NCBI GenBank assembly: GCA_903934875.1
Contig: CAIZPP010000232.1
Location: 1 to 58,677, forward strand
DNA: 58,677 nucleotides
DNA from: an uncultured Methylococcaceae bacterium
GTDB lineage: Bacteria; Pseudomonadota; Gammaproteobacteria; Methylococcales; Methylococcaceae
Reading direction: 5' to 3'
Shown piece by piece: positions 1 to 58,677 of this stretch (position 1 is its first letter; the number at the start of each line of letters is the position of its first letter). The notes beneath the pieces are model-generated. The model saw only the letters and a list, made by a program, of their open reading frames with translations, ran no database searches and was not told the origin of the DNA. The translations under genes and the position numbers were made by a program.

Positions 1-116
1 CTTTATTCTTAACAAAGAAAAATAATAAAGGACACTCAATCAAACCATCCTGTCTATGAACTACTTGCAAAATGATATATCCCAACAAGTAACTCTTCGA
101 TATTAAAAACGCTGTA
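1..116. repeat. Family 1 palindromic MITE-like repeat, right arm (cut by the window edge)
   Basis: This is the inverted complement of the arm seen at 58434-58555 and 38784-38893, including AAAGGACACTCAATCAAACC and the terminal TTAAAAACGCTGTA. The outer end finishes in TA, like the other copies. The window therefore opens inside a copy of an interspersed repeat. Confidence 0.8.
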
Positions 117-390
117 TTCCGTCATTCCAGCATGGACCGCCGGAATACAGATTGCAGGGGTGCTCACAGCCCCGCCGTCCATGGAGCCTAGGTTCCGGTG
201 ATCACTGCCGAAACGACGGCGTTCTATCCAAAATGAGAATTGCTGTTCTAAGGGTGCGATTAAGGGCTGTATGGCGGGTTACGGTGCGCGGAAAAGTCAG
301 TGCAAGCGTCAGGTTTTTCGGTATGCGCACCTAAGCCGCCCTACGTCGGGCGGGCATTTCAGCCAAACTGGGAATTGCTGAGGGAGTTTA
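117..390. other. Intergenic region upstream of the hyf operon
   Basis: No convincing gene. It begins with GTCATTCCAGCATGGACCGC, resembling the GTCATTTCGGCATGGATGCC ends of the family 3 repeats, so it is probably repeat debris. The last part (382-410) is a copy of another repeat that also occurs at 21541-21567. No clear sigma-70 or sigma-54 promoter could be picked out by eye, so how the hydrogenase operon is transcribed is not visible. Confidence 0.5.
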
Positions 391-410
391 ATGTTGCTTT
401 ACTTCCGCAG
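382..410 (+). repeat. Family 5 repeat fragment carrying an SD-like site and ATG
   Basis: GGGAGTTTAATGTTGCTTTA followed by CTTCCGCAG recurs at 21540-21567, and a related inverted form (GTAAAGCAGCGTTAAACTCC) lies at 9591-9610. This copy contains an SD-like AGGGAG four bases before the ATG at 391 that opens the hyfB frame, so the repeat may provide the translation start of the operon. Confidence 0.65.
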
Positions 411-2580
411 AGTTCTATACTATAGCAAAATTGAAAATCATCGTCGTGCGATTGAAAACGCTGTAAGATTGATCATTCCAACACCGCCCAACCAAGAACT
501 ATTGCTAACAGGCTTGCTTGTGATGGCTGCGTGTTACGCTATCGGTGCGCTGTCGTCTTTGCTGGCGCTGTGGTCGGGACGGCTTGCGCTGGTCGCAGGC
601 CATCTGGCCGCGTTGGCAGGGGCCGTGTTTGGCATTGCCGTTGCTCTGGCAGTGTTGCTCGGCAACCACTATCCGCTTGCCCTGCCGCTTCCAGACTTAT
701 TCCCATTTGCCCGGCTTTCGCTCGCGGTGGACGGTCTTTCGGCCTATTTTCTGCTTGTTATCTCGCTAGTCGCAGTCGCGGCCACTCTTTATGGACCGGC
801 TTACCTGCAAGCGCACTCGCCCAAGGCGGGACCGGCGCGGCGGGCCACGCAGGTGCTGGCGCTGAATGTGTTCCTAGCCTGCATGGCGTTCCTTTGTTGC
901 GCGGGCGACGCGCTGAGTTTTATCCTGTGCTGGGAAGGCATGACGCTCGCCAGTTACGTACTCGTTGTTTCCGATGACCAAGACGGTGAGAACGCACGGG
1001 CGGGATTGCTGTACATGATCATGACCCACGCCGGCACGGCGATGCTGCTTGTGTCCTTCCTCGTGCTGACCGAACGGGCCGGGGCGTTCGATTTTGCCGC
1101 CCTGCGCATGGCTGCAATTAGCCTAGATGGCAGCACACGCTCGACCTTGTTTTTCTTGGCGCTAGTCGGTTTCGCCACCAAGGCCGGGGTGGTCCCGTTA
1201 CATGTTTGGCTACCCCGCGCCCACCCGGCAGCCCCTAGCCATGTTTCGGCACTGATGTCGGGGGTGATGCTGAAAGTCGCCATCTACGGCATCTTGCGCT
1301 TCGGCTTCGGCCTGCTGGCCCCGGCGTTCGACCCGCTGCCAGCCTCTTGGGGCTGGACGGTGCTCGTGCTGGGTACAAGCTCCGCTGTGCTGGGTGTGCT
1401 TTACGCGCTGCAACAGCACGACCTCAAACGTCTGCTTGCCTTCCATAGCGTTGAAAACATTGGCATCATCTTGATTGGGGTAGGGCTGGCGATGCTCCTG
1501 TGGCGACGGGAAGACGCAGGCGGAACCCTGGCAACTGTCGCACTCACGGCGGCGCTACTGCATACGGTCAACCACGCGGCTTTCAAAGGTTTGCTCTTCT
1601 TGGGCGCGGGCAGCGTCCTGTGCCGCACCCATGTCCGCAACATGGAGGAACTCGGCGGACTCGCCCGCCATATGCCTTGGACGGCGGGGTTATTCCTGCT
1701 CGGTGCCGTCGCCATCTCGGCCCTCCCTCCGCTGAATGGATTTGTCAGCGAGTGGCTTACCTTCCAAGCCATCCTCGGCAGCGCCAGCCACTTTCACGGT
1801 CCCGCCGGGTTCGTCATCGTGTTTTCCGCCGCGATGCTGGCGCTGACCGGGGGGCTCGCCGCCGCCTGTTTCGTGAAAGCGTTCGGCGTTACCTTCCTTG
1901 GCCGCCCACGAACCCCCCATGCCGAACACGCCACCGAAGTGCCGCTGACTATGATTCTCAGCATGGCTTGGTTGGCGTCGCTGTGCGTGTTCCTCGGTGT
2001 CGCGCCGGGCTATGCGATGGGCCTGCTCGACGCGCCTACAGCCGGATTGCTGCACGGCGACGGGGCAAGCACCGTGGTGACAGCCCACGGGCCACTGGTG
2101 CTATCGGCTGCGTTCATGCTGCCGGGTGGGGCTAAGGCTACGGCTATTTCCATGACGATGCTCGCTGTACTCTTACTGGCGCTGACCCCGCTAGCCTGGC
2201 TGCTACGCCGGGGATTGCGACCCGCACCGCAACGAACCGCGCCAACGTGGACCTGCGGGATGGCACCTACGGCACGGTTCGACTATACGGCGACCGCGTT
2301 CGCCAAACCGCTTAGCCTCGTCTTCGCCGCACTCTACCGCCCCCGCAGTGCGGTGACCCGTGAGACAGCCGGGACACCTTACGTCGTCCGGCGCATCCAC
2401 TATAGCGGCGAAGTCATCGATATCGCTGAAACGCATATTTATCACCGCGTCCAGCACGGCATCACCGCACTCTCGCAAACCATCCGCGACGCCAGCACCG
2501 GACGCATACACGGGTATATTGGTTTCGTGTTGGGTGCGCTATTTTTGACGTTGCTGCTGTTCGGCGGGGGGCAACGATGA
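391..2580 (+). CDS. hyfB: HyfB-like proton-pumping membrane subunit of a group 4 hydrogenase
   Basis: A large NuoL/NuoM-type antiporter-like subunit of the Hyf/Hyc family, expected to sit in the inner membrane and couple hydrogenase electron transfer to ion translocation. Many hydrophobic segments are present. The core includes the conserved LLAFHSVENIGII and the extramembrane C-terminal part with TWTCGM and FAKPLSLVFAALYRPR typical of HyfB/HycC. The open frame is 729 aa against about 670 for E. coli HyfB. The first ~37-44 codons have no counterpart and begin in a repeat (382-410), so the ancestral start was probably near TTG 502 or ATG 523. However, the repeat gives ATG 391 a good SD (AGGGAG). 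The stop overlaps hyfC by ATGA. Function is secure, the start is not. Confidence 0.9.
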   Translation: MLLYFRRVLYYSKIENHRRAIENAVRLIIPTPPNQELLLTGLLVMAACYAIGALSSLLALWSGRLALVAGHLAALAGAVFGIAVALAVLLGNHYPLALPLPDLFPFARLSLAVDGLSAYFLLVISLVAVAATLYGPAYLQAHSPKAGPARRATQVLALNVFLACMAFLCCAGDALSFILCWEGMTLASYVLVVSDDQDGENARAGLLYMIMTHAGTAMLLVSFLVLTERAGAFDFAALRMAAISLDGSTRSTLFFLALVGFATKAGVVPLHVWLPRAHPAAPSHVSALMSGVMLKVAIYGILRFGFGLLAPAFDPLPASWGWTVLVLGTSSAVLGVLYALQQHDLKRLLAFHSVENIGIILIGVGLAMLLWRREDAGGTLATVALTAALLHTVNHAAFKGLLFLGAGSVLCRTHVRNMEELGGLARHMPWTAGLFLLGAVAISALPPLNGFVSEWLTFQAILGSASHFHGPAGFVIVFSAAMLALTGGLAAACFVKAFGVTFLGRPRTPHAEHATEVPLTMILSMAWLASLCVFLGVAPGYAMGLLDAPTAGLLHGDGASTVVTAHGPLVLSAAFMLPGGAKATAISMTMLAVLLLALTPLAWLLRRGLRPAPQRTAPTWTCGMAPTARFDYTATAFAKPLSLVFAALYRPRSAVTRETAGTPYVVRRIHYSGEVIDIAETHIYHRVQHGITALSQTIRDASTGRIHGYIGFVLGALFLTLLLFGGGQR

Positions 2581-3518
2581 GCGGGGACAGAACGCTACTG
2601 CTCGTGTTATTTGAGATGATCCTCCTTGTGCTGCTTGGACCGTTGCTCACCGGCATCATCCAGAAGCTCAAAGCCCGCCTCCAATCCAGGCAGGGGGCGG
2701 GAGTTATCCAGCCCTATTACGACCTGATAAAACTGCTCAACAAGGGGACGGTGCAAGCGGACACGGCCTCGGGTTTTTACCGTTCGATTCCGGTGCTGGT
2801 GCTGGTCGCCACGGTGGCTGCCGGTGCCCTCATTCCTGTCGTTAGGGCCGGGCCGCCGGCCTTTCCATTGGGCGACGCGCTGATGCTGTTGGGATTGCTG
2901 TCGTTGGCCCGCTTCCTCACTGCGGTCAGTGCGCTGGATGCCGGAGGTGCTTTTGGCGGTATGGGTGCCTCGCGTGAAATGACCATCGCACCGCTGGTCG
3001 AACCCGTTTTGATGATGGTCGTGTTTTCAGTCGCGCTGTCCGCTGGAACCACAGAGCTTGGCGCATTGGAAGCCCATCGCGGCAGCTCTTGGATTCTGTC
3101 TTGGAATGCGGCGGACTTCCTTGGCCTTGCCGCCATGCTGGTGCTGCTGCCGGCGGAGACCGGACGCATTCCGGTGGACAACCCGGATACTCATCTTGAA
3201 TTGACCATGTTGCATGAAGGCATGTTGCTGGAACATTCAGGACCGGGGCTAGGCTGCATGATGCTGGCCTCGCACACCCGCCAGATCGTGACCTTGGGTC
3301 TTGCGGCGGCACTCTTCTTCCCCATCGGGCCGGTGGACACCGGTGCCACGGGATTCCTGCTCGGGGCCGGTGCTTTTGTGGTAAAGATTCTAGTGCTTGC
3401 GGTTTATCTGGCGTTGGTGGAGTCATCCTATGCCAAGCTCAGGTTATTTCAAGTGCCGCAATATCTTGGCATCGGCTTTGTGTGCGCACTGATGGCGCTG
3501 GCACTGAGAATATTATGA
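2577..3518 (+). CDS. hyfC: HyfC-like membrane anchor subunit (NuoH family)
   Basis: Membrane subunit of the NuoH/HycD/HyfC family that connects the hydrophilic hydrogenase arm to the ion-pumping subunits. At 313 aa it matches HyfC (about 315). Conserved stretches include AGVIQPYYDLIKLL near residues 40-53 and the cytoplasmic loop ETGRIPVDNPDTHLELTM, the quinone-loop equivalent of complex I. About eight hydrophobic helices are apparent. It overlaps hyfB and hyfE by ATGA junctions, which implies translational coupling within one operon. Confidence 0.93.
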   Translation: MSGDRTLLLVLFEMILLVLLGPLLTGIIQKLKARLQSRQGAGVIQPYYDLIKLLNKGTVQADTASGFYRSIPVLVLVATVAAGALIPVVRAGPPAFPLGDALMLLGLLSLARFLTAVSALDAGGAFGGMGASREMTIAPLVEPVLMMVVFSVALSAGTTELGALEAHRGSSWILSWNAADFLGLAAMLVLLPAETGRIPVDNPDTHLELTMLHEGMLLEHSGPGLGCMMLASHTRQIVTLGLAAALFFPIGPVDTGATGFLLGAGAFVVKILVLAVYLALVESSYAKLRLFQVPQYLGIGFVCALMALALRIL

Positions 3519-4171
3519 ACATCGCAACGGTGCATTCGATCATCGACGACCTAGGCGCGTTATTGTTATTCACGATGATACTGATAGTCGCGGCCAGCCA
3601 GATATCCCGAGCCATCTACGCCGTGGCCACACAATCGCTATTCATCGCCTTGGCGGGTGCGGTGCTGGCGACGGCCACCGGCAACGTGGACCTTTGGGTG
3701 ATTGCCGGCATCACGCTCATTGTCAAAGCGATGGTATTGCCGTGGCTGCTGCACTGGGTAGTACGGCGCATGGACGTTAAGCGTGAGGTCGAACCGGTCA
3801 TACCCGACATGGCAACACTTGCACTCGCTGTGGTAATCGTGGTGATGTCGTTCCACCTGAGTGCATCGCTAGGCTCCGTGCGCCAGTCGATTACCGGCAA
3901 TGCGCTCCCTGTCGGCATCGCTCTGACGCTGAATGGTGTCTTGGTCATGGCAACCCGAAAGACCGCGTTGAGCCAAATGGTTGGTTTGTTCGCAGCGGAA
4001 AACGGCATATTCTTCACGGCGATGGCGGTAACGGAGGGTATGCCGTTGATCATCGAAATCGGTGTGATACTGGATGTCATCCTCGCCGCGCTGGTGATGA
4101 CCATCATGGTATTACGGGTACGCTCTACCGTCGATGCTGACATCGCCGACCTAGACCGGCTAAGGGGATGA
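3515..4171 (+). CDS. hyfE: HyfE-like membrane subunit (NuoK-like)
   Basis: A 218-aa all-helical membrane protein matching HyfE in length (about 216) and position between hyfC and hyfF. HyfE-type subunits contain a NuoK-like portion and belong to the ion-translocating arm. The start was taken at ATG 3515, which overlaps the hyfC stop as ATGA, rather than the in-frame upstream codon at 3482 lying inside hyfC. The sequence is mostly hydrophobic with a charged loop around MDVKREVEP. hyfD, a third antiporter-like subunit found between hyfC and hyfE in E. coli hyf, is absent here. Confidence 0.9.
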   Translation: MNIATVHSIIDDLGALLLFTMILIVAASQISRAIYAVATQSLFIALAGAVLATATGNVDLWVIAGITLIVKAMVLPWLLHWVVRRMDVKREVEPVIPDMATLALAVVIVVMSFHLSASLGSVRQSITGNALPVGIALTLNGVLVMATRKTALSQMVGLFAAENGIFFTAMAVTEGMPLIIEIGVILDVILAALVMTIMVLRVRSTVDADIADLDRLRG

Positions 4172-4174
4172 AGC

Positions 4175-5638
4175 ATGGCTGAGACGCTGCTGTGGGTTCT
4201 TCCGCTAGTCCCGACGGTCACCGCGCTGCTGATGCTGACGACGCGCAAGCGCATTTTGCTCTCATGCCTAGATATTGCCGGCTCGGCGGTACTTACTGTA
4301 CTCACGCTTGTCTTGGCCTGCGAAGTGACTGACGGTGGCCCTAGGTCACTCGGCGTTTTCCGTGTGGATGACTTAGGTCTGATTTTTCTGCTGCTGCTGG
4401 CCGTCCTGACACTGGCCGTTTCCATCTACACGGTGGGTTGGCTCAAGCAGGCGTTGGAGGTTGGCAATATGAAAGCCGACTCCTTGCGCTCTTATTTCGC
4501 ACTGGTACATGCCTTCGTAGCGACCATCGTCGTGACGATACTCGCCGACAACCTAGGCATCCTGTGGATCGCAATGGAGGGAACGACGATCACCTCGGCC
4601 ATCCTGATTGGCTACCACGGCCACCATCACGGTTTGGAGGCGGCGTGGAAATACATCATCGTGACGACTATCGGCATCTCCTTTGGACTTTTTGGCACGG
4701 TCATCATCTATGCCGCCGCATCCCATGTGATGGGCAGCGCGAGTTCGATGAGTTGGGCGGCGATCATGAGTGTCGCCCCCAAACTCGATCCGGGCATAGT
4801 CCGCATCGGCTTCATCTTCGCGCTGGTCGGCTACGGCACGAAAGCGGGTCTCGCCCCTATGCATCTGTGGCTGCCGGATGCCCATAGCCAAGCTCCCACG
4901 CCTGTGTCGGCGCTGCTCTCGGGTGTTCTGATCAAGTGTGCGTTGCTCGCGATCATCCGCTTCCAAACCATAGCCGCCGCCGCTTGTGGGACGGAGTTTC
5001 CACAACAGGTGCTGCTCGTTTTTGGACTCATCTCGGTGGTCGTGGCGACTCCGTTCATTCTCGCCCAGCACGACCTTAAGCGCCTGCTTGGCTACCATAG
5101 CGTGGAACATGTGGGAATCATCGCGCTAGGCCTAGGCTTTGGTGGAACCATCGGCACCTACGGTGCTTTGCTGCATGTGGTGAACCACGGCATCACCAAG
5201 GCTCTCGCATTTTTCGCCGCTGGCACCGCCATTGCCCGCTATGACACGCGTGACATGCAGGCTATCCGGGGCCTGCTTACTGTCGCACCCATAGGTGCGA
5301 CGCTGCTGATGCTAGCCGCCCTGTCCCTGGCCGGTGTTCCGCCATTCTCCATCTTCATCAGCGAACTGATGGTATTGCGCGCCGGTATCGGCCAAGGTGA
5401 CTGGGTGTCGATTACAATTTTTCTGTTGATGGTCGTGATTATCTTTGCCGGGCTGCTGCATCATGCCGGTGCGATGGTTTTCGGCGAACCGACGGCTGCG
5501 GCTAGCCGCGAACCCGAGGCACGGTCACCACTACTCGCCATGCTGCTGCTTGCAGTCATCATGATCGTGCTTGGACTCACTATTCCCGCAAGCTTCGACG
5601 GGCACCTCAAACGTGCCACGGAGGTTATCGTTGATTGA
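4175..5638 (+). CDS. hyfF: HyfF-like proton-translocating subunit (NuoL/M/N family)
   Basis: Second antiporter-like subunit of the complex (487 aa; E. coli HyfF is about 526). Family motifs include GTKAGLAPMHLWLPDAHS around residue 230 with the conserved helix lysine and the P-HLWLPDAH signature, and HDLKRLLGYHSVEHVGII around residue 300. The SD GGGGATGAAGC precedes ATG 4175 three bases after hyfE. The 3' end overlaps the TTG start of hyfG by eight bases. Confidence 0.93.
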   Translation: MAETLLWVLPLVPTVTALLMLTTRKRILLSCLDIAGSAVLTVLTLVLACEVTDGGPRSLGVFRVDDLGLIFLLLLAVLTLAVSIYTVGWLKQALEVGNMKADSLRSYFALVHAFVATIVVTILADNLGILWIAMEGTTITSAILIGYHGHHHGLEAAWKYIIVTTIGISFGLFGTVIIYAAASHVMGSASSMSWAAIMSVAPKLDPGIVRIGFIFALVGYGTKAGLAPMHLWLPDAHSQAPTPVSALLSGVLIKCALLAIIRFQTIAAAACGTEFPQQVLLVFGLISVVVATPFILAQHDLKRLLGYHSVEHVGIIALGLGFGGTIGTYGALLHVVNHGITKALAFFAAGTAIARYDTRDMQAIRGLLTVAPIGATLLMLAALSLAGVPPFSIFISELMVLRAGIGQGDWVSITIFLLMVVIIFAGLLHHAGAMVFGEPTAAASREPEARSPLLAMLLLAVIMIVLGLTIPASFDGHLKRATEVIVD

Positions 5639-7244
5639 CCCTACCCTGATAGACGCACTGCGGGCAGCCGTAACCGGCTCCGTCAACGCGGAAACTGGCC
5701 CTCGTCCAACTGACCTGACAGTGGGCCTAAGCCTAAAGGACGATCTCCCTGCTGCCGTCGCCGTGCTGGTTGGACAATACGCGATGACCTTGGCCACCTT
5801 AGTCGCGACAGATGAAACGGCGACTCCAGACGGCGCTTTGCAAGTGCGGTATGTCTTCGAACCCAGCACTCCCGGAGCCAAGGACTGGTTCGTGACGCTG
5901 CTGGTCACAGTCAATGCCGCCCACCCGGAAGTACCCTCCCTGACGACGGCGGTCCCAGCCGCCAATTGGCACGAGCGCGAGATGCGCGACCTGTTTGGCA
6001 TCGTTCCCGTTGGGCATCCCGATCCACGTCCGCTAGTGGTTCATGACGGATGGCCGCAAGGTCTCTTTCCACTGCGCAAGTCTTTCGACGGATCGCAGCG
6101 CGTTGCGGTGGAACCCGCCGAAGAGTTTCCGCATAGGCTTGCCGAAGGCGAAGGGGTGTTCGAAATACCGGTAGGCCCTATCCACGCCGGCATCATCGAA
6201 CCGGGGCACTTCCGCTTCACGTCGGTGGGCGAGACGGTGCTGCTGCTAGACGCGCGCCTGTTTTACACGCATCGAGGACTGGAAAAACGCATGGAAGGGC
6301 TTTCGCCACTTGATGCGTTTTACATCGCCGAACGCATTTGCGGGGTTTGCTCGGTTGCGCATGGACTAGGCTACTGCGAGGCACTCGAACAAATTGCCGG
6401 TGTCGATGTACCACGGCGGGCGCGGATTATCAGGAGCATCACCCTAGAGTTGGAGCGTATCTACAACCATGTAGGCGATGTAGGGAATGTCTGCGCCGGT
6501 GCGGCGTTCCACTATGGCACCGCCACCGGCATGCGCCTGAAGGAACAACTCCAGCAGATGAACGAGCGGCTGGCCGGCAATCGCTTCTTGCGCGGCATCA
6601 TCATTCCCGGCGGTGTCCGCTTAGAAATCCCGGACCACCTCCTTGAGTATATTTCAACCACTCTTAGTGAAGTTCTTGCCGAGTTCGATAGCCTGATGGA
6701 GCGCATCGAAGCCAACCCTTCAGTTGTGGATCGCTTCGACGACACCGGCCTGCTGCAAAACCAAGCTGCGGTGGACCTCGCCGTTGCGGGTGTGGCGGCT
6801 AGGGCTAGCGGGGTGGACCGCGATGCGCGGCGCGACCATCCCCACGCCGCGTTCATGGATTCCGATTCGCCCCGGCTGAACGTAGTGACCCGCACGGCAG
6901 GCGATGCGATGGCCCGGGTGACGGTTCGCGCTTTGGAAGTCCGTGAGTCGGTACGGCTGGTCGGCGAGTTCATCCGGCGGCTTGCGCCAGGTCCGTTGCG
7001 GGTATCCCTGGCGGAGCCTCTACCAGGCGGACGAATCGGGATTTCTGCCATCGAGTCGCCACGCGGCGAAGCGGTCCATTGGCTGCGCACCGATGCCGCC
7101 GGGCGGGTGGATCGCTATCATTTGCGCTCACCGAGTTACCACAACTGGCCCGCAGTGGCTCTGGCCGCCGAGACCGCCATCGTCCCGGATTTCCCGCTTG
7201 TCAACAAGAGCTTTGAACTGTGTTACTCCTGTACCGACCGCTGA
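5631..7244 (+). CDS. hyfG: HyfG-like [NiFe] hydrogenase large subunit with NuoC-like domain
   Basis: Catalytic subunit of the hydrogenase. The start is TTG 5631, preceded by a strong SD GGAGG at 5620-5624; the more upstream open codons lie inside hyfF. Residues ~1-160 form a NuoC (30 kDa) domain with NWHEREMRDLFGI. The rest is the NuoD/[NiFe] large-subunit domain. Both nickel-binding pairs are present: L1 RICGVCSVAH (Cys237, Cys240) and L2 CYSCTDR (Cys531, Cys534), so an active site is possible, unlike complex I. The usual DPC of L2 reads ELC. The protein stops directly at the Arg of the L2 motif (537 aa), the place where HycE is cut by its maturation protease, so there is no C-terminal peptide to remove. 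Confidence 0.93.
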   Translation: MIDPTLIDALRAAVTGSVNAETGPRPTDLTVGLSLKDDLPAAVAVLVGQYAMTLATLVATDETATPDGALQVRYVFEPSTPGAKDWFVTLLVTVNAAHPEVPSLTTAVPAANWHEREMRDLFGIVPVGHPDPRPLVVHDGWPQGLFPLRKSFDGSQRVAVEPAEEFPHRLAEGEGVFEIPVGPIHAGIIEPGHFRFTSVGETVLLLDARLFYTHRGLEKRMEGLSPLDAFYIAERICGVCSVAHGLGYCEALEQIAGVDVPRRARIIRSITLELERIYNHVGDVGNVCAGAAFHYGTATGMRLKEQLQQMNERLAGNRFLRGIIIPGGVRLEIPDHLLEYISTTLSEVLAEFDSLMERIEANPSVVDRFDDTGLLQNQAAVDLAVAGVAARASGVDRDARRDHPHAAFMDSDSPRLNVVTRTAGDAMARVTVRALEVRESVRLVGEFIRRLAPGPLRVSLAEPLPGGRIGISAIESPRGEAVHWLRTDAAGRVDRYHLRSPSYHNWPAVALAAETAIVPDFPLVNKSFELCYSCTDR

Positions 7245-7260
7245 TTCCATACCAAATATT

Positions 7261-7308
7261 TGTAGGCGCGAATTTATTCGCCGCCAGGCGAATGAATTCG
7301 CCCCTACA
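7261..7308. repeat. Palindromic REP-like element between hyfG and hyfHI
   Basis: TGTAGGCGCGAATTTATTCG and CGAATGAATTCGCCCCTACA form an imperfect inverted repeat around GCCAGG. It lies inside the hydrogenase operon between hyfG and the last gene. Elements of this GCGAATNNATTCGC type are widespread in bacterial intergenic DNA. The resulting hairpin could affect mRNA stability or expression of the downstream gene. Confidence 0.75.
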
Positions 7309-7334
7309 TTGGCCTATGCAATAAAGGGAATGAC

Positions 7335-8156
7335 ATGCTGAGAATCCTCATTAACGCGCTGCGCACCGGTGTTGTCACAACCCGCTACCCCGCAGAGCCG
7401 AATAGTCCGCCGGAACGCTTTCGGGGGCAACCGATATTTCGCCCCGGCACTGGACTGCCTCCCCCTGAGGTCTGCCCTACGGGTGCCATCTCCGAACATC
7501 CCGATGCCGGTGGAAGCCATCTAGCCGTAGACCTTGCGCGTTGTGTTTTTTGTGGCCGCTGCGCGGAGGACCAATGGTCCGGCGCGGTGGCCACGGGACG
7601 GGAGTTTGAACTCGCCGCCCGCAGCCGAGCCGACTTGCGCATCGAAGTCGTGGACGACGACGCTGCCGTCCATGCCAAGCCCGCCTCGGACCCGGAAGCC
7701 GAAGCGGCCCGCGCCTTGTCCGAGATTCGGCGGGTGCTGGGCCGGTCGCTGCATCTGCGCCATCTCGACGCAGGCTCCTGCAATGCCTGCGATTGGGAAC
7801 TCACCGCCTTGCTGAACCCGGTGTACGACATACGCCGCTTAGGGATTGATTTCGTCGCCTCTCCGCGCCATGCCGATGGGGTCGTCATTACCGGCCCGGT
7901 CACGCGCAATCTTGCAACCGCCGTCCGCCGCACCATTGAGGCCGTCCCCGAACCGCGTATCGTGATCGCCGTTGGGGCCTGCGCAACCGGGGGAATTTTC
8001 GGTGAGGGCTACGCCAACCTAGGCGGTGCCGACCAGATACACCCGGTCGATGTTTACATCCCCGGCTGCCCGCCACGCCCGGAGGCCATCATCTTTGGCA
8101 TCCTCGTTGCGCTAGGGCGGCTCGAATCCCGGAAAACATCCACCAGTATCGTTTGA
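7335..8156 (+). CDS. hyfI: Fused HyfH/HyfI: single-cluster ferredoxin domain plus hydrogenase small subunit
   Basis: A 273-aa fusion. Residues 1-~100 resemble HyfH/HycF (opening LINALRTGVVTTRYP and FRGQP), and residues ~137-265 are the HyfI/HycG small subunit with SCNACDWE (Cys149, Cys152), GACATGG (Cys216) and PGCPPRPE (Cys245), the four ligands of the proximal [4Fe-4S] cluster. In the ferredoxin part only Cys47 (CPTGAI) and Cys70, 73, 76 (CVFCGRC) remain. That is exactly the ligand set of one cluster of a 2[4Fe-4S] ferredoxin, while the other cluster's ligands are gone. Expected role: electron transfer between an unknown donor or acceptor and the [NiFe] site. ATG 7335 follows a GGGA SD. No formate dehydrogenase or maturation genes lie nearby. 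Confidence 0.88.
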   Translation: MLRILINALRTGVVTTRYPAEPNSPPERFRGQPIFRPGTGLPPPEVCPTGAISEHPDAGGSHLAVDLARCVFCGRCAEDQWSGAVATGREFELAARSRADLRIEVVDDDAAVHAKPASDPEAEAARALSEIRRVLGRSLHLRHLDAGSCNACDWELTALLNPVYDIRRLGIDFVASPRHADGVVITGPVTRNLATAVRRTIEAVPEPRIVIAVGACATGGIFGEGYANLGGADQIHPVDVYIPGCPPRPEAIIFGILVALGRLESRKTSTSIV

Positions 8157-8202
8157 TGAGTGCGGGCAGGCGCAGGACGCATCGCATACGCTTGTTTTTG
8201 AT

Positions 8203-8241
8203 TTGCCCTCACCCCAACCCTCTCCCGGAGGAGGAGAGGGA
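8203..8241. repeat. Family 4 G+C-rich palindromic repeat
   Basis: TTTGCCCTCACCCCAACCCT followed by CTCCCGGAGGAGGAGAGGGAG can fold on itself. Related copies are at 47821-47861 (inside kdsB), 57578-57623 (inside the SagB-like gene) and in part at 21512-21538. Here it lies in the convergent gap between the hyf operon and metK, where it may also act as a bidirectional terminator. Confidence 0.75.
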
Positions 8242-8255
8242 GTAAATGGCGTGTG

Positions 8256-9431
8256 TTACAACCCCGCGTCAGCCCGCAGCACTTCAACTTTGTCAGCCTT
8301 CTCCCAAGTGAACTCCGGCTCTTCGCGGCCAAAATGGCCGTAGGCGGCAGTCTTCTTGTAGATCGGGCGCAGCAGGTCGAGTTGGTTGACGATGCCTTTC
8401 GGGCGCAGGTCAAAATGTTGCAGCACCAGTTCGGTGATCTGCTCGTCGCTGATTTTGCCGGTGCCGAAAGTTTCCACCATCACACTGGTCGGCTTGGATA
8501 CGCCGATGGCATAGGAAATTTGAATCTGCACCCGCGAAGCCAAGCCGGCGGCGACGATGTTCTTTGCCACATAGCGGCCCGCATACGCAGCGGAACGGTC
8601 GACCTTGGACGGATCTTTGCCGGAGAACGCGCCACCGCCGTGGGGGGCGGAGCCGCCATAAGTATCGACGATGATCTTGCGTCCGGTCAAGCCGCAGTCG
8701 CCTTGCGGGCCGCCGACCACGAAGCGACCGGTGGGGTTGACCAGATATTTGATCTCGCCCTTGATCAGTTCCGGCGGCAGGATAGGCTTAATGATCAGTT
8801 CGATGACCGCCTCGCGGATTTGTGGCAATTCTATATCAGGGGCGTGTTGGGTGGACAGCACAACGGTGTCAATGGAATCCGGCCTGCCGTCCACATAGCG
8901 GACAGTGACCTGGCTCTTGGCATCGGGGCGCAACCAAGGCAGTTCGCCCGAGCGGCGCAATTGCGACTGGCGCTCCACCAGGCGATGGGAGAGGTAGATT
9001 GGTAGTGGCATCAACACGGGTGTTTCGTCACAGGCATAACCGAACATCAAGCCCTGGTCGCCGGCACCCTGGTCGAGGTCGTCGTCATAAGCCTTGTTCA
9101 CGCCTTGGGCGATGTCCGGCGACTGCTTGTCATAAGCCACCAATACAGCGCAGCCTTTATAGTCTATACCATATTCGGTATTGTCGTAGCCAATCTCGCG
9201 CAGGGTATCGCGGGCTACCTTGATGTAATCGACAGTCGCACTGGTGGTAATTTCACCGGCTAGGACGACGAGCCCCGTGTTGGTCAAGGTCTCGGCAGCG
9301 ACACGCGAATGCTTGTCTTGGTCGAGAATGGCATCAAGGATGGCGTCTGAAATCTGGTCGGCCACCTTGTCAGGATGGCCTTCAGATACGGATTCGGAGG
9401 TGAAAATGAAGTTTTTACTCACTGATGACAT
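8256..9431 (-). CDS. metK: S-adenosylmethionine synthetase
   Basis: Makes S-adenosylmethionine from methionine and ATP in the cytosol. At 391 aa it is close to the usual 384. Conserved motifs: [13 protein letters not shown] near residue 20, and the phosphate-binding loop [16 protein letters not shown] near residue 265. The frame opens [19 protein letters not shown] start at the first ATG is plausible. No SAM riboswitch could be recognised in the ~200 bp upstream. Confidence 0.97.
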
Positions 9432-9590
9432 TCCTTAAAAATGGTTGGTATTGCTAATAAAAACGAAAGTTCGCCATTATAAGATACTAATTACGTTTGG
9501 CAAAATTTCGCCTGATTAGTCCATTCGAGCGGATGCGAGTGGTCGCATTCCATAGACTGCGGAAAAGCGGGCACCATTAAAAGTGTCGCT

Positions 9591-9624
9591 GTAAAGCAGC
9601 GTTAAACTCCCTTTATATAGGGAG
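9591..9624. repeat. Family 5-like fragment and small hairpin downstream of thyA
   Basis: GTAAAGCAGCGTTAAACTCC (9591-9610) resembles the inverse of the repeat at 391-410. It runs into a perfect 6-bp stem CTCCCT-TTATAT-AGGGAG (9607-9624) just past the thyA stop. With only a short T run on the minus strand it would be a weak terminator. Confidence 0.4.
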
Positions 9625-9634
9625 CCGTGTAGGC

Positions 9635-10429
9635 TCATACCGCCACATCGCCCTTGATATGGGGGTGGGACTGGTAGCCCACTACCTCGAAATCTTCGCA
9701 ACGGTATTGGTCGATGGCAACTGGCTTCCGGTTAATGCGCAGAGTGGGCAACGGGTAGGGTTCGCGGGATATCTGCAAGCGCACTTGATCTAGGTGGTTT
9801 TTATAGATATGCACATCGCCGCCAGTCCAAACGAATTCGCCCGGTTCCAAATCGCATTGCTGGGCCAGCATCGTCAACAGCAATGCATAGCTGGCCAGAT
9901 TGAAAGGCAAGCCGATAAACACATCGCAGGAGCGCTGATAGAGTTGCAAATGCAATCGACCCTTGCTCACCGCCGTTTGGAATAGGCAATGGCAGGGGGC
10001 CAAGGCCATTTGCCCCAAATCGCCGGGATTCCAAGCCGTGACGATTTGCCGCCTTGATGCGGGTTGGTTTTTTATTTCCGCAATCAAGCCGGCAATTTGG
10101 TCGATATGGCGACCGTCTCCGCTGACCCAGTCCCGCCATTGTTTGCCGTATACCGGCCCCAAGTCGCCATTTTCATCCGCCCATTCGTCCCAAATGGACA
10201 CCCCGTTTTGCTTGAGATAGGCGATATTGGTGTCGCCGGTCAGAAACCACAGTAACTCATGGATGATGGAGCGCAGGTGCAGCTTTTTCGTCGTGACCAA
10301 GGGGAAGCCTAGTGCCAAATCGAAGCGCATCTGGTGGCCGAAAACTGCCAAGGTGCCCACTCCCGTGCGGTCGGCCTGTTCGACCCCTTCAGCTAAAATG
10401 CGGCGGATCAGATCATGGTATTGTTTCAT
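9635..10429 (-). CDS. thyA: Thymidylate synthase
   Basis: Converts dUMP to dTMP using methylene-tetrahydrofolate. At 264 aa it is the same length as E. coli ThyA. The catalytic cysteine lies in [10 protein letters not shown], and the nucleotide-binding [13 protein letters not shown] region and the C-terminal end AV are intact. It follows lgt on the same strand with five bases between them, so lgt-thyA is probably one transcript. Confidence 0.97.
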
Positions 10430-10434
10430 GAAGC

Positions 10435-11229
10435 TTAGCCCGCCTTTCCCGGTTCGCGTCTGTAGGCCACATATAACACCCCCGCGCCGATCAAGATCAT
10501 CGGCAGGCTAAGCACTTGACCCATGGTGACCCATCCAAAAGCCAAATAACCTATCTGTGCATCAGGCAGGCGGACGAACTCCACGGCAAACCGGAACATT
10601 CCGTAAAACAGCAGGAACATCCCCGAAGTCGCCATGTGTGGGCGGGGCTTGCGGATATACCAGTTCAAGATGGCATATAAGACCGGACCTTCCAGCACAG
10701 CTTCGTAGAGCATGGAAGGATGCCGCGGTTCGGGGCCGGCCCCCGGAAACACCATTGCCCAAGGCAGGTCGGTGGGTTTGCCCCACAGTTCCCCATTGAT
10801 AAAATTGCCGATGCGCCCGGTCCCCAAACCTATTGGCACCAAAGGCCCGATGAAATCAGCCAGGGTAAAAAAGCCGCAGCCCAGCTTGCGCCCGTACCAT
10901 AGCATGGCGGTGAACACACCCAACATGCCGCCGTGAAAAGACATGCCCCCTTCCCAGATGCGGAAAATGATGGCGGGGTTTTCGATAAAAGCGGGCAGAT
11001 TGTAAAAGAAGGTGTAGCCTAGGCGACCGCCCAAAATCACACCCAACGCACAATAAAAGATTAGGTCTTCCACTTGGTTGGCGGTCAGTGCGACATCACC
11101 CCGGTTGGCACGGTTACGCGCCATCCACCAGGCACCGCCAATGCCAACCACATACATCAGGCCATACCAATGGACATGCAGCGGGCCGATGCTGAAGGCG
11201 ATAGGATCAATATTAGGGTAGGCAAGCAT
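10435..11229 (-). CDS. lgt: Prolipoprotein diacylglyceryl transferase
   Basis: Inner-membrane enzyme that transfers diacylglycerol from phosphatidylglycerol to the lipobox cysteine of prolipoproteins. 264 aa with about seven membrane helices. Family signatures: [10 protein letters not shown] around residues 94-103 with the essential His, and [16 protein letters not shown] around residue 136. It would modify the lipoproteins encoded at 45081 and 54988 in this window. It sits directly upstream of thyA, as in many gammaproteobacteria. Confidence 0.97.
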
Positions 11230-11275
11230 AGGGCTTCCGAATAACAGTTAGACAGGCTGTCAATGATAGCGCAAA

Positions 11276-13369
11276 TCACTTAAACCCATAGACAATCACA
11301 CTGCCAATGCTCCCGCTATCCGCCGGCCCATTGACATCGTTGTGTTGGTTGTACGTCGGCACATAAAGCATCCCGTTGGCTACCACCGGGGGGGTGAATT
11401 TGCAGAATTTGCCATAATCGTAATAGTCGCTATTGCCCAAGGGATTCAGGTGCAGGCGCTTGAGACTCTTCTTGCCATTGGCGTTAACGGCAGTGCCCGC
11501 GTCGTAGGCAAGCAACCGGCCATTGGTGATCATGGTATTGGCATTGCCATTGGACGGGAAGGTGGCGAATAAGACACCCGTGGTTTTGTTGCCTCCGCTA
11601 GAGGACAGCGTCATGAATCCGCCCGGCATACCGCCGGGTGCGGGCACATTACCCGAAGCGATATCAATACCCTCGGCGTGGAAGCCGACGATGCGCGAAC
11701 TCGCTTTGTCGTAGTCATAGGCTTTGACGGTGTTGTTTTCGCCCCAATAATAAAGGATGGGGGTTGCGCCCGCACGATCCCAGTACACTGGCGTGGAGTG
11801 GTCGTGAGGGTATTTGCCTGTGCCATTGTAAGGGGTTAGATTGCAATCCAAGCCAATGAAACGATCGGCATAGGTGCGGTTGGCACCGTTGGCATTCGGT
11901 GCGGTGCAGCCCCCCGGCCCGTAATAGGTGGCGATCATCGGCGGCTGTCCGCCTACTAGCGCATCCCATGTGTTCGCCGCTTCCACCTGGCCGGCCCCGT
12001 CGGCCTTGCCGGTTTGCACATGGCGCATACCGTCGAAAGCCGAGGTGAGTTTGCTGCGGTCCACATTGTAAACCACACCGTCCTTGCCAGCACCGAGCAA
12101 GCTCAGTGTGCCTGGAATCGCCATGATGCCGCCAGAACCCAAGTCTTGGTCTTGCCCGCCCGCGTTGCCGGTGCGGGCGTTGTCGTCGAAAACGGTCCAA
12201 AAGCCGCCCACGGCTAGCGTCGGCTGGTTGCCGTTGACTCCCGCCACCGCCGGACCGTAGCTTAGGCGGACGAAGCTTTCGCCAAAGTTTTGCCAGCCGT
12301 TTTGTAGCCCGATGCTGCCGTTGCCAGTGGTGAAATAAATGTCAGCGCCATTGACAACCGGCGCACCGCCCGCCATCCAGATGCCAACGAGTTTGCCGGT
12401 GGGCGAGGTCGAGATAATCGCCGGATTAGGCGAGATGCCGCCTTGCCCCAATAGACCCCTGGTATCGTAGGCAAACACAAACCCGTGGCCTGCCAGGGGG
12501 TCGGCGTAGTCTTCCCCATTCATGGAAAAGGCCACCACCAACCCTTTCTGTCCGCCTCCCGCATCGGCTAAGGCCAGCCCGGAGCGCAATTTTTGGTACC
12601 ACTCCCAGGCTTTGTTGGCATTGATAAAGTTTGCCGCCGGAGCGCCTGTGCGGAAAGCCACATTACCGTTGGCAGAACTGCCCTGCATAGGGAAATACGG
12701 CAAGCCATTGATGTTGATCTTGTCATCGCCAGTGGCAAGATTCAGCGCGTGGATACGGAACTCGCGGTCAGCGTCATTATTGTTCCGTTTCGCCCAAGTG
12801 ACCAGATACAAGGTATTGGTGTCAGGGTCAATCACTGGCGTGGAGGAAATGCCCCAGCGCAGGTTAATGGCGTGGATGTCCATATCCGGTGCCAAGATGG
12901 AAGGGTCGATTTCGTTGCGTATCCACAAGGTGTTGCCGGTGTAGGCATCAAAGGCATAAACCGAGTTGTTCATGGTGGCGACATAAACCACATCGTGGAT
13001 TCCCTGCCCTGGTATGTTGACACCCGTTTTCACCAAAGGCTGCGCTTCGATCATGTCATCGACATTATATTCGGTGATTTTCTGGAATTTCTTCTGGCCC
13101 AGTCCCTTGGTAATAGTCGCAGGTGATATCGCAAGCTCATCGTAATTGGCCCCGGTGCGAAAACCATCGACATTGCGCGTCAAATGGTCCGCCGCGCTGG
13201 CGCTGGCAGTAGCGAGTAGTGACGGCAGGATTAAGACCGCAAGTTCGCGTAGTTGGAAAAATTTTGACATGTCGAAGTTATTTACGATTTGGTCAATGGT
13301 TTTACCTTGGTGCTGTGCGGTCTTGATTAGCTTTTGTTCGATGTTATGAGCGATGTTCAATGTATACAT
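11276..13369 (-). CDS. Secreted PQQ-like beta-propeller protein, with antitoxin-like leader
   Basis: A large protein with repeated propeller-like motifs (VVYVATMNNSVYAFDAYTG, KDGVVYNVDRS, KAYDYDKAS). This pattern is known from PQQ-dependent dehydrogenases and BamB-like proteins, and from many uncharacterised secreted proteins; catalytic PQQ residues cannot be confirmed. A clear Sec signal peptide begins at Met34 (MSKFFQLRELAVLILPSLLA, then ASASA). In front lie 33 codons (opening MYTLNIAHNIEQKL) that resemble the start of a ribbon-helix-helix antitoxin and have their own SD (AAGGTG, 13375-13380). Translation from 13369 would bury the signal peptide, so the secreted form probably starts at 13270. 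Function unknown. Confidence 0.75.
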   Translation of the reverse strand: MYTLNIAHNIEQKLIKTAQHQGKTIDQIVNNFDMSKFFQLRELAVLILPSLLATASASAADHLTRNVDGFRTGANYDELAISPATITKGLGQKKFQKITEYNVDDMIEAQPLVKTGVNIPGQGIHDVVYVATMNNSVYAFDAYTGNTLWIRNEIDPSILAPDMDIHAINLRWGISSTPVIDPDTNTLYLVTWAKRNNNDADREFRIHALNLATGDDKININGLPYFPMQGSSANGNVAFRTGAPAANFINANKAWEWYQKLRSGLALADAGGGQKGLVVAFSMNGEDYADPLAGHGFVFAYDTRGLLGQGGISPNPAIISTSPTGKLVGIWMAGGAPVVNGADIYFTTGNGSIGLQNGWQNFGESFVRLSYGPAVAGVNGNQPTLAVGGFWTVFDDNARTGNAGGQDQDLGSGGIMAIPGTLSLLGAGKDGVVYNVDRSKLTSAFDGMRHVQTGKADGAGQVEAANTWDALVGGQPPMIATYYGPGGCTAPNANGANRTYADRFIGLDCNLTPYNGTGKYPHDHSTPVYWDRAGATPILYYWGENNTVKAYDYDKASSRIVGFHAEGIDIASGNVPAPGGMPGGFMTLSSSGGNKTTGVLFATFPSNGNANTMITNGRLLAYDAGTAVNANGKKSLKRLHLNPLGNSDYYDYGKFCKFTPPVVANGMLYVPTYNQHNDVNGPADSGSIGSVIVYGFK

Positions 13370-13857
13370 GGGTTCACCTTAAAATACATTTATAATAAGT
13401 CATGGATGCACCTCATTCGCTTTTTGCCTCTTGCTGAGTGACATCTTCAATGATCCGCGTAATCGAAACCTTCTCGCTAGGCGAGTAGCTTTGCACCACT
13501 TTTTTCAGCACTTCCTCGGAAGCCCTGCGGCGGCTCAGGTCGGGAAGGTGTCCACGGGCACAAACTTCATCTTAGGGTGTTGAATAACTCGCTTTGATCT
13601 TTGTTGACCACGCGTTTTTTGAATAGCAACGGCAAGAATGCGAGCAAAATTCCGAGTGTGAACGCTGTCAGTGTACCCGCCTTTTCCAAAGCAACAGCTA
13701 GTCTGTCACCAAGCAGCATAGCTATTGATGCCTGTCGGCAGCCGTCCAGTACAGACCCAAGGATTAACCCAAAAGCCAATCTAATCCCATGTCCCACTCC
13801 CAGCGCTCTCAAGGCGATGCGTAATAGCAAGGTCATTCCGTCTCTGAATCTTCATTG
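13370..13857. other. Probable decayed region between the propeller gene and the TacT locus
   Basis: Nothing here can be assigned a function. On the minus strand, a frame from ~13566 down to 13413 encodes a charged, helical-looking segment (SRRRASEEVLKKVVQSY, then SPSEKVSITRIIEDV). It is in the same frame as the membrane-like ORF 13567-13836 and separated from it by a single TAA. The two may be parts of one broken gene. Confidence 0.35.
13567..13836 (-). CDS. Hypothetical small membrane protein or gene remnant
   Basis: 89 codons with two hydrophobic stretches (GIRLAFGLILGSVL and LTAFTLGILLAFLPLLF) followed by a basic KKRVVNKDQ. I do not recognise the family. After its TAA the same frame stays open for about 50 more codons, which suggests a disrupted longer gene. 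No convincing SD was seen. Coding status is uncertain. Confidence 0.3.
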   Translation of the reverse strand: MTLLLRIALRALGVGHGIRLAFGLILGSVLDGCRQASIAMLLGDRLAVALEKAGTLTAFTLGILLAFLPLLFKKRVVNKDQSELFNTLR

Positions 13858-13954
13858 GTAAGCGTACACTCCCCTACCTTTTGCTGGGAGCGAGGCCATT
13901 TTGGCCGCTTCAGCGGTCGCGACACCTGCGCTCCTAGGGTGGAGTGAACGCTTA
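13858..13954. repeat. Imperfect palindromic repeat
   Basis: Outer arms GTAAGCGTACACTCC (13858-13872) and GGAGTGAACGCTTAC (13940-13954) pair with one mismatch. Inside are GGGAGCG and CGCTCCTA arms. The structure is like a small MITE. No second full copy was noticed in the window. Confidence 0.6.
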
Positions 13955-14099
13955 CGATGGGATGCAGCGCAATAACGAACGGTTTACCGGGGGAAGGTCG
14001 CTCGGGGCTTTATCGTTGTCGAGACGGGCAAAGCATTCGGCAACTATCTCCGACAGAGACTTACCGCTGCACCAAAGTCTGTGTAGATGGCTCTGATCT

Positions 14100-14600
14100 T
14101 TATTCTTCGAGAGATCGTCGCAAATCTTTAATAAGACGGAAGAGGTGTAGCGGATCTGTCGCTGAGGGTACAAAACCAAACCGCTCATAGAACCGCTTAG
14201 CGGATGCATCTTTGGCATGAACGGCAAAAGCACGAATACCGCCAATGTCGGCAGCTTGCAATGTGCGTTGCATCGCGTCCTTCAACAAGCCAGAACCGAT
14301 TCGACGACCTTGCCATGCCGTGCTGACAGCCAACCGCGCTAACAACATAATAGGGACAGGATGGCGGGCTAATCCCTTAGTCAACCGTTCTGGTGCATCG
14401 ACAAAGGCAACTTCACCAACAACAAGGCTGTAAAAACCTATAACTTCCGTGCCGTGTAATCCTAAATAAGTTTGTGAAGCATTGGCTTGCTGATTGCCAA
14501 AGGCGTAGCGAATGAGAAAACGGTCAAGCTCTTCGTGTCCACAAGTTAAGGTATCAAGCGGATGGTCACGGCGCAGCTTCTCAATACGAAAATCCGTCAT
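14100..14600 (-). CDS. tacT: GNAT-family acetyltransferase toxin (TacT-like)
   Basis: 166-aa GNAT protein of the TacT/AtaT toxin type. These acetylate the amino group of aminoacyl-tRNAs and block translation. It opens with a typical DHPLDTLTCGHEELDRFL, has the acetyl-CoA loop GRRIGSGLL, and the expected catalytic Tyr in SAKRFYERFGF. The start codon overlaps the stop of the DUF1778 antitoxin gene as ATGA, the classic TacA-TacT arrangement. Target tRNA cannot be told from sequence. Confidence 0.9.
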   Translation of the reverse strand: MTDFRIEKLRRDHPLDTLTCGHEELDRFLIRYAFGNQQANASQTYLGLHGTEVIGFYSLVVGEVAFVDAPERLTKGLARHPVPIMLLARLAVSTAWQGRRIGSGLLKDAMQRTLQAADIGGIRAFAVHAKDASAKRFYERFGFVPSATDPLHLFRLIKDLRRSLEE

Positions 14601-14887
14601 TCTACCATCGGCGCATCAAAGGGACTCGGCTCACGGAACAATTGTTGAATTTGTGGCACAATCTGAGGCGGCGCATCAAGCGCGTCCATGAATGCTTTCC
14701 ATTGATCGGCATTGAGTTCAAAACGTTGTCGCTCGGTAAGAGTTTCAGCGGCGCGTTCCAAGGCACTCTTCAATACAAACTGGCTGACAGAACAATGCGC
14801 CGCCTGAGCAGCCGCGTTCAAAGTTTGCTTTGCATCCTGCGACAAACGCAGGTCAAGTTTGGTTGTGCGGTTTGATCGAGTAGCCAT
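14597..14887 (-). CDS. tacA: DUF1778 ribbon-helix-helix antitoxin (TacA-like)
   Basis: 96-aa antitoxin. The N-terminal ribbon-helix-helix (KLDLRLSQDAKQTLNAAA) should bind the operon promoter, and the C-terminal tail (FREPSPFDAPMVE) should wrap the toxin. The start was set at ATG 14887, which has a perfect SD GGAGGAATT; the longer frame adds ten unlikely residues. The adjacent TacT-like gene overlaps by 4 bp. Autorepression by the toxin-antitoxin complex is expected from the family. Confidence 0.9.
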   Translation of the reverse strand: MATRSNRTTKLDLRLSQDAKQTLNAAAQAAHCSVSQFVLKSALERAAETLTERQRFELNADQWKAFMDALDAPPQIVPQIQQLFREPSPFDAPMVE

Positions 14888-15071
14888 AATTCCTCCAATG
14901 CAAATAAGAAATAACACAAATGCCCGACATTGTCACGACAATAATCACCAAAACAAGTGACAGAATGCCCGTGCTTGACATATTTGCCAAGCTGATAAGC
15001 ACGGTGCAGGATCAATCGTCCTCGCCCAATGACCACCGACATAAGCCTGTAATACATCTGTGGTGAAATCC

Positions 15072-15096
15072 GCTCCTAGACTTTCAGCCTAGGAGC
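15072..15096 (+). promoter_or_regulatory. Hairpin hiding the ribosome binding site of the phospholipase gene
   Basis: GCTCCTAG (15072-15079) and CTAGGAGC (15089-15096) form a perfect 8-bp stem with a 9-nt loop. The SD AGGAG (15091-15095), nine bases before ATG 15105, lies entirely in the 3' arm. Such a structure would limit translation unless opened by temperature, a protein, a small RNA or an upstream ribosome. The mechanism is inferred only from pairing. Confidence 0.55.
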
Positions 15097-15104
15097 TACC
15101 ACCC

Positions 15105-17024
15105 ATGTCCATGATCCACACGATAAACACAAAATTACAGGTGACGGCTGTTGCCGCCAGCATCAGCTTGGCGCTAGGCGCCGCGCTCACCCTGCCGGCC
15201 CAAGCCAGCGGCAATGCATCCGCGACTACCGCCACGCCGATTAAACATGTCGTAATCATCTTTCAGGAAAACGTTTCCTTCGATCATTACTTCGCCACCT
15301 ATCCCTATGCCGCGAACCTGGCGAACGAACCCACGTTCACAATGAGCCCACTCTCCCCCTCGGTTAATGGTTTAGGCATATTGGTCAACGGGCAGCCAGT
15401 CGGCCCATTACTAACCAACAACCCCAATGCCAGCAACCCTGCCAACGGCAGTGATGCGATCAATCCCTTCCGCCTTTCCCATAGCCAAGCGTCCACTTGT
15501 GATCAAGACCACAATTATGGCGATGAACAGCGGGCCTTTGACGGCGGGCTGATGGACGCGTTTCCGAGCACGGTCGGCACATCCACTTGCGCGGGTTCAA
15601 CGACCTACTCTTGGGGCAAGGGCAAGGGGATAGTGGTGGGCTATTACGACGGCAACACCGTCACGGCTCTGTGGAACTACGCGCAAAACTTCGCGATGAG
15701 TGACAATTCTTATTCAACGACCTTCGGGCCATCCACACCGGGCGCTCTTAACCTAGTGGCCGGAAACACCTATCCAGCCACCCCGAGTGCTTCCAGCCCG
15801 GCTGTCGTTGCCATTAACGGTGGCACAGGTACGCTGACCGGCGACCTACAACCCACTGGTGACATCTGCTCTGTCGCTGCCATCACGACGAAAATGGGCG
15901 GCAAAAACATCGGCGATTTGCTTAATGCCAAGGGTGTCAGTTGGGGTGCGTTTATGGGCGGCTTTGACCTGACCGTCACCAATGCCGATGGCAGCACGGG
16001 CTGCAAGCGGCAGAGTCCGGCCTCTGCGGCCAATGGCGGGCCGAAGCTGGATTACATCCCGCACCATGCTTGGTTCCAATACTATGCAAGCACTGCCAAC
16101 TTAAGCCATGCCAGACCGACGGTCCCGCCCAGCCAGTATGGCACCAGCGCAGATACGGTGACCAATCACCAATATGATATCCATGACTTTTTCGATGCGC
16201 TGAATGCCAACAACCTGCCGGCCGTCAGCTTCTTGAAGGCACCGGGTTTCCAAGACGGCCACGCCGCTTATTCCGATCCCTTGCTGGAACAGCAATTCCT
16301 CGTCAAGACCATCAATGCGATACAGCAGTCCAGCTTCTGGGGGGATACCGCCGTTATCATTGCTTATGACGATTCCGACGGCTGGTACGACCACCAGATG
16401 GCCCCCATCGTCAACTCCTCAGCCGTCAGCGACTCCAATAACGTTGCCAACACCGACCAGTTGAACGGTGCGGGAAAATGTGGCAATGGCACCCCACTGA
16501 AAGATGCCAACGGTAATGTTATCCAAGGCCGTTGCGGCTACGGCCCGCGCCAGCCTTTGCTGGTGGTTTCTCCTTATGCCAAGAAAAATTATGTTGACCA
16601 TACACTGACCGACCAGACTTCCATCCTGCGTTTCATCGAAGACAACTGGAATACCGGACGCATAGGCGGGGGGTCTTTCGACGCGTTGGCGGGCACTCTC
16701 AGTAATCTGTTCGACTTCACGTCATATCGTGGCGCCGGTCCTTTGTTATTGCTGGACCCCAACACCGGCAATCCCGCATCACAGATATCCTGCTTTCTGG
16801 ACTGGGGGCAGGCTGCCTACAGCAACTTGTTCGCTTCGTCATCGGCGGTAAGCACCCAGTTTGTGACACCCTACTCTTACCGTTACTATGGCGGCACCAA
16901 CTCTTATTTGGGTGTCTCAGGCACCGACACCCATGTCTATTACGAAGGCCCGAATGGGGTCATTCAAGATATGGGGGCGTTTTACTCCTCTACCGGTTGG
17001 CTGACCACGTCGGGTTGCCAATAG
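15105..17024 (+). CDS. Secreted phosphoesterase (phospholipase C / acid phosphatase family)
   Basis: 639-aa exported hydrolase of the phosphoesterase family that includes bacterial phospholipases C and the acid phosphatase AcpA. A signal peptide is evident (TAVAASISLALGAALTLPAQASG). Family landmarks: HVVIIFQENVSFDHYFATYP near residue 49, DQDHNYGDEQRAFDGG near residue 130, and AYDDSDGWYDHQ near residue 420, which carry metal-binding and catalytic residues. Likely substrate is a phosphodiester or phosphomonoester such as a phospholipid head group, for phosphate scavenging. The real substrate is unknown. The gene is divergent from tacA and its SD lies in a hairpin. Confidence 0.88.
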   Translation: MSMIHTINTKLQVTAVAASISLALGAALTLPAQASGNASATTATPIKHVVIIFQENVSFDHYFATYPYAANLANEPTFTMSPLSPSVNGLGILVNGQPVGPLLTNNPNASNPANGSDAINPFRLSHSQASTCDQDHNYGDEQRAFDGGLMDAFPSTVGTSTCAGSTTYSWGKGKGIVVGYYDGNTVTALWNYAQNFAMSDNSYSTTFGPSTPGALNLVAGNTYPATPSASSPAVVAINGGTGTLTGDLQPTGDICSVAAITTKMGGKNIGDLLNAKGVSWGAFMGGFDLTVTNADGSTGCKRQSPASAANGGPKLDYIPHHAWFQYYASTANLSHARPTVPPSQYGTSADTVTNHQYDIHDFFDALNANNLPAVSFLKAPGFQDGHAAYSDPLLEQQFLVKTINAIQQSSFWGDTAVIIAYDDSDGWYDHQMAPIVNSSAVSDSNNVANTDQLNGAGKCGNGTPLKDANGNVIQGRCGYGPRQPLLVVSPYAKKNYVDHTLTDQTSILRFIEDNWNTGRIGGGSFDALAGTLSNLFDFTSYRGAGPLLLLDPNTGNPASQISCFLDWGQAAYSNLFASSSAVSTQFVTPYSYRYYGGTNSYLGVSGTDTHVYYEGPNGVIQDMGAFYSSTGWLTTSGCQ

Positions 17025-17337
17025 GCCGTTGGGCGCAATAGCGGTACTCCGCGTATTGCGCCGAATGCAATGTTTAATCGTGCGGCGCAATACGCTTGGT
17101 ATTGCGCCGCATTGCTACGCCGCTTTCAATCCGCCCATTCCGCATCCTCCCTTTTTCGTCTCTCCCGCGCTCCGCGTGGGAATGCCTCCACGGACGCTCT
17201 GTGGGAAGAAACTCAACGCGGAGCGTCGAAGGCAGCACTCCGGCGACACGATGATGAAGGGGTTCATGGCCCTTCTCCTCAATCCGAATTGGGGTTACAC
17301 TATTCATTGAAGTCAAGCGGCAGCACAGGGGGTATGT
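17025..17337. repeat. Intergenic stretch made of palindromic repeats
   Basis: No gene. It holds GCGCAATA...TATTGCGCC and GGCGCAATACGCTTGGTATT followed by GCGCC, two copies of the common hairpin-forming GCGCAATACGC repeat. Further on are TCTCCCGCGCTCCGCGTGGG and CTCAACGCGGAGCG, another widespread intergenic repeat type. No terminator with a T tract was seen. Confidence 0.55.
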
Positions 17338-17934
17338 ATGAAAATTTTGCTCGACGCGAAAGCGACGCGGATGCGGAAAAACTGCACGTCCGGGCCTGTC
17401 CGGGGTGCTTCCGCTGACACAGGCTCCTACCGTAACCGGCATCCCATCACACACACAATTCGGCTGGCGGCGCTATTTGCGTTGAACCTACTCGTCCTCT
17501 CAGTCGGGCTGGCCCAGACCATGTACAAATCCGTCACCCCCGATGGAAAAATCATTTATAGCGACCATCCCCCCAGCGATGGCAAAGTATTGAAGACGAT
17601 CACCCCTGACAGTGTTCCGAGCACCGCACTGCCTGCCTTAGCAACAGAGCAGTTGCGCAAACTCAAAGCACTAAGCCCAACGGCGGCTACCGCACCGTCA
17701 AATGGCGTTGTGCTGTACTCAGCGTCTTGGTGCGGCTACTGTGCCAAGGCTAAGGCTTATCTTGCCGCCAAGGGTATCCCCTACCAAGAAATTGATATCG
17801 ACACACCCAATGGTTTGGCGTCATTTGCTCAAGCGGGTGGCGGCAAGGGCGTTCCTTTACTGTTTTCGGGTGGTCAAAGCATTGAAGGTTTCTTACCCGC
17901 CGCGTATGACCAATTCTTCTCCATCCCCCAGTAA
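17338..17934 (+). CDS. Exported DUF4124-glutaredoxin domain protein
   Basis: 198-aa protein with three parts: a hydrophobic export segment (LAALFALNLLVLSVGLAQ, residues ~43-60) after a long basic N-terminus, a DUF4124-like segment (MYKSVTPDGKIIYSDHPP), and a glutaredoxin domain (residues ~120-198). The glutaredoxin part has the redox motif CGYC in YSASWCGYCAKAKAYL and the cis-Pro loop GVPLLF. It is probably a periplasmic thiol-disulfide protein, although the partner is unknown. The N-terminal 40 residues are odd and the true start might be downstream. The chosen ATG has a G-rich SD. Confidence 0.75.
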   Translation: MKILLDAKATRMRKNCTSGPVRGASADTGSYRNRHPITHTIRLAALFALNLLVLSVGLAQTMYKSVTPDGKIIYSDHPPSDGKVLKTITPDSVPSTALPALATEQLRKLKALSPTAATAPSNGVVLYSASWCGYCAKAKAYLAAKGIPYQEIDIDTPNGLASFAQAGGGKGVPLLFSGGQSIEGFLPAAYDQFFSIPQ

Positions 17935-17979
17935 CATAGAATAAGATTCCTAATCTTCAATGGCAATCGGAACAACCCT

Positions 17980-20865
17980 ATGACCGATGCAAGCGACTTG
18001 AAGCGATTCCAGATTTTCCTTGCCTCTCCGGGCGATGTGTCGCTGGAACGCAAGCTGGCCCGCGAGGCCATTGAGCACATTAATGGCGAACGGCGATTCC
18101 GTGGGCGTATCGTGTGTGAAAGCGTCGCCTGGGACCGTGCGGGGGTGGCGCTGGAAGCCGGGATGACACCGCAACAAGCCATTGCACTGGGGCTTCCCAA
18201 ACCCGAGGATTGCGATCTGGTGGTGGTCATTCTGTGGTCGCGCATCGGTACGCCCCTGCCCGCCGATTTTGCATTAAAAACCGACGGTACGCCCTATCTG
18301 TCCGGCACCGAATGGGAGTACCTGAATGCGGTCCAAGGGTTTAGGGCCAAACAAAAATCCGGCAATATTTGGGTGTTCCAGCGCACGGAAATCCCCAAAC
18401 ACGCCATTGATGACCCGGATATCTGCAAGATTCTTGAACAGTGGGACAGGCTGAAGACGTTCTTGGCAAGCTTCACCAATGCTGACAACTCGCTGAACGG
18501 GGGGCTTAATCGCTACAAAACGCCGGATGACTTCAGCCAACAGTTTGAGCGCTTTCTGCGCGACCGCTTGGACAAGTTGCTGGAGACCTTGCCCCCGCCC
18601 GACCTTTCAGCCTTTACACGGGCATCCAACATAAAACCACTGTGGACCGAATCGCCCTACCCCGGCTTGGGTGCGTACACCCCGGAACAAGCCCCGATTT
18701 ATTTTGGCCGAGGGCGCGAGGCCGATCAATTGCTGAAACCATTTGCCGATTCTTCCGTTCGTTTTGTCGCCGTCGTAGGCGTGTCCGGTTCCGGCAAGTC
18801 ATCGCTGGTCATGGCGGGGCTGTTGCCGCGCTTGCGCTCTAGTATGATAGGTAATGCGCCTTGGATAGACCTGATCATCAAACCCGGCGAACGAGGGGAC
18901 AATCCCTTTTTGGCCTTGGCCTTTGTGCTGAAATCACAATTGAAACTGACCGGCCAAACGGAAGCCGAACTGGCCCGCGCACTGCAAGCGGATTGGCAGC
19001 TTGCGCAACGCCATGTGGACACGCTGCTGGCCAACCAACCGCAGGCCCAAGAGTTGTTGCTCGTCATTGACCAGTTTGAAGAATTGTTCACCCAATGCAA
19101 GCCCAGTGAAACCGGGGACTTTATCCAGTTGTTGGAGCATCTGGTGTCACTGCCGCGAGTGCGGGCGGTGGCGACCTTGCGCGCCGATTTTTATGCCACC
19201 GCGATTGCCGAACCCGTCTTGGCCAATTTGCTGCGCCAAAATCACGGCACCTTCCCGCTGGACTTGCCGGGGACCGGCGCGATTCATCAAATGATCACCC
19301 GGCCTGCCGAGGCGGGCGGGGTGGAGTTGCAAGACGGTTTAGCCGCCAAGCTGCTGGATGAAGCTGGCCGGGGACCGGGTGCGATGGCCTTGATCGCCTA
19401 CACGCTGAACCAATTATACGAGCGGGAACAGTCACATGTTCTGAGCATAGCCGCTTATGAACGGCTGGGCGGCGTGACCGGGGCCATCCAACAACGTGCC
19501 GACGAAGCCTTGGCCGGTTTGGAAAAAAGCCTAGACCTAAACACAGGCTTGCCCAAGCTGTTCGCGCATTTGGTCGAAGTAAACGAGCAGGAGGTCGCCA
19601 CCCGTCGCCGTGCATTACAACAAGACCTGAACGGGGATGCGGGCAAGCTGGCCGATGCCTTGATTAAAGCGCGGTTGTTGGTTTCCGGTAAGGGGGTAAA
19701 TGACCAGCCGACGCTGGAAGTGTCGCATGAAACGGTGTTGAGCGGCTGGGACCGCTTGCGGTTGTGGATTTTAGAGGATGCCAAGGTGTTGCGTTTGCGC
19801 CGGGATTTAGAATTGGTCGCCAGTGAATGGAACTCAGCCGACCGACCGGGTGCAGGCTTGCGCACGGGAAACCTACTCAAAGGCTATTTGAAAGCCGCCG
19901 AACCGCGCTCGGCAACCGCGCAGGCGTATTTGGCCGCCTGCAACAACAAGAACCGGTGGATACACATTGGCTGGTCCGTTGCGGGCGTGTGCGTGCTTCT
20001 AGGCCTGGGGCTTTTTTTACATGTCAACCGCTCCTCCTATCCGCCCGCCTTGGCCAGCAAGGCGCTATTGGTTCAATACCATCTTTGGCCCTTAACCGAA
20101 CCAGACATGGTCAGGATTCCAGTGGGTGATTTCCAAATGGGCGATCTTAACGGGGATAAAGATGAGAAGCTCACACACACCGTCCGGTTTGCCAAAGCCT
20201 ACGCGATGGGCCGCTATGAAGTCAGCTTTGACGAGTACGATCTGTTTGCCGCCGCCACCGGACGGGAACGGCCGAATGATCAAGGCTGGGGGCGAGGTAA
20301 TCGACCCGTCATCAATATCAGTTGGGTTGACGCAGTGGCCTACACTGCGTGGCTATCTGAACGCACCGGCAAGCAATATCGGTTGCCATCCGAGGCGGAA
20401 TGGGAATATGCCACCCGCGCTGGCACGACCACGCCACGGTTTTGGGCCGAAAATCCAACAGGCGAACCAGATGCGGCCTGCACCTATGCCAATGTATTCG
20501 ACCAGAGAAACGAGTCTGAGATCAGGGACAATTATACTGGCACCAAATGGAAATCGTTTAAATGCTCGGATGATTTCCCGTTCACGGCCCCAGTGGATCA
20601 ATTCCAAGCCAATGCCTGGGGTTTGTACAATACCTTGGGCAATGTTTGGGAATGGGTGCAGGATTGCTATCATGAGACCTATCAGGGTGCGCCTGACAAT
20701 GGCAGTGCATACGATGGTAGCACGAAATGTGCTTCAGACAAGCGGGTGATCCGAGGCGGTTCTTGGTACGGCAGACAATTGAGGTTGCGTTCGGCCTCGC
20801 GCGGCTGGAGCAACCCCTACTTCAGGAAGGACCTCCTTGGCTTCCGCCTTGCCCAGGACTTATAG
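17980..20865 (+). CDS. DUF4062-STAND NTPase-TM-FGE domain protein, probable conflict/immune sensor
   Basis: 961 aa in four parts. Residues 1-~215: DUF4062, a TIR-like fold (FQIFLASPGDVSLER; Glu111 in SGTEWEY). Residues ~225-640: a STAND-type NTPase opening YPGLGAYTPEQAPIYFGR, with Walker A GVSGSGKSS (267-275) and Walker B LLLVID (359-364) followed by QFEE. Residues ~661-682: one membrane helix. Residues ~708-961: formylglycine-generating-enzyme/C-type-lectin-like domain (MVRIPVGDFQMGD, YRLPSEAEWEYATRAG, GNVWEWVQDC). The two catalytic cysteines of true FGEs are missing near RGGSW, so this end probably binds ligand rather than acting as an enzyme. Its last ~37 residues have the form of a DGR variable region. 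Related architectures are known in prokaryotic immune or programmed-death systems; the role here is inferred. Confidence 0.88.
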   Translation: MTDASDLKRFQIFLASPGDVSLERKLAREAIEHINGERRFRGRIVCESVAWDRAGVALEAGMTPQQAIALGLPKPEDCDLVVVILWSRIGTPLPADFALKTDGTPYLSGTEWEYLNAVQGFRAKQKSGNIWVFQRTEIPKHAIDDPDICKILEQWDRLKTFLASFTNADNSLNGGLNRYKTPDDFSQQFERFLRDRLDKLLETLPPPDLSAFTRASNIKPLWTESPYPGLGAYTPEQAPIYFGRGREADQLLKPFADSSVRFVAVVGVSGSGKSSLVMAGLLPRLRSSMIGNAPWIDLIIKPGERGDNPFLALAFVLKSQLKLTGQTEAELARALQADWQLAQRHVDTLLANQPQAQELLLVIDQFEELFTQCKPSETGDFIQLLEHLVSLPRVRAVATLRADFYATAIAEPVLANLLRQNHGTFPLDLPGTGAIHQMITRPAEAGGVELQDGLAAKLLDEAGRGPGAMALIAYTLNQLYEREQSHVLSIAAYERLGGVTGAIQQRADEALAGLEKSLDLNTGLPKLFAHLVEVNEQEVATRRRALQQDLNGDAGKLADALIKARLLVSGKGVNDQPTLEVSHETVLSGWDRLRLWILEDAKVLRLRRDLELVASEWNSADRPGAGLRTGNLLKGYLKAAEPRSATAQAYLAACNNKNRWIHIGWSVAGVCVLLGLGLFLHVNRSSYPPALASKALLVQYHLWPLTEPDMVRIPVGDFQMGDLNGDKDEKLTHTVRFAKAYAMGRYEVSFDEYDLFAAATGRERPNDQGWGRGNRPVINISWVDAVAYTAWLSERTGKQYRLPSEAEWEYATRAGTTTPRFWAENPTGEPDAACTYANVFDQRNESEIRDNYTGTKWKSFKCSDDFPFTAPVDQFQANAWGLYNTLGNVWEWVQDCYHETYQGAPDNGSAYDGSTKCASDKRVIRGGSWYGRQLRLRSASRGWSNPYFRKDLLGFRLAQDL

Positions 20866-20905
20866 CCCTTTGTGCTTTTTCCCTTTGCTTTTTTTCTTTG
20901 GGGAT

Positions 20906-20934
20906 ATGGGGCGCAGCCCCATCGACTTTTTTTT
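20906..20934 (+). terminator. Rho-independent terminator after the STAND-FGE gene
   Basis: ATGGGGC (20906-20912), loop GCA, GCCCCAT (20916-20922), then CGAC and eight T (20927-20934). It lies 41 bases after the stop codon. The same hairpin sits where DGR target genes often carry a stem-loop, but the T tract makes termination the simplest reading. Confidence 0.85.
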
Positions 20935-20974
20935 GGCTAGCCCGCACCACTATTGTGCGCCAGTGTTAATCGTA

Positions 20975-21059
20975 GGATGGGTAGATGCAGGGATGCCGAA
21001 ACCCATCATTTGGGGTTCGCCGCCTTGCTGTGACGGGTTTCGCTTTGCTCTACCCATCC
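20975..21059. repeat. Palindromic intergenic repeat (GGATGGGTAG...CTACCCATCC)
   Basis: Ten-base perfect arms (20975-20984 and 21050-21059) enclose a second pair, GAAACCC and GGGTTTC. The type is common between genes in many bacteria. It separates the STAND-FGE gene from the inhibitor gene. Confidence 0.7.
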
Positions 21060-21073
21060 GTTGAAAACGCAGT

Positions 21074-21469
21074 ATGAAAATAATTGCTATACAACTGATA
21101 TTACTCGCCCTGCTGATGATAACCTCGCCTGTTTACGCCACACCGCAAACGGCCAGCGCTGCCGACAATGGCCGTACGATTGAGTTGCATGTGGGCCAAA
21201 CATTGACGTTAACGCTAGGCACTAACCCTTCGACCGGCTATCGCTGGGTGTTTGACGGCAACGCTAGCCCTATTGTCGTTCAACAGGGGGAGCCGGTCTA
21301 TGCCGCCGACCATCCCGGCGAGGGTTTGATGGGCGGCGGCGGCATCGAACATTGGACATTCCGTGCGGTGCGGCCGGGAGCGGGAACCTTGCGCCTAGAC
21401 TATCGCCGCCCTTGGGAGAAAACGCTAGCACCGGCAAACCGGGTCGAGTTTCCGCTTATCGTGAAGTAG
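21074..21469 (+). CDS. Chagasin-type (family I42) cysteine protease inhibitor, secreted
   Basis: 131 aa with a signal peptide ending near VYATPQTA. The three inhibitory loops of the I42 family are all visible: NPSTGYRW (loop BC), the Gly-rich GLMGGGGIEHWTF (loop DE) and RRPWE (loop FG). Such proteins block papain-like cysteine proteases. In a free-living bacterium the target may be its own or a predator's protease. It is monocistronic, between repeats. Confidence 0.9.
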   Translation: MKIIAIQLILLALLMITSPVYATPQTASAADNGRTIELHVGQTLTLTLGTNPSTGYRWVFDGNASPIVVQQGEPVYAADHPGEGLMGGGGIEHWTFRAVRPGAGTLRLDYRRPWEKTLAPANRVEFPLIVK

Positions 21470-21490
21470 GCTATGGTTTATGGAGCGCTA

Positions 21491-21567
21491 CGGAAGTAAA
21501 GCTACTTTCGATTTGCCCTCAACCCAACCCTCTCTGCTAGGAGTTTAATGTTGCTTTACTTCCGCAG
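21491..21567. repeat. Family 5 element with 12-bp inverted ends, containing family 4 sequence
   Basis: CGGAAGTAAAGC (21491-21502) and GCTTTACTTCCG (21553-21564) are perfect inverted ends. Between them lie GATTTGCCCTCAACCCAACC, a family 4-like segment, and GGAGTTTAATG, shared with the hyfB start region. Repeats are therefore nested or composite here. Confidence 0.65.
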
Positions 21568-21728
21568 TTCCCCATATCGGCAGTTTTCTTCACCATTCAG
21601 TGAATTTACATTGCAAAAAACAGATGGTTACTCCATATTGGAGCATCGGCAAGTAAATCGGCAATAATCATCACTTGATGTATCATAATGCAAGCACTGG
21701 CAATGTCTTACCATTATTTAGGATCGGC

Positions 21729-22925
21729 ATGACCTTACCCGCAGAAACACCGTCGATAATAGAACCCTGTTTGCTTGAAACGACTCCTGTCGAACTTAAC
21801 GATCTGATCGCCAACTTGGCAACGGCGACAGAGCGGCTAGGTGGCAAGCTGCACCCGCACACGGCATCTAAGCTCGCCGATCTGGTCCGAATCATGAACT
21901 GCTATTACTCCAATCTGATTGAGGGACACCACACCACGCCCCGCGACATTGAACGTGCGCTAAAGGACGACTTGGACGGAGAGGAAACCCGCCGCAATTT
22001 GCAAATCGAAGCGCGGGCGCACATCCGAGTGCAGCGAATGGTTGACCGGCTGCATGGCGCAGGGGAATTACCCGAGCCAGCTTCGCTGGATTTCATCTGT
22101 TGGCTGCACCGTGAGTTCTACGTCGATGTGCCGGATGCCATGCTTTTGGTCCAAGGGGGAGGGCGGTGTATGCGGATGGAGCCTGGCGCTTTACGAAGCT
22201 TGCCAGAGCATAACGTCGAAGTGGGGCGGCATATTCCGCCGGACAGCGAGGGCGTAGACATGTTCATGCGTTACTTTGAACGGCGCTATCGTTTGGCTCC
22301 ACTGGGTAAGGGTGGACGCATCATCGCCATGGCCGCAGCCCATCACCGGATAAATTACATTCATCCCTTCCTTGACGGCAACGGACGCGTCAGCCGTCTG
22401 ATGAGCCATGCGATGGGCTTTTACGCCGGGATAGGCGCATCCGGTTTGTGGTCGGTGTCGCGGGGGCTTGCGCGGGGGTTGCCAAGTAGCCCATCATACA
22501 AGCAGATGATGGATTATGCCGACAGCCGCCGGCTAAGCGACTTGGATGGGCGTGGCAATCTCTCCCAAAAAGCACTGACCGAGTTTATCCTCTGGTTCTT
22601 GGGCGTTTGCCTCGACCAAGTGGAGTTCATGGCCGATTTATTTACATTGGACAATCTCGCAGCCCGCCTCAAGCTCTATGTGGAAAGCAGGACGATGAAA
22701 CCGGTAGCCTTTTTTATCTTGGAAAAGGTGTTGCTATTGGGTGAGTTGCCGCGTGGCGAGGCGGAGCGGATCACCGGGCTGAAGGAGCGGACGGCGCGGC
22801 AGGTGCTCACCAGCTTGGTGGAGGATGGTATTTTGGATTCGACAACACCTAAAGGGCCGGTCTCATTGCGCTTCCCCAGCCATGCCGTGGAAATATTGTT
22901 TCCGCGTTTGTTTTCAGGCAACTGA
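21729..22925 (+). CDS. fic: Fic family protein (class II) with C-terminal winged helix
   Basis: Fic enzymes usually transfer AMP from ATP to a hydroxyl of a target protein. The active-site motif [12 protein letters not shown] starts at residue 212, with all key residues present. An N-terminal inhibitory helix motif SNLIEG (Ser61, Glu65, Gly66) matches the [S/T]xxxE[G/N] of self-inhibited class II Fics, so the enzyme should be held off until the Glu is displaced. The C-terminal ~80 residues look like a winged-helix domain ([20 protein letters not shown]). ATG 21729 was chosen for its AGGA SD; TTG 21675 or ATG 21678 would add 17-18 residues. The target is unknown. Confidence 0.9.
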
Positions 22926-22955
22926 TTCACTCGCAAGTTTTTTAAAACGCTGCCA

Positions 22956-25040
22956 CTACAACTGCGCCTGAATCGCGGTAATCGCTATCGTGTTGACAAT
23001 GTCGGGCACTAGCGCCCCCCGGCTCAAATCGTTGACCGGCTTGTTCAAGCCTTGCAAGATGGGTCCGATGGCGACGGCTTCTGCGGAACGCTGTACTGCT
23101 TTATAGGCGTTATTGCCGGCGTTAAGATTGGGGAAAATAAACACGGTCGCATGGCCGGCCACTTCGCTGCCCGGCAGCTTCAATTTCGCAACGTCAATGT
23201 CAATGGCCGCGTCATATTGCAACGGCCCTTCGATTTTGAGGTCGGGACGGCGTAGCTGCGCCATCTGAGTTGCCTCGCGCACTTTGTCCACTTCGGGGCC
23301 TTGGCCTGACTTGCCGGTAGAATAGGAGAGCATCGCCACCCGTGGCACAATCCCGAAAGTCTGCGCAGTCAATGCCGAGTTGATGGCAATATCCGCCAAT
23401 TGCTCAGCCGATGGGTCTGGATTGATGGCGCAATCGCCATAAACGAGTACACGGTCTTCAAGGCACATGAAAAATACGCTGGACACTATGGATATGCCAG
23501 GTTGGGTCTTGATGATTTGCAGGGCTGGCCGAATCGTTGCGGCCGTGGTGTGTGTGGCCCCGGACACCATGCCGTCCGCATAGCCTAGATGGGCCATCAT
23601 GGTGCCAAAAAAAGTCGACTCCGACATCGCCTCATAAGCGATGGGCCAGGAAATGCCCTTGTGTTCGCGCAGTTCGCAATAAGTTGCGGTAAATAATTCC
23701 CGCAGTTCGGAAGTCAACGGATCGACGATTTTGGCTTTTTCCAAGGACAGGCCCAATGAGCTGATTTTGCGCTTGATGTCTGGCTCGTTGCCTAGCAAGG
23801 TGATGTCGCATATATCCCGGAATAATGCGATTTCTGCGGCTCTCAGCACACGCTCCTCTATGCCTTCAGGCAGTACGATATGCTTGCGGTTGCTCTTGGC
23901 CCGATGAATCAACTCATATTGGAACATCAGCGGCGTCATATGTTCGGACGGTGCTAGGGCAACACGCTGAATTATTTCCGGCAGGTCAACCGAGGTCTCC
24001 ACTAGGCCTAGGGCGGCGGCGATTTTGCGATGGTCCCACGGACCGATGCTGCACTCGACGGCATTCACCGCAATGGCCGTGGGGAAAGTGCCCATATCCA
24101 CGGCCAACACCGGCAAGGTTTTGGCACCTAGGCTTTCCAGAATTTGCCGGACTTTAGGTGCGGGTTTGATATTGCCGCTCAAAATGAGGCCGGCTATATG
24201 CGGGTATAAGCCGGAAAGGTCCGCAGCCAACAACCCTAGAATAATATCGGAACGGTCGCCCGGCGTGATGAACAGGCTACCTTCCTCAATGTGTTCCAGG
24301 AAATGGGGCAGTTCCATAGCGGCAATCTTGACATTTTTTACCACCCCATCAAGCAATTCCTGGCTACCGCTGATGAGTTCCGCTTGGAGTGAGTTGGCGA
24401 TTTCGCCTATGGTCGGCATTTGCAAACGAGGATCTTCGGCGATCACATAAATAGGCAAATCGTCAATAAATATCGTCCCCAGCAAGGACAACAACTTCTC
24501 CCTGTCGGCGGGATTGACATGGGTGACGACCACGGCCACTATGTCGCAACGGTGGTCACGCAATTGATTGATGATCATCTGCGTCGCGTCAATAATACTC
24601 ATAACGGGCTTGTCCGCCCCTTTCAGCACAGGCAACATCGGTATGCCGAGATGGTTAGCCATCGCCATATTGAACTCCAACTCCACAGCGGCGGCGGCTT
24701 TGGTGTAATCAGACCCCACGCAGACGACAAAGTCGCATTGTGCCTCTAGATTTTTATATTTTTCCAATATGAGGCTGTAAAGCTCTTCCCTTCTATCCTC
24801 CACTAGCAATATGCGAGCCTCTTCAAAAGTGCATCCATACATGGTTTCGTAACCATTGAACTGCTGGTAACGCGATTTAATCAGACTGATGAAAGAGTCA
24901 AGTTGACAGGATTCATTGACGACAGGCCGGAAAAAACCGATACGCCCGATTCGTCCCACTAGGAACTCCATCAGTCCTAGCACCATGATGGTTTTCCCGC
25001 TGTAAGGCTCCGAACTGGTGATATAAATGCCTTTGGTCAT
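22956..25040 (-). CDS. pta: Phosphate acetyltransferase (long, DRTGG-domain type)
   Basis: Interconverts acetyl-CoA and acetyl phosphate. About 694 aa in three parts: an N-terminal P-loop domain (SSEPYSGKT), a middle DRTGG-like regulatory region, and the C-terminal PTA catalytic domain from about residue 370 (SNRKHIVLPEGIEERVLRAAE) ending in GLNKPVNDLSRG. The start at ATG 25040 overlaps the glgP stop as ATGA, indicating translational coupling; the frame extends 15 bases further upstream inside glgP. No acetate kinase gene is in the window. Confidence 0.95.
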   Translation of the reverse strand: MTKGIYITSSEPYSGKTIMVLGLMEFLVGRIGRIGFFRPVVNESCQLDSFISLIKSRYQQFNGYETMYGCTFEEARILLVEDRREELYSLILEKYKNLEAQCDFVVCVGSDYTKAAAAVELEFNMAMANHLGIPMLPVLKGADKPVMSIIDATQMIINQLRDHRCDIVAVVVTHVNPADREKLLSLLGTIFIDDLPIYVIAEDPRLQMPTIGEIANSLQAELISGSQELLDGVVKNVKIAAMELPHFLEHIEEGSLFITPGDRSDIILGLLAADLSGLYPHIAGLILSGNIKPAPKVRQILESLGAKTLPVLAVDMGTFPTAIAVNAVECSIGPWDHRKIAAALGLVETSVDLPEIIQRVALAPSEHMTPLMFQYELIHRAKSNRKHIVLPEGIEERVLRAAEIALFRDICDITLLGNEPDIKRKISSLGLSLEKAKIVDPLTSELRELFTATYCELREHKGISWPIAYEAMSESTFFGTMMAHLGYADGMVSGATHTTAATIRPALQIIKTQPGISIVSSVFFMCLEDRVLVYGDCAINPDPSAEQLADIAINSALTAQTFGIVPRVAMLSYSTGKSGQGPEVDKVREATQMAQLRRPDLKIEGPLQYDAAIDIDVAKLKLPGSEVAGHATVFIFPNLNAGNNAYKAVQRSAEAVAIGPILQGLNKPVNDLSRGALVPDIVNTIAITAIQAQL

Positions 25041-27610
25041 GAGCTTTGCTCCCATCTGTTGGCCGCCGCCTGCGTGTTACCGCCTGCCGCCATAGGCGGT
25101 ACGAGTCTGCCATCCCCGCTAACTGGCTGTACATTCCAAATAGTTTGGCAGTACTCGCGGATTGATCGGTCCGAACTGAATTTGCCCATGCGTGCGGTGT
25201 TAAGAATAGACTTTTCGGTCCAAACTTGGCTGTCTCGCCAAAGGGCGCTGACCCGATCTTGGGCATCCACATAGGCTTGGTAGTCGGCCAATACCAAAAA
25301 CGGGTCGTTGTTAAGCAGGTTCTCCACCAAGGGCCGGAACAGCTCGGTGTCGCCGTCCGCCAATGCCCCAAAAGCGATGAAATCCAAAACCAGCCTTAGG
25401 TTGCCGTTCCTGACATAGTAATCGCGTGGCCTGTAGCCTCGCGATTTCAATTCCTCCACCTGCCCGGCATCAAGTCCGAATAAGAAGAAGTTTTCGGCGC
25501 CGACCTCCTCGCGGATTTCAACATTCGCGCCATCGAGAGTCCCTATGGTCAGTGCGCCATTGAGTGAGAACTTCATATTACCGGTACCGGAGGCTTCCTT
25601 GCCAGCGGTGGATATTTGTTCGGACAAATCGGCGGCCGGGTAGATATGCTGGGCGTTATTGACATTGAAATCGGGAAAGAACACTACTTTCAACCGGTCA
25701 CGCACATCCGGGTCTTGGTTCACGATCTCGCCTACGGCATTGATGAGCTTGATGATCAGTTTGGCGATGAAATAACTGGGTGCGGCCTTGCCGCCAAAGA
25801 TAAAGGTACGTGCGGGGACATCAACTTGCGGGTCGCGCTTCAGACGCAGGTACAGCGTGAGTATATGCAGTATATTCAGGTGCTGGCGTTTGTATTCATG
25901 CAGGCGCTTGACCTGTACATCAAACATCGACTCAGGGTTCACCCTAACCCCGGTATGTTGCTGGATCAGGTTGGCAAGCTTCTGTTTGGCAGTCAATTTC
26001 ACGTCACGCCATTGCTCTTGGAACGCATGGTTTGCAGCCAAAGCCTCCAGTTGCCGGAGACGGGACAGGTCGCCAAGCCAGCCTTCGCCGATATGGCGGG
26101 TGATGAGCCGGTCCAAAGGAGGATTGCCCAGTGCCATAAAACGCCTAGGCGTCACCCCATTGGTGATATTGACGAATTTCTCCGGCCATAATTCGGCGAA
26201 ATCCTGCATGACTGTGTGTTTCAACAAATCGGAATGGAGTTTGGCAACGCCGTTGACATGGTGGCTGCCTATCGCCGCCAAGTGGGCCATGCGCACATAA
26301 CGCTCGCCGGTTTCGTCAATCAGAGACAAACGGGCAAGCCGGTCTCCGTCATCAGGATATTTTTCCACGACTTCAGCCAGAAAGCGCCGATTGATTTCAT
26401 AGACGATCTCCAAGTGGCGCGGCAAAATCTGGCCGAAAAGCGACAAAGGCCACTTTTCCAGCGCCTCGGGAAGCAGTGTGTGGTTGGTGTAGGCAAAAGT
26501 GCGGCAAGTGACATTCCAAGCGGTCTCCCAACCCAATCCATATTGATCCAGCAATAAGCGCATCAACTCGGCCACGGCGATTGACGGATGGGTGTCGTTG
26601 AGTTGGACCGCCCATTTTTCATGGAACTGCTCCAGTCTGCGCCCTAGCTTCAAGTGGATATTGAGCATGTCTTGCAGCGAACAGGTGGCGAAGAAATACT
26701 GTTGCTTCAGCCTGAGCGCCTTGCCCTCGGTCAACTCGTCATTAGGATAAAGCACCTTGGTGATGTTCTCGGAAGACATTTTTTCCCCAACCGCCCGGTA
26801 ATAGTCACCGTGGTTGAAGGCGGTAAAGTCAAAGGATTCCACCGCCTCCGCCTTCCATAGCCTGAGCCAGTTGCAAGTGCCCACATGGTAACCCAGAATG
26901 GGCGTGTCGTAGGCAACCCCTTTGACTACCGTATCGGGAACCCAGTGGAAACTCAAATTGCCCTGAGCGTCTGTCGTCTTCTCCGTGTGGCCGCCGAAAC
27001 CGATATCATAGGTTAATTCGGGTCTGGGTATTTCCCAAGGATTGCCGTAGCGCAGCCATTTGTCGGTGATTTCCACTTGCCAGCCATCTTGGATAATCTG
27101 GTCGAAAATGCCAAACTCGTAGCGTATGCCATAACCCACGGCGGGAACTTGCAAAGTGGCCAAAGAATCCATAAAACACGAGGCCAGCCGGCCCAAACCG
27201 CCATTGCCAAGGCCGGGCTCCTCCTCCTGCCTGATCAGATCATCCAGATCGACACCCAACTCGGCCATCGCCTCGCGGGCCTGCTCGGTAATACCCAAAC
27301 TCAGCAGGTTGTTGGCAAGGTGCGGGCCGGGCAGGAATTCTGCCGACAGGTAGCTGACTACGCGCACATCTTGCTGTTGGTAAGCTTCCAAAGTTTGGAT
27401 GCCATGCTGGAGAACGCGGTCACGTACCGTCAGAGCCAACGCCATATAGGAGTCGTTCAACGTGGCAAGCAGTGGTGCGCGGCCCATGCAAAAAAAAAGG
27501 TTGTCTAGATAAGACTGTTTAATATCCTCCTTGCTGAGTCCGGTGCGAATGCCGGTCACAGAAGAGTGTTCGCTGGACAGTTTTGGCGATGGCTTATCAG
27601 TGTATGACAT
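25037..27610 (-). CDS. glgP: Glycogen phosphorylase
   Basis: Releases glucose 1-phosphate from glycogen or maltodextrin. 857 aa. Recognisable regions: SYLSAEFLPGPHLANNLL near the N-terminus, GNGGLGRLASCFMDSL, and the pyridoxal-phosphate lysine in KEASGTGNMKFSLNG. It is the first gene of a two-gene unit with pta. Its upstream gap is shared with the divergent small gene at 27877. Confidence 0.96.
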   Translation of the reverse strand: MSYTDKPSPKLSSEHSSVTGIRTGLSKEDIKQSYLDNLFFCMGRAPLLATLNDSYMALALTVRDRVLQHGIQTLEAYQQQDVRVVSYLSAEFLPGPHLANNLLSLGITEQAREAMAELGVDLDDLIRQEEEPGLGNGGLGRLASCFMDSLATLQVPAVGYGIRYEFGIFDQIIQDGWQVEITDKWLRYGNPWEIPRPELTYDIGFGGHTEKTTDAQGNLSFHWVPDTVVKGVAYDTPILGYHVGTCNWLRLWKAEAVESFDFTAFNHGDYYRAVGEKMSSENITKVLYPNDELTEGKALRLKQQYFFATCSLQDMLNIHLKLGRRLEQFHEKWAVQLNDTHPSIAVAELMRLLLDQYGLGWETAWNVTCRTFAYTNHTLLPEALEKWPLSLFGQILPRHLEIVYEINRRFLAEVVEKYPDDGDRLARLSLIDETGERYVRMAHLAAIGSHHVNGVAKLHSDLLKHTVMQDFAELWPEKFVNITNGVTPRRFMALGNPPLDRLITRHIGEGWLGDLSRLRQLEALAANHAFQEQWRDVKLTAKQKLANLIQQHTGVRVNPESMFDVQVKRLHEYKRQHLNILHILTLYLRLKRDPQVDVPARTFIFGGKAAPSYFIAKLIIKLINAVGEIVNQDPDVRDRLKVVFFPDFNVNNAQHIYPAADLSEQISTAGKEASGTGNMKFSLNGALTIGTLDGANVEIREEVGAENFFLFGLDAGQVEELKSRGYRPRDYYVRNGNLRLVLDFIAFGALADGDTELFRPLVENLLNNDPFLVLADYQAYVDAQDRVSALWRDSQVWTEKSILNTARMGKFSSDRSIREYCQTIWNVQPVSGDGRLVPPMAAGGNTQAAANRWEQSS

Positions 27611-27876
27611 GGCTGAACCTCAAAATGGACGTGGCTAAACACTGGGAAACAAAGCTTATCCCAATGTTCATGAACCGGAATGGCCGACACAGACGGTCTA
27701 CTGGAGAAAATCATAAGGCTCAAACCTGCACAGTCCGATTTTACCCATTAACCCAAACATTGTGTGCCTAGTTGATGAATATTTAAAGAACATAGAGCAT
27801 TTCCCACATTCGGCCTGTTTTTTGGTATATTCAAAAGGCAGGCATGATAATCACAACAACTAAAAGAGGCAATCTG

Positions 27877-28275
27877 ATGGAATCGCAAGTAGGCAAAGGT
27901 TTGGCGGCGGTCGTCCTCGTGATGCTGGTCGGATTCGGCATCGTGGCCATGACCAAGCCAACCCAGCAGGAAAAGCAGTCCGGGGCATTTTTGGCAGCAT
28001 CCAGTATGCTCAGCAGTTTGGCACTGGACAAGTGTACGGCGGCAGTCAAGCAGGAAGTCGGGGCCAATCCTTACACGCCCAGCGAGTCGGATTCTGACCG
28101 GAGGCTGTTTGTCAAATTGGTGTGGAACAATGTCGGTACCGCGAAACGCGCTGAATGCCGCTATGTCATGGACCAGGGCATCACCTTGCTACAAATCGAC
28201 GACCGCAACGTAATCAAGAAAGAGAGTGTGCAAACCTCTTCCGGTGCGGCACCGACCGGTGTGCATCATCAATAA
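27877..28275 (+). CDS. Hypothetical small membrane-anchored protein
   Basis: 132 aa. An N-terminal hydrophobic segment (GLAAVVLVMLVGFGIVAM) is followed by a soluble domain with two cysteines (LDKCTAAV and AKRAECRYVM), which could form a disulfide if it faces the periplasm. ATG 27877 has the SD GAGG; the frame is open 33 bases further upstream. I do not recognise the family. It stands alone between glgP and pckG, transcribed away from glgP. Confidence 0.65.
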   Translation: MESQVGKGLAAVVLVMLVGFGIVAMTKPTQQEKQSGAFLAASSMLSSLALDKCTAAVKQEVGANPYTPSESDSDRRLFVKLVWNNVGTAKRAECRYVMDQGITLLQIDDRNVIKKESVQTSSGAAPTGVHHQ

Positions 28276-28695
28276 CCCATCCAAAGAACATCCCATCAAA
28301 AATCCTGTTCCTTAGGAAGGATAGGTCCACGAAAGGCACGAAAAGCACCAACAAAAACAAGATTCGTTCGTAACTTTCGTGTTTTTCGTGGACGATTCTT
28401 TTGGTAGATTCATTATTGGAAATCACCTAAGTTGGAATTGGTGAACTCAACACGGGGCAAACCGCACCAAGATAACGCGTAAATTACCCGCATAAGCCGA
28501 TACTTTGCGCGAAGTTGAACCCACCGACTGAGAAACGGGCCACTTAACGGCTTGGGCATGGTTTCTGCTAAATCAAAACAGAATAATGTTTTCGGATGCG
28601 ATTAACACTGAATATTTGCTGCGGATGTGGGAATTTCCTGTGCTTAGTCTAAAATACCTTCGCATCCAAAACACAAACCTTCTAGGTAGTCAAAC
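28276..28695. other. 420-bp gene-free gap upstream of pckG, with an inverted repeat
   Basis: GTCCACGAAA (28325-28334) and TTTCGTGGAC (28384-28393) are perfect ends of a ~69-bp inverted repeat that also pairs inside (GGCACGAAAA with TTTCGTG). The remaining ~300 bp show no ORF I would support. The pckG promoter should lie here but could not be pinned down. Confidence 0.6.
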
Positions 28696-30522
28696 ATGAC
28701 GACAAACACCCTCAACCCTCCCACCCTCCATTCTGGCCTGATCGCTTGGGTGGATGAAATTGCGAACCTCTGCCAACCTGATCAAATTGTCTGGTGCGAT
28801 GGTTCGCAGGAAGAATATGACCGGCTATGCGAAGAAATGGTGGTCGCTGGAACCTTCATACGGCTTAACCCGGAAAAGCGCCCCGGCAGTTTCTTGACCC
28901 GCTCCGACCCTTCGGACGTGGCTCGTGTCGAAGACCGCACCTATATCTGTAGCAAGAACAAAGAAGATGCCGGCCCGACCAACAACTGGGCCGATCCCGC
29001 CGCCATGAAAGAGACCCTGAACGATCTGTTCCGGGGCAGTATGCGCGGGCGCACGCTGTATGTGGTTCCCTTCTCTATGGGCCCTATAGGCTCTCCCATC
29101 GCCCACATTGGCATTGAGCTGACTGACTCCCCCTATGTGGTCGTCAACATGCGCATCATGACGCGCATGGGCAGCAAGGTGCTGGAACAACTAGGCAGCG
29201 CAGGGGACTTTGTGCCTTGCCTGCATTCCGTGGGCAAGCCCCTAGAACCGGGTGAGGTCGATGTCGCCTGGCCCTGCAATAAAACCCAAAAGTACATTGT
29301 CCATTTCCCCGAAACCCGCGAAATTTGGTCTTACGGATCGGGTTATGGCGGCAACGCGTTGCTGGGGAAAAAATGTTTCGCACTGCGCATCGCCTCCAAC
29401 ATCGCCAGGGAAGAAGGCTGGCTTGCCGAGCATATGCTCATCCTCGGACTTGAATCGCCGGAAGGCGAAAAAACCTATATCGCCGCCGCATTCCCAAGCG
29501 CCTGCGGCAAAACCAATTTGGCCATGCTGGTTCCGCCGGACGCTTTCGCCGGTTGGAAAATCAGCACAATAGGCGACGATATCGCCTGGATCAAGCCCGG
29601 CAAAGATGGCCGTCTATATGCCATCAACCCGGAGGCGGGTTTTTTTGGCGTGGCCCCCGGCACTTCGGAAAAATCCAACCCCAATGCTATGGCGAGCTTA
29701 CACAGCAACTGCATTTTCACCAACGTCGGGCTGACAGACGATGGCGATATCTGGTGGGAGCGCATGACCCAAGACCCCCCCGAACACTTAATTGACTGGC
29801 AAGGCAAGGAATGGACCCCGCAAATCGCCAAAGAAACCGGTGCCAAAGCCGCCCATGCCAACGCCCGCTTCACCGCACCGGCCTCGCAATGCCCATCCAT
29901 TGATCCGGCTTGGGAAGACCCGCAAGGTGTGCCCATCTCGGCTTTCATCTTTGGTGGCCGGCGCGCCACGACTGTGCCACTGGTGTTCGAGGCTTTCAAT
30001 TGGAACTACGGCGTCTATGCGGCCGCCACGCTAGGCTCCGAAACGACAGCGGCATCCATAGGCAAAGTCGGAGAGGTGCGGCGCGACCCCATGGGCATGT
30101 TGCCCTTCTGCGGCTACCACATGGGCGACTACTTCAACCACTGGTTGCAGATGGGACATGTCATCGAGCATCCGCCGCACATTTTCTGCGTGAACTGGTT
30201 CCGCCTGGATGCCAAGGGCAACTTCATGTGGCCTGGCTTCGGGGAAAACATGCGCGTGTTGAAATGGATCGTGGACCGGGTTAACGGGCGCATTGGGGCA
30301 CGCCAGACCGCCTTAGGCTGGATGCCGCGCTACCAAGACATGGACTGGAACGGGCTGCCCAGCATCTCCCCGGAGGCTTTCCAGGAACTCATGCGGGTGG
30401 ATACCGAAAGTTGGCAGCAGGAACTCGCGCTGCACGAAGAATTGTTCAACAAACTGCTAGAACGCCTGCCTAGGCAATTGGTGTTGAAACGTGAACTGAT
30501 GAAAATGAGGCTGTGGGCTTAA
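28696..30522 (+). CDS. pckG: Phosphoenolpyruvate carboxykinase (GTP)
   Basis: Converts oxaloacetate and GTP to phosphoenolpyruvate, CO2 and GDP, at the gluconeogenic or anaplerotic node. 608 aa, the normal size for the GTP-dependent family. The P-loop [12 protein letters not shown] (around residues 267-278), the metal region [11 protein letters not shown] and [11 protein letters not shown] are all present. It is followed by gltA about 390 bp downstream on the same strand, but repeats lie between, so they are probably transcribed separately. Confidence 0.97.
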
Positions 30523-30910
30523 CTTTTTGCTGGGTAACTGATGTTACGCATGGAGTGGCAAAGCTCGCTTTGCCTGTCAAGGCAAGCCTTGACACTCCAA
30601 AACGAATCGCCGTAGGTCGGCAATTTTTTGCCGATGACCAGCACAGGGGGCTGTGCGTAACGTCAGATGGATAAAATAGTTAGCCCTACTGATACTTAAC
30701 TTAAGCCGTTCGTAGCGAGCCTCCTGAGCTTGCCGAAGGGCGAAGCATGAACGGCTTGAGTTCCATTACGTTAGATTTTTCTGCCCACCCTGCGTCCCTC
30801 GACAAACCTTGAGATTCAGGGCGGACGGAAAAATCCTTAAGTTAATGGCATCTATCCTGATGCTAGGCAGACACAACACGCTTTAACTAATTCAATCTTA
30901 CAATGAGGAC
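30523..30910. other. Repeat-filled gap between pckG and gltA
   Basis: Contains a family 2 MITE (30536-30666) and a second inverted repeat with ends AAGCCGTTC (30703-30711) and GAACGGCTT (30749-30757). The gltA SD (GAGG, just before 30911) ends the region. No gene was seen. Confidence 0.65.
30536..30666. mobile_element. Family 2 MITE (ends ACTGATGTTACGCA)
   Basis: Begins AACTGATGTTACGCATGGAG and ends GTGCGTAACGTCAG. Its interior matches, in inverted orientation, the right part of the larger copy at 38894-39195 (including CAAGGCAAGCCTTGACACTC and AAAACGAATCGCCGTA). It contains no transposase, so it must be moved in trans if mobile. Confidence 0.8.
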
Positions 30911-32209
<1,299 letters not shown>

Positions 32210-32246
32210 ATATAGCCCGTCTTCAGGAAATTGCGAGTTCTGCCCG

Positions 32247-32270
32247 TTCCCAAGCTCCAAGGCTTGGGAA
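32247..32270. terminator. Hairpin downstream of gltA
   Basis: TTCCCAAGC (32247-32255) and GCTTGGGAA (32262-32270) make a perfect 9-bp stem with a 6-nt loop, 38 bases after the gltA stop. There is no T tract, so it may be a repeat or an mRNA-stabilising end rather than an intrinsic terminator. Confidence 0.4.
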
Positions 32271-32297
32271 TGGCAGCCTTGGCAAAATAATATAACT

Positions 32298-32426
32298 TAC
32301 AGCGTTTTTAATATCGAATAGTTACTTGTTAAGTTATATTATTTTGCAAAGCAATTGGCACACTGAATGGTTTGATTGGGTGTCCTTCTAGCTATCAAGT
32401 AACTCTTTGATGTTGAAAACGCTGTA
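32298..32426. mobile_element. Family 1 MITE-like repeat, complete copy overlapping the end of the OYE gene
   Basis: Starts TACAGCGTTTTTAATATCGA and ends TTGAAAACGCTGTA, both bounded by TA. The last 39 bases (32388-32426) encode the C-terminus (AYSVFNIKELLDS) and stop of the minus-strand old yellow enzyme gene. The left arm has the ATTTTGCAAAGCAATTGGCA core seen in other copies. Confidence 0.85.
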
Positions 32427-33488
32427 TGCCTTGGCCCGCAAATATGCCTTAGGCCAAACGATGGACCCACCTAAGCTAGCGGCGGCTTGCAGCGGCCAAT
32501 ACGGATTACGCAGCAGTTCGCGCCCCATAAACACCGCATCGGCCTGAGCTGTGGCAATGATGTCATCAGCCTGCCGGGCTTCGGTGATCAGACCCACGGC
32601 ACCGGTGGCAATCTCGGCCTGTTGCTTGATGGCGGCGGCGAAGGGCACTTGGTAATTCGGTGCTGCCGGGGGCACCACCTCAGGCAACAAACCACCGCTG
32701 GACACGTCGATAAAATCCACACCCGCCTCGCGGAGCCGGGCGGAAAAAAGGATGGACTGAGCCAAGTCCCAACCACCCTCGGCCCAGTCGGTGGCGGAAA
32801 TTCGGACCAATAGCGGCAGATGCGCTGGCCAGACTTCGCGCACCCGCCGCACCACTTCCAGCGGAAAGCGCACCCGTTGCGCAAAAGACCCGCCGTACTC
32901 ATCCTTGCGCTGATTGCTTAATGGCGACAGGAAGGAATGCAGCAGATAGCCGTGGGCCATGTGGATTTCCACCACAGCGAATTCGGCCAGTAGCGCCCTT
33001 TTTGCGGCAGATGCGAAGTGGTCCGCCACCTGCCCCAACTCGTCCACGCTCAGTTCATGCGGTGCCGGATACTTGGGGCTGAACGGCACAGCACTGGCCC
33101 CCACCACAGGCCAACCACCGGCTGCGGCATCCAGCGGGCCGATGCCAGTGTAAGGGGTATGCGAAGAGGCTTTACGGCCCGCGTGGGCGAGCTGCACTCC
33201 GGGGATAGACCCTTGGGTGCGGATGAAATGGGTGATGGGCAGATAAGAAGCCACTTGTGCGTCTGACCACAAGCCCAAATCCCCCGGACTGATGCGTCCT
33301 TCCGGCGACACCGCCGTAGCCTCCAACAAGATCAAGCCGACCCCGCCGACCGCCCTTGCACCATAATGAACAAGATGCCAGTCGGTGGGATGGCCCAATT
33401 TTGCCGCATATTGGCACATTGGGGAGAGGAATACGCGATTGGGAAATTCCACTTCGCGCAGTTTAAGGGGTTCGAACAAATGCGTCAT
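32388..33488 (-). CDS. NADH:flavin oxidoreductase, old yellow enzyme family (YqjM-like)
   Basis: FMN-dependent TIM-barrel ene-reductase that typically reduces activated C=C bonds of quinones, enals and related electrophiles. 366 aa from ATG 33488 (MTHLFEPLKLREVEF); the frame is open 18 codons upstream. Motifs: NRVFLSPMCQYAA near residue 17 and EIHMAHGYLLHSFLSPLSN near residue 180, which contribute to FMN and substrate binding. The final ~13 residues come from a family 1 repeat, so the native C-terminus was altered. It lies 97 bp after the GST gene on the same strand and may share its control by the divergent HxlR regulator. Confidence 0.92.
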   Translation of the reverse strand: MTHLFEPLKLREVEFPNRVFLSPMCQYAAKLGHPTDWHLVHYGARAVGGVGLILLEATAVSPEGRISPGDLGLWSDAQVASYLPITHFIRTQGSIPGVQLAHAGRKASSHTPYTGIGPLDAAAGGWPVVGASAVPFSPKYPAPHELSVDELGQVADHFASAAKRALLAEFAVVEIHMAHGYLLHSFLSPLSNQRKDEYGGSFAQRVRFPLEVVRRVREVWPAHLPLLVRISATDWAEGGWDLAQSILFSARLREAGVDFIDVSSGGLLPEVVPPAAPNYQVPFAAAIKQQAEIATGAVGLITEARQADDIIATAQADAVFMGRELLRNPYWPLQAAASLGGSIVWPKAYLRAKAYSVFNIKELLDS

Positions 33489-33584
33489 GGTCGATTCTGC
33501 AATTAGCCGGGTTGGGTTCGGAAAGTGACAGAATAGGTGCAATTAATGGGCCATCCATCTGCACAAGACACGTTGTCATTCCAG

Positions 33585-33619
33585 CTATACAGTAACTCTC
33601 TGCTGTTGAAAACGCTGTA
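33585..33619. repeat. Family 1 repeat arm at the GST 3' end
   Basis: TACAGTAACTCTCTGCTGTT followed by GAAAACGCTGTA is one outer arm of family 1. It supplies the last codons and stop of the GST gene. No partner arm was found nearby, so this is a solo or decayed copy. Confidence 0.65.
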
Positions 33620-34319
33620 ACTCGGGGAAAAACTCCTGTTGCATTCTATCGCAGTAATCAACTAAGTTCTGTTTGCTTAGCGCATGGTCTTTGAGCGGGG
33701 ATTCTATGGGGCAGCCCAAGGTATTGACCAAGATGCCGTAGGCCGAGGCATCTAGGCTAGTCGGCTTACAGCCTAGGAAATAGGGTTTGTCGGCGAGAAA
33801 GTCGGCTAGTGCATCGACATCCTCCATGCCCAATGCAAACGCTTCCTGCGTCGTCATGCGCCCCGTGCCCTGGCCAAGAATTTGCCCGTTGATGCGGCGG
33901 CGATAAACCCACGCAGCCAAATCACGCGCTACAGGCGGCAGTCCGGCAAAAATCGCTTGCTTATTGGTTTGCCAATTTGCTTCGGTGTAATGCCAGCGGC
34001 TCATCATGCCTATCCAATACAGGTGTTCCTCCAGCAGCCGTTGGAACGATTTTGCAATGGCTTTCTGCTCTGCTGTGAGATCGGCGTCCAGCGTATCGCC
34101 ATAAGTTGATTTCAAGTAATTCACAATCACCCTGGAATCGGCAATCTTTTTGCCCCCGTCCATGATAAACGGCAACTTCCCCCTAGGTGCCTTAAGCGGC
34201 AGGGACTCGACGATCTGATGAGGGAGCTTGGCCATGCGCAGATAGGTTTCGACCTTGACGCAGAATTGGCTTAAGTTCGGGATGCCCCAGGTGCGGGCGA
34301 ATTGATGAAGTTCGATCAT
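33585..34319 (-). CDS. Glutathione S-transferase family protein
   Basis: 244 aa with an N-terminal thioredoxin-like domain (HQFARTWGIPNLSQFCVKVETYL, shortened here, and the cis-Pro region GKLPFIMDG with GKKIADSRVIVNYL) and an all-helical C-terminal domain (DKPYFLGCKPTSLDASAYGIL). It belongs near the Fax/metaxin-like GSTs. It probably conjugates or reduces electrophiles, given its neighbours. The last residues (QQQRVTV) and the stop fall at a family 1 repeat arm. It is divergent from hxlR, with an operator-like site between. Confidence 0.88.
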   Translation of the reverse strand: MIELHQFARTWGIPNLSQFCVKVETYLRMAKLPHQIVESLPLKAPRGKLPFIMDGGKKIADSRVIVNYLKSTYGDTLDADLTAEQKAIAKSFQRLLEEHLYWIGMMSRWHYTEANWQTNKQAIFAGLPPVARDLAAWVYRRRINGQILGQGTGRMTTQEAFALGMEDVDALADFLADKPYFLGCKPTSLDASAYGILVNTLGCPIESPLKDHALSKQNLVDYCDRMQQEFFPELQRFQQQRVTV

Positions 34320-34353
34320 GTTGTCTCTCCGGGGTTCGTAAGCTTTGTGGTAT

Positions 34354-34412
34354 AGTCACTGCACAATTGCAAGTGACTACGATAGTCCTGTCACTTGCTT
34401 TTTGCAAGTCAC
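34354..34412. promoter_or_regulatory. Operator-like inverted repeats in the GST-HxlR divergent gap
   Basis: GCAAGTGAC (34369-34377) and GTCACTTGC (34390-34398) form a perfect 9-bp inverted repeat with a 12-bp spacer. GCAAGTCAC (34404-34412) and AGTCACT (34354-34360) add further half-sites. HxlR-type regulators bind dyads in such divergent regions, so this is the likely binding site for the adjacent regulator. Confidence 0.7.
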
Positions 34413-34413
34413 A

Positions 34414-34535
34414 TACAGCGTTCTCAACATAAATCGGTTGCTTGATAAGGCTTATGGTTGTTGCTAGATATTTTTTTCAACCAAGGTTATTTGAATATTC
34501 ATTTTTAGTTAACTTTTAAACATGAAAACGCTGTA
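34414..34535. mobile_element. Diverged family 1 element ending at the hxlR start codon
   Basis: Begins TACAGCGTTCTCAACATAAA and ends ATGAAAACGCTGTA. The terminal A at 34535 is the A of the ATG start codon of the HxlR gene. Its 122-bp length equals that of the copy at 58434-58555. Confidence 0.7.
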
Positions 34536-34912
34536 TGAACCAGTCCGCAACCATCGAATTTGAACGCTCCCACTGCCCGGTGGCCAATGTGCTTGATTTA
34601 TTCGGTGACAAATGGACGCTGTTGGTTGTGCGCGATCTCATTCTGGGTAAGACTCGCTATGGCGAATTTGCACAATCCGTGGAAGGCATCCCAACCAATG
34701 TTCTTGCCGACCGGCTCAAGCGCTTGGAAATGGCGGGGGTGGTGGTGAAAAAGGCTTACAGCGGCAAGCCGCTCCGCTATCAATACGAACTGACCGAAAA
34801 GGGTAAGGATTTGGTGCCCATCTTAGAGGCTATGGTGGCATGGGCCGACAAGCATGTGCCGGGAGTGAAGGTTTTTCCCCGCTACAGCGGTTACAATAGC
34901 AGCCTTGAATAA
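34535..34912 (+). CDS. HxlR (DUF24) family transcriptional regulator
   Basis: 125-aa winged-helix regulator. The HxlR signature CPVANVLDLFGDKWTLLVVRD (in part) and RYGEFAQSVEGIPTNVLADR is clear, followed by the wing (LRYQYELTEKG). Cys14 matches the redox-sensing cysteine of YodB/QorR-type members, which respond to quinones and other electrophiles. It is divergent from the GST and old yellow enzyme genes, whose products detoxify such compounds. The start ATG abuts a family 1 repeat and has no visible SD. Confidence 0.93.
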   Translation: MNQSATIEFERSHCPVANVLDLFGDKWTLLVVRDLILGKTRYGEFAQSVEGIPTNVLADRLKRLEMAGVVVKKAYSGKPLRYQYELTEKGKDLVPILEAMVAWADKHVPGVKVFPRYSGYNSSLE

Positions 34913-34933
34913 ACCAACCGAGGAATACTAATC

Positions 34934-35575
34934 ATGGCTTTAAGTTCCAAAGCGCTGCAACAAAAACGCGCGAAGAAAGCAGCGAAGCGCAAGGGGGCAA
35001 AGAAATCTGGCACAGCGTCGAATACCGACCTCATTGCGCTTGGGATGATTGCAGCGTCAAATGCGCCCATCGCTGATGTATTTATGCCAAAAGGGCTTTT
35101 TGATACTGGGATAGGTACGCTCTGGTTTAGCCGCAAGCTAGACGATGGCTCCTACGCGATGAGCGCGTTCCTGGTGGATACCTACTGTCTAGGCGTTAAG
35201 AACGCGCTATGTGCCATGATGTCCCCGGACAAATACAAATTAGAGCTGGAACGGTATTTGGCGCAATCCATTGAAGTATTCGTCACCTGCGACCCCGCCT
35301 ATCTGCGTAAACTGGTGGAATTGGCTATCGCTTATGCCGGTGACTTAGGGTTCGAACCACATCCCGACTACAAAATCGCCAAGTTGATTTTCGGCAATGT
35401 GGACGCTTCAAGTTGCGATGCGGTTTTCAACTTTGGCCGCGACGGCAGGCCGGCTTATTTTCAAGGGCCTAACGAGACACCTGCCGATGTGCGGCGCATC
35501 CTGAAGCAATTGGAAAAGAAGCACCAAGACCCCATTGCTTTGCTGACCCAAGGATTAGACGATTCAGTCTTTTAA
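34934..35575 (+). CDS. Hypothetical protein, lysine-rich N-terminus
   Basis: 213 aa. The first ~28 residues are strongly basic (QQKRAKKAAKRKGAKKSG), like a nucleic-acid-binding tail. The rest is a soluble alpha/beta-looking domain (TLWFSRKLDDGSYAMSAFLVDTYCLGVKNA, shortened; FNFGRDGRPAYFQGPNETP). I do not recognise the family with certainty. It starts 21 bases after hxlR behind GAGG and ends 20 bases before the recombinase gene, so the three may be cotranscribed. Confidence 0.8.
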   Translation: MALSSKALQQKRAKKAAKRKGAKKSGTASNTDLIALGMIAASNAPIADVFMPKGLFDTGIGTLWFSRKLDDGSYAMSAFLVDTYCLGVKNALCAMMSPDKYKLELERYLAQSIEVFVTCDPAYLRKLVELAIAYAGDLGFEPHPDYKIAKLIFGNVDASSCDAVFNFGRDGRPAYFQGPNETPADVRRILKQLEKKHQDPIALLTQGLDDSVF

Positions 35576-35595
35576 AAGAACGCAAAAAAATCCCT

Positions 35596-37335
35596 ATGGC
35601 CGCATTGCTGAACAATCAGGAACAAGCCTTGCTGCGTGGCTGGATGAATCTGCTGGGTTGGCCTCTGCTTGGACAATTGTATTTGGACGGTGCAGATATT
35701 GCCACCACCCGGCAAACCGTGCTCGCGTTGCGCCAGCGCTTGGCTTTGAAAGCCCGTCATTTAGGTTTGCCCGAACTGGCAAACTTTTGGCTAAAGGAAA
35801 GGCTGGATGGCGAAACTTGGATTAAACAAGCCGATGCGGGCTTGAGAACCCTGCTGGAAACCCCCGATCCGTTGCCCGCGCTGAAAGATGCCGTTAGCCG
35901 ATGGCTTCCCGACAAAATCGCCGACAAGCTCCATGCACAGGGCATGGAAACGCTGCAAGCGGTGGTTGCATTTCGGGAGCAGCATGGAAAATTATGCTGG
36001 CAGACCTTGCCGCATTTCGGCACACACTCCGCGCAAACGGTCGAGCGTTTCCTGAAAACCCATGCGGCCACCTTGGGATTGGCCAGCAATGCCTTGGCAA
36101 TCCGTCCGCCGGGCTTGGCCGGGGCAGGCAAGGCTAGCCATCCGGTCATGGAAAACCTGTTTGACTCACAAGCCGGATTGAGCGGGGCCGACGGCAGCAA
36201 CCGCGCACCGCATGACCGCTGCAAGCTACCCGTGGGCAACGACTTTGAAGCCATCCATGCTTGGTTGGACCTGCGCGACCACGACAGCCACACCTACCGG
36301 AACTATCGGAAAGAATCCGAGCGCTTTCTGCTCTGGGCGATCACCGAACGCGGCAAAGCGCTGTCCTCCCTGGATACTTTGGACTGTAAAGCCTACCGGG
36401 ATTTCCTCTTCGCCCCGGCGGAGGCGTGGCTGAACCCCGAGTTCAAGCCGCGCTGGAGTCCGTCTTGGCGGCCTTTCAAAGGCCCGTTGCAACAGCGGAC
36501 GGTCAAGCATGCTGAAATCATCCTGTCCTCGCTGTGCGAATGGCTGGTCAAACAACGCTACCTCGACAGCAACCCGTTTGACGGACTGCCGCCTCTGCCT
36601 TCCCAAGAATTGCATAGCCTGCAAGTAGAACATGCCTTGGACGATAGCCAATGGCAATGGCTGCTGGATTATTGCGCACAATGCGAAGCCGCACCGCCCG
36701 AGGGTGGTGACAAGCGCCACTATCGACGACTCTGGATTGCCATCCAGTTAGCCTACTGTACCGGGCTGCGCATAGCGGAATTGGCAAATGCCCGCTTTGG
36801 CGACATCACCCACAAAAGCCGTAACGGCGGACAATACTGGCTGAGGGTGCTGGGCAAGGGCAGCAAACAGCGTGAAGTGCCGCTGCCCCCTGAATTGGTA
36901 GAAGAACTAAAGCGCTATGCCCTCGAACGCGGTGCCGTGTGGGGTGTGCCGGATTCGCCGGAACCCATCATAGGCAAATTCCGCAAAACTGCGCTGCTTG
37001 AAACAGCCGATATTGACTTGGTGGAAACGCCCTTCACGACCTCAGGGCTGCACCGGGTGCTAAAAACATTTTTCAACGAAGCCGCTGCTGCGATGGAACG
37101 GTCCGCAAACGAAGAAGACAAACGCAACGTCGAAGCCTTGACCAAGATGACCACGCACTGGCTGCGGCATACCCATGCCTCCCATGCCCTAGGCCGCGGT
37201 GCCGCCTTGATTTCAGTTAAGGAAAACTTAGGCCATTCCAGCTTGTCCACTACCTCGCTGTACCTACACGGTGACAAAGACCAGCGTTACACGGAAATGG
37301 GCAAGCTGTTTCGGAAGAAGACAGGGACGGGCTAG
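35596..37335 (+). CDS. Tyrosine recombinase with DUF3701-like N-terminal domain
   Basis: 579-aa site-specific recombinase. The C-terminal catalytic domain has Arg392 (TGLRIAELANARFGD), the HxxR box His521/Arg524 (HWLRHTHASHAL), GHSS, and the nucleophile Tyr556 (STTSLYLHGD), a full set. The ~190-residue N-terminal extension resembles the DUF3701 region of a group of chromosomal integrases of unknown purpose, followed by a SAM-like core-binding domain. No att sites, phage genes or gene cassettes are seen beside it, so it does not mark an obvious prophage. Confidence 0.88.
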   Translation: MAALLNNQEQALLRGWMNLLGWPLLGQLYLDGADIATTRQTVLALRQRLALKARHLGLPELANFWLKERLDGETWIKQADAGLRTLLETPDPLPALKDAVSRWLPDKIADKLHAQGMETLQAVVAFREQHGKLCWQTLPHFGTHSAQTVERFLKTHAATLGLASNALAIRPPGLAGAGKASHPVMENLFDSQAGLSGADGSNRAPHDRCKLPVGNDFEAIHAWLDLRDHDSHTYRNYRKESERFLLWAITERGKALSSLDTLDCKAYRDFLFAPAEAWLNPEFKPRWSPSWRPFKGPLQQRTVKHAEIILSSLCEWLVKQRYLDSNPFDGLPPLPSQELHSLQVEHALDDSQWQWLLDYCAQCEAAPPEGGDKRHYRRLWIAIQLAYCTGLRIAELANARFGDITHKSRNGGQYWLRVLGKGSKQREVPLPPELVEELKRYALERGAVWGVPDSPEPIIGKFRKTALLETADIDLVETPFTTSGLHRVLKTFFNEAAAAMERSANEEDKRNVEALTKMTTHWLRHTHASHALGRGAALISVKENLGHSSLSTTSLYLHGDKDQRYTEMGKLFRKKTGTG

Positions 37336-37359
37336 AGGCAGGGCAATCGTTTGCTATGA

Positions 37360-38784
37360 TTACTCATCCACCTCAATGATGCGGAAATATTCGCCCTCAT
37401 GCGCCACTGCCGCAGTAGTAATGCGGCCATCCGGCCCCACACTCAGGTAACGGCCTCGATGGTTCTGGAAGGCGAACCGCTTATCGCCCAGTTCGATAAA
37501 CCGGAACCGCTCCGTTTCTCCAATTTGGAGTCCGGTCGCAGCCACGCCAACACCGTCTGCGGTAGTGCTTAAAAACTTCCCATGCAGGCTTTTCAGTGCG
37601 AGTCGTTCCTCACCCGCATCATGCAATTCGAACTCGTCAAAACTCTGGTCTTTGCGGGCGGTCAAGATGCCGGACGAGTCCACGGCGACTCCGAAATCAT
37701 CTTTGGCAATGAGTCCAATCCGTTTAGGCCGGTCATTGCCCGGCTCGTCGAAGAACTCCACCTCGCCGTCGTCAAGGTCATAGCGTGCCCCTACAACGAG
37801 GATATGCCTAAGCCACAATTCTAGAGTGAGTTTCTCCTGGCCCAAGTTCTCCAAGGCATCGCGGATGACCGCTGTTTGCCTGCGCACATTGACCCGCACC
37901 GCGTCATCAAGTACCGCAGCATCCACTTGCGGGAGTCCGGCAAGAACCCCGCACCGATAAACCGGCTCCACCAAAGGGACGATGGCGCTGACGAGTTGGC
38001 CCAAGGGGCCGGAAAAACTGTCCTTCTTAGCAGCCACCGAAATCGCGGCTTTGATGGCACCACAGCGCTCATGGCCGAGCACTACAACTAGCCGTGTTCC
38101 CAAATGCTCAATGGCATACTGGATGCTGCCTAGAATGAAGGTATCGGCCACATTGCCCGCGACGCGGAGTACGAACAGGTCGCCTATGTCTTGGTCGAAA
38201 ATGATCTCGGGCGGCACCCGCGAATCGGCGCAAGCGAGGACGATGGCGAACGGTTTCTGGTCCTTCGCGTTGGCCTTGACTTGTTCATGGACCAGTTGGG
38301 GGTTGACCCTGGACTTTCCGGTCAGATAGCGTTGATAGCCGTCTTTGAGTTCTTGCAAGGCACGATGGGCATCCACGCCAGCTTCAGTCTGCTCATGCAC
38401 CTGCGAGAATCCAAACATCTTCAGATGGGGCTGGTATTGTTTGAAATCAATGCGCAACAGGTTTTCACCCTCTTTGAACTCATAGGGCCCGTAGACGAAC
38501 CATTGCAGTGTATCGCTATGCCAACTTCCGGTTGTTTCGCCGAGAATCGGGGCGGCTTGGGCAAGCCCATTGATAGACAGGATGCAGGGCCTTGAATCGG
38601 CAGCGCTCATCTGTACATGCAGGTGGTATTTACCCGCACTAGGGAATTTGATCCGCCACTCGATATAGCCGGTGGGTCCGCTGGTCACGGTAAGGTTCGA
38701 CCAACTCGGTGCTTCCCTAATGCTATTCGGGCCGGATGCGCTGAAGTCTTTTGTTAGGATGGAAAATAAGATGTCACTACTCAT
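37360..38784 (-). CDS. Three-module beta-carbonic anhydrase: CBM-like, carbonic anhydrase, fascin-like
   Basis: 474 aa. Residues 1-~133 look like a carbohydrate-binding-module beta-sandwich (CBM6/35-like: GYIEWRIKFPSAGKYHLHV, SWHSDTLQW, GENLLRIDF). Residues ~134-345 are a beta-class carbonic anhydrase with zinc ligands Cys185, His238 and Cys241 and the Asp187-Arg189 dyad (ACADSRVPPE, GHERCGA). Residues ~355-474 form a fascin-like beta-trefoil (LALKSLHGKFLST, FAFQNHRGRYLSV). The active site appears intact. Typical beta carbonic anhydrases are ~200-230 aa and lack these flanking modules. No signal peptide is seen, but the start codon abuts a family 1 repeat, so an original N-terminus may have been lost. 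Location and ligands are unknown. Confidence 0.9.
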   Translation of the reverse strand: MSSDILFSILTKDFSASGPNSIREAPSWSNLTVTSGPTGYIEWRIKFPSAGKYHLHVQMSAADSRPCILSINGLAQAAPILGETTGSWHSDTLQWFVYGPYEFKEGENLLRIDFKQYQPHLKMFGFSQVHEQTEAGVDAHRALQELKDGYQRYLTGKSRVNPQLVHEQVKANAKDQKPFAIVLACADSRVPPEIIFDQDIGDLFVLRVAGNVADTFILGSIQYAIEHLGTRLVVVLGHERCGAIKAAISVAAKKDSFSGPLGQLVSAIVPLVEPVYRCGVLAGLPQVDAAVLDDAVRVNVRRQTAVIRDALENLGQEKLTLELWLRHILVVGARYDLDDGEVEFFDEPGNDRPKRIGLIAKDDFGVAVDSSGILTARKDQSFDEFELHDAGEERLALKSLHGKFLSTTADGVGVAATGLQIGETERFRFIELGDKRFAFQNHRGRYLSVGPDGRITTAAVAHEGEYFRIIEVDE

Positions 38785-39302
38785 ACAGCGTTTTTAATAT
38801 CGAAGGGTTAATTGTAGAATTCTATCATTTTGCAAAGCAATGCACACACAGGATGGTTTGATTGAGTGTCCTTTATTATTTTTCTTTGTTAAGAACTGAT
38901 GTTACGCAACCGTGTAGGCTGTAGCCCGGATGTTGTGGAGTGCGGCGACTCGTCGCCGCTGGACACAAAAGGCGGCGACGGCAAGGTCGGAATAAGGTCG
39001 TGCAGCGACCGTTTCCGGCATTTCGCTGTCCCTTTGCCGGAAACGCCCGCTAAAGCGGGTTTATTCCGGCCTACTTTCTACCCCCCCGTGCTGTTATCGG
39101 CAAAGGATTGCCGACTTACGGCGATTCGTTTTGGAGTGTCAAGGCTTGCCTTGACAGGCAAAGCGAGCTTTGCCACTCCATGCGTAACATCAGTTAACAA
39201 AGAGAAATAATAAAGGACACCCAATCAAACCATCAATTGTGCCAATTGCTTTGAAAAATAATATAACTTAACAAGTCACTATCCGATGTTGAAAACGCTG
39301 TA
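38784..39302. mobile_element. Long family 1 palindrome interrupted by a family 2 MITE
   Basis: The left arm (38784-38893) and right arm (39196-39302) are inverted copies: TACAGCGTTTTTAATATCGA against GATGTTGAAAACGCTGTA, and GGTTTGATTGAGTGTCCTTT against AAAGGACACCCAATCAAACC. The left end shares its T with the carbonic anhydrase start codon, and the right end touches the rsmD stop codon, so the whole gap between the two genes is repeat DNA. Confidence 0.9.
38894..39195. mobile_element. Family 2 MITE, large copy (302 bp) inserted in a family 1 palindrome
   Basis: Perfect inverted ends AACTGATGTTACGCA and TGCGTAACATCAGTT. The left part matches the small copy at 48396-48503 (ACCGTGTAGGCTGTAGCCCG, GTTGTGGAGTGCGGCGAC) and the right part matches the copy at 30536-30666. 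It carries no transposase. Confidence 0.88.
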
Positions 39303-39857
39303 TTAGGGTATCCGCTTATAAAGATGGTAGCCCACCCCGCCGGCGTGTTTGCTGCGGTGGTTTTGCCAAGTGTCCGGCATAGACTCCAGCACTTTCTCTT
39401 TTTCGGCTTCAATGTAGATGCGGGCGCGAGGCGTGAGCCAGCCGTTTTCCTCCAACCAACGGCAGCAAGGCTCGACTAATCCTTGATGGAAGGGAGGGTC
39501 TAGCAACACCACATCGAAGCGCTCGGTAGGCCCAGCCAGAAAGCGGGCAACATCCATTTGCACGATTTCCACCATCCGCGCATCCAACAGGCCACAGTTT
39601 TGTTTCAATGCGATGCAAGCCTCGGCGTTACGCTCCACTTGCACCACCCGTTTCGCCCCACGGGAGGCGGCTTCAAAGCCCAACACACCGCTGCCGGCAT
39701 AAAGATTCAAGCAAACCAAGCCGTCAAGTTCTTGGCCCAGCCAATTGAACAGGGTTTCCCTTACCCTGTCCGGGGTCGGGCGTAGCTCCGACACATCAGG
39801 GAAACGAATTTTCCGGCTGCGCCAAGTTCCACCAATGATGCGAACCTCATTTTTCAT
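39303..39857 (-). CDS. rsmD: 16S rRNA (guanine966-N2)-methyltransferase
   Basis: 184-aa SAM-dependent enzyme that methylates G966 of 16S rRNA. Motifs: GGTWRSRKI and LRPTPDRVRETLFNWLG near the N-terminus, NLYAGSGVLGFEAASRGA (SAM loop) and the catalytic LLDPPFH. Its start overlaps the end of the M16 gene by 11 bases. The 3' end abuts a family 1 repeat without changing the reading frame. Confidence 0.96.
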   Translation of the reverse strand: MKNEVRIIGGTWRSRKIRFPDVSELRPTPDRVRETLFNWLGQELDGLVCLNLYAGSGVLGFEAASRGAKRVVQVERNAEACIALKQNCGLLDARMVEIVQMDVARFLAGPTERFDVVLLDPPFHQGLVEPCCRWLEENGWLTPRARIYIEAEKEKVLESMPDTWQNHRSKHAGGVGYHLYKRIP

Positions 39858-41169
39858 GCGGGCCGTCTGCGCCGACTAACACGGTTTGCAATTTGTCGGG
39901 GTCGATGCGCGTTTTGAATGCCTTTTGAATTTCTTGCGGGGTCACTGCATCAACCTTCCCTATAAAGGTGTCCAAATAATCCAAGGGCAAGCCATAAAAG
40001 GCGATGGAGGCCACTTGATCGACCAGTTTTTGGTTGCTGTCCAAGCGCATGGCAAATCCTCCTGTGATGTTTTTCTTCGACGCTTCCAATTCTTTGAGCG
40101 TAGGACCGGCATTGATGAAATCGCGCAGGGTTTTTTGCATGACGCTCAAAGCCTCATCGGATTGGCCTTTCTTGGTTTGCAGCCCCATCAAAAACGGGCC
40201 TTCCTCCCGGAACGGGTAGAAATAGCTGAAAGCGCTATAGGACAGTCCGCGCTTTTCCCTGACTTCTTCGGTGATCTTCGAGACTAAGCCGCTGCCTCCC
40301 AAAATATGGTTGCCCACATAGAGCGGAAAATAGTCGGGATCGACCGCTTTGATGCCCGGCACCCCGGAATAAACATGGGTTTGCGCAGACGGAAAGAACT
40401 TACGCTCGGTTTTGCTGGCCGCAGGTTGCTCGACTTTGGGCAAGGCCGGGGCAGCCTCACCAGCAGGCAAGCCAGACAGCAGCCCATTGGCTATGGATTC
40501 CGCTTTTGCTTTGTCCACTTCGCCCACAATCACGATCAATGCGTTTTTTGCGACATAGTAGTGCTGGTAGAACGTTTGCAAATCTTCACGGGTGAGCTTT
40601 TCAACGGTGTCGATATTCCCTTCCTTGGGGTGGGCGTAGGGATGGCTGCCGTACAGCGTGTGGAAGAAGGCGATGCCGGCCAGATCGCCAGGGGATTCCT
40701 CGCGTTGCTTCAGTCCGACCAGCAAGTTTTTCTTTTCCCGCTCGAAATCCGTGGCACTAAACGTAGGGTGCTGGATAATCTCACGCAGGGTATCCAAAGC
40801 CGGTTCCAATAATTTAGGGCTGGTCAAGGAGCGCAGCGACACCCAAGCGGTATCGCGGGAGACACCCGATCCCAGTCGTGCCCCCACGCCTTCCATACGC
40901 TGGGCGATGGCATCGGCGTTCCATTGCCCTGCCCCGGTGTCCAATAAGCCTGAAGTCAGCGTTGCCAAGCCAAATTGTGCTCCATCACGGGCGCTACCCG
41001 CGTCAAAGACCACCCGTATGTCCACTATCGGCAATCCTTCTGTGGGCACATAATAGACGCGTGTGCCATTGGCCGTGTTCCACGTCTGTATGGCCGGGCC
41101 AGCCTGCGCACACACTGCCCACAGCGTCAACAGGGCGCACAGAAAAATATTCAATTTTTTAGCGTACAT
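39847..41169 (-). CDS. M16 family peptidase-like protein, inactive partner
   Basis: 440 aa from ATG 41169 (SD GGAGG), with a signal peptide (LNIFLCALLTLWAVCAQAG). It has the M16 fold (second-half signature ETREKRGLSYSAF-like EVREKRGLSYSAFSYF), but the zinc motif HxxEH is replaced (FGLATLTSGLLDTG), so it should not be catalytic. It is the expected non-catalytic partner of the gene just upstream, forming a periplasmic M16B heterodimer. It overlaps that gene by 11 bases. Confidence 0.9.
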   Translation of the reverse strand: MYAKKLNIFLCALLTLWAVCAQAGPAIQTWNTANGTRVYYVPTEGLPIVDIRVVFDAGSARDGAQFGLATLTSGLLDTGAGQWNADAIAQRMEGVGARLGSGVSRDTAWVSLRSLTSPKLLEPALDTLREIIQHPTFSATDFEREKKNLLVGLKQREESPGDLAGIAFFHTLYGSHPYAHPKEGNIDTVEKLTREDLQTFYQHYYVAKNALIVIVGEVDKAKAESIANGLLSGLPAGEAAPALPKVEQPAASKTERKFFPSAQTHVYSGVPGIKAVDPDYFPLYVGNHILGGSGLVSKITEEVREKRGLSYSAFSYFYPFREEGPFLMGLQTKKGQSDEALSVMQKTLRDFINAGPTLKELEASKKNITGGFAMRLDSNQKLVDQVASIAFYGLPLDYLDTFIGKVDAVTPQEIQKAFKTRIDPDKLQTVLVGADGPHEK

Positions 41170-42541
41170 GGTTGCCTCCCACGGGTGCGCGGTCTTCTGG
41201 CGCGGTTTGTCCTTCCGGTATCGGCTGAGGATCAAGATAACCAATGCTAAGCCGGTCTTCGATTAGATATTTCTTCGCCACCTGTTGAACCTGTTGCGGG
41301 GTCACCGCGTTGATCTTGTCCACGAACTCATCCACTATTTTCCAATTCAAGCCCACGGTTTCCACCGTGCCCAATTGCATCGCCTGATAAAAAATCGAAT
41401 CCCGCTCAAACACTTTATTCGCCAGCACTTGGGCTTTGACCCGCTCCAACTCTTCGGTTGTCACGGGTTCGTCGCGCAATAGGCGGACTTGCTCCAACAA
41501 GGACTTCTCCAAATCGGCCACGCTCTTTCCTTGCACGGGTGTGCCCTCAATCATGAACAAGGCCGGCATCCGTGAGTAAAGGTCATAGCCGGCACCGACA
41601 GAGGCGGCGATTTGCTGTCCACGCACCAAGCGGCTTTCCAAGCGGGCGCTATTGCCGCCGTCAAGAACGCCTGCCGCCACTTCCAAGGCATAGGCTTCGC
41701 TTTCATCTATCGCACCATGCAACACAGGTGTCTTGTAACCCATGGCGAGAAATGGAAGTTTGGCGGGTGCTTTGACGGTGATGCGCCTAATGCCTAGCTG
41801 GTCAATTTCGGCTTGCGGTTTTAGTGCGGGCAACTGGCTGGGCTTGAGCGGGCCAAAATGTTTTTGCGCGAGCTTGAAGACTTCATCGGGCTTCACGTCC
41901 CCTACAACGACAATGGTTGCGTTGTTGGGCGCATACCAGCGTTGGTACCAATCGGATAAATCACTTACCGTGAGCCTAGACACATCGTCAGGCCAGCCGA
42001 TGACCGGATTACGGTACGGGCTGTCAGAAAATGCCACGGCATTGAACTGCTCGCTCAGTTTGGCGCGGGGTTGGTCGTCAGTGCGCAAACGGCGCTCTTC
42101 CAGCACCACTTGCTGCTCCTTGGCGAATTCATCCGGTAACAGCTTAAGACTCCTCATCCGGTCGGCTTCCAGTTCGAAGCTGATGGGCAGGCGTGACTTT
42201 TCCAAAGTCTGGAAATAGGCCGTGTAATCTTCGCCGGTAAAAGCGTTTTCACTCCCCCCGTTTGCTGCGATAATGCGGGAAAACTCGCCCGGCGGATGCT
42301 TTTTCGTGCCTTTGAACATCATGTGTTCTAACATGTGCGATATGCCGGTGATTCCGCCATGTTCGTAACTGGAACCGACCTTGTACCAAACTTGGGTGAC
42401 GGCAACCGGTGCGCGGTGGTCTTCCTGCACCAGCAACTTGAGTCCATTGTCCAGCTTGAACTCGGACACTTTGGGGCTTGCCGCCTGCAAGGACAGCGGT
42501 GCGGCCAGCAGCAGGCAAGCAAGCGTGCGTGATAACGCCAT
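41159..42541 (-). CDS. M16 family zinc peptidase, catalytic partner
   Basis: 460 aa with signal peptide (MALSRTLACLLLAAPLSLQA). The inverted zinc motif is intact (HMLEHMMFKGT; HxxEH) with the distant Glu region downstream (EEFAKEQQVVLEERR-like DEFAKEQQVVLEERR). It degrades small or unfolded periplasmic proteins by family analogy. ATG 42541 was chosen over an upstream in-frame start because it opens a clean signal peptide. It is coupled to the inactive homologue downstream. Confidence 0.93.
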   Translation of the reverse strand: MALSRTLACLLLAAPLSLQAASPKVSEFKLDNGLKLLVQEDHRAPVAVTQVWYKVGSSYEHGGITGISHMLEHMMFKGTKKHPPGEFSRIIAANGGSENAFTGEDYTAYFQTLEKSRLPISFELEADRMRSLKLLPDEFAKEQQVVLEERRLRTDDQPRAKLSEQFNAVAFSDSPYRNPVIGWPDDVSRLTVSDLSDWYQRWYAPNNATIVVVGDVKPDEVFKLAQKHFGPLKPSQLPALKPQAEIDQLGIRRITVKAPAKLPFLAMGYKTPVLHGAIDESEAYALEVAAGVLDGGNSARLESRLVRGQQIAASVGAGYDLYSRMPALFMIEGTPVQGKSVADLEKSLLEQVRLLRDEPVTTEELERVKAQVLANKVFERDSIFYQAMQLGTVETVGLNWKIVDEFVDKINAVTPQQVQQVAKKYLIEDRLSIGYLDPQPIPEGQTAPEDRAPVGGNHVR

Positions 42542-42631
42542 GATGATGTTTCTCCGTGGGAATTTCAAAAATACCGGTGCGGACCAGCCGATCCGCTTGT
42601 AACTATTGTATACGAAACGCAAACCTTAACG

Positions 42632-43534
42632 ATGACAACACAAAAAACTACCGAACCTTCAAAAAGACCGCAATGGCGACCCTACTGGGAGCTATGCAAG
42701 CCAAGAGTCTTGCGGGAGATTGTGTTTGCGACAATAGTCGGGGTTTTTCTTTCCGTACCCGGCTTGCCACCCTTGGACTTGGCGTTTTGGGCAATCCTAG
42801 GCATTACTTTGGCGGCGGCCTCGGCGGCGGCGGCCAACCAAATCATCGAGTACAAGATTGATGCGGAAATGGGCCGTACGAGTGGCCGTCCACTGCCATT
42901 GGGCCAGATCACACCCCGCCAGGCCATCATTTTTGCCGTGATTATCGGTCTTTTGTCCATGTCGGTCATGATAAAGTTCACCAACACCTTGGCTACGATT
43001 TTAACTTTTTTTACGCTGATTGGCTATGCCATTGTTTATACGGTCTATTTAAAACCTGCGACACCCCAAAACATCGTCATCGGCGGGGTGACCGGGGCTG
43101 CTCCGCCAGTGTTGGGTTGGTGTGCCATCACCGGTAGCGTGGACCCCCATTCTTTGCTGTTGTCTTTGATCATATTCGTGTGGACCCCGCCACATTTCTG
43201 GGCATTGGCCATCGCCAGGATGGACGACTATCGCACCGTCGCAGAAAAAATTCCTGTATTGCCGGTGACCGACGGCATTCCCATCACCCAATTGCATATC
43301 TTCCTGTACACCATCCTGTTGTTCGTCGTCGGCCTGCTCCCCTATCTCACCCACATGAGCGGTATCGTTTATTTAATCGGCGCGGTGTTTTTTGGCGGAC
43401 TGTTCGTATATCACGCGTGGCGGCTGAAACAGGATGCCAGCCCCAAGGTCGCCTGGAAAACCTTTGCCAATTCCTTGGTGTATCTAGTCGGGGTGTTTGC
43501 GGTACTCATCTTGGACCATTACATCAAAATTTGA
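42632..43534 (+). CDS. cyoE: Protoheme IX farnesyltransferase (heme O synthase)
   Basis: Membrane UbiA-family prenyltransferase that adds farnesyl to heme b to make heme O for terminal oxidases. 300 aa with about nine helices. The metal-binding loop DAEMGRTSGRPLP (first Asp-rich motif equivalent) and the family stretch FVWTPPHFWALAI are present. It stands alone here, with no oxidase genes nearby. The 3' end is followed immediately by a repeat. Confidence 0.96.
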   Translation: MTTQKTTEPSKRPQWRPYWELCKPRVLREIVFATIVGVFLSVPGLPPLDLAFWAILGITLAAASAAAANQIIEYKIDAEMGRTSGRPLPLGQITPRQAIIFAVIIGLLSMSVMIKFTNTLATILTFFTLIGYAIVYTVYLKPATPQNIVIGGVTGAAPPVLGWCAITGSVDPHSLLLSLIIFVWTPPHFWALAIARMDDYRTVAEKIPVLPVTDGIPITQLHIFLYTILLFVVGLLPYLTHMSGIVYLIGAVFFGGLFVYHAWRLKQDASPKVAWKTFANSLVYLVGVFAVLILDHYIKI

Positions 43535-43538
43535 CCTG

Positions 43539-43925
43539 CACAGCGTTTTTAATATCAAATGGTTACTTGTTTACATCGTTCCCTAGCTCCGCTCATCGTT
43601 ATACACAAATGTAGGATATCCGTCATTTCGGCATGGATGCCGAAATCCAGCGTCCAAGGATGGCAAACTCGAAGCCGCGACAGGTGTCCCTGTATCAAAA
43701 AACAGGAAACGACAGGTTGGCAAGTGTTCTGAATCAAGCGCTTGTACAACTGACTGGATACCGTCCATGGCCTGGATTTCGGCATCCATGCCGAAATGAC
43801 GGCTTTTCTCGGCTTGACTGGACTTGTGTATAACGATGAGCGGTGACCGTAGGAACGATAATAACTGAATCTCCTGCCCTTTCACGCCAGCTATCAAGTA
43901 ACTCTTTGATGTTGAAAATGCTGTA
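43539..43925. mobile_element. Family 1 element containing a nested family 3 element
   Basis: Left arm CACAGCGTTTTTAATATCAA and right arm AACTCTTTGATGTTGAAAAT followed by GCTGTA flank a family 3 copy (43589-43843). The right arm contains the ATG codons (43909, 43918) that begin the downstream decarboxylase. The 43861-43890 segment (CTGAATCTCCTGCCCTTTCA) recurs inverted at 58393-58425. Confidence 0.82.
43589..43843. mobile_element. Family 3 element, ~255 bp, with 20-bp inverted ends
   Basis: Perfect inverted ends CCGCTCATCGTTATACACAA (43589-43608) and TTGTGTATAACGATGAGCGG (43824-43843). Inside, GTCATTTCGGCATGGATGCC and GGCATCCATGCCGAAATGAC form a second inverted pair. It is highly similar over its length to 52367-52632. 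Short ORFs inside are not credible. Confidence 0.85.
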
Positions 43926-45057
43926 TCAGCTTCCTGTCGAAACCCCCGCCTTCATATATGAAGAAAGCCGCATCTTAGCGGTGGCGCAGGCGATGGCACA
44001 GGCTGGCAGGCAAAGCGGTTGCCGGATGCTTTATTCCATCAAGGCACTACCGTTTCGCCCGGTACTGGAATTACTAGCCCCTTGGGTCGATGGCTTTTCG
44101 GTCAGTTCCTTGTTTGAGGCCAGACTGGCGGCACCCATCGGACATCCATTGCACATCACCACGCCGGGATTGCGCTTGCAAGAAGTGGCTGAGATTGGAA
44201 CACTCTGCGACTTTGTGGCCTTCAACTCCTTGCAACAGTTGGCCCGCTTGCAGCCTACACTAGGGGAAAGGACCAGCATCGGCCTACGGGTCAACCCCGG
44301 CCTGTCATTCTTGGATGATTGCCGCTATGACCCCTGCCGGGTTGACTCCAAACTCGGTGTTCCGCTGCAAGAATTGGTTCATGCCTTGCAGCAGGATTGC
44401 TCATTGGGTGAACTCATCAAAGGCTTGCATTTCCATACGCTGTTCGCGGCACAATCGTTCGAACCCATGCGCAGAATCCTTATTCTCATAGAGGAAATGC
44501 TAGGGAAAACATTTCTTTCACGCTTGCAATGGATTAATCTAGGCGGCGGATATCTGTTTGAAAGCCAAGGTGATTTGACTAGCTTGTCCAACCTTGCCCT
44601 GGATTTGCGGCAAAGGTTTGGCGTGGATGTTTATTTTGAACCCGGCAAAGCCTTGCTTGGGCGGGCGGGCTGCTTGGTTACTGCAGTGATTGATTGTTTT
44701 CGCCGCAACGGCAAACAGGTCGCGGTTCTGGACACCAGCATCAACCACCATCCAGAAATATTCGAATATCAACGACGGCCAGAACCGGGCTGGACCGAAC
44801 TCGAGCAGGGGGTGGCCGTCATATTGGCCGGCTGCACCTGTTTGGCCGGCGATGTGTTCGGGGAATACCGTGTTGACCGGCCTCTTGCCGTGGGTGATCG
44901 CTTGGCTTTCGCCAACGTCGGTGCCTACAGCCTGATCAAGGCCAATCGGTTCAATGGGGTCAACCTACCTTCCGTCTATTTCTGGGATGGAGCGGTCGGC
45001 ATCAAGCTGATAAAACGCTATAATTATGAAGACTACCAAACCCATTGGACGCTGTAA
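43909..45057 (+). CDS. nspC: PLP-dependent decarboxylase, carboxynorspermidine decarboxylase (NspC)-like
   Basis: Fold-III pyridoxal-phosphate decarboxylase of the NspC/LysA/ornithine decarboxylase superfamily. PLP lysine in MLYSIKALPF, FSVSSLFEARLA, the HFHTL strand, the phosphate-binding INLGGGY and the C-terminal CLAGDVFGEY are seen. The pattern is closest to carboxynorspermidine decarboxylase, which makes spermidine or norspermidine. The usual carboxynorspermidine dehydrogenase partner gene is not in the window. The start lies inside a family 1 repeat arm (ATG 43909 or 43918) with no SD, so expression may have been changed by the insertion. Confidence 0.82.
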   Translation: MLKMLYQLPVETPAFIYEESRILAVAQAMAQAGRQSGCRMLYSIKALPFRPVLELLAPWVDGFSVSSLFEARLAAPIGHPLHITTPGLRLQEVAEIGTLCDFVAFNSLQQLARLQPTLGERTSIGLRVNPGLSFLDDCRYDPCRVDSKLGVPLQELVHALQQDCSLGELIKGLHFHTLFAAQSFEPMRRILILIEEMLGKTFLSRLQWINLGGGYLFESQGDLTSLSNLALDLRQRFGVDVYFEPGKALLGRAGCLVTAVIDCFRRNGKQVAVLDTSINHHPEIFEYQRRPEPGWTELEQGVAVILAGCTCLAGDVFGEYRVDRPLAVGDRLAFANVGAYSLIKANRFNGVNLPSVYFWDGAVGIKLIKRYNYEDYQTHWTL

Positions 45058-45080
45058 ACTCGATCTGGGAGGCATTCCAA

Positions 45081-45596
45081 ATGAAACTGGCAAACCCCGC
45101 TAACCCGCTTAAAAACCCCCACGCTTTATGTTTTTACCTCATGGCATTCTTAAGCCTATTGCTTGTTGCCGGTTGCGCATCAAAACCTAAAATAGCCATT
45201 ATCCCTCCCCCTGAAATAACGACCACGGACAGGCTGTTGAGCTACGCCCTAAGCCTCAAAGGCACACCTTACCGTTGGGGAAAATCTTCGCCCGAAGACG
45301 GCTTTGATTGCAGCGGTTTCATCTGGCATGTTTACCGGCAATACGGCTACTCGCTGCCACGCACCGCCGCGCAAATGGCCTACAACTTGCCCGAAGTGGC
45401 AACCGAAGACCGCCAACCCGGCGACATCTTGGTTTTCAATTATCAAGACCAAGTGTTCGCCCATGTCGGCCTGTATTTGGGCAATGATACCTTCATCCAT
45501 GCCTCCAGCGGCAAGGCGGCAAGCGTCACCGTCTCCAACCTCGACACTCCATATTGGTGGGGGCGGTTTGCCGGGGTGCGCAGGCCGATGCAGTAA
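45081..45596 (+). CDS. NlpC/P60 family lipoprotein (peptidoglycan endopeptidase)
   Basis: 171 aa. ATG 45081 follows a GGGAGG SD. The signal peptide ends in the lipobox LVAGC, so it is an outer-membrane or periplasmic lipoprotein processed by Lgt/LspA. The NlpC/P60 catalytic triad is visible: Cys in FDCSGFIWHVYR, His in FAHVGLYLG, and the third residue near FIHASSGK. It likely cuts peptide cross-links in the cell wall. It is 24 bp after the decarboxylase gene. Confidence 0.93.
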   Translation: MKLANPANPLKNPHALCFYLMAFLSLLLVAGCASKPKIAIIPPPEITTTDRLLSYALSLKGTPYRWGKSSPEDGFDCSGFIWHVYRQYGYSLPRTAAQMAYNLPEVATEDRQPGDILVFNYQDQVFAHVGLYLGNDTFIHASSGKAASVTVSNLDTPYWWGRFAGVRRPMQ

Positions 45597-45647
45597 TGTT
45601 AAACTTACAGATTACGACACAGCACACGACGAGGTTTAGCAAGCAAC

Positions 45648-46394
45648 ATGGCAGGCCATAGCAAATGGGCTAACATCCAGCACCGCAAAGGCGCACAAGA
45701 TGCCAAGCGGGGCAAACTGTTCACCAAATTCATTCGGGAAATCACCGTCTCTGCCCGCACGGGCGGGGGCGACCCGTCCAATAATCCACGTCTGCGCGCC
45801 GTCATGGACAAGGCACTGACGGCGAACATGACCAAAGATACCATCGAACGCGCCATCAAAAAAGGCGTAGGCGCGGGCGAAGGCGACAACTATGAGGAAG
45901 TGCGTTACGAGGGCTATGGTCCCGGCGGTATTGCGGTATTGGTGGACTGCCTCACCGACAACCGTAACCGCACCGTCGCCGAGGTTCGCCATGCCTTCAG
46001 CAAAGCGGGCGGCAATTTGGGCACGGACGGTTCGGTGGCCTATTTGTTCAGCAAAGTGGGCATACTCAGCTTTTCCGCCGGCGTGGACGAGGACACCGTG
46101 ATAGGGGCTGCGCTGGAGGCTGGGGCGGACGATGTAATTAGCAACGACGACGGCTCGGTGGATGTGATCGCCGCCCAAGAGAACTTTGAGTCGGTCAAAA
46201 CGGCGCTGGGCGGCGCTGGCCTAATTCCTGAGGAAGCCGAAGTGACGATGCGCGCCGGCACCAGCACCTCCCTAGGGCAGGACGACGCAGAAAAACTGGT
46301 ACGCCTGATCGAGCGCTTGGAAGACTTGGATGATGTGCAGAACGTCTATTCCAATGCCGACATCAGCGAGGAAATCCTCGAAAAAATTGCTTGA
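45648..46394 (+). CDS. yebC: YebC/PmpR family transcriptional regulator or translation factor
   Basis: 248 aa starting [20 protein letters not shown], the family hallmark. YebC-type proteins have been linked to transcription control and, more recently, to translation of difficult peptide motifs. The gene is directly coupled to ruvC, whose TTG start overlaps its stop, a conserved arrangement. Confidence 0.96.
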
Positions 46395-46909
46395 CCCGCA
46401 TCCTTGGCATCGACCCCGGTTCCCGCTCCACTGGCTACGGGCTGATTGATGCCGGGGCAAAGGGTCCGGCCTTGGTGGCCTGCGGTTGCATCCGCACCGA
46501 ATCCGACACCTTCCCCTTTCGGCTCAAGCAAATCTACGACGGCATCGTCGATATCGTCCAGCGCTACCAACCCGACGAACTGGCCATCGAGCAGGTGTTC
46601 ATGCACAAGAACGCCGATTCCGCGCTGAAACTTGGCCAAGCCAGGGGGGCCGCACTCTGCGCGGTGCTAGTGGCGGGATTGCCGGTCCATGAATACGCCG
46701 CCCGTCAAGTGAAGCAAGCCGTCGTCGGCAAGGGCGGCGCGGACAAGATACAGGTACAGCATATGGTTAAAATATTATTGGGTCTTTCCGGGCAACTCCA
46801 AGCCGACGCAGGCGATGCCCTAGGGGTGGCGCTATGCCACTTGCACACTAGGGAAACCAAGCTGCGCATCGAGGCGATGACGCGGAAAGTCGCCGGGGCC
46901 AGGCCATGA
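46391..46909 (+). CDS. ruvC: Crossover junction endodeoxyribonuclease RuvC
   Basis: Resolves Holliday junctions. 172 aa. Catalytic acidic residues lie in [14 protein letters not shown] (Asp7), [11 protein letters not shown] (Glu) and in [14 protein letters not shown] near the C-terminus. The start is TTG 46391, overlapping the yebC stop. It overlaps ruvA by ATGA. Confidence 0.96.
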
Positions 46910-47511
46910 TCGGCTTTCTGCGCGGCGTATTGGTCGCCAAAAAAGCCCCCTGCCTGTTGCTGGATGTTCATGGCGTGGGCTATGAGATCGACGCCCCGAT
47001 GTCCACCTTTTTCAAACTGCCCAAGGAGGGCGAGGAAGTGTTTTTGCACACGCATCTGTCCGTGCGCGAAGATGCCCACACGCTTTATGGCTTCCTCTCC
47101 GAAGCCGAACGCGCTTTATTTCGCAGCCTGATAAAAACCAATGGGGTCGGGGCCAAACTGGCTTTAGGCATACTGTCAGGCGTCAGTGTGGAGGAGTTCC
47201 AGCGCTGCATCCATTCTGGCAATACAGCCCTGCTGGTCCGCCTGCCGGGCATAGGCAAAAAAACTGCCGAACGCTTGATTATTGAGATGCGCGACCGTTT
47301 GCCGGAGACCGGTGCCGCGACCGTGGACATAGCCGTAGGCACTGCTGCCGCCCCCGCGCCCGCCAGCCCGGTGCCCGATGCGGTCAGCGCCTTGGTGGCC
47401 TTGGGCTTCAAACCGCAAGATGCCAATGCGATGGTCCGCTCCATTCCAGCCGAAGGCAAAACCAGCGAAGATTTGATTCGGCTGGCGTTGCAGGGGGCGG
47501 GGAGGAAATAG
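46906..47511 (+). CDS. ruvA: Holliday junction branch migration protein RuvA
   Basis: 201 aa. It contains the N-terminal OB fold ([20 protein letters not shown]), tandem helix-hairpin-helix motifs ([28 protein letters not shown]) and the C-terminal RuvB-binding domain ([20 protein letters not shown]). ruvB does not follow; the next gene is kdsB on the other strand. Confidence 0.97.
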
Positions 47512-47528
47512 CGTCACTGGCGATATGA

Positions 47529-48383
47529 TCATTTTACGGCAAACCTTGCCCTGACCCGCTGCAAATCCTCCTCTGTGTCCACACCCGCCTCAGGTGCGCT
47601 ATCGACGGGCATGACGAGGATGCGCTCGCCCATCCAGAGGATGCGCAGTTGTTCCAAGGATTCTATGGCTTCCAATGGCGAGGGGGGCCATGCCACATAG
47701 CGATGCAGAAAACCGACTGCATAAGCGTAGACGCCGATGTGGCGTAGCCAAGGGGAGGAGGCGGGGAGGGTAGCCGAAGCCTCTTCAACTGGCGCTAAGT
47801 TTGTCGGTGGAGCAAGCGGTTTTGCCCTCACCCTGCCCTCTCCCAAGGGGAGAGGGTTCATTGTTTCCGCAGCATCGAAGGAGGCACGATGCCAGGGGAT
47901 GGGTGCGCGGCTGAAATACAGGGCGTGGCCGTCGCGGTCCAGCACTACTTTCACCACATTGGGGTTGAAGATTTCCGCCTGGTCAACGATGGGTGTTGCC
48001 AAGGTGGCGACCTCCGCCACATCCTGCGTCGCCAATAATCGGGCCAAACGGCGTTTCAAGTCTGCCGGGATAAATGGCTCGTCGCCTTGCAAATTGACGA
48101 CGATGGTGTCATCCGGCCAGCCCAGAATAGCGGCGGCTTCTCTGATTCGCTCGGTGCCGCTGTGGTGGTCGGAACGGGTCATCACCACCCGCACCGGTAA
48201 ACCGGCCACGGCCTCGGCAATGCGCTCGTCATCAGTAGCCAACACCACTTCGCTGGCCCCAGACTCCAACCCCCGTTCGCAGACATGGACAATCATCGGA
48301 CGGCCTGCAATGTCCAGCAGGGGCTTGCCCGGAAGCCGGGTGGAGGCGTGCCGGGCGGGTATGACTATTTTGAAATCGACCAT
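47529..48383 (-). CDS. kdsB: CMP-KDO synthetase with an in-frame repeat insertion
   Basis: Activates KDO to CMP-KDO for lipopolysaccharide inner core synthesis. 284 aa against ~248 normally. The N-terminal IPARHASTRLPGKPLLDIAGRPM and the VNLQGDEPFI region are normal. The excess is ~34 residues (about 175-208, beginning MNPLPLGEGRVRAK) between IPWHRASFD and WLRHIGVYAY. That stretch is encoded by a family 4 palindromic repeat and flanking DNA. The frame is kept on both sides, so the enzyme may still work with an extra surface loop. Confidence 0.93.
   Translation of the reverse strand: MVDFKIVIPARHASTRLPGKPLLDIAGRPMIVHVCERGLESGASEVVLATDDERIAEAVAGLPVRVVMTRSDHHSGTERIREAAAILGWPDDTIVVNLQGDEPFIPADLKRRLARLLATQDVAEVATLATPIVDQAEIFNPNVVKVVLDRDGHALYFSRAPIPWHRASFDAAETMNPLPLGEGRVRAKPLAPPTNLAPVEEASATLPASSPWLRHIGVYAYAVGFLHRYVAWPPSPLEAIESLEQLRILWMGERILVMPVDSAPEAGVDTEEDLQRVRARFAVK
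47821..47861. repeat. Family 4 palindromic repeat inside kdsB
   Basis: TTTGCCCTCACCCTGCCCTC then TCCCAAGGGGAGAGGG. It is the same repeat type as 8203-8241 and is read through in frame as part of KdsB. Confidence 0.85.
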
Positions 48384-48695
48384 TTTAATTATTATCTGAT
48401 GTTACGCAACCGTGTAGTCTGTAGCCCGGATGTTGTGGAGTGCGGCGACGAGTCGCCGCACTCCACAAGTTGCCATCCTCTAGCGATGACTGCGTAACAT
48501 CAGTTATTATCTGATGCTACGCACCGAACCATTGAACGAAGCGCGACGGGGTTTGCAACCCCGTCGCTTCCGTTTTGTGTGCACCCATGCCTGTCTAAAC
48601 CCGAATCGTTATGGGCGGGATTACAAATCCCGTCCGGCTAGGCAAGGGGGCGCATCAATCACAAATGATGCGCTTGCCAAGCCCAGCGCAACCTA
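48384..48695. other. Repeat-filled gap between ycaR and kdsB
   Basis: Contains a family 2 MITE (48396-48503), then TTATTAT and a second partial family 2 end (CTGATGCTACGCACC). Two hairpins follow: GCGACGGGG...CCCCGTCGC (48543-48567) and GGGATT...AATCCC (48617-48631). No gene was seen. Confidence 0.7.
48396..48503. mobile_element. Family 2 MITE, small copy with possible 7-bp target duplication
   Basis: Ends CTGATGTTACGCA and TGCGTAACATCAG. TTATTAT occurs directly on both sides (48389-48395 and 48504-48510), consistent with a target-site duplication. The interior GTGGAGTGCGGCGACGAGTC is self-complementary with CGCCGCACTCCAC. Confidence 0.85.
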
Positions 48696-48905
48696 CTACA
48701 CAGGGAAGGTTTGCTGGCTGGACAGTGCGTCATATTCTTCCAAGCTGATTTTGCGGGCTTCATTTTCCAACATCACCGGAATCTCGTCGCGAATCGGAAA
48801 TGCCAAGCGGTCGGCTTTGCAGATCAACTCCTGTTCTTCTTTTCTGTAGATCAAACCGCTCTTGCACAGCGGGCAAACCAAGATTTCAAGCAGTTTTTTG
48901 TCCAT
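48696..48905 (-). CDS. ycaR: Trm112 family protein (UPF0434)
   Basis: 69 aa, [18 protein letters not shown] with a CPLC pair. This small protein of the Trm112 family is regularly encoded between lpxK and kdsB. The function in bacteria is not settled. It overlaps the end of lpxK by 20 bases, so it is cotranscribed with it. Confidence 0.93.
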
Positions 48906-49893
48906 CGTGTTTAACCTTCAACAATTGTAATAATTTCTCGCCGAAAGCGGCAGGTAAAAACCCCCGCAACGGCACAGCCCAACAATGTTGGCTGGCAATG
49001 CCTAGGCATTTAACCGCGTCTTTTTCGGTCATCAAAACCGTGGCATTGTCGCCAAAATCCAAATCGCCTAGGGTGTAGCGATGATGGTCGGGAAAAGCCC
49101 GCTCCTCGAAGCTCAATCCTGACTGCCTAAGTTCGGCAAAGAAGCGCCCCGGATGGCCTATGCCGGCTACGGCATAGAGCGGCTGAGTGTAGGCAAAACT
49201 AGCCAAGGACTTTTGCAAGCTTGCATCTGCCAGATTCACTGCCTGCCCTAAGCTTAGCCTGAGCGGGAATTCATGGTCACGCGCCCGCCCCCCCCGGCTG
49301 ACCACGAAATCCACCCCGGCCAAACGCTCCACCGGTTCACGCAAAGGCCCGGCAGGCAGGCATTCCCCATTACCGAAGCGTCGTTCGCCGTCAACCACAG
49401 CAATTTCCACATCCCGCGCCAAGCGGTAGTGTTGCAGGCCGTCATCGGCAATCACGATATCGCAGGCTGTTTCCGCCAATAGCGCCCGTCCGGCCTCGGC
49501 GCGGAGGGGAAACACGTAGACCGGGCAACCCGTCCGCCGTGCGATCAACACGGGTTCGTCGCCCGCCTCCGCAGGGTTGCTGTCCGCAGACACGGCAAGC
49601 GGCTGCTTTAGCTTGTTGCCGCCATAACCCCGGCTGACCACACCCGGTTTATACCCGGATTGACGGAGAAACTCCACCAACCAGATGGTCAGCGGAGTCT
49701 TGCCGGTGCCGCCGACGGTGAGATTGCCAACCACAATGACAGGAACCGGCAAGCGCTCCGGCTTTGTCCATTCCTTGGCGTACGCCCAGCGCCTTACTGC
49801 GACCAGCCCGCGAAACAGCACGGATAGCGGAACCAGAACGGCGGGAGCGCGTGGCTCATACCAGCGGCGTTGCAGCCAATCAGCCAGTTTCAT
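48886..49893 (-). CDS. lpxK: Tetraacyldisaccharide 4'-kinase
   Basis: Phosphorylates the 4' position of the lipid A precursor at the inner membrane. 335 aa. The P-loop [18 protein letters not shown] near residue 55 and the family motif [21 protein letters not shown] (in part) are present. It belongs to the exbB-exbD-lpxK-ycaR-kdsB cell-envelope cluster. Confidence 0.96.
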
Positions 49894-49903
49894 AAGCTAT
49901 CAC

Positions 49904-50317
49904 CTACTTCACGCTCGACTGGACGGCAAAGGTGACATGCACAAAACCCAGTTGGCTTGCGGCATCCAAGGCGCTAATCACCGACTGGTGCTTGGTCGAC
50001 TTGTCGGCACTGATGGTTACTAGAGGGGCTTTGTTCTGCCCCGCCGCTTCCACTAGCGCCCTTTTTATTACTGCCACATCGCCACTAAAAGCCTCATGGC
50101 CGTTGACACTGTAATGGCCGTTCGCGTCAATGGCCAATTCTATGCCATCGTCTTTGTCGTTAACCTGCTCGTTGGCCTCGGGCAGTTGGATTTGCAAGGC
50201 GGTTTCATGGCTGAATGTCGTCGTCAGCACTAGGAAAATCAGCAATACAATCAGCACGTCGATCATCGGAATCAGATTCAGTTCCGGTTTGCTCTTTATA
50301 CGCGGTCGAAAATTCAT
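49904..50317 (-). CDS. exbD: ExbD/TolR family biopolymer transport protein
   Basis: 137 aa with one N-terminal membrane helix (LNLIPMIDVLIVLLIFLVL) carrying the conserved Asp, then a periplasmic domain. It works with the ExbB/TolQ homologue encoded just upstream as a proton-driven energiser. No tonB or tolA is adjacent, so the partner is not defined. Next to lpxK such pairs are often called exbD2. Confidence 0.92.
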   Translation of the reverse strand: MNFRPRIKSKPELNLIPMIDVLIVLLIFLVLTTTFSHETALQIQLPEANEQVNDKDDGIELAIDANGHYSVNGHEAFSGDVAVIKRALVEAAGQNKAPLVTISADKSTKHQSVISALDAASQLGFVHVTFAVQSSVK

Positions 50318-50325
50318 GTGCTCTC

Positions 50326-50940
50326 TTATGTTTCGCGCTCGCCATGCAAGTGCTCAATCAAATGCAGGGCCTCTTCTTCAAGTCGCAAGGCCAATTCATC
50401 AACCCGGCTCTCGAAAAAGCGATGGAAAATCAGACTAGGGATGGCAATTGCCAAGCCGGATGCTGTGGTAATAAGGATTTCCGAAATTCCGCCGGCCAAA
50501 TGCATAGGGTTGGCGATGCCACCGCTTACGGAAAAGGTGGAAAACACTTTGATCATCCCTAATACGCTGCCTAACAAGCCCAGATAGGGCGAGACTGAGG
50601 CGATGGTGCCCAAGGTGTTCAAATATCTGCCCATTTCATGAACTGCGGCACGTCCCGCATGTTCGATGCTTTCTTTCATAATTTCCCGACCATGCGGATA
50701 GTTCAGTATACCGGCGGCGAGTACCGCCCCCAACAGAGAATTGCCCCGCAATTCCCGAATATGGGGAGGGTCCAGTTGGTTTTTGCGATAGAGGTTCCAA
50801 ACCTGCGCCGTCAATTGGCGCGGCATGACTTTTTCACGGCGCAAAAACCAGCAACGTTCGCCGATGATCCCCATCGCGATAATGGAACAGGCAATGATAG
50901 GCCACATGACCCATCCACCGGCAAAAATAATTTCAAGCAC
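50326..50940 (-). CDS. exbB: MotA/TolQ/ExbB proton channel family protein
   Basis: 204 aa with three membrane helices and the conserved channel region GLLGSVLGMIKVFSTF followed by GISEILITTASGLAIAIPSLI. It forms the proton channel with the ExbD protein encoded 8 bp downstream. It is the first gene of the envelope cluster. Confidence 0.93.
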   Translation of the reverse strand: MLEIIFAGGWVMWPIIACSIIAMGIIGERCWFLRREKVMPRQLTAQVWNLYRKNQLDPPHIRELRGNSLLGAVLAAGILNYPHGREIMKESIEHAGRAAVHEMGRYLNTLGTIASVSPYLGLLGSVLGMIKVFSTFSVSGGIANPMHLAGGISEILITTASGLAIAIPSLIFHRFFESRVDELALRLEEEALHLIEHLHGERET

Positions 50941-51064
50941 GCTGGCTCACCTTAATCTACAAAGCTGATTATAGTTAGCATTTTAACCCAAGCTGAGAAA
51001 GTATGGGCAAAAGGCGGTTGATTCATTCGAGCATTGGTGAAGCCCAGCCAATGGCTTGCCGTGG

Positions 51065-51114
51065 GAGCGGTTTTAACCGTGCCCTTCGACATTTTCCGCA
51101 GTTAAAAACCGCTC
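51065..51114. repeat. Inverted repeat between exbB and the MFS gene
   Basis: GAGCGGTTTTAAC (51065-51077) and GTTAAAAACCGCTC (51101-51114) pair with one bulged base. It lies in the gap beyond the MFS gene's 3' end and before exbB, where it could serve as a terminator-like hairpin or be another small repeat. Confidence 0.5.
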
Positions 51115-51126
51115 ACACAGCACCAA

Positions 51127-52290
51127 TCACCGAACCCGTTCTGGCTTCTCCACCCACCCCCAAACGATGAGCAAGGCGACCAAACTCAAGCCCGCCGCCA
51201 CGCTAAAAACATACTGAGGGCCTAGGCTTACCCACACCTCGCCACTGGCGTAACTACCCAGCATCCCCCCCAAACCGAAGCTCAAACTGCCATATAAAGC
51301 CTGCCCCTTGCTCTGGTGCGGCCAAGCGAAATGTTTGTGGATGAATTGGATTGCCGCCACATGATTGGCCCCGAAACTCGCCGCGTGCAGCAATTGGGCG
51401 CAGGTCAGCAAGGCGATATTGTCCACCCACCAAGCGATTAGCATCCATCGCAACACGCTCAAACTAGTGCCAATCAACATCACCCCGCGCAGGCTGATAT
51501 GTTTGGATAAGCGATGAAACAATGCAAACAACAGAATTTCAGCGACGATGGCCAATGACCAAAGCACACCGGTCTGACCGGCGTTGTAACCACTCTCCTT
51601 CAAATAAACCGAAAAAAAACTGTAATAAGGCCCGTGGCCAATCTGAATCAGCAAACAGACCAAGAAGAAGGCGACGACCCCCTTGCGTTGGAAGATCGCC
51701 ATCAACGAACCCGCCGCCACACCCTGCACCTGCATCGAGCGGCTTGGCAATAGTAGCGAGACGAACGCCATGCCCAGAAACGAGCCCAACACCAGACTAG
51801 GCAAACAGGCTATAGCGAGGAAGGTATCCAAGGCCCAGCCCGCAGCAAACACGGCAAGCACGAACCCAACCGAACCCCAAATGCGAATGCTGGTATAGCG
51901 GTGGGGGTCTTGGCGCAGATAACTCAGCGTCAATGCCTCAAACAGAGGCATCGGAGCGTTCCAGAAAAAACTCAACAGAAAAATAGCCAACGCCAGCCAA
52001 ACAAATCCGTCTCCCCTAAACACCAGAGCAAAGCTGGCAGCGGTCATGCAGGAAGAAAAGCGGATCAACGCTATATTGCGCCCTGTATGGTCCGCTAGCC
52101 AGCCCCACAGCGTAGGGGAAACGATCTTGGTGGCAGGAAAAATCGCCATCAACTGGCCGATCTGGGAATGGCTGAACCCCAAGGACTGCAAATACAAGGC
52201 CCAGTAAGGCAGAAAACAACCTAGCGCGGCGAAGTAATAGAAATAAAAGCCGGATAGCCGCCAGTAGGGCAGTTTATCGGTAGCGGGCAT
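51127..52290 (-). CDS. MFS transporter (HcaT-like)
   Basis: 387 aa, about twelve membrane helices, opening LPYWRLSGFYFYYFAALG and followed by QIGQLMAIFPATKIVSPTLWG and ADHTGRNIALIR, typical of the small MFS_1-like/HcaT group. The substrate cannot be told. ATG 52290 was chosen as the start; the upstream extension (18 codons) is polar and unlikely. It lies beyond aroC on the same strand, separated by a family 3 repeat. Confidence 0.9.
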   Translation of the reverse strand: MPATDKLPYWRLSGFYFYYFAALGCFLPYWALYLQSLGFSHSQIGQLMAIFPATKIVSPTLWGWLADHTGRNIALIRFSSCMTAASFALVFRGDGFVWLALAIFLLSFFWNAPMPLFEALTLSYLRQDPHRYTSIRIWGSVGFVLAVFAAGWALDTFLAIACLPSLVLGSFLGMAFVSLLLPSRSMQVQGVAAGSLMAIFQRKGVVAFFLVCLLIQIGHGPYYSFFSVYLKESGYNAGQTGVLWSLAIVAEILLFALFHRLSKHISLRGVMLIGTSLSVLRWMLIAWWVDNIALLTCAQLLHAASFGANHVAAIQFIHKHFAWPHQSKGQALYGSLSFGLGGMLGSYASGEVWVSLGPQYVFSVAAGLSLVALLIVWGWVEKPERVR

Positions 52291-52366
52291 AGTGCCGTGC
52301 TTCTCTATTTTCTTTATTCCAAAATCTGCCGCTGGAGCGATCAAATGGGGTTCCCCACGCTGGAAT

Positions 52367-52632
52367 ACTCATCGTTTTATACACATTTATACACATAATG
52401 TTGGAGGCCCGTCATTTCGGCAGGGATGCCGAAATCCAGCGTCCAAGGATGGCAAACTCGAAGCCGCGACAGGTATCCCCGTAACAAAAGACAGGTAACT
52501 ACAGGTTGGCAAGTGATCTAAATCAAGCACTTGTGCAACTGACCGGATACCGTCCATGGCCTGGATTTCGGCATCCCTGCCGAAATGACGGCTTTTCTCG
52601 GCTTGGCTGGACTTGTGTATAACGACGAGTAC
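52367..52632. mobile_element. Family 3 element, second copy
   Basis: Ends TACTCATCGTTTTATACACA and TTGTGTATAACGACGAGTA. The interior follows the copy at 43589-43843 closely (ATCCAGCGTCCAAGGATGGC, AAACTCGAAGCCGCGACAGG, CCGTCCATGGCCTGGATTTC). It lies between the MFS gene and aroC. Confidence 0.85.
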
Positions 52633-52661
52633 TGGAGCATGGAAACCAGAAAATCGATGCA

Positions 52662-53762
52662 TCACGCCACACCCGCCGGTATCGGCCTCAATTGCGTAGT
52701 CACATCGCCATTTTGCGCCCTGTGCCTGAGGTAATGGTCCAGCAACACTATTGCCACCATCGCCTCGGAAATGGGGGTGGCTCGGATGCCCACACAGGGA
52801 TCGTGGCGGCCGGTGGTGATGACTTCCACCGGTTCGCCCCGCACATTCACCGACCGGCCCGGTAAATGCAGGCTGGAAGTCGGTTTCAGCGCAATGCTGG
52901 CGATAATATTCTGGCCCGATGAAATACCGCCTAGAATGCCGCCGGCATGGTTGCTCAAGAAACCCTCAGGCGTGATTTCGTCGCGGAACTCGGTGCCTTT
53001 AGCCTCGACACAGCCAAAGCCGCCGCCGATTTCCACACCTTTTACCGCGTTGATGCTCATCAGCGCATAAGCCAGTTCAGCATCAAGCCGGTCGAAAATC
53101 GGCTCGCCCAAGCCGGGTGGAACGCCTGTGGCAATGACGGTGATTTTTGCGCCTATGGAATCGCCTTGCTTGCGCAGTGCGTCCATGTAGGCTTCCATTT
53201 CTGGCACTTTGTCCGGGTCAGGGCAAAAAAACGGGTTATTGCCGACCTCTTCCCACACCAAGCGCTCGGCCTTGATGGGTCCGAGTTGCGCCAAATAGCC
53301 GCGAACCTCCACGCCTAACCGCTCTTTCAGGTATTTTTTCGCTATGCCACCGGCGGCAACGCGCATCGCCGTCTCCCGCGCCGAAGACCGCCCGCCACCC
53401 CGGTAGTCGCGGAAACCATATTTCATATGGTAGGTGTAATCTGCATGGCCGGGACGGAATTGACCGGCGATGTTGGAATAATCTTTTGAACGCTGGTCAG
53501 TGTTCTCGATCAACAAACCAATCGGCGTTCCGGTGGTTTTGCCTTCGAACACGCCCGAGAGGATTTTCACCTCGTCCGCCTCGCGCCGTTGCGTGGTGTA
53601 GCGCGAGGTGCCCGGTTTGCGCCGGTCCAAATCAGTTTGAATATCCGCCTCGCACAGCGCCAGCCCCGGCGGACAGCCATCGACGATGCAGCCTATGGCC
53701 GGGCCGTGGCTTTCGCCAAACGTGGTGACGATGAAGAGTTTGCCTATTGAATTTCCTGGCAT
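52662..53762 (-). CDS. aroC: Chorismate synthase
   Basis: Last step of the shikimate pathway, 5-enolpyruvylshikimate 3-phosphate to chorismate, FMN-dependent. 366 aa, a normal length. Signatures: [37 protein letters not shown] and [13 protein letters not shown]. prmB and tesA lie upstream, now separated from it by an AT-rich two-gene insertion. Confidence 0.97.
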
Positions 53763-53786
53763 GGTCTTGATGTTTCTAAAGATTGG

Positions 53787-54098
53787 TCAAACCATAAACT
53801 TGACGATAACTGCCAGAATCAACAGCAAACTAAAGCCTATGGCAAAAGCTCTTGTACTGGTTTTAGGCCAGTACAAAGCGTTGATGAGATTTGCCAGCGA
53901 CAGCAAAATTGTCGGCAATGCAAAAACAGCCGATGTTGCCAACGAATCCTGGTCAATGGGTAATCTCATGGAAGGGTATCCAAATACAGGATCGCTTTGC
54001 ATCCATTCATATTCGTTTGTCGGCATCAGCCAAAGCAAATAGCACAATAGTGAACCTAAAATACCTAGTAAGTAAAACAGTATAATCCGATATTTCAT
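53787..54098 (-). CDS. Small membrane protein, candidate immunity protein
   Basis: 103 aa with three hydrophobic segments: IILFYLLGILGSLLCYLLWL, ATSAVFALPTILLSLANLIN and AFAIGFSLLLILAVIVKFMV. No family recognised. Its start overlaps the stop of the lysozyme-like gene upstream as ATGA. Position, size and membrane location fit an immunity protein guarding the periplasm against the neighbouring peptidoglycan hydrolase; this is inference. Confidence 0.7.
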   Translation of the reverse strand: MKYRIILFYLLGILGSLLCYLLWLMPTNEYEWMQSDPVFGYPSMRLPIDQDSLATSAVFALPTILLSLANLINALYWPKTSTRAFAIGFSLLLILAVIVKFMV

Positions 54099-54835
54099 TT
54101 TAGCAAATTCTTAATATCATCAGAATGATTGACAATAGCATTACCATAAGACGTATCCTTTTTAGTCTCATCTAGTGTTAGATCTGGACCGCGATTATAC
54201 CTTGCGCCAATTACTCTGATTTCATCCTTACCTATGTTGTTAAGATTGGGAAAATCAATTTGCTTTAAATCCCACAAGTGCTTGGCAGCAATTGCCAGGG
54301 CATTATTAGCATTGCTAACGCAGAAAAAGAGACGATTTTTGTCAGCTAAACTTAAGCTATTAAAATCAACCCCCATTTCTTCTGCGGCACGCCTCATTTG
54401 GATTCCTAGTGGTTTAACAGAAGTTTGTTCAGTATCTTTCGTAATCGTCCACGATCTCATCCAAGGATCTCCCATATGATCAAAATACCTTATTAAAAAA
54501 ACATCATATTTACTACTATAGGGTTTACCACCAGTCTCGATCCAAGCAACACCACCAAGCAATTCTGGAGGCATATTATACTTTTTAGAAAGACTAACTA
54601 TCAGTTCTTTGTGTGCTCGAACCCATGCGTCTTTATAACCGTACAAATATGTTTTACCACCCCACAATTTCCAATAGACAACATTAGAATATCCCCAAGA
54701 AAAATCACCTTCCCCGTTATCCTCGCATAAATTTAAAGGGGTATTCGGTGAGGATTGTTGACGACATAATGTGCCATCATTAATATTTTGAGGATTTGAG
54801 TATTGGCATGTTGTTCCTGGCTTCTTACCTGGCAT
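54095..54835 (-). CDS. Lysozyme-like toxin/effector candidate
   Basis: 246 aa with no signal peptide. The centre looks like a goose-lysozyme/transglycosylase domain (ELIVSLSKKYNMPPELLGGV, AWIETGG with a possible catalytic Glu, GIQMRRAAEEMG, VIGARYNRGPD). The N-terminal ~45 residues are Cys/Asn/Pro-rich (KKPGTTCQYSNPQNINDGT). The gene is clearly more AT-rich than its neighbours and sits between the housekeeping genes tesA/prmB and aroC. No secretion-system genes (VgrG, PAAR, Rhs) are present. Together with the overlapping membrane gene it resembles an orphan antibacterial effector-immunity pair. A phage-type lysin is an alternative. Confidence 0.65.
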   Translation of the reverse strand: MPGKKPGTTCQYSNPQNINDGTLCRQQSSPNTPLNLCEDNGEGDFSWGYSNVVYWKLWGGKTYLYGYKDAWVRAHKELIVSLSKKYNMPPELLGGVAWIETGGKPYSSKYDVFLIRYFDHMGDPWMRSWTITKDTEQTSVKPLGIQMRRAAEEMGVDFNSLSLADKNRLFFCVSNANNALAIAAKHLWDLKQIDFPNLNNIGKDEIRVIGARYNRGPDLTLDETKKDTSYGNAIVNHSDDIKNLLK

Positions 54836-54987
54836 TGATTTCTACTCTCAATTTAATGGGAAAGCACTAAAATTAGTTTTTTGACTAGGAATTTAATTAA
54901 ATCAGATACTTGTGCCATTGCTTATCATTATTTTTTAATAACTGTTAGAACATAAAAATGCTGTAGACGCTTGGCTTATTCCCCACC
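54836..54987. other. AT-rich gap with a decayed family 1 end
   Basis: TTAGAACATAAAAATGCTGTA (last 20 bases 54946-54965) resembles the terminal part of family 1 arms. The rest is AT-rich with no gene. It marks the boundary of the foreign-looking pair. Confidence 0.4.
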
Positions 54988-55584
54988 TCAAACCACCCCG
55001 GCCTTTTTCAGCAAGGCCGCTATCGCTTCTGCAAACAACTGGTAACCCTGGGCGTTGGGATGTATCTCATCGGATTTCAGGTTGCGGTTTAACAAAATCT
55101 TATGCATGATCTCGTCTTCATAAGGTAACTGGAATTCCTTGGCGATTTGTCCGTAAAAATCCGGCGGCGATAACATCAGGCCAAATTTGGGCACACCCAC
55201 CAACACCACATCCACACCTTTTCCCTTAGCAAGCTTTATCATCGCCCGGATATTTTCTGCGGCTTGCTGCTCGCCCAATTGGCGCAGAAAATCATTGCCG
55301 CCTATGCATAGGATCATCAGCTTCGGGTTCTGCTCATCCAACACTTCAGGCAACCGTGCCAGACTTTCCGCCGTCACTTCACCGGGTACACCAGAGCGGA
55401 CCACGGTTCGCCCCAATAGCGTTTGCAGCACCATTGGATAACTTTCCTCAGCACTAGCACCCGTGCCATACGTCAGGCTGTCGCCAAAAGCCAAGATTAC
55501 CGCGTCCATGGGCAAGGGATTAAGCTTGGGAACACTAGGTCCGCAAGCAACCAACAAGAGCAGAAGCAACAGCCAAGCTTTCAT
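54988..55584 (-). CDS. tesA: TesA-like SGNH esterase, predicted lipoprotein
   Basis: 198 aa from ATG 55584 (MKAWLLLLLLLVACGPS), a lipoprotein signal with lipobox LVAC. SGNH-hydrolase blocks are complete: block I FGDSLTYG (Ser), Gly in the VPGEVT region, block III GGND (Asn) and block V DEIHPNAQGY (Asp, His). It resembles the arylesterase/acyl-CoA thioesterase I family. Anchoring as a lipoprotein suggests envelope lipid or ester turnover rather than cytosolic thioester cleavage. It follows prmB with almost no gap. Confidence 0.92.
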   Translation of the reverse strand: MKAWLLLLLLLVACGPSVPKLNPLPMDAVILAFGDSLTYGTGASAEESYPMVLQTLLGRTVVRSGVPGEVTAESLARLPEVLDEQNPKLMILCIGGNDFLRQLGEQQAAENIRAMIKLAKGKGVDVVLVGVPKFGLMLSPPDFYGQIAKEFQLPYEDEIMHKILLNRNLKSDEIHPNAQGYQLFAEAIAALLKKAGVV

Positions 55585-55588
55585 TCGT

Positions 55589-56509
55589 TCAGGCAAAGTG
55601 TATGCGGTATTCGGCAAGCTGGTCCGCTGTCAGCAAAAACACGCCATCGCCGCCGCGCTCAAATTCCAGCCAGCAGAAAGGAACATCGGGGTAGGCATAT
55701 TCCAAAGCCTCGGCACTGTTGCCCACTTCCACAATGAGCAAGCCATCCGGGTTAAGATGCGCATGAGCTTGGCGCAGGATGCGGCGGACACAATCCAATC
55801 CTGTGTTGCCTGACTCCAAACCCAAACGGGGTTCAGCGTGGTATTCCGGCGGCAATCCGCGCCACTCATCGCTACCCACATAAGGCGGGTTGCTGACAAT
55901 CAAATCGTAACGCTTGCCCGCCAGCCTGGCGAATAAATCGGAACATATTGCGGTCACTTGGTCCCTGACATCGTGGGCGTCGATATTTTTTTGTGCCACT
56001 TCCAAGGCCGGCGTGGAAATATCCACCGCATCCACATCGGCATCGGGAAACGCGACGGCACAGGCAATCGCGATGCAACCCGAGCCAGTGCATAAATCGA
56101 GAATATCCCCCACCTCTTCCGGTTGACTTAACCAAGGGCTGAACTGTTTTTCGATCAGCTCGGCGATGGGCGAACGCGGCACCAGTACCCGCTCGTCCAC
56201 ATAAAACGGCAGGCCACAGAACCAAGCCTCGTGGGTCAGGTAAGCCGCAGGTTTGCGTTCGGCGATGCGTCGTTCAAGCAGGCCCAGCACTTCCAGACGC
56301 TCGTCAGGAGTCAATACACAGTTGAAATAGCCACTGGGCAGATTATGCGGCAAATGCAAAGCATGCAGCGCCAAGCCAGCGGCTTCGTCAATGGCATTGG
56401 AGGTGCCGTGGCCAAAAAACAATCCTGCTTGGTTGAATTGGCTGGCACCCCAGCGGATGAAGTCACGCAAGGTGGCAAGATAATCAGTAATGCCTTCGGG
56501 ATAGCTCAT
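55589..56509 (-). CDS. prmB: Ribosomal protein L3 (Gln) N5-methyltransferase
   Basis: 306 aa. The SAM loop [15 protein letters not shown] and the substrate motif SNPPYVG are present, and the N-terminal region with [18 protein letters not shown] is the PrmB/HemK helical domain. It methylates a glutamine of uL3. prmB and aroC are neighbours in many gammaproteobacteria; here tesA and the effector pair intervene. Confidence 0.95.
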
Positions 56510-56638
56510 GGGACGTTCACTCGTTTATGGTATTGCAGCATTTTACCCTAAAAACACATCATTGCTGGCAATTCAACAGTCAAACTAATAATTCCTGTTA
56601 GCATAGAATCTTCCAACCTCATCAACGCAGGTTAAGCC

Positions 56639-58390
56639 ATGAGTGAAGAGCAGACTGGTCACGAGGATTTTGAAATGGATGCGTTAAACCGGGTGCGGGC
56701 CTACCACCATCGCACCAAGCATGGGTTCGGTCGTTATGCGGCCAGCCCTGGTTTCATGGATTGGGAGACCCAGCCCGACCCTTTCCGCCGATTTGACGGT
56801 GCCCAGCAATTTCCGCTTCCTCTGGCGGCAGACAGCCTTGCAGTCTTGTATGCCGATTTATTCACACCGGAAGGGATAAGCGCAAGCCCTTTGGATAAAA
56901 CTGGCGTAGGAATTTTGTTGGAACTTTCGTTTGGACTGGCTGCCTGGAAACAATATGGAAATGACCGTTGGGCTTTGCGTTGCAATCCTTCCAGCGGCAA
57001 CCTACATCCCACTGAAGCCTATCTGATCGCCTCAGGCGTGCCGGGATTGGAAGACGGTGGCTACCATTATGCCAGCATTGATCATGCGTTAGAGCAGCGC
57101 TGCCAATTTGAACCGCCGTTCCACGGACTACTTGTAGGCTTAAGCTCCATACACTGGCGGGAAGCCTGGAAATATGGCGAACGGGCTTTCCGCTATTGCC
57201 AGCATGACATCGGACATGGACTGGGGGCTTTGCGTTACGCTGCCGCCGTGCTAGGTTGGCGACTGCGCTTACTGGACTCTTGGGGCGACGGGGACATTGC
57301 CGCTTTACTGGGGTTGGACCGGCAGGCTGACTTTGCCGGGGCCGAAATAGAGGCACCCGATGTGCTGTGCCTGATCGAAACCGGCGTTGATGGTGACGGT
57401 GAACCCGATATCGACGCGCTGCTGAATGCGGCAAGCGCTGGAATTTGGACGGGAAAGGCTAATACACTGAGCCAAGTACACCATTCCAACTGGCCGGTGA
57501 TTGATGAGGTCTGCGCGGCGGCGCATAAACCCCGGACAATAAACCCTACTCCCTTGGGCAATGCCGTTGACACACACCTTCGCCCCCACCCTAACCCACC
57601 CCCGCCGAGGGAGAGCTTTCTAGGGGGCCGAACTATAAGCATTAATTCAACGCCATTGCCCGCCCTTTCACCCACTCTCTGCGAACTCACGGCTGCCGAA
57701 CTGATTAAACAACGCCGTAGCGCCCAAGCATTCGACGGGGTGACTGCAATTCCAGCCAAAACCCTCTGCCGCATTTTGGACGCGACCTTGCCGCGCACCA
57801 ACATGCCGCCCTTAGACCTCTGGAACCGGTCGCCTAAGGTGCATTTGGTGCTTTTCATCCATAGGGTTGTCGGCTTGCCGCCGGGCGTTTATCTATTCTG
57901 CCGCAGCGCCGAGGCAGAGCCTGTGCTAAAGGCGAAGCTGAAAGAATCTTTCAAATGGGAAAGCTGCGATGGCATCCCCAACCACCTGCGACTGTACCGA
58001 CTGTTGCGGGCCGATGCGCGGCAAGCGGCAACCACCCTTTCCTGCCAACAAGCCATCGCCGGGGACAGCGCCTTCAGCCTAGGTATGTTAACCGAATTCG
58101 AGGCCGGTCTGGCCGAAGGGCCGTGGGGCTACCGGCGGCTGTTCTGGGAATGCGGACTGATCGGCCAAGCGCTGTATCTAGAAGCCGAAGCGGCTGGAGT
58201 CAGGGGAACGGGCATCGGCTGCTTCTTCGACGACCCAGTGCATGAGTTGCTAGGCCTTGGCGGCACCGCATTTCAAAGCCTCTATCATTTCACCGTGGGT
58301 GGCCCAGTGGTGGATAACCGCCTGGAAAACCTGCCGGGTTATTGGCATTTGGAGCGTTTACAGAGTTCTCAACATCAAAGAGCTACTTGA
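56639..58390 (+). CDS. SagB-type nitroreductase-fold oxidoreductase, two domains, with in-frame repeat
   Basis: 583 aa with two SagB/ThcOx-like halves: residues ~25-245 (RYAASPGFMDWETQPDPFRR, NPSSGNLHPTEAYLI, YRYCQHDIGHGLGALRYAA-like region) and ~345-565 (QRRSAQAFDG, PPGVYLFCR, GMLTEFEAGLAEGPWGYR). SagB enzymes are FMN dehydrogenases that oxidise azolines in thiazole/oxazole peptides, but no cyclodehydratase or precursor peptide is nearby. Between the halves, residues ~311-330 (RPHPNPPPPRES) come from a family 4 repeat. The last residues (LQSSQHQRAT) come from a family 1 repeat. Function unknown. Confidence 0.88.
   Translation: MSEEQTGHEDFEMDALNRVRAYHHRTKHGFGRYAASPGFMDWETQPDPFRRFDGAQQFPLPLAADSLAVLYADLFTPEGISASPLDKTGVGILLELSFGLAAWKQYGNDRWALRCNPSSGNLHPTEAYLIASGVPGLEDGGYHYASIDHALEQRCQFEPPFHGLLVGLSSIHWREAWKYGERAFRYCQHDIGHGLGALRYAAAVLGWRLRLLDSWGDGDIAALLGLDRQADFAGAEIEAPDVLCLIETGVDGDGEPDIDALLNAASAGIWTGKANTLSQVHHSNWPVIDEVCAAAHKPRTINPTPLGNAVDTHLRPHPNPPPPRESFLGGRTISINSTPLPALSPTLCELTAAELIKQRRSAQAFDGVTAIPAKTLCRILDATLPRTNMPPLDLWNRSPKVHLVLFIHRVVGLPPGVYLFCRSAEAEPVLKAKLKESFKWESCDGIPNHLRLYRLLRADARQAATTLSCQQAIAGDSAFSLGMLTEFEAGLAEGPWGYRRLFWECGLIGQALYLEAEAAGVRGTGIGCFFDDPVHELLGLGGTAFQSLYHFTVGGPVVDNRLENLPGYWHLERLQSSQHQRAT
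57578..57623. repeat. Family 4 repeat inside the SagB-like gene
   Basis: CTTCGCCCCCACCCTAACCC followed by ACCCCCGCCGAGGGAGAG. It is in frame and falls in the linker between the two nitroreductase domains. Confidence 0.75.
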
Positions 58391-58433
58391 TAGCTGGTAT
58401 GAAAGGGCAGGACATTCAGTTAACTTGAAGCAC
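58359..58433. repeat. Family 1 arm overlapping the SagB-like stop codon
   Basis: TACAGAGTTCTCAACATCAA, then AGAGCTACTTGATAGCTGG and GAAAGGGCAGGACATTCAGT. This is the inverse of the segment at 43859-43925. The gene's stop at 58388-58390 lies inside it. Confidence 0.8.
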
Positions 58434-58555
58434 TACAGCGTTTTTAATATCGAAGAGGTACTTGTTAGGCTATATAATTTTGCAAAGCACAGACACACAG
58501 GATTGTTTGATTGAGTGTCCTTTATGATTTTTCTTTGTTAAGAAAAAACACTGTA
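58434..58555. mobile_element. Family 1 MITE-like repeat, complete copy
   Basis: Starts TACAGCGTTTTTAATATCGA and ends AAAAAACACTGTA, 122 bp, TA at both ends. The interior matches the left arm at 38784-38893 (GGTTTGATTGAGTGTCCTTT in the form TTGTTTGATTGAGTGTCCTT). Confidence 0.85.
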
Positions 58556-58677
58556 CATGAATGCAAATCAGGACTCCTAGCGGTGAAAAAAATGGCACAT
58601 AGGCGGTTTTGACGGTCAACAAAAGTCGTTGCCAAAATGACGGAACACGCCTGTTGCGCCTTACCGCGTTGAGGCAA
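58556..58677. other. Unassigned end of the window
   Basis: No gene is recognisable in the last ~120 bases. The sequence (AATGGCACATAGGCGGTTTT...) could be the edge of a mobile element or of an intergenic region, but there is too little to tell. Confidence 0.4.

Follow-up and report, generated by a model that had tools for sequence, protein, structure and literature searches.

Beta-carbonic anhydrases work as dimers or higher oligomers, and it is signal peptides, transporters or the shells of carboxysomes that give carbonic anhydrases their place. In a study of Methylococcus capsulatus (PMC11423575), a Sec signal is predicted only in the alpha-carbonic anhydrase among the five carbonic anhydrases of this organism, and mutants suggest that these enzymes have non-redundant roles. 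As for binding modules, CBM92 is one of the bacterial fascin-like domains and uses Trp-Glu clefts to bind beta-glucans (PMC11039641).

The DNA analysed here (the window) is a stretch of 58,677 nucleotides from an uncultured Methylococcaceae bacterium, which, judging by genes nearby, may be a methanotroph. It had been predicted to encode, in a single 474-aa frame between positions 37360 and 38784, a beta-carbonic anhydrase flanked by a carbohydrate-binding-like module and a fascin-like trefoil. The single frame and the three-part layout were borne out, but on the minus strand: the plus-strand reading of this interval is interrupted by stops. The positions of the domains, of the neighbouring features and of related sequences are collected in Table 1.

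Table 1. Features of the window and of related loci in the same genome. Positions are those of the window unless a locus is named.
Feature	Position	Strand	Basis or remark
474-aa protein: CBM35-like module + beta-carbonic anhydrase + fascin-like trefoil	37363..38784	-	stop codon 37360-37362
Probable CBM35-like module, residues 1-135	38380..38784	-	phmmer versus PDB; by sequence
Beta-carbonic anhydrase, residues 137-345	37750..38376	-	Pro_CA, PDB matches, active-site residues
Fascin-like trefoil, residues 352-474	37363..37731	-	PF06268, PDB fascin; by sequence
Tyrosine recombinase/integrase	35596..37335	+	convergent neighbour; PF00589 E 1.7e-18, PF12482
Inverted-repeat element, 523 bp	38784..39306	.	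between carbonic anhydrase start codon and rsmD stop
rsmD-like methyltransferase gene	39303..39857	-	neighbour of carbonic anhydrase gene
Further copies of the 113-nt repeat	32298-32387, 58434-58544, 6-117; L030 8526-8637
Paralogue L020	L030 10070-11554		same genome
Three further ORFs with the L020 front module	L083:4305-5429, L084:4242-5471, L085:5091-5999		same genome

The enzyme core and its two flanking modules

The assignment of the core to the beta-carbonic anhydrases is firm. Pro_CA (PF00484) matches residues 180-342 with an E-value of 2.2e-34 (119.4 bits, curated cut-off 25.7), and carbonic anhydrases of the PDB match residues 141-350 (E 7.5e-31). The active site had been predicted to be intact, and Cys185, Asp187, Arg189, His238 and Cys241 are all present at exactly the positions claimed; we take Cys185, His238 and Cys241 to be the zinc ligands and Asp187/Arg189 to be the dyad. 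All five are invariant or nearly so across a 14-row alignment (A1). The catalytic domain and the active-site residues are those of described beta-carbonic anhydrases (PF00484; PDB 1ym3/2a5v; NCBIfam PRK15219 group), from which the window protein differs by the two modules added around the enzyme; it stays under the PRK15219 cut-off (115 versus 221 bits). The C-terminal half of its carbonic anhydrase also contains extra residues, common to the paralogue described below and absent from the 13 other rows of A1.

Beta-carbonic anhydrases that form one part of a longer protein were met in two other arrangements. The transporter-beta-carbonic anhydrase fusion G043/L023 resembles the window protein in this respect; however, it is without binding modules and its other part is transporter-like (a 33-residue piece matches PF00916 under the cut-off, and we take the non-enzyme part to be SulP transporter-like). 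L068 (1366-2451, genome G755) likewise continues for about 120 residues (120-125) behind its enzyme, but is exported-looking, with a Tat-like start; as its tail, presumably NTF2-like, has no trefoil match by tblastn, it was rejected as a further fusion of carbonic anhydrase and trefoil. In three carbonic anhydrases of Myxococcota- or Myxococcales-labelled genomes (L012, L016 and L017), a long His-rich stretch is inserted within the enzyme domain.

By sequence comparison, the assignment of the C-terminal domain to the fascin-like trefoils is also firm. Fascin (PF06268) matches residues 374-458 (E 2.6e-7; 31.2 bits, curated cut-off 23.1), and PDB fascin matches the C-terminus with an E-value of 3.9e-9, or of 1.6e-7 with a two-row profile. 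FRG1 (PF06229), which we take to be trefoil-like as well, is also just above its cut-off (28.7 versus 27 bits). Within the domain, repeats 2 and 3 align with a score of 48, reached by none of 2000 shuffles; the similarity of the pairs 1-2 and 1-3 is not above that of shuffles. As in the bacterial fascin-like domains described in PMC11039641, CBM92 included, a trefoil is attached to an enzyme; here, in contrast, this partner is neither a glycoside hydrolase nor a lyase, and the trefoil (residues 352-474) contains no Trp. The Trp-Glu sugar clefts of CBM92 therefore cannot be there, and membership of this family was ruled out. For the same reason, binding by the trefoil may depend on other residues, or its partner may be a protein. 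The trefoil profile weakly matches two GH18 chains, 7zoi (E 0.011) and 7zoh (E 0.17), which are presumably CBM92 structures.

A carbohydrate-binding-like module at the N-terminus is probable. When residues 1-135 were compared with the PDB by phmmer, eight sequences were returned at E <= 5: seven chains of exo-beta-D-glucosaminidase (best E 1.4e-4) or of a GDSL lipolytic enzyme (E 2e-3), with E-values of 1.4e-4 to 2.3e-3, and a heme-binding protein (E 0.59). We take the glucosaminidase and GDSL chains to be carriers of CBM35 modules. The match covers residues 38-92 (about 53 residues) nearly in register and, because the alignment is almost without offset, the module seems complete. Its sequence match to the presumed CBM35 carriers lies in this stretch; its own partner is no carbohydrate-active enzyme. 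No Pfam family exceeds its cut-off for residues 1-135 (DHHA2 only, sub-threshold at E 0.1) and no Pfam carbohydrate-binding family matches them up to E 10. At E <= 0.001, the module was found at its own locus only among 369 class genomes (its own and 368 others), and it was absent from the viral contigs searched. A plasmid-encoded 'metal-dependent hydrolase' (27% identity, E 9e-3) was discarded as a relative: this match was taken as chance because the hydrolase resembles YdjM and the part of it that matched has no significant hits.

A paralogue with another front module

The same genome encodes a second carbonic anhydrase followed by a trefoil, L020, which is 54% identical to the window protein over both domains and has all five active-site residues. 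As this paralogue repeats the pair of enzyme and trefoil, the layout is not a product of chance. No relation is detectable between the N-terminal modules of the two proteins (best BLASTP E 0.19 over 9 residues). The new element is L020 itself, with the same enzyme and trefoil behind an exchanged front module. Between the two proteins, the carbonic anhydrase parts are 67% identical, with dN 0.26 and dS 1.05 (dN/dS about 0.25), and the trefoil parts 34% identical, with dN 0.61 and dS 1.74 (dN/dS about 0.35), dS being near saturation in this comparison. From dN relative to dS, both domains look constrained, and the divergence of the two copies purifying.

The two fusions account for all PF06268 hits above the cut-off in this genome, where a third hit scores far lower; in 14 control genomes no hit exceeds it. 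The L020 trefoil itself is borderline (21.9 or 23.6 bits in two runs, cut-off 23.1). In a tree of 34 carbonic anhydrases (the window protein and the carbonic anhydrase loci, 6 of the 39 loci, L012 and L014-L018, being excluded as cut or interrupted), the window protein and L020 are sisters with a support of 100/100, and the stem leading to them is long (1.13). Next to join both fusions is a group of eight carbonic anhydrases, at 86/66, which is not full support.

The front module of L020, about 134 aa long, occurs in five further copies in three ORFs of the same genome: a tandem pair each in ORFs of 374 aa (contig C56) and 302 aa (C1) and one copy, followed by a proline-rich linker and repeats, in a 409-aa ORF (C213). 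By eye, none of the four own-genome ORFs with this module, L020 included, has a signal peptide. These three further ORFs suggest that the genome has a broader repertoire of proteins that are leaderless and perhaps lectin-like. One of the three is flanked by hupH and a gene for a hydrogenase maturation protease, and another lies beside a FeMo-cofactor gene. Outside its own genome, the module was found in one of 368 other class genomes, weakly (E 3.9e-6), and it was absent from the plasmids searched. A relative in a class genome other than this one (L086:2612-3223) has an apparent signal peptide and a PEP-CTERM match under the cut-off (E 0.038), which suggests that the module also occurs in exported form.

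The module alone has no Pfam hit. The first PDB chain found by its seven-row profile is the PA-I galactophilic lectin (PA-IL), a lectin that is leaderless too, but this match is not significant (E 0.12), and the Pfam family PA-IL (PF07828) has no hit in the genome of L020 up to E 10; three of 14 control genomes have hits, none of them above the cut-off. Membership of the PA-IL family, a likeness seen by eye, was rejected on this non-significant profile hit and the negative Pfam result. The lectin-like character of the module is a lead, not a finding.

Distribution and genomic setting

We looked for the same domain order in other genomes; the samples of relatives, class, order and phylum overlap. 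With a profile of carbonic anhydrase and trefoil, one of 311 order genomes was positive at E 1e-40, and 39 of 398 phylum genomes matched at E 1e-35, one of them with the full layout; in both cases it was the genome of origin. In the 38 other phylum genomes, the match ends after the enzyme and extends no further than profile position 228 of 355. The trefoil search was positive in one of 369 class genomes, again the genome of origin, and among 61 relatives two matched at E 1e-30: this genome and G043, through the carbonic anhydrase part of its transporter-like fusion. A pattern search of 84,980 species genomes, which reaches close relatives only, gave 18 carbonic anhydrase loci, none matching past residue 371 or before residue 127 of the query; a trefoil search of seven of the genomes behind these loci, run without a positive control, gave no match. 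When the 39 carbonic anhydrase loci were compared by tblastn, the trefoil was found in L020 only and the N-terminal module in none. The trefoil was also absent from the viral contigs and plasmids searched: 725 plasmid records match the window protein, but no match spans 80% of the query, and those listed (30) fall in the carbonic anhydrase region.

Among the matches listed from open-access literature (titles and abstract openings), there was no precedent for such a fusion. The original prediction that no enzyme of this layout had been described agrees with these literature and genome searches, in which enzyme plus trefoil occurs only in this genome among the samples covered. The architecture is real and, within what could be searched, undescribed. 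As only one genome was found to have it, this layout may have arisen recently or matter little.

The rsmD-M16-M16 block is kept in five of six other genomes of the genus, rsmD not being found in the sixth; neither the carbonic anhydrase gene nor the integrase gene had a match beside this block in the five same-genus stretches (1.0, 1.8, 2.6, 9 and 10 kb). The inverted-repeat element has 113-nt arms that are 81% complementary, and its pieces recur across the genome, with at least 70 matches, its own place included; this is a lower bound, as 40 of 1043 first-look candidates were scored. Many copies of the arm end at, or up to 4 bases past, the first base of the carbonic anhydrase start codon. 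The ATG is therefore partly made by the repeat and, as the start codon lies on the repeat end, the true N-terminus is uncertain; a leader or the native promoter of the gene may have been lost. The GC3 of the gene (0.63) is not unusual, since eight other window genes span 0.58-0.70, and a recent foreign origin by composition was rejected. A carbohydrate phosphorylase gene is found about 10 kb from the window gene, and L020 lies about 1.5 kb after glgC-like and 4-alpha-glucanotransferase genes.

Possible placement of the enzyme

According to the original prediction, attachment to a polysaccharide, sheath or protein filament would place the enzyme at a surface. As written, surface placement is unsupported: hydropathy windows over residues 1-45 of the window protein reveal no hydrophobic core (best 15-residue mean 0.77), and no signal is visible at the start of L020. 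By eye, the N-termini of 15 of the 18 carbonic anhydrase relatives from the pattern search look Tat-, Sec- or membrane-like, whereas L009 and L011 lack such a start and one relative is cut; placement at a surface is weakened because neither fusion has a visible signal although these 15 relatives seem exported or membrane-bound. At least three of 19 phylum carbonic anhydrase loci (L058, L060 and L074) are also without a hydrophobic stretch. The accompanying idea of a lost signal may still be right: the start codon is on the repeat end, and sequence in front of it could have been removed here, but L020 looks leaderless with different upstream DNA and no repeat arm at its start. The simplest reading is that the window protein is leaderless.

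The reading that we prefer, whose chances we judge to be even, is that of a leaderless beta-carbonic anhydrase, preceded by a sugar-binding-like module and followed by a fascin-like trefoil, forming an oligomer that presents the binding modules multivalently. The enzyme would be made without an export signal and be catalytically working. Because beta-carbonic anhydrases are oligomeric, each assembly would display several front and rear modules, and their avidity would hold the enzyme on a polymer during CO2/HCO3- exchange. The front module is exchangeable, L020 having the same enzyme and trefoil behind an unrelated module used in other leaderless proteins. The likely purpose would be to keep carbonic anhydrase activity on a polymer made by the cell, either intracellularly or, following release or lysis, in the matrix. 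A tentative extension, possible rather than probable, is that such a leaderless oligomeric enzyme acts as a multivalent lectin-like anchor, one chassis of enzyme and trefoil taking interchangeable glycan-recognition heads for CO2/bicarbonate exchange on chosen polysaccharides. If true, exchangeable glycan-recognition modules on a carbonic anhydrase would be another way to place pH/CO2 chemistry on a polymer, and the two paralogues, which share a chassis but differ in their heads, would be a natural pair for asking whether the head decides the place.

Three other explanations were weighed against this leaderless, polymer-held oligomer. The enzyme might reach the outside, by non-classical release, by lysis or with a signal lost or missed at the repeat, and bind the sheath, capsule or exopolysaccharide there. 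The exported look of most pattern-search relatives, the usually extracellular nature of CBM35-like modules, the start codon on the end of an inserted repeat and the apparent signal of L086 all point this way; however, neither fusion has a visible signal, L020 starts without a repeat arm, the own-genome ORFs with its module look signal-less, and leaderless carbonic anhydrases exist among the relatives. We regard a surface or matrix enzyme as unlikely. An enzyme that stays in the cytosol and is tethered there to glycogen or some other polymer would agree with the lack of a visible signal peptide and with the glgC-like, 4-alpha-glucanotransferase and phosphorylase genes near the two fusions. This is evidence from neighbourhood only, for which it was set aside as the main reading, and gene location says little because two other ORFs with the L020 module sit by hydrogenase and FeMo-cofactor genes; moreover, we know of no CBM35 or LecA-like fold that binds glycogen. 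A tether to such a polymer appears quite improbable.

It is also conceivable, but improbable, that this repeat-rich genome joined the modules to a carbonic anhydrase by accident and that they are carried passively, without a role. The repeat at the 5' end, the adjoining integrase gene, the restriction of the layout to one genome and the absence of the gene beside rsmD in the five same-genus stretches (three of them only 1.0 to 2.6 kb) are consistent with such an accident. Against it, two paralogues keep enzyme and trefoil at the identities and dN/dS values given above, with dS near saturation, and the front module of L020 is used repeatedly in the genome.

Some minor features of the region were also recorded. 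In three cases, the 113-nt repeat ends at or next to a stop codon: that of rsmD, that of an ORF ending at position 32388 and that of the 4-alpha-glucanotransferase gene on L030. Elsewhere, the window encodes a 961-aa protein with an nSTAND1 NTPase and an FGE-sulfatase-like domain (17980-20865) and a Fic-domain protein of 416 aa (21675-22925).
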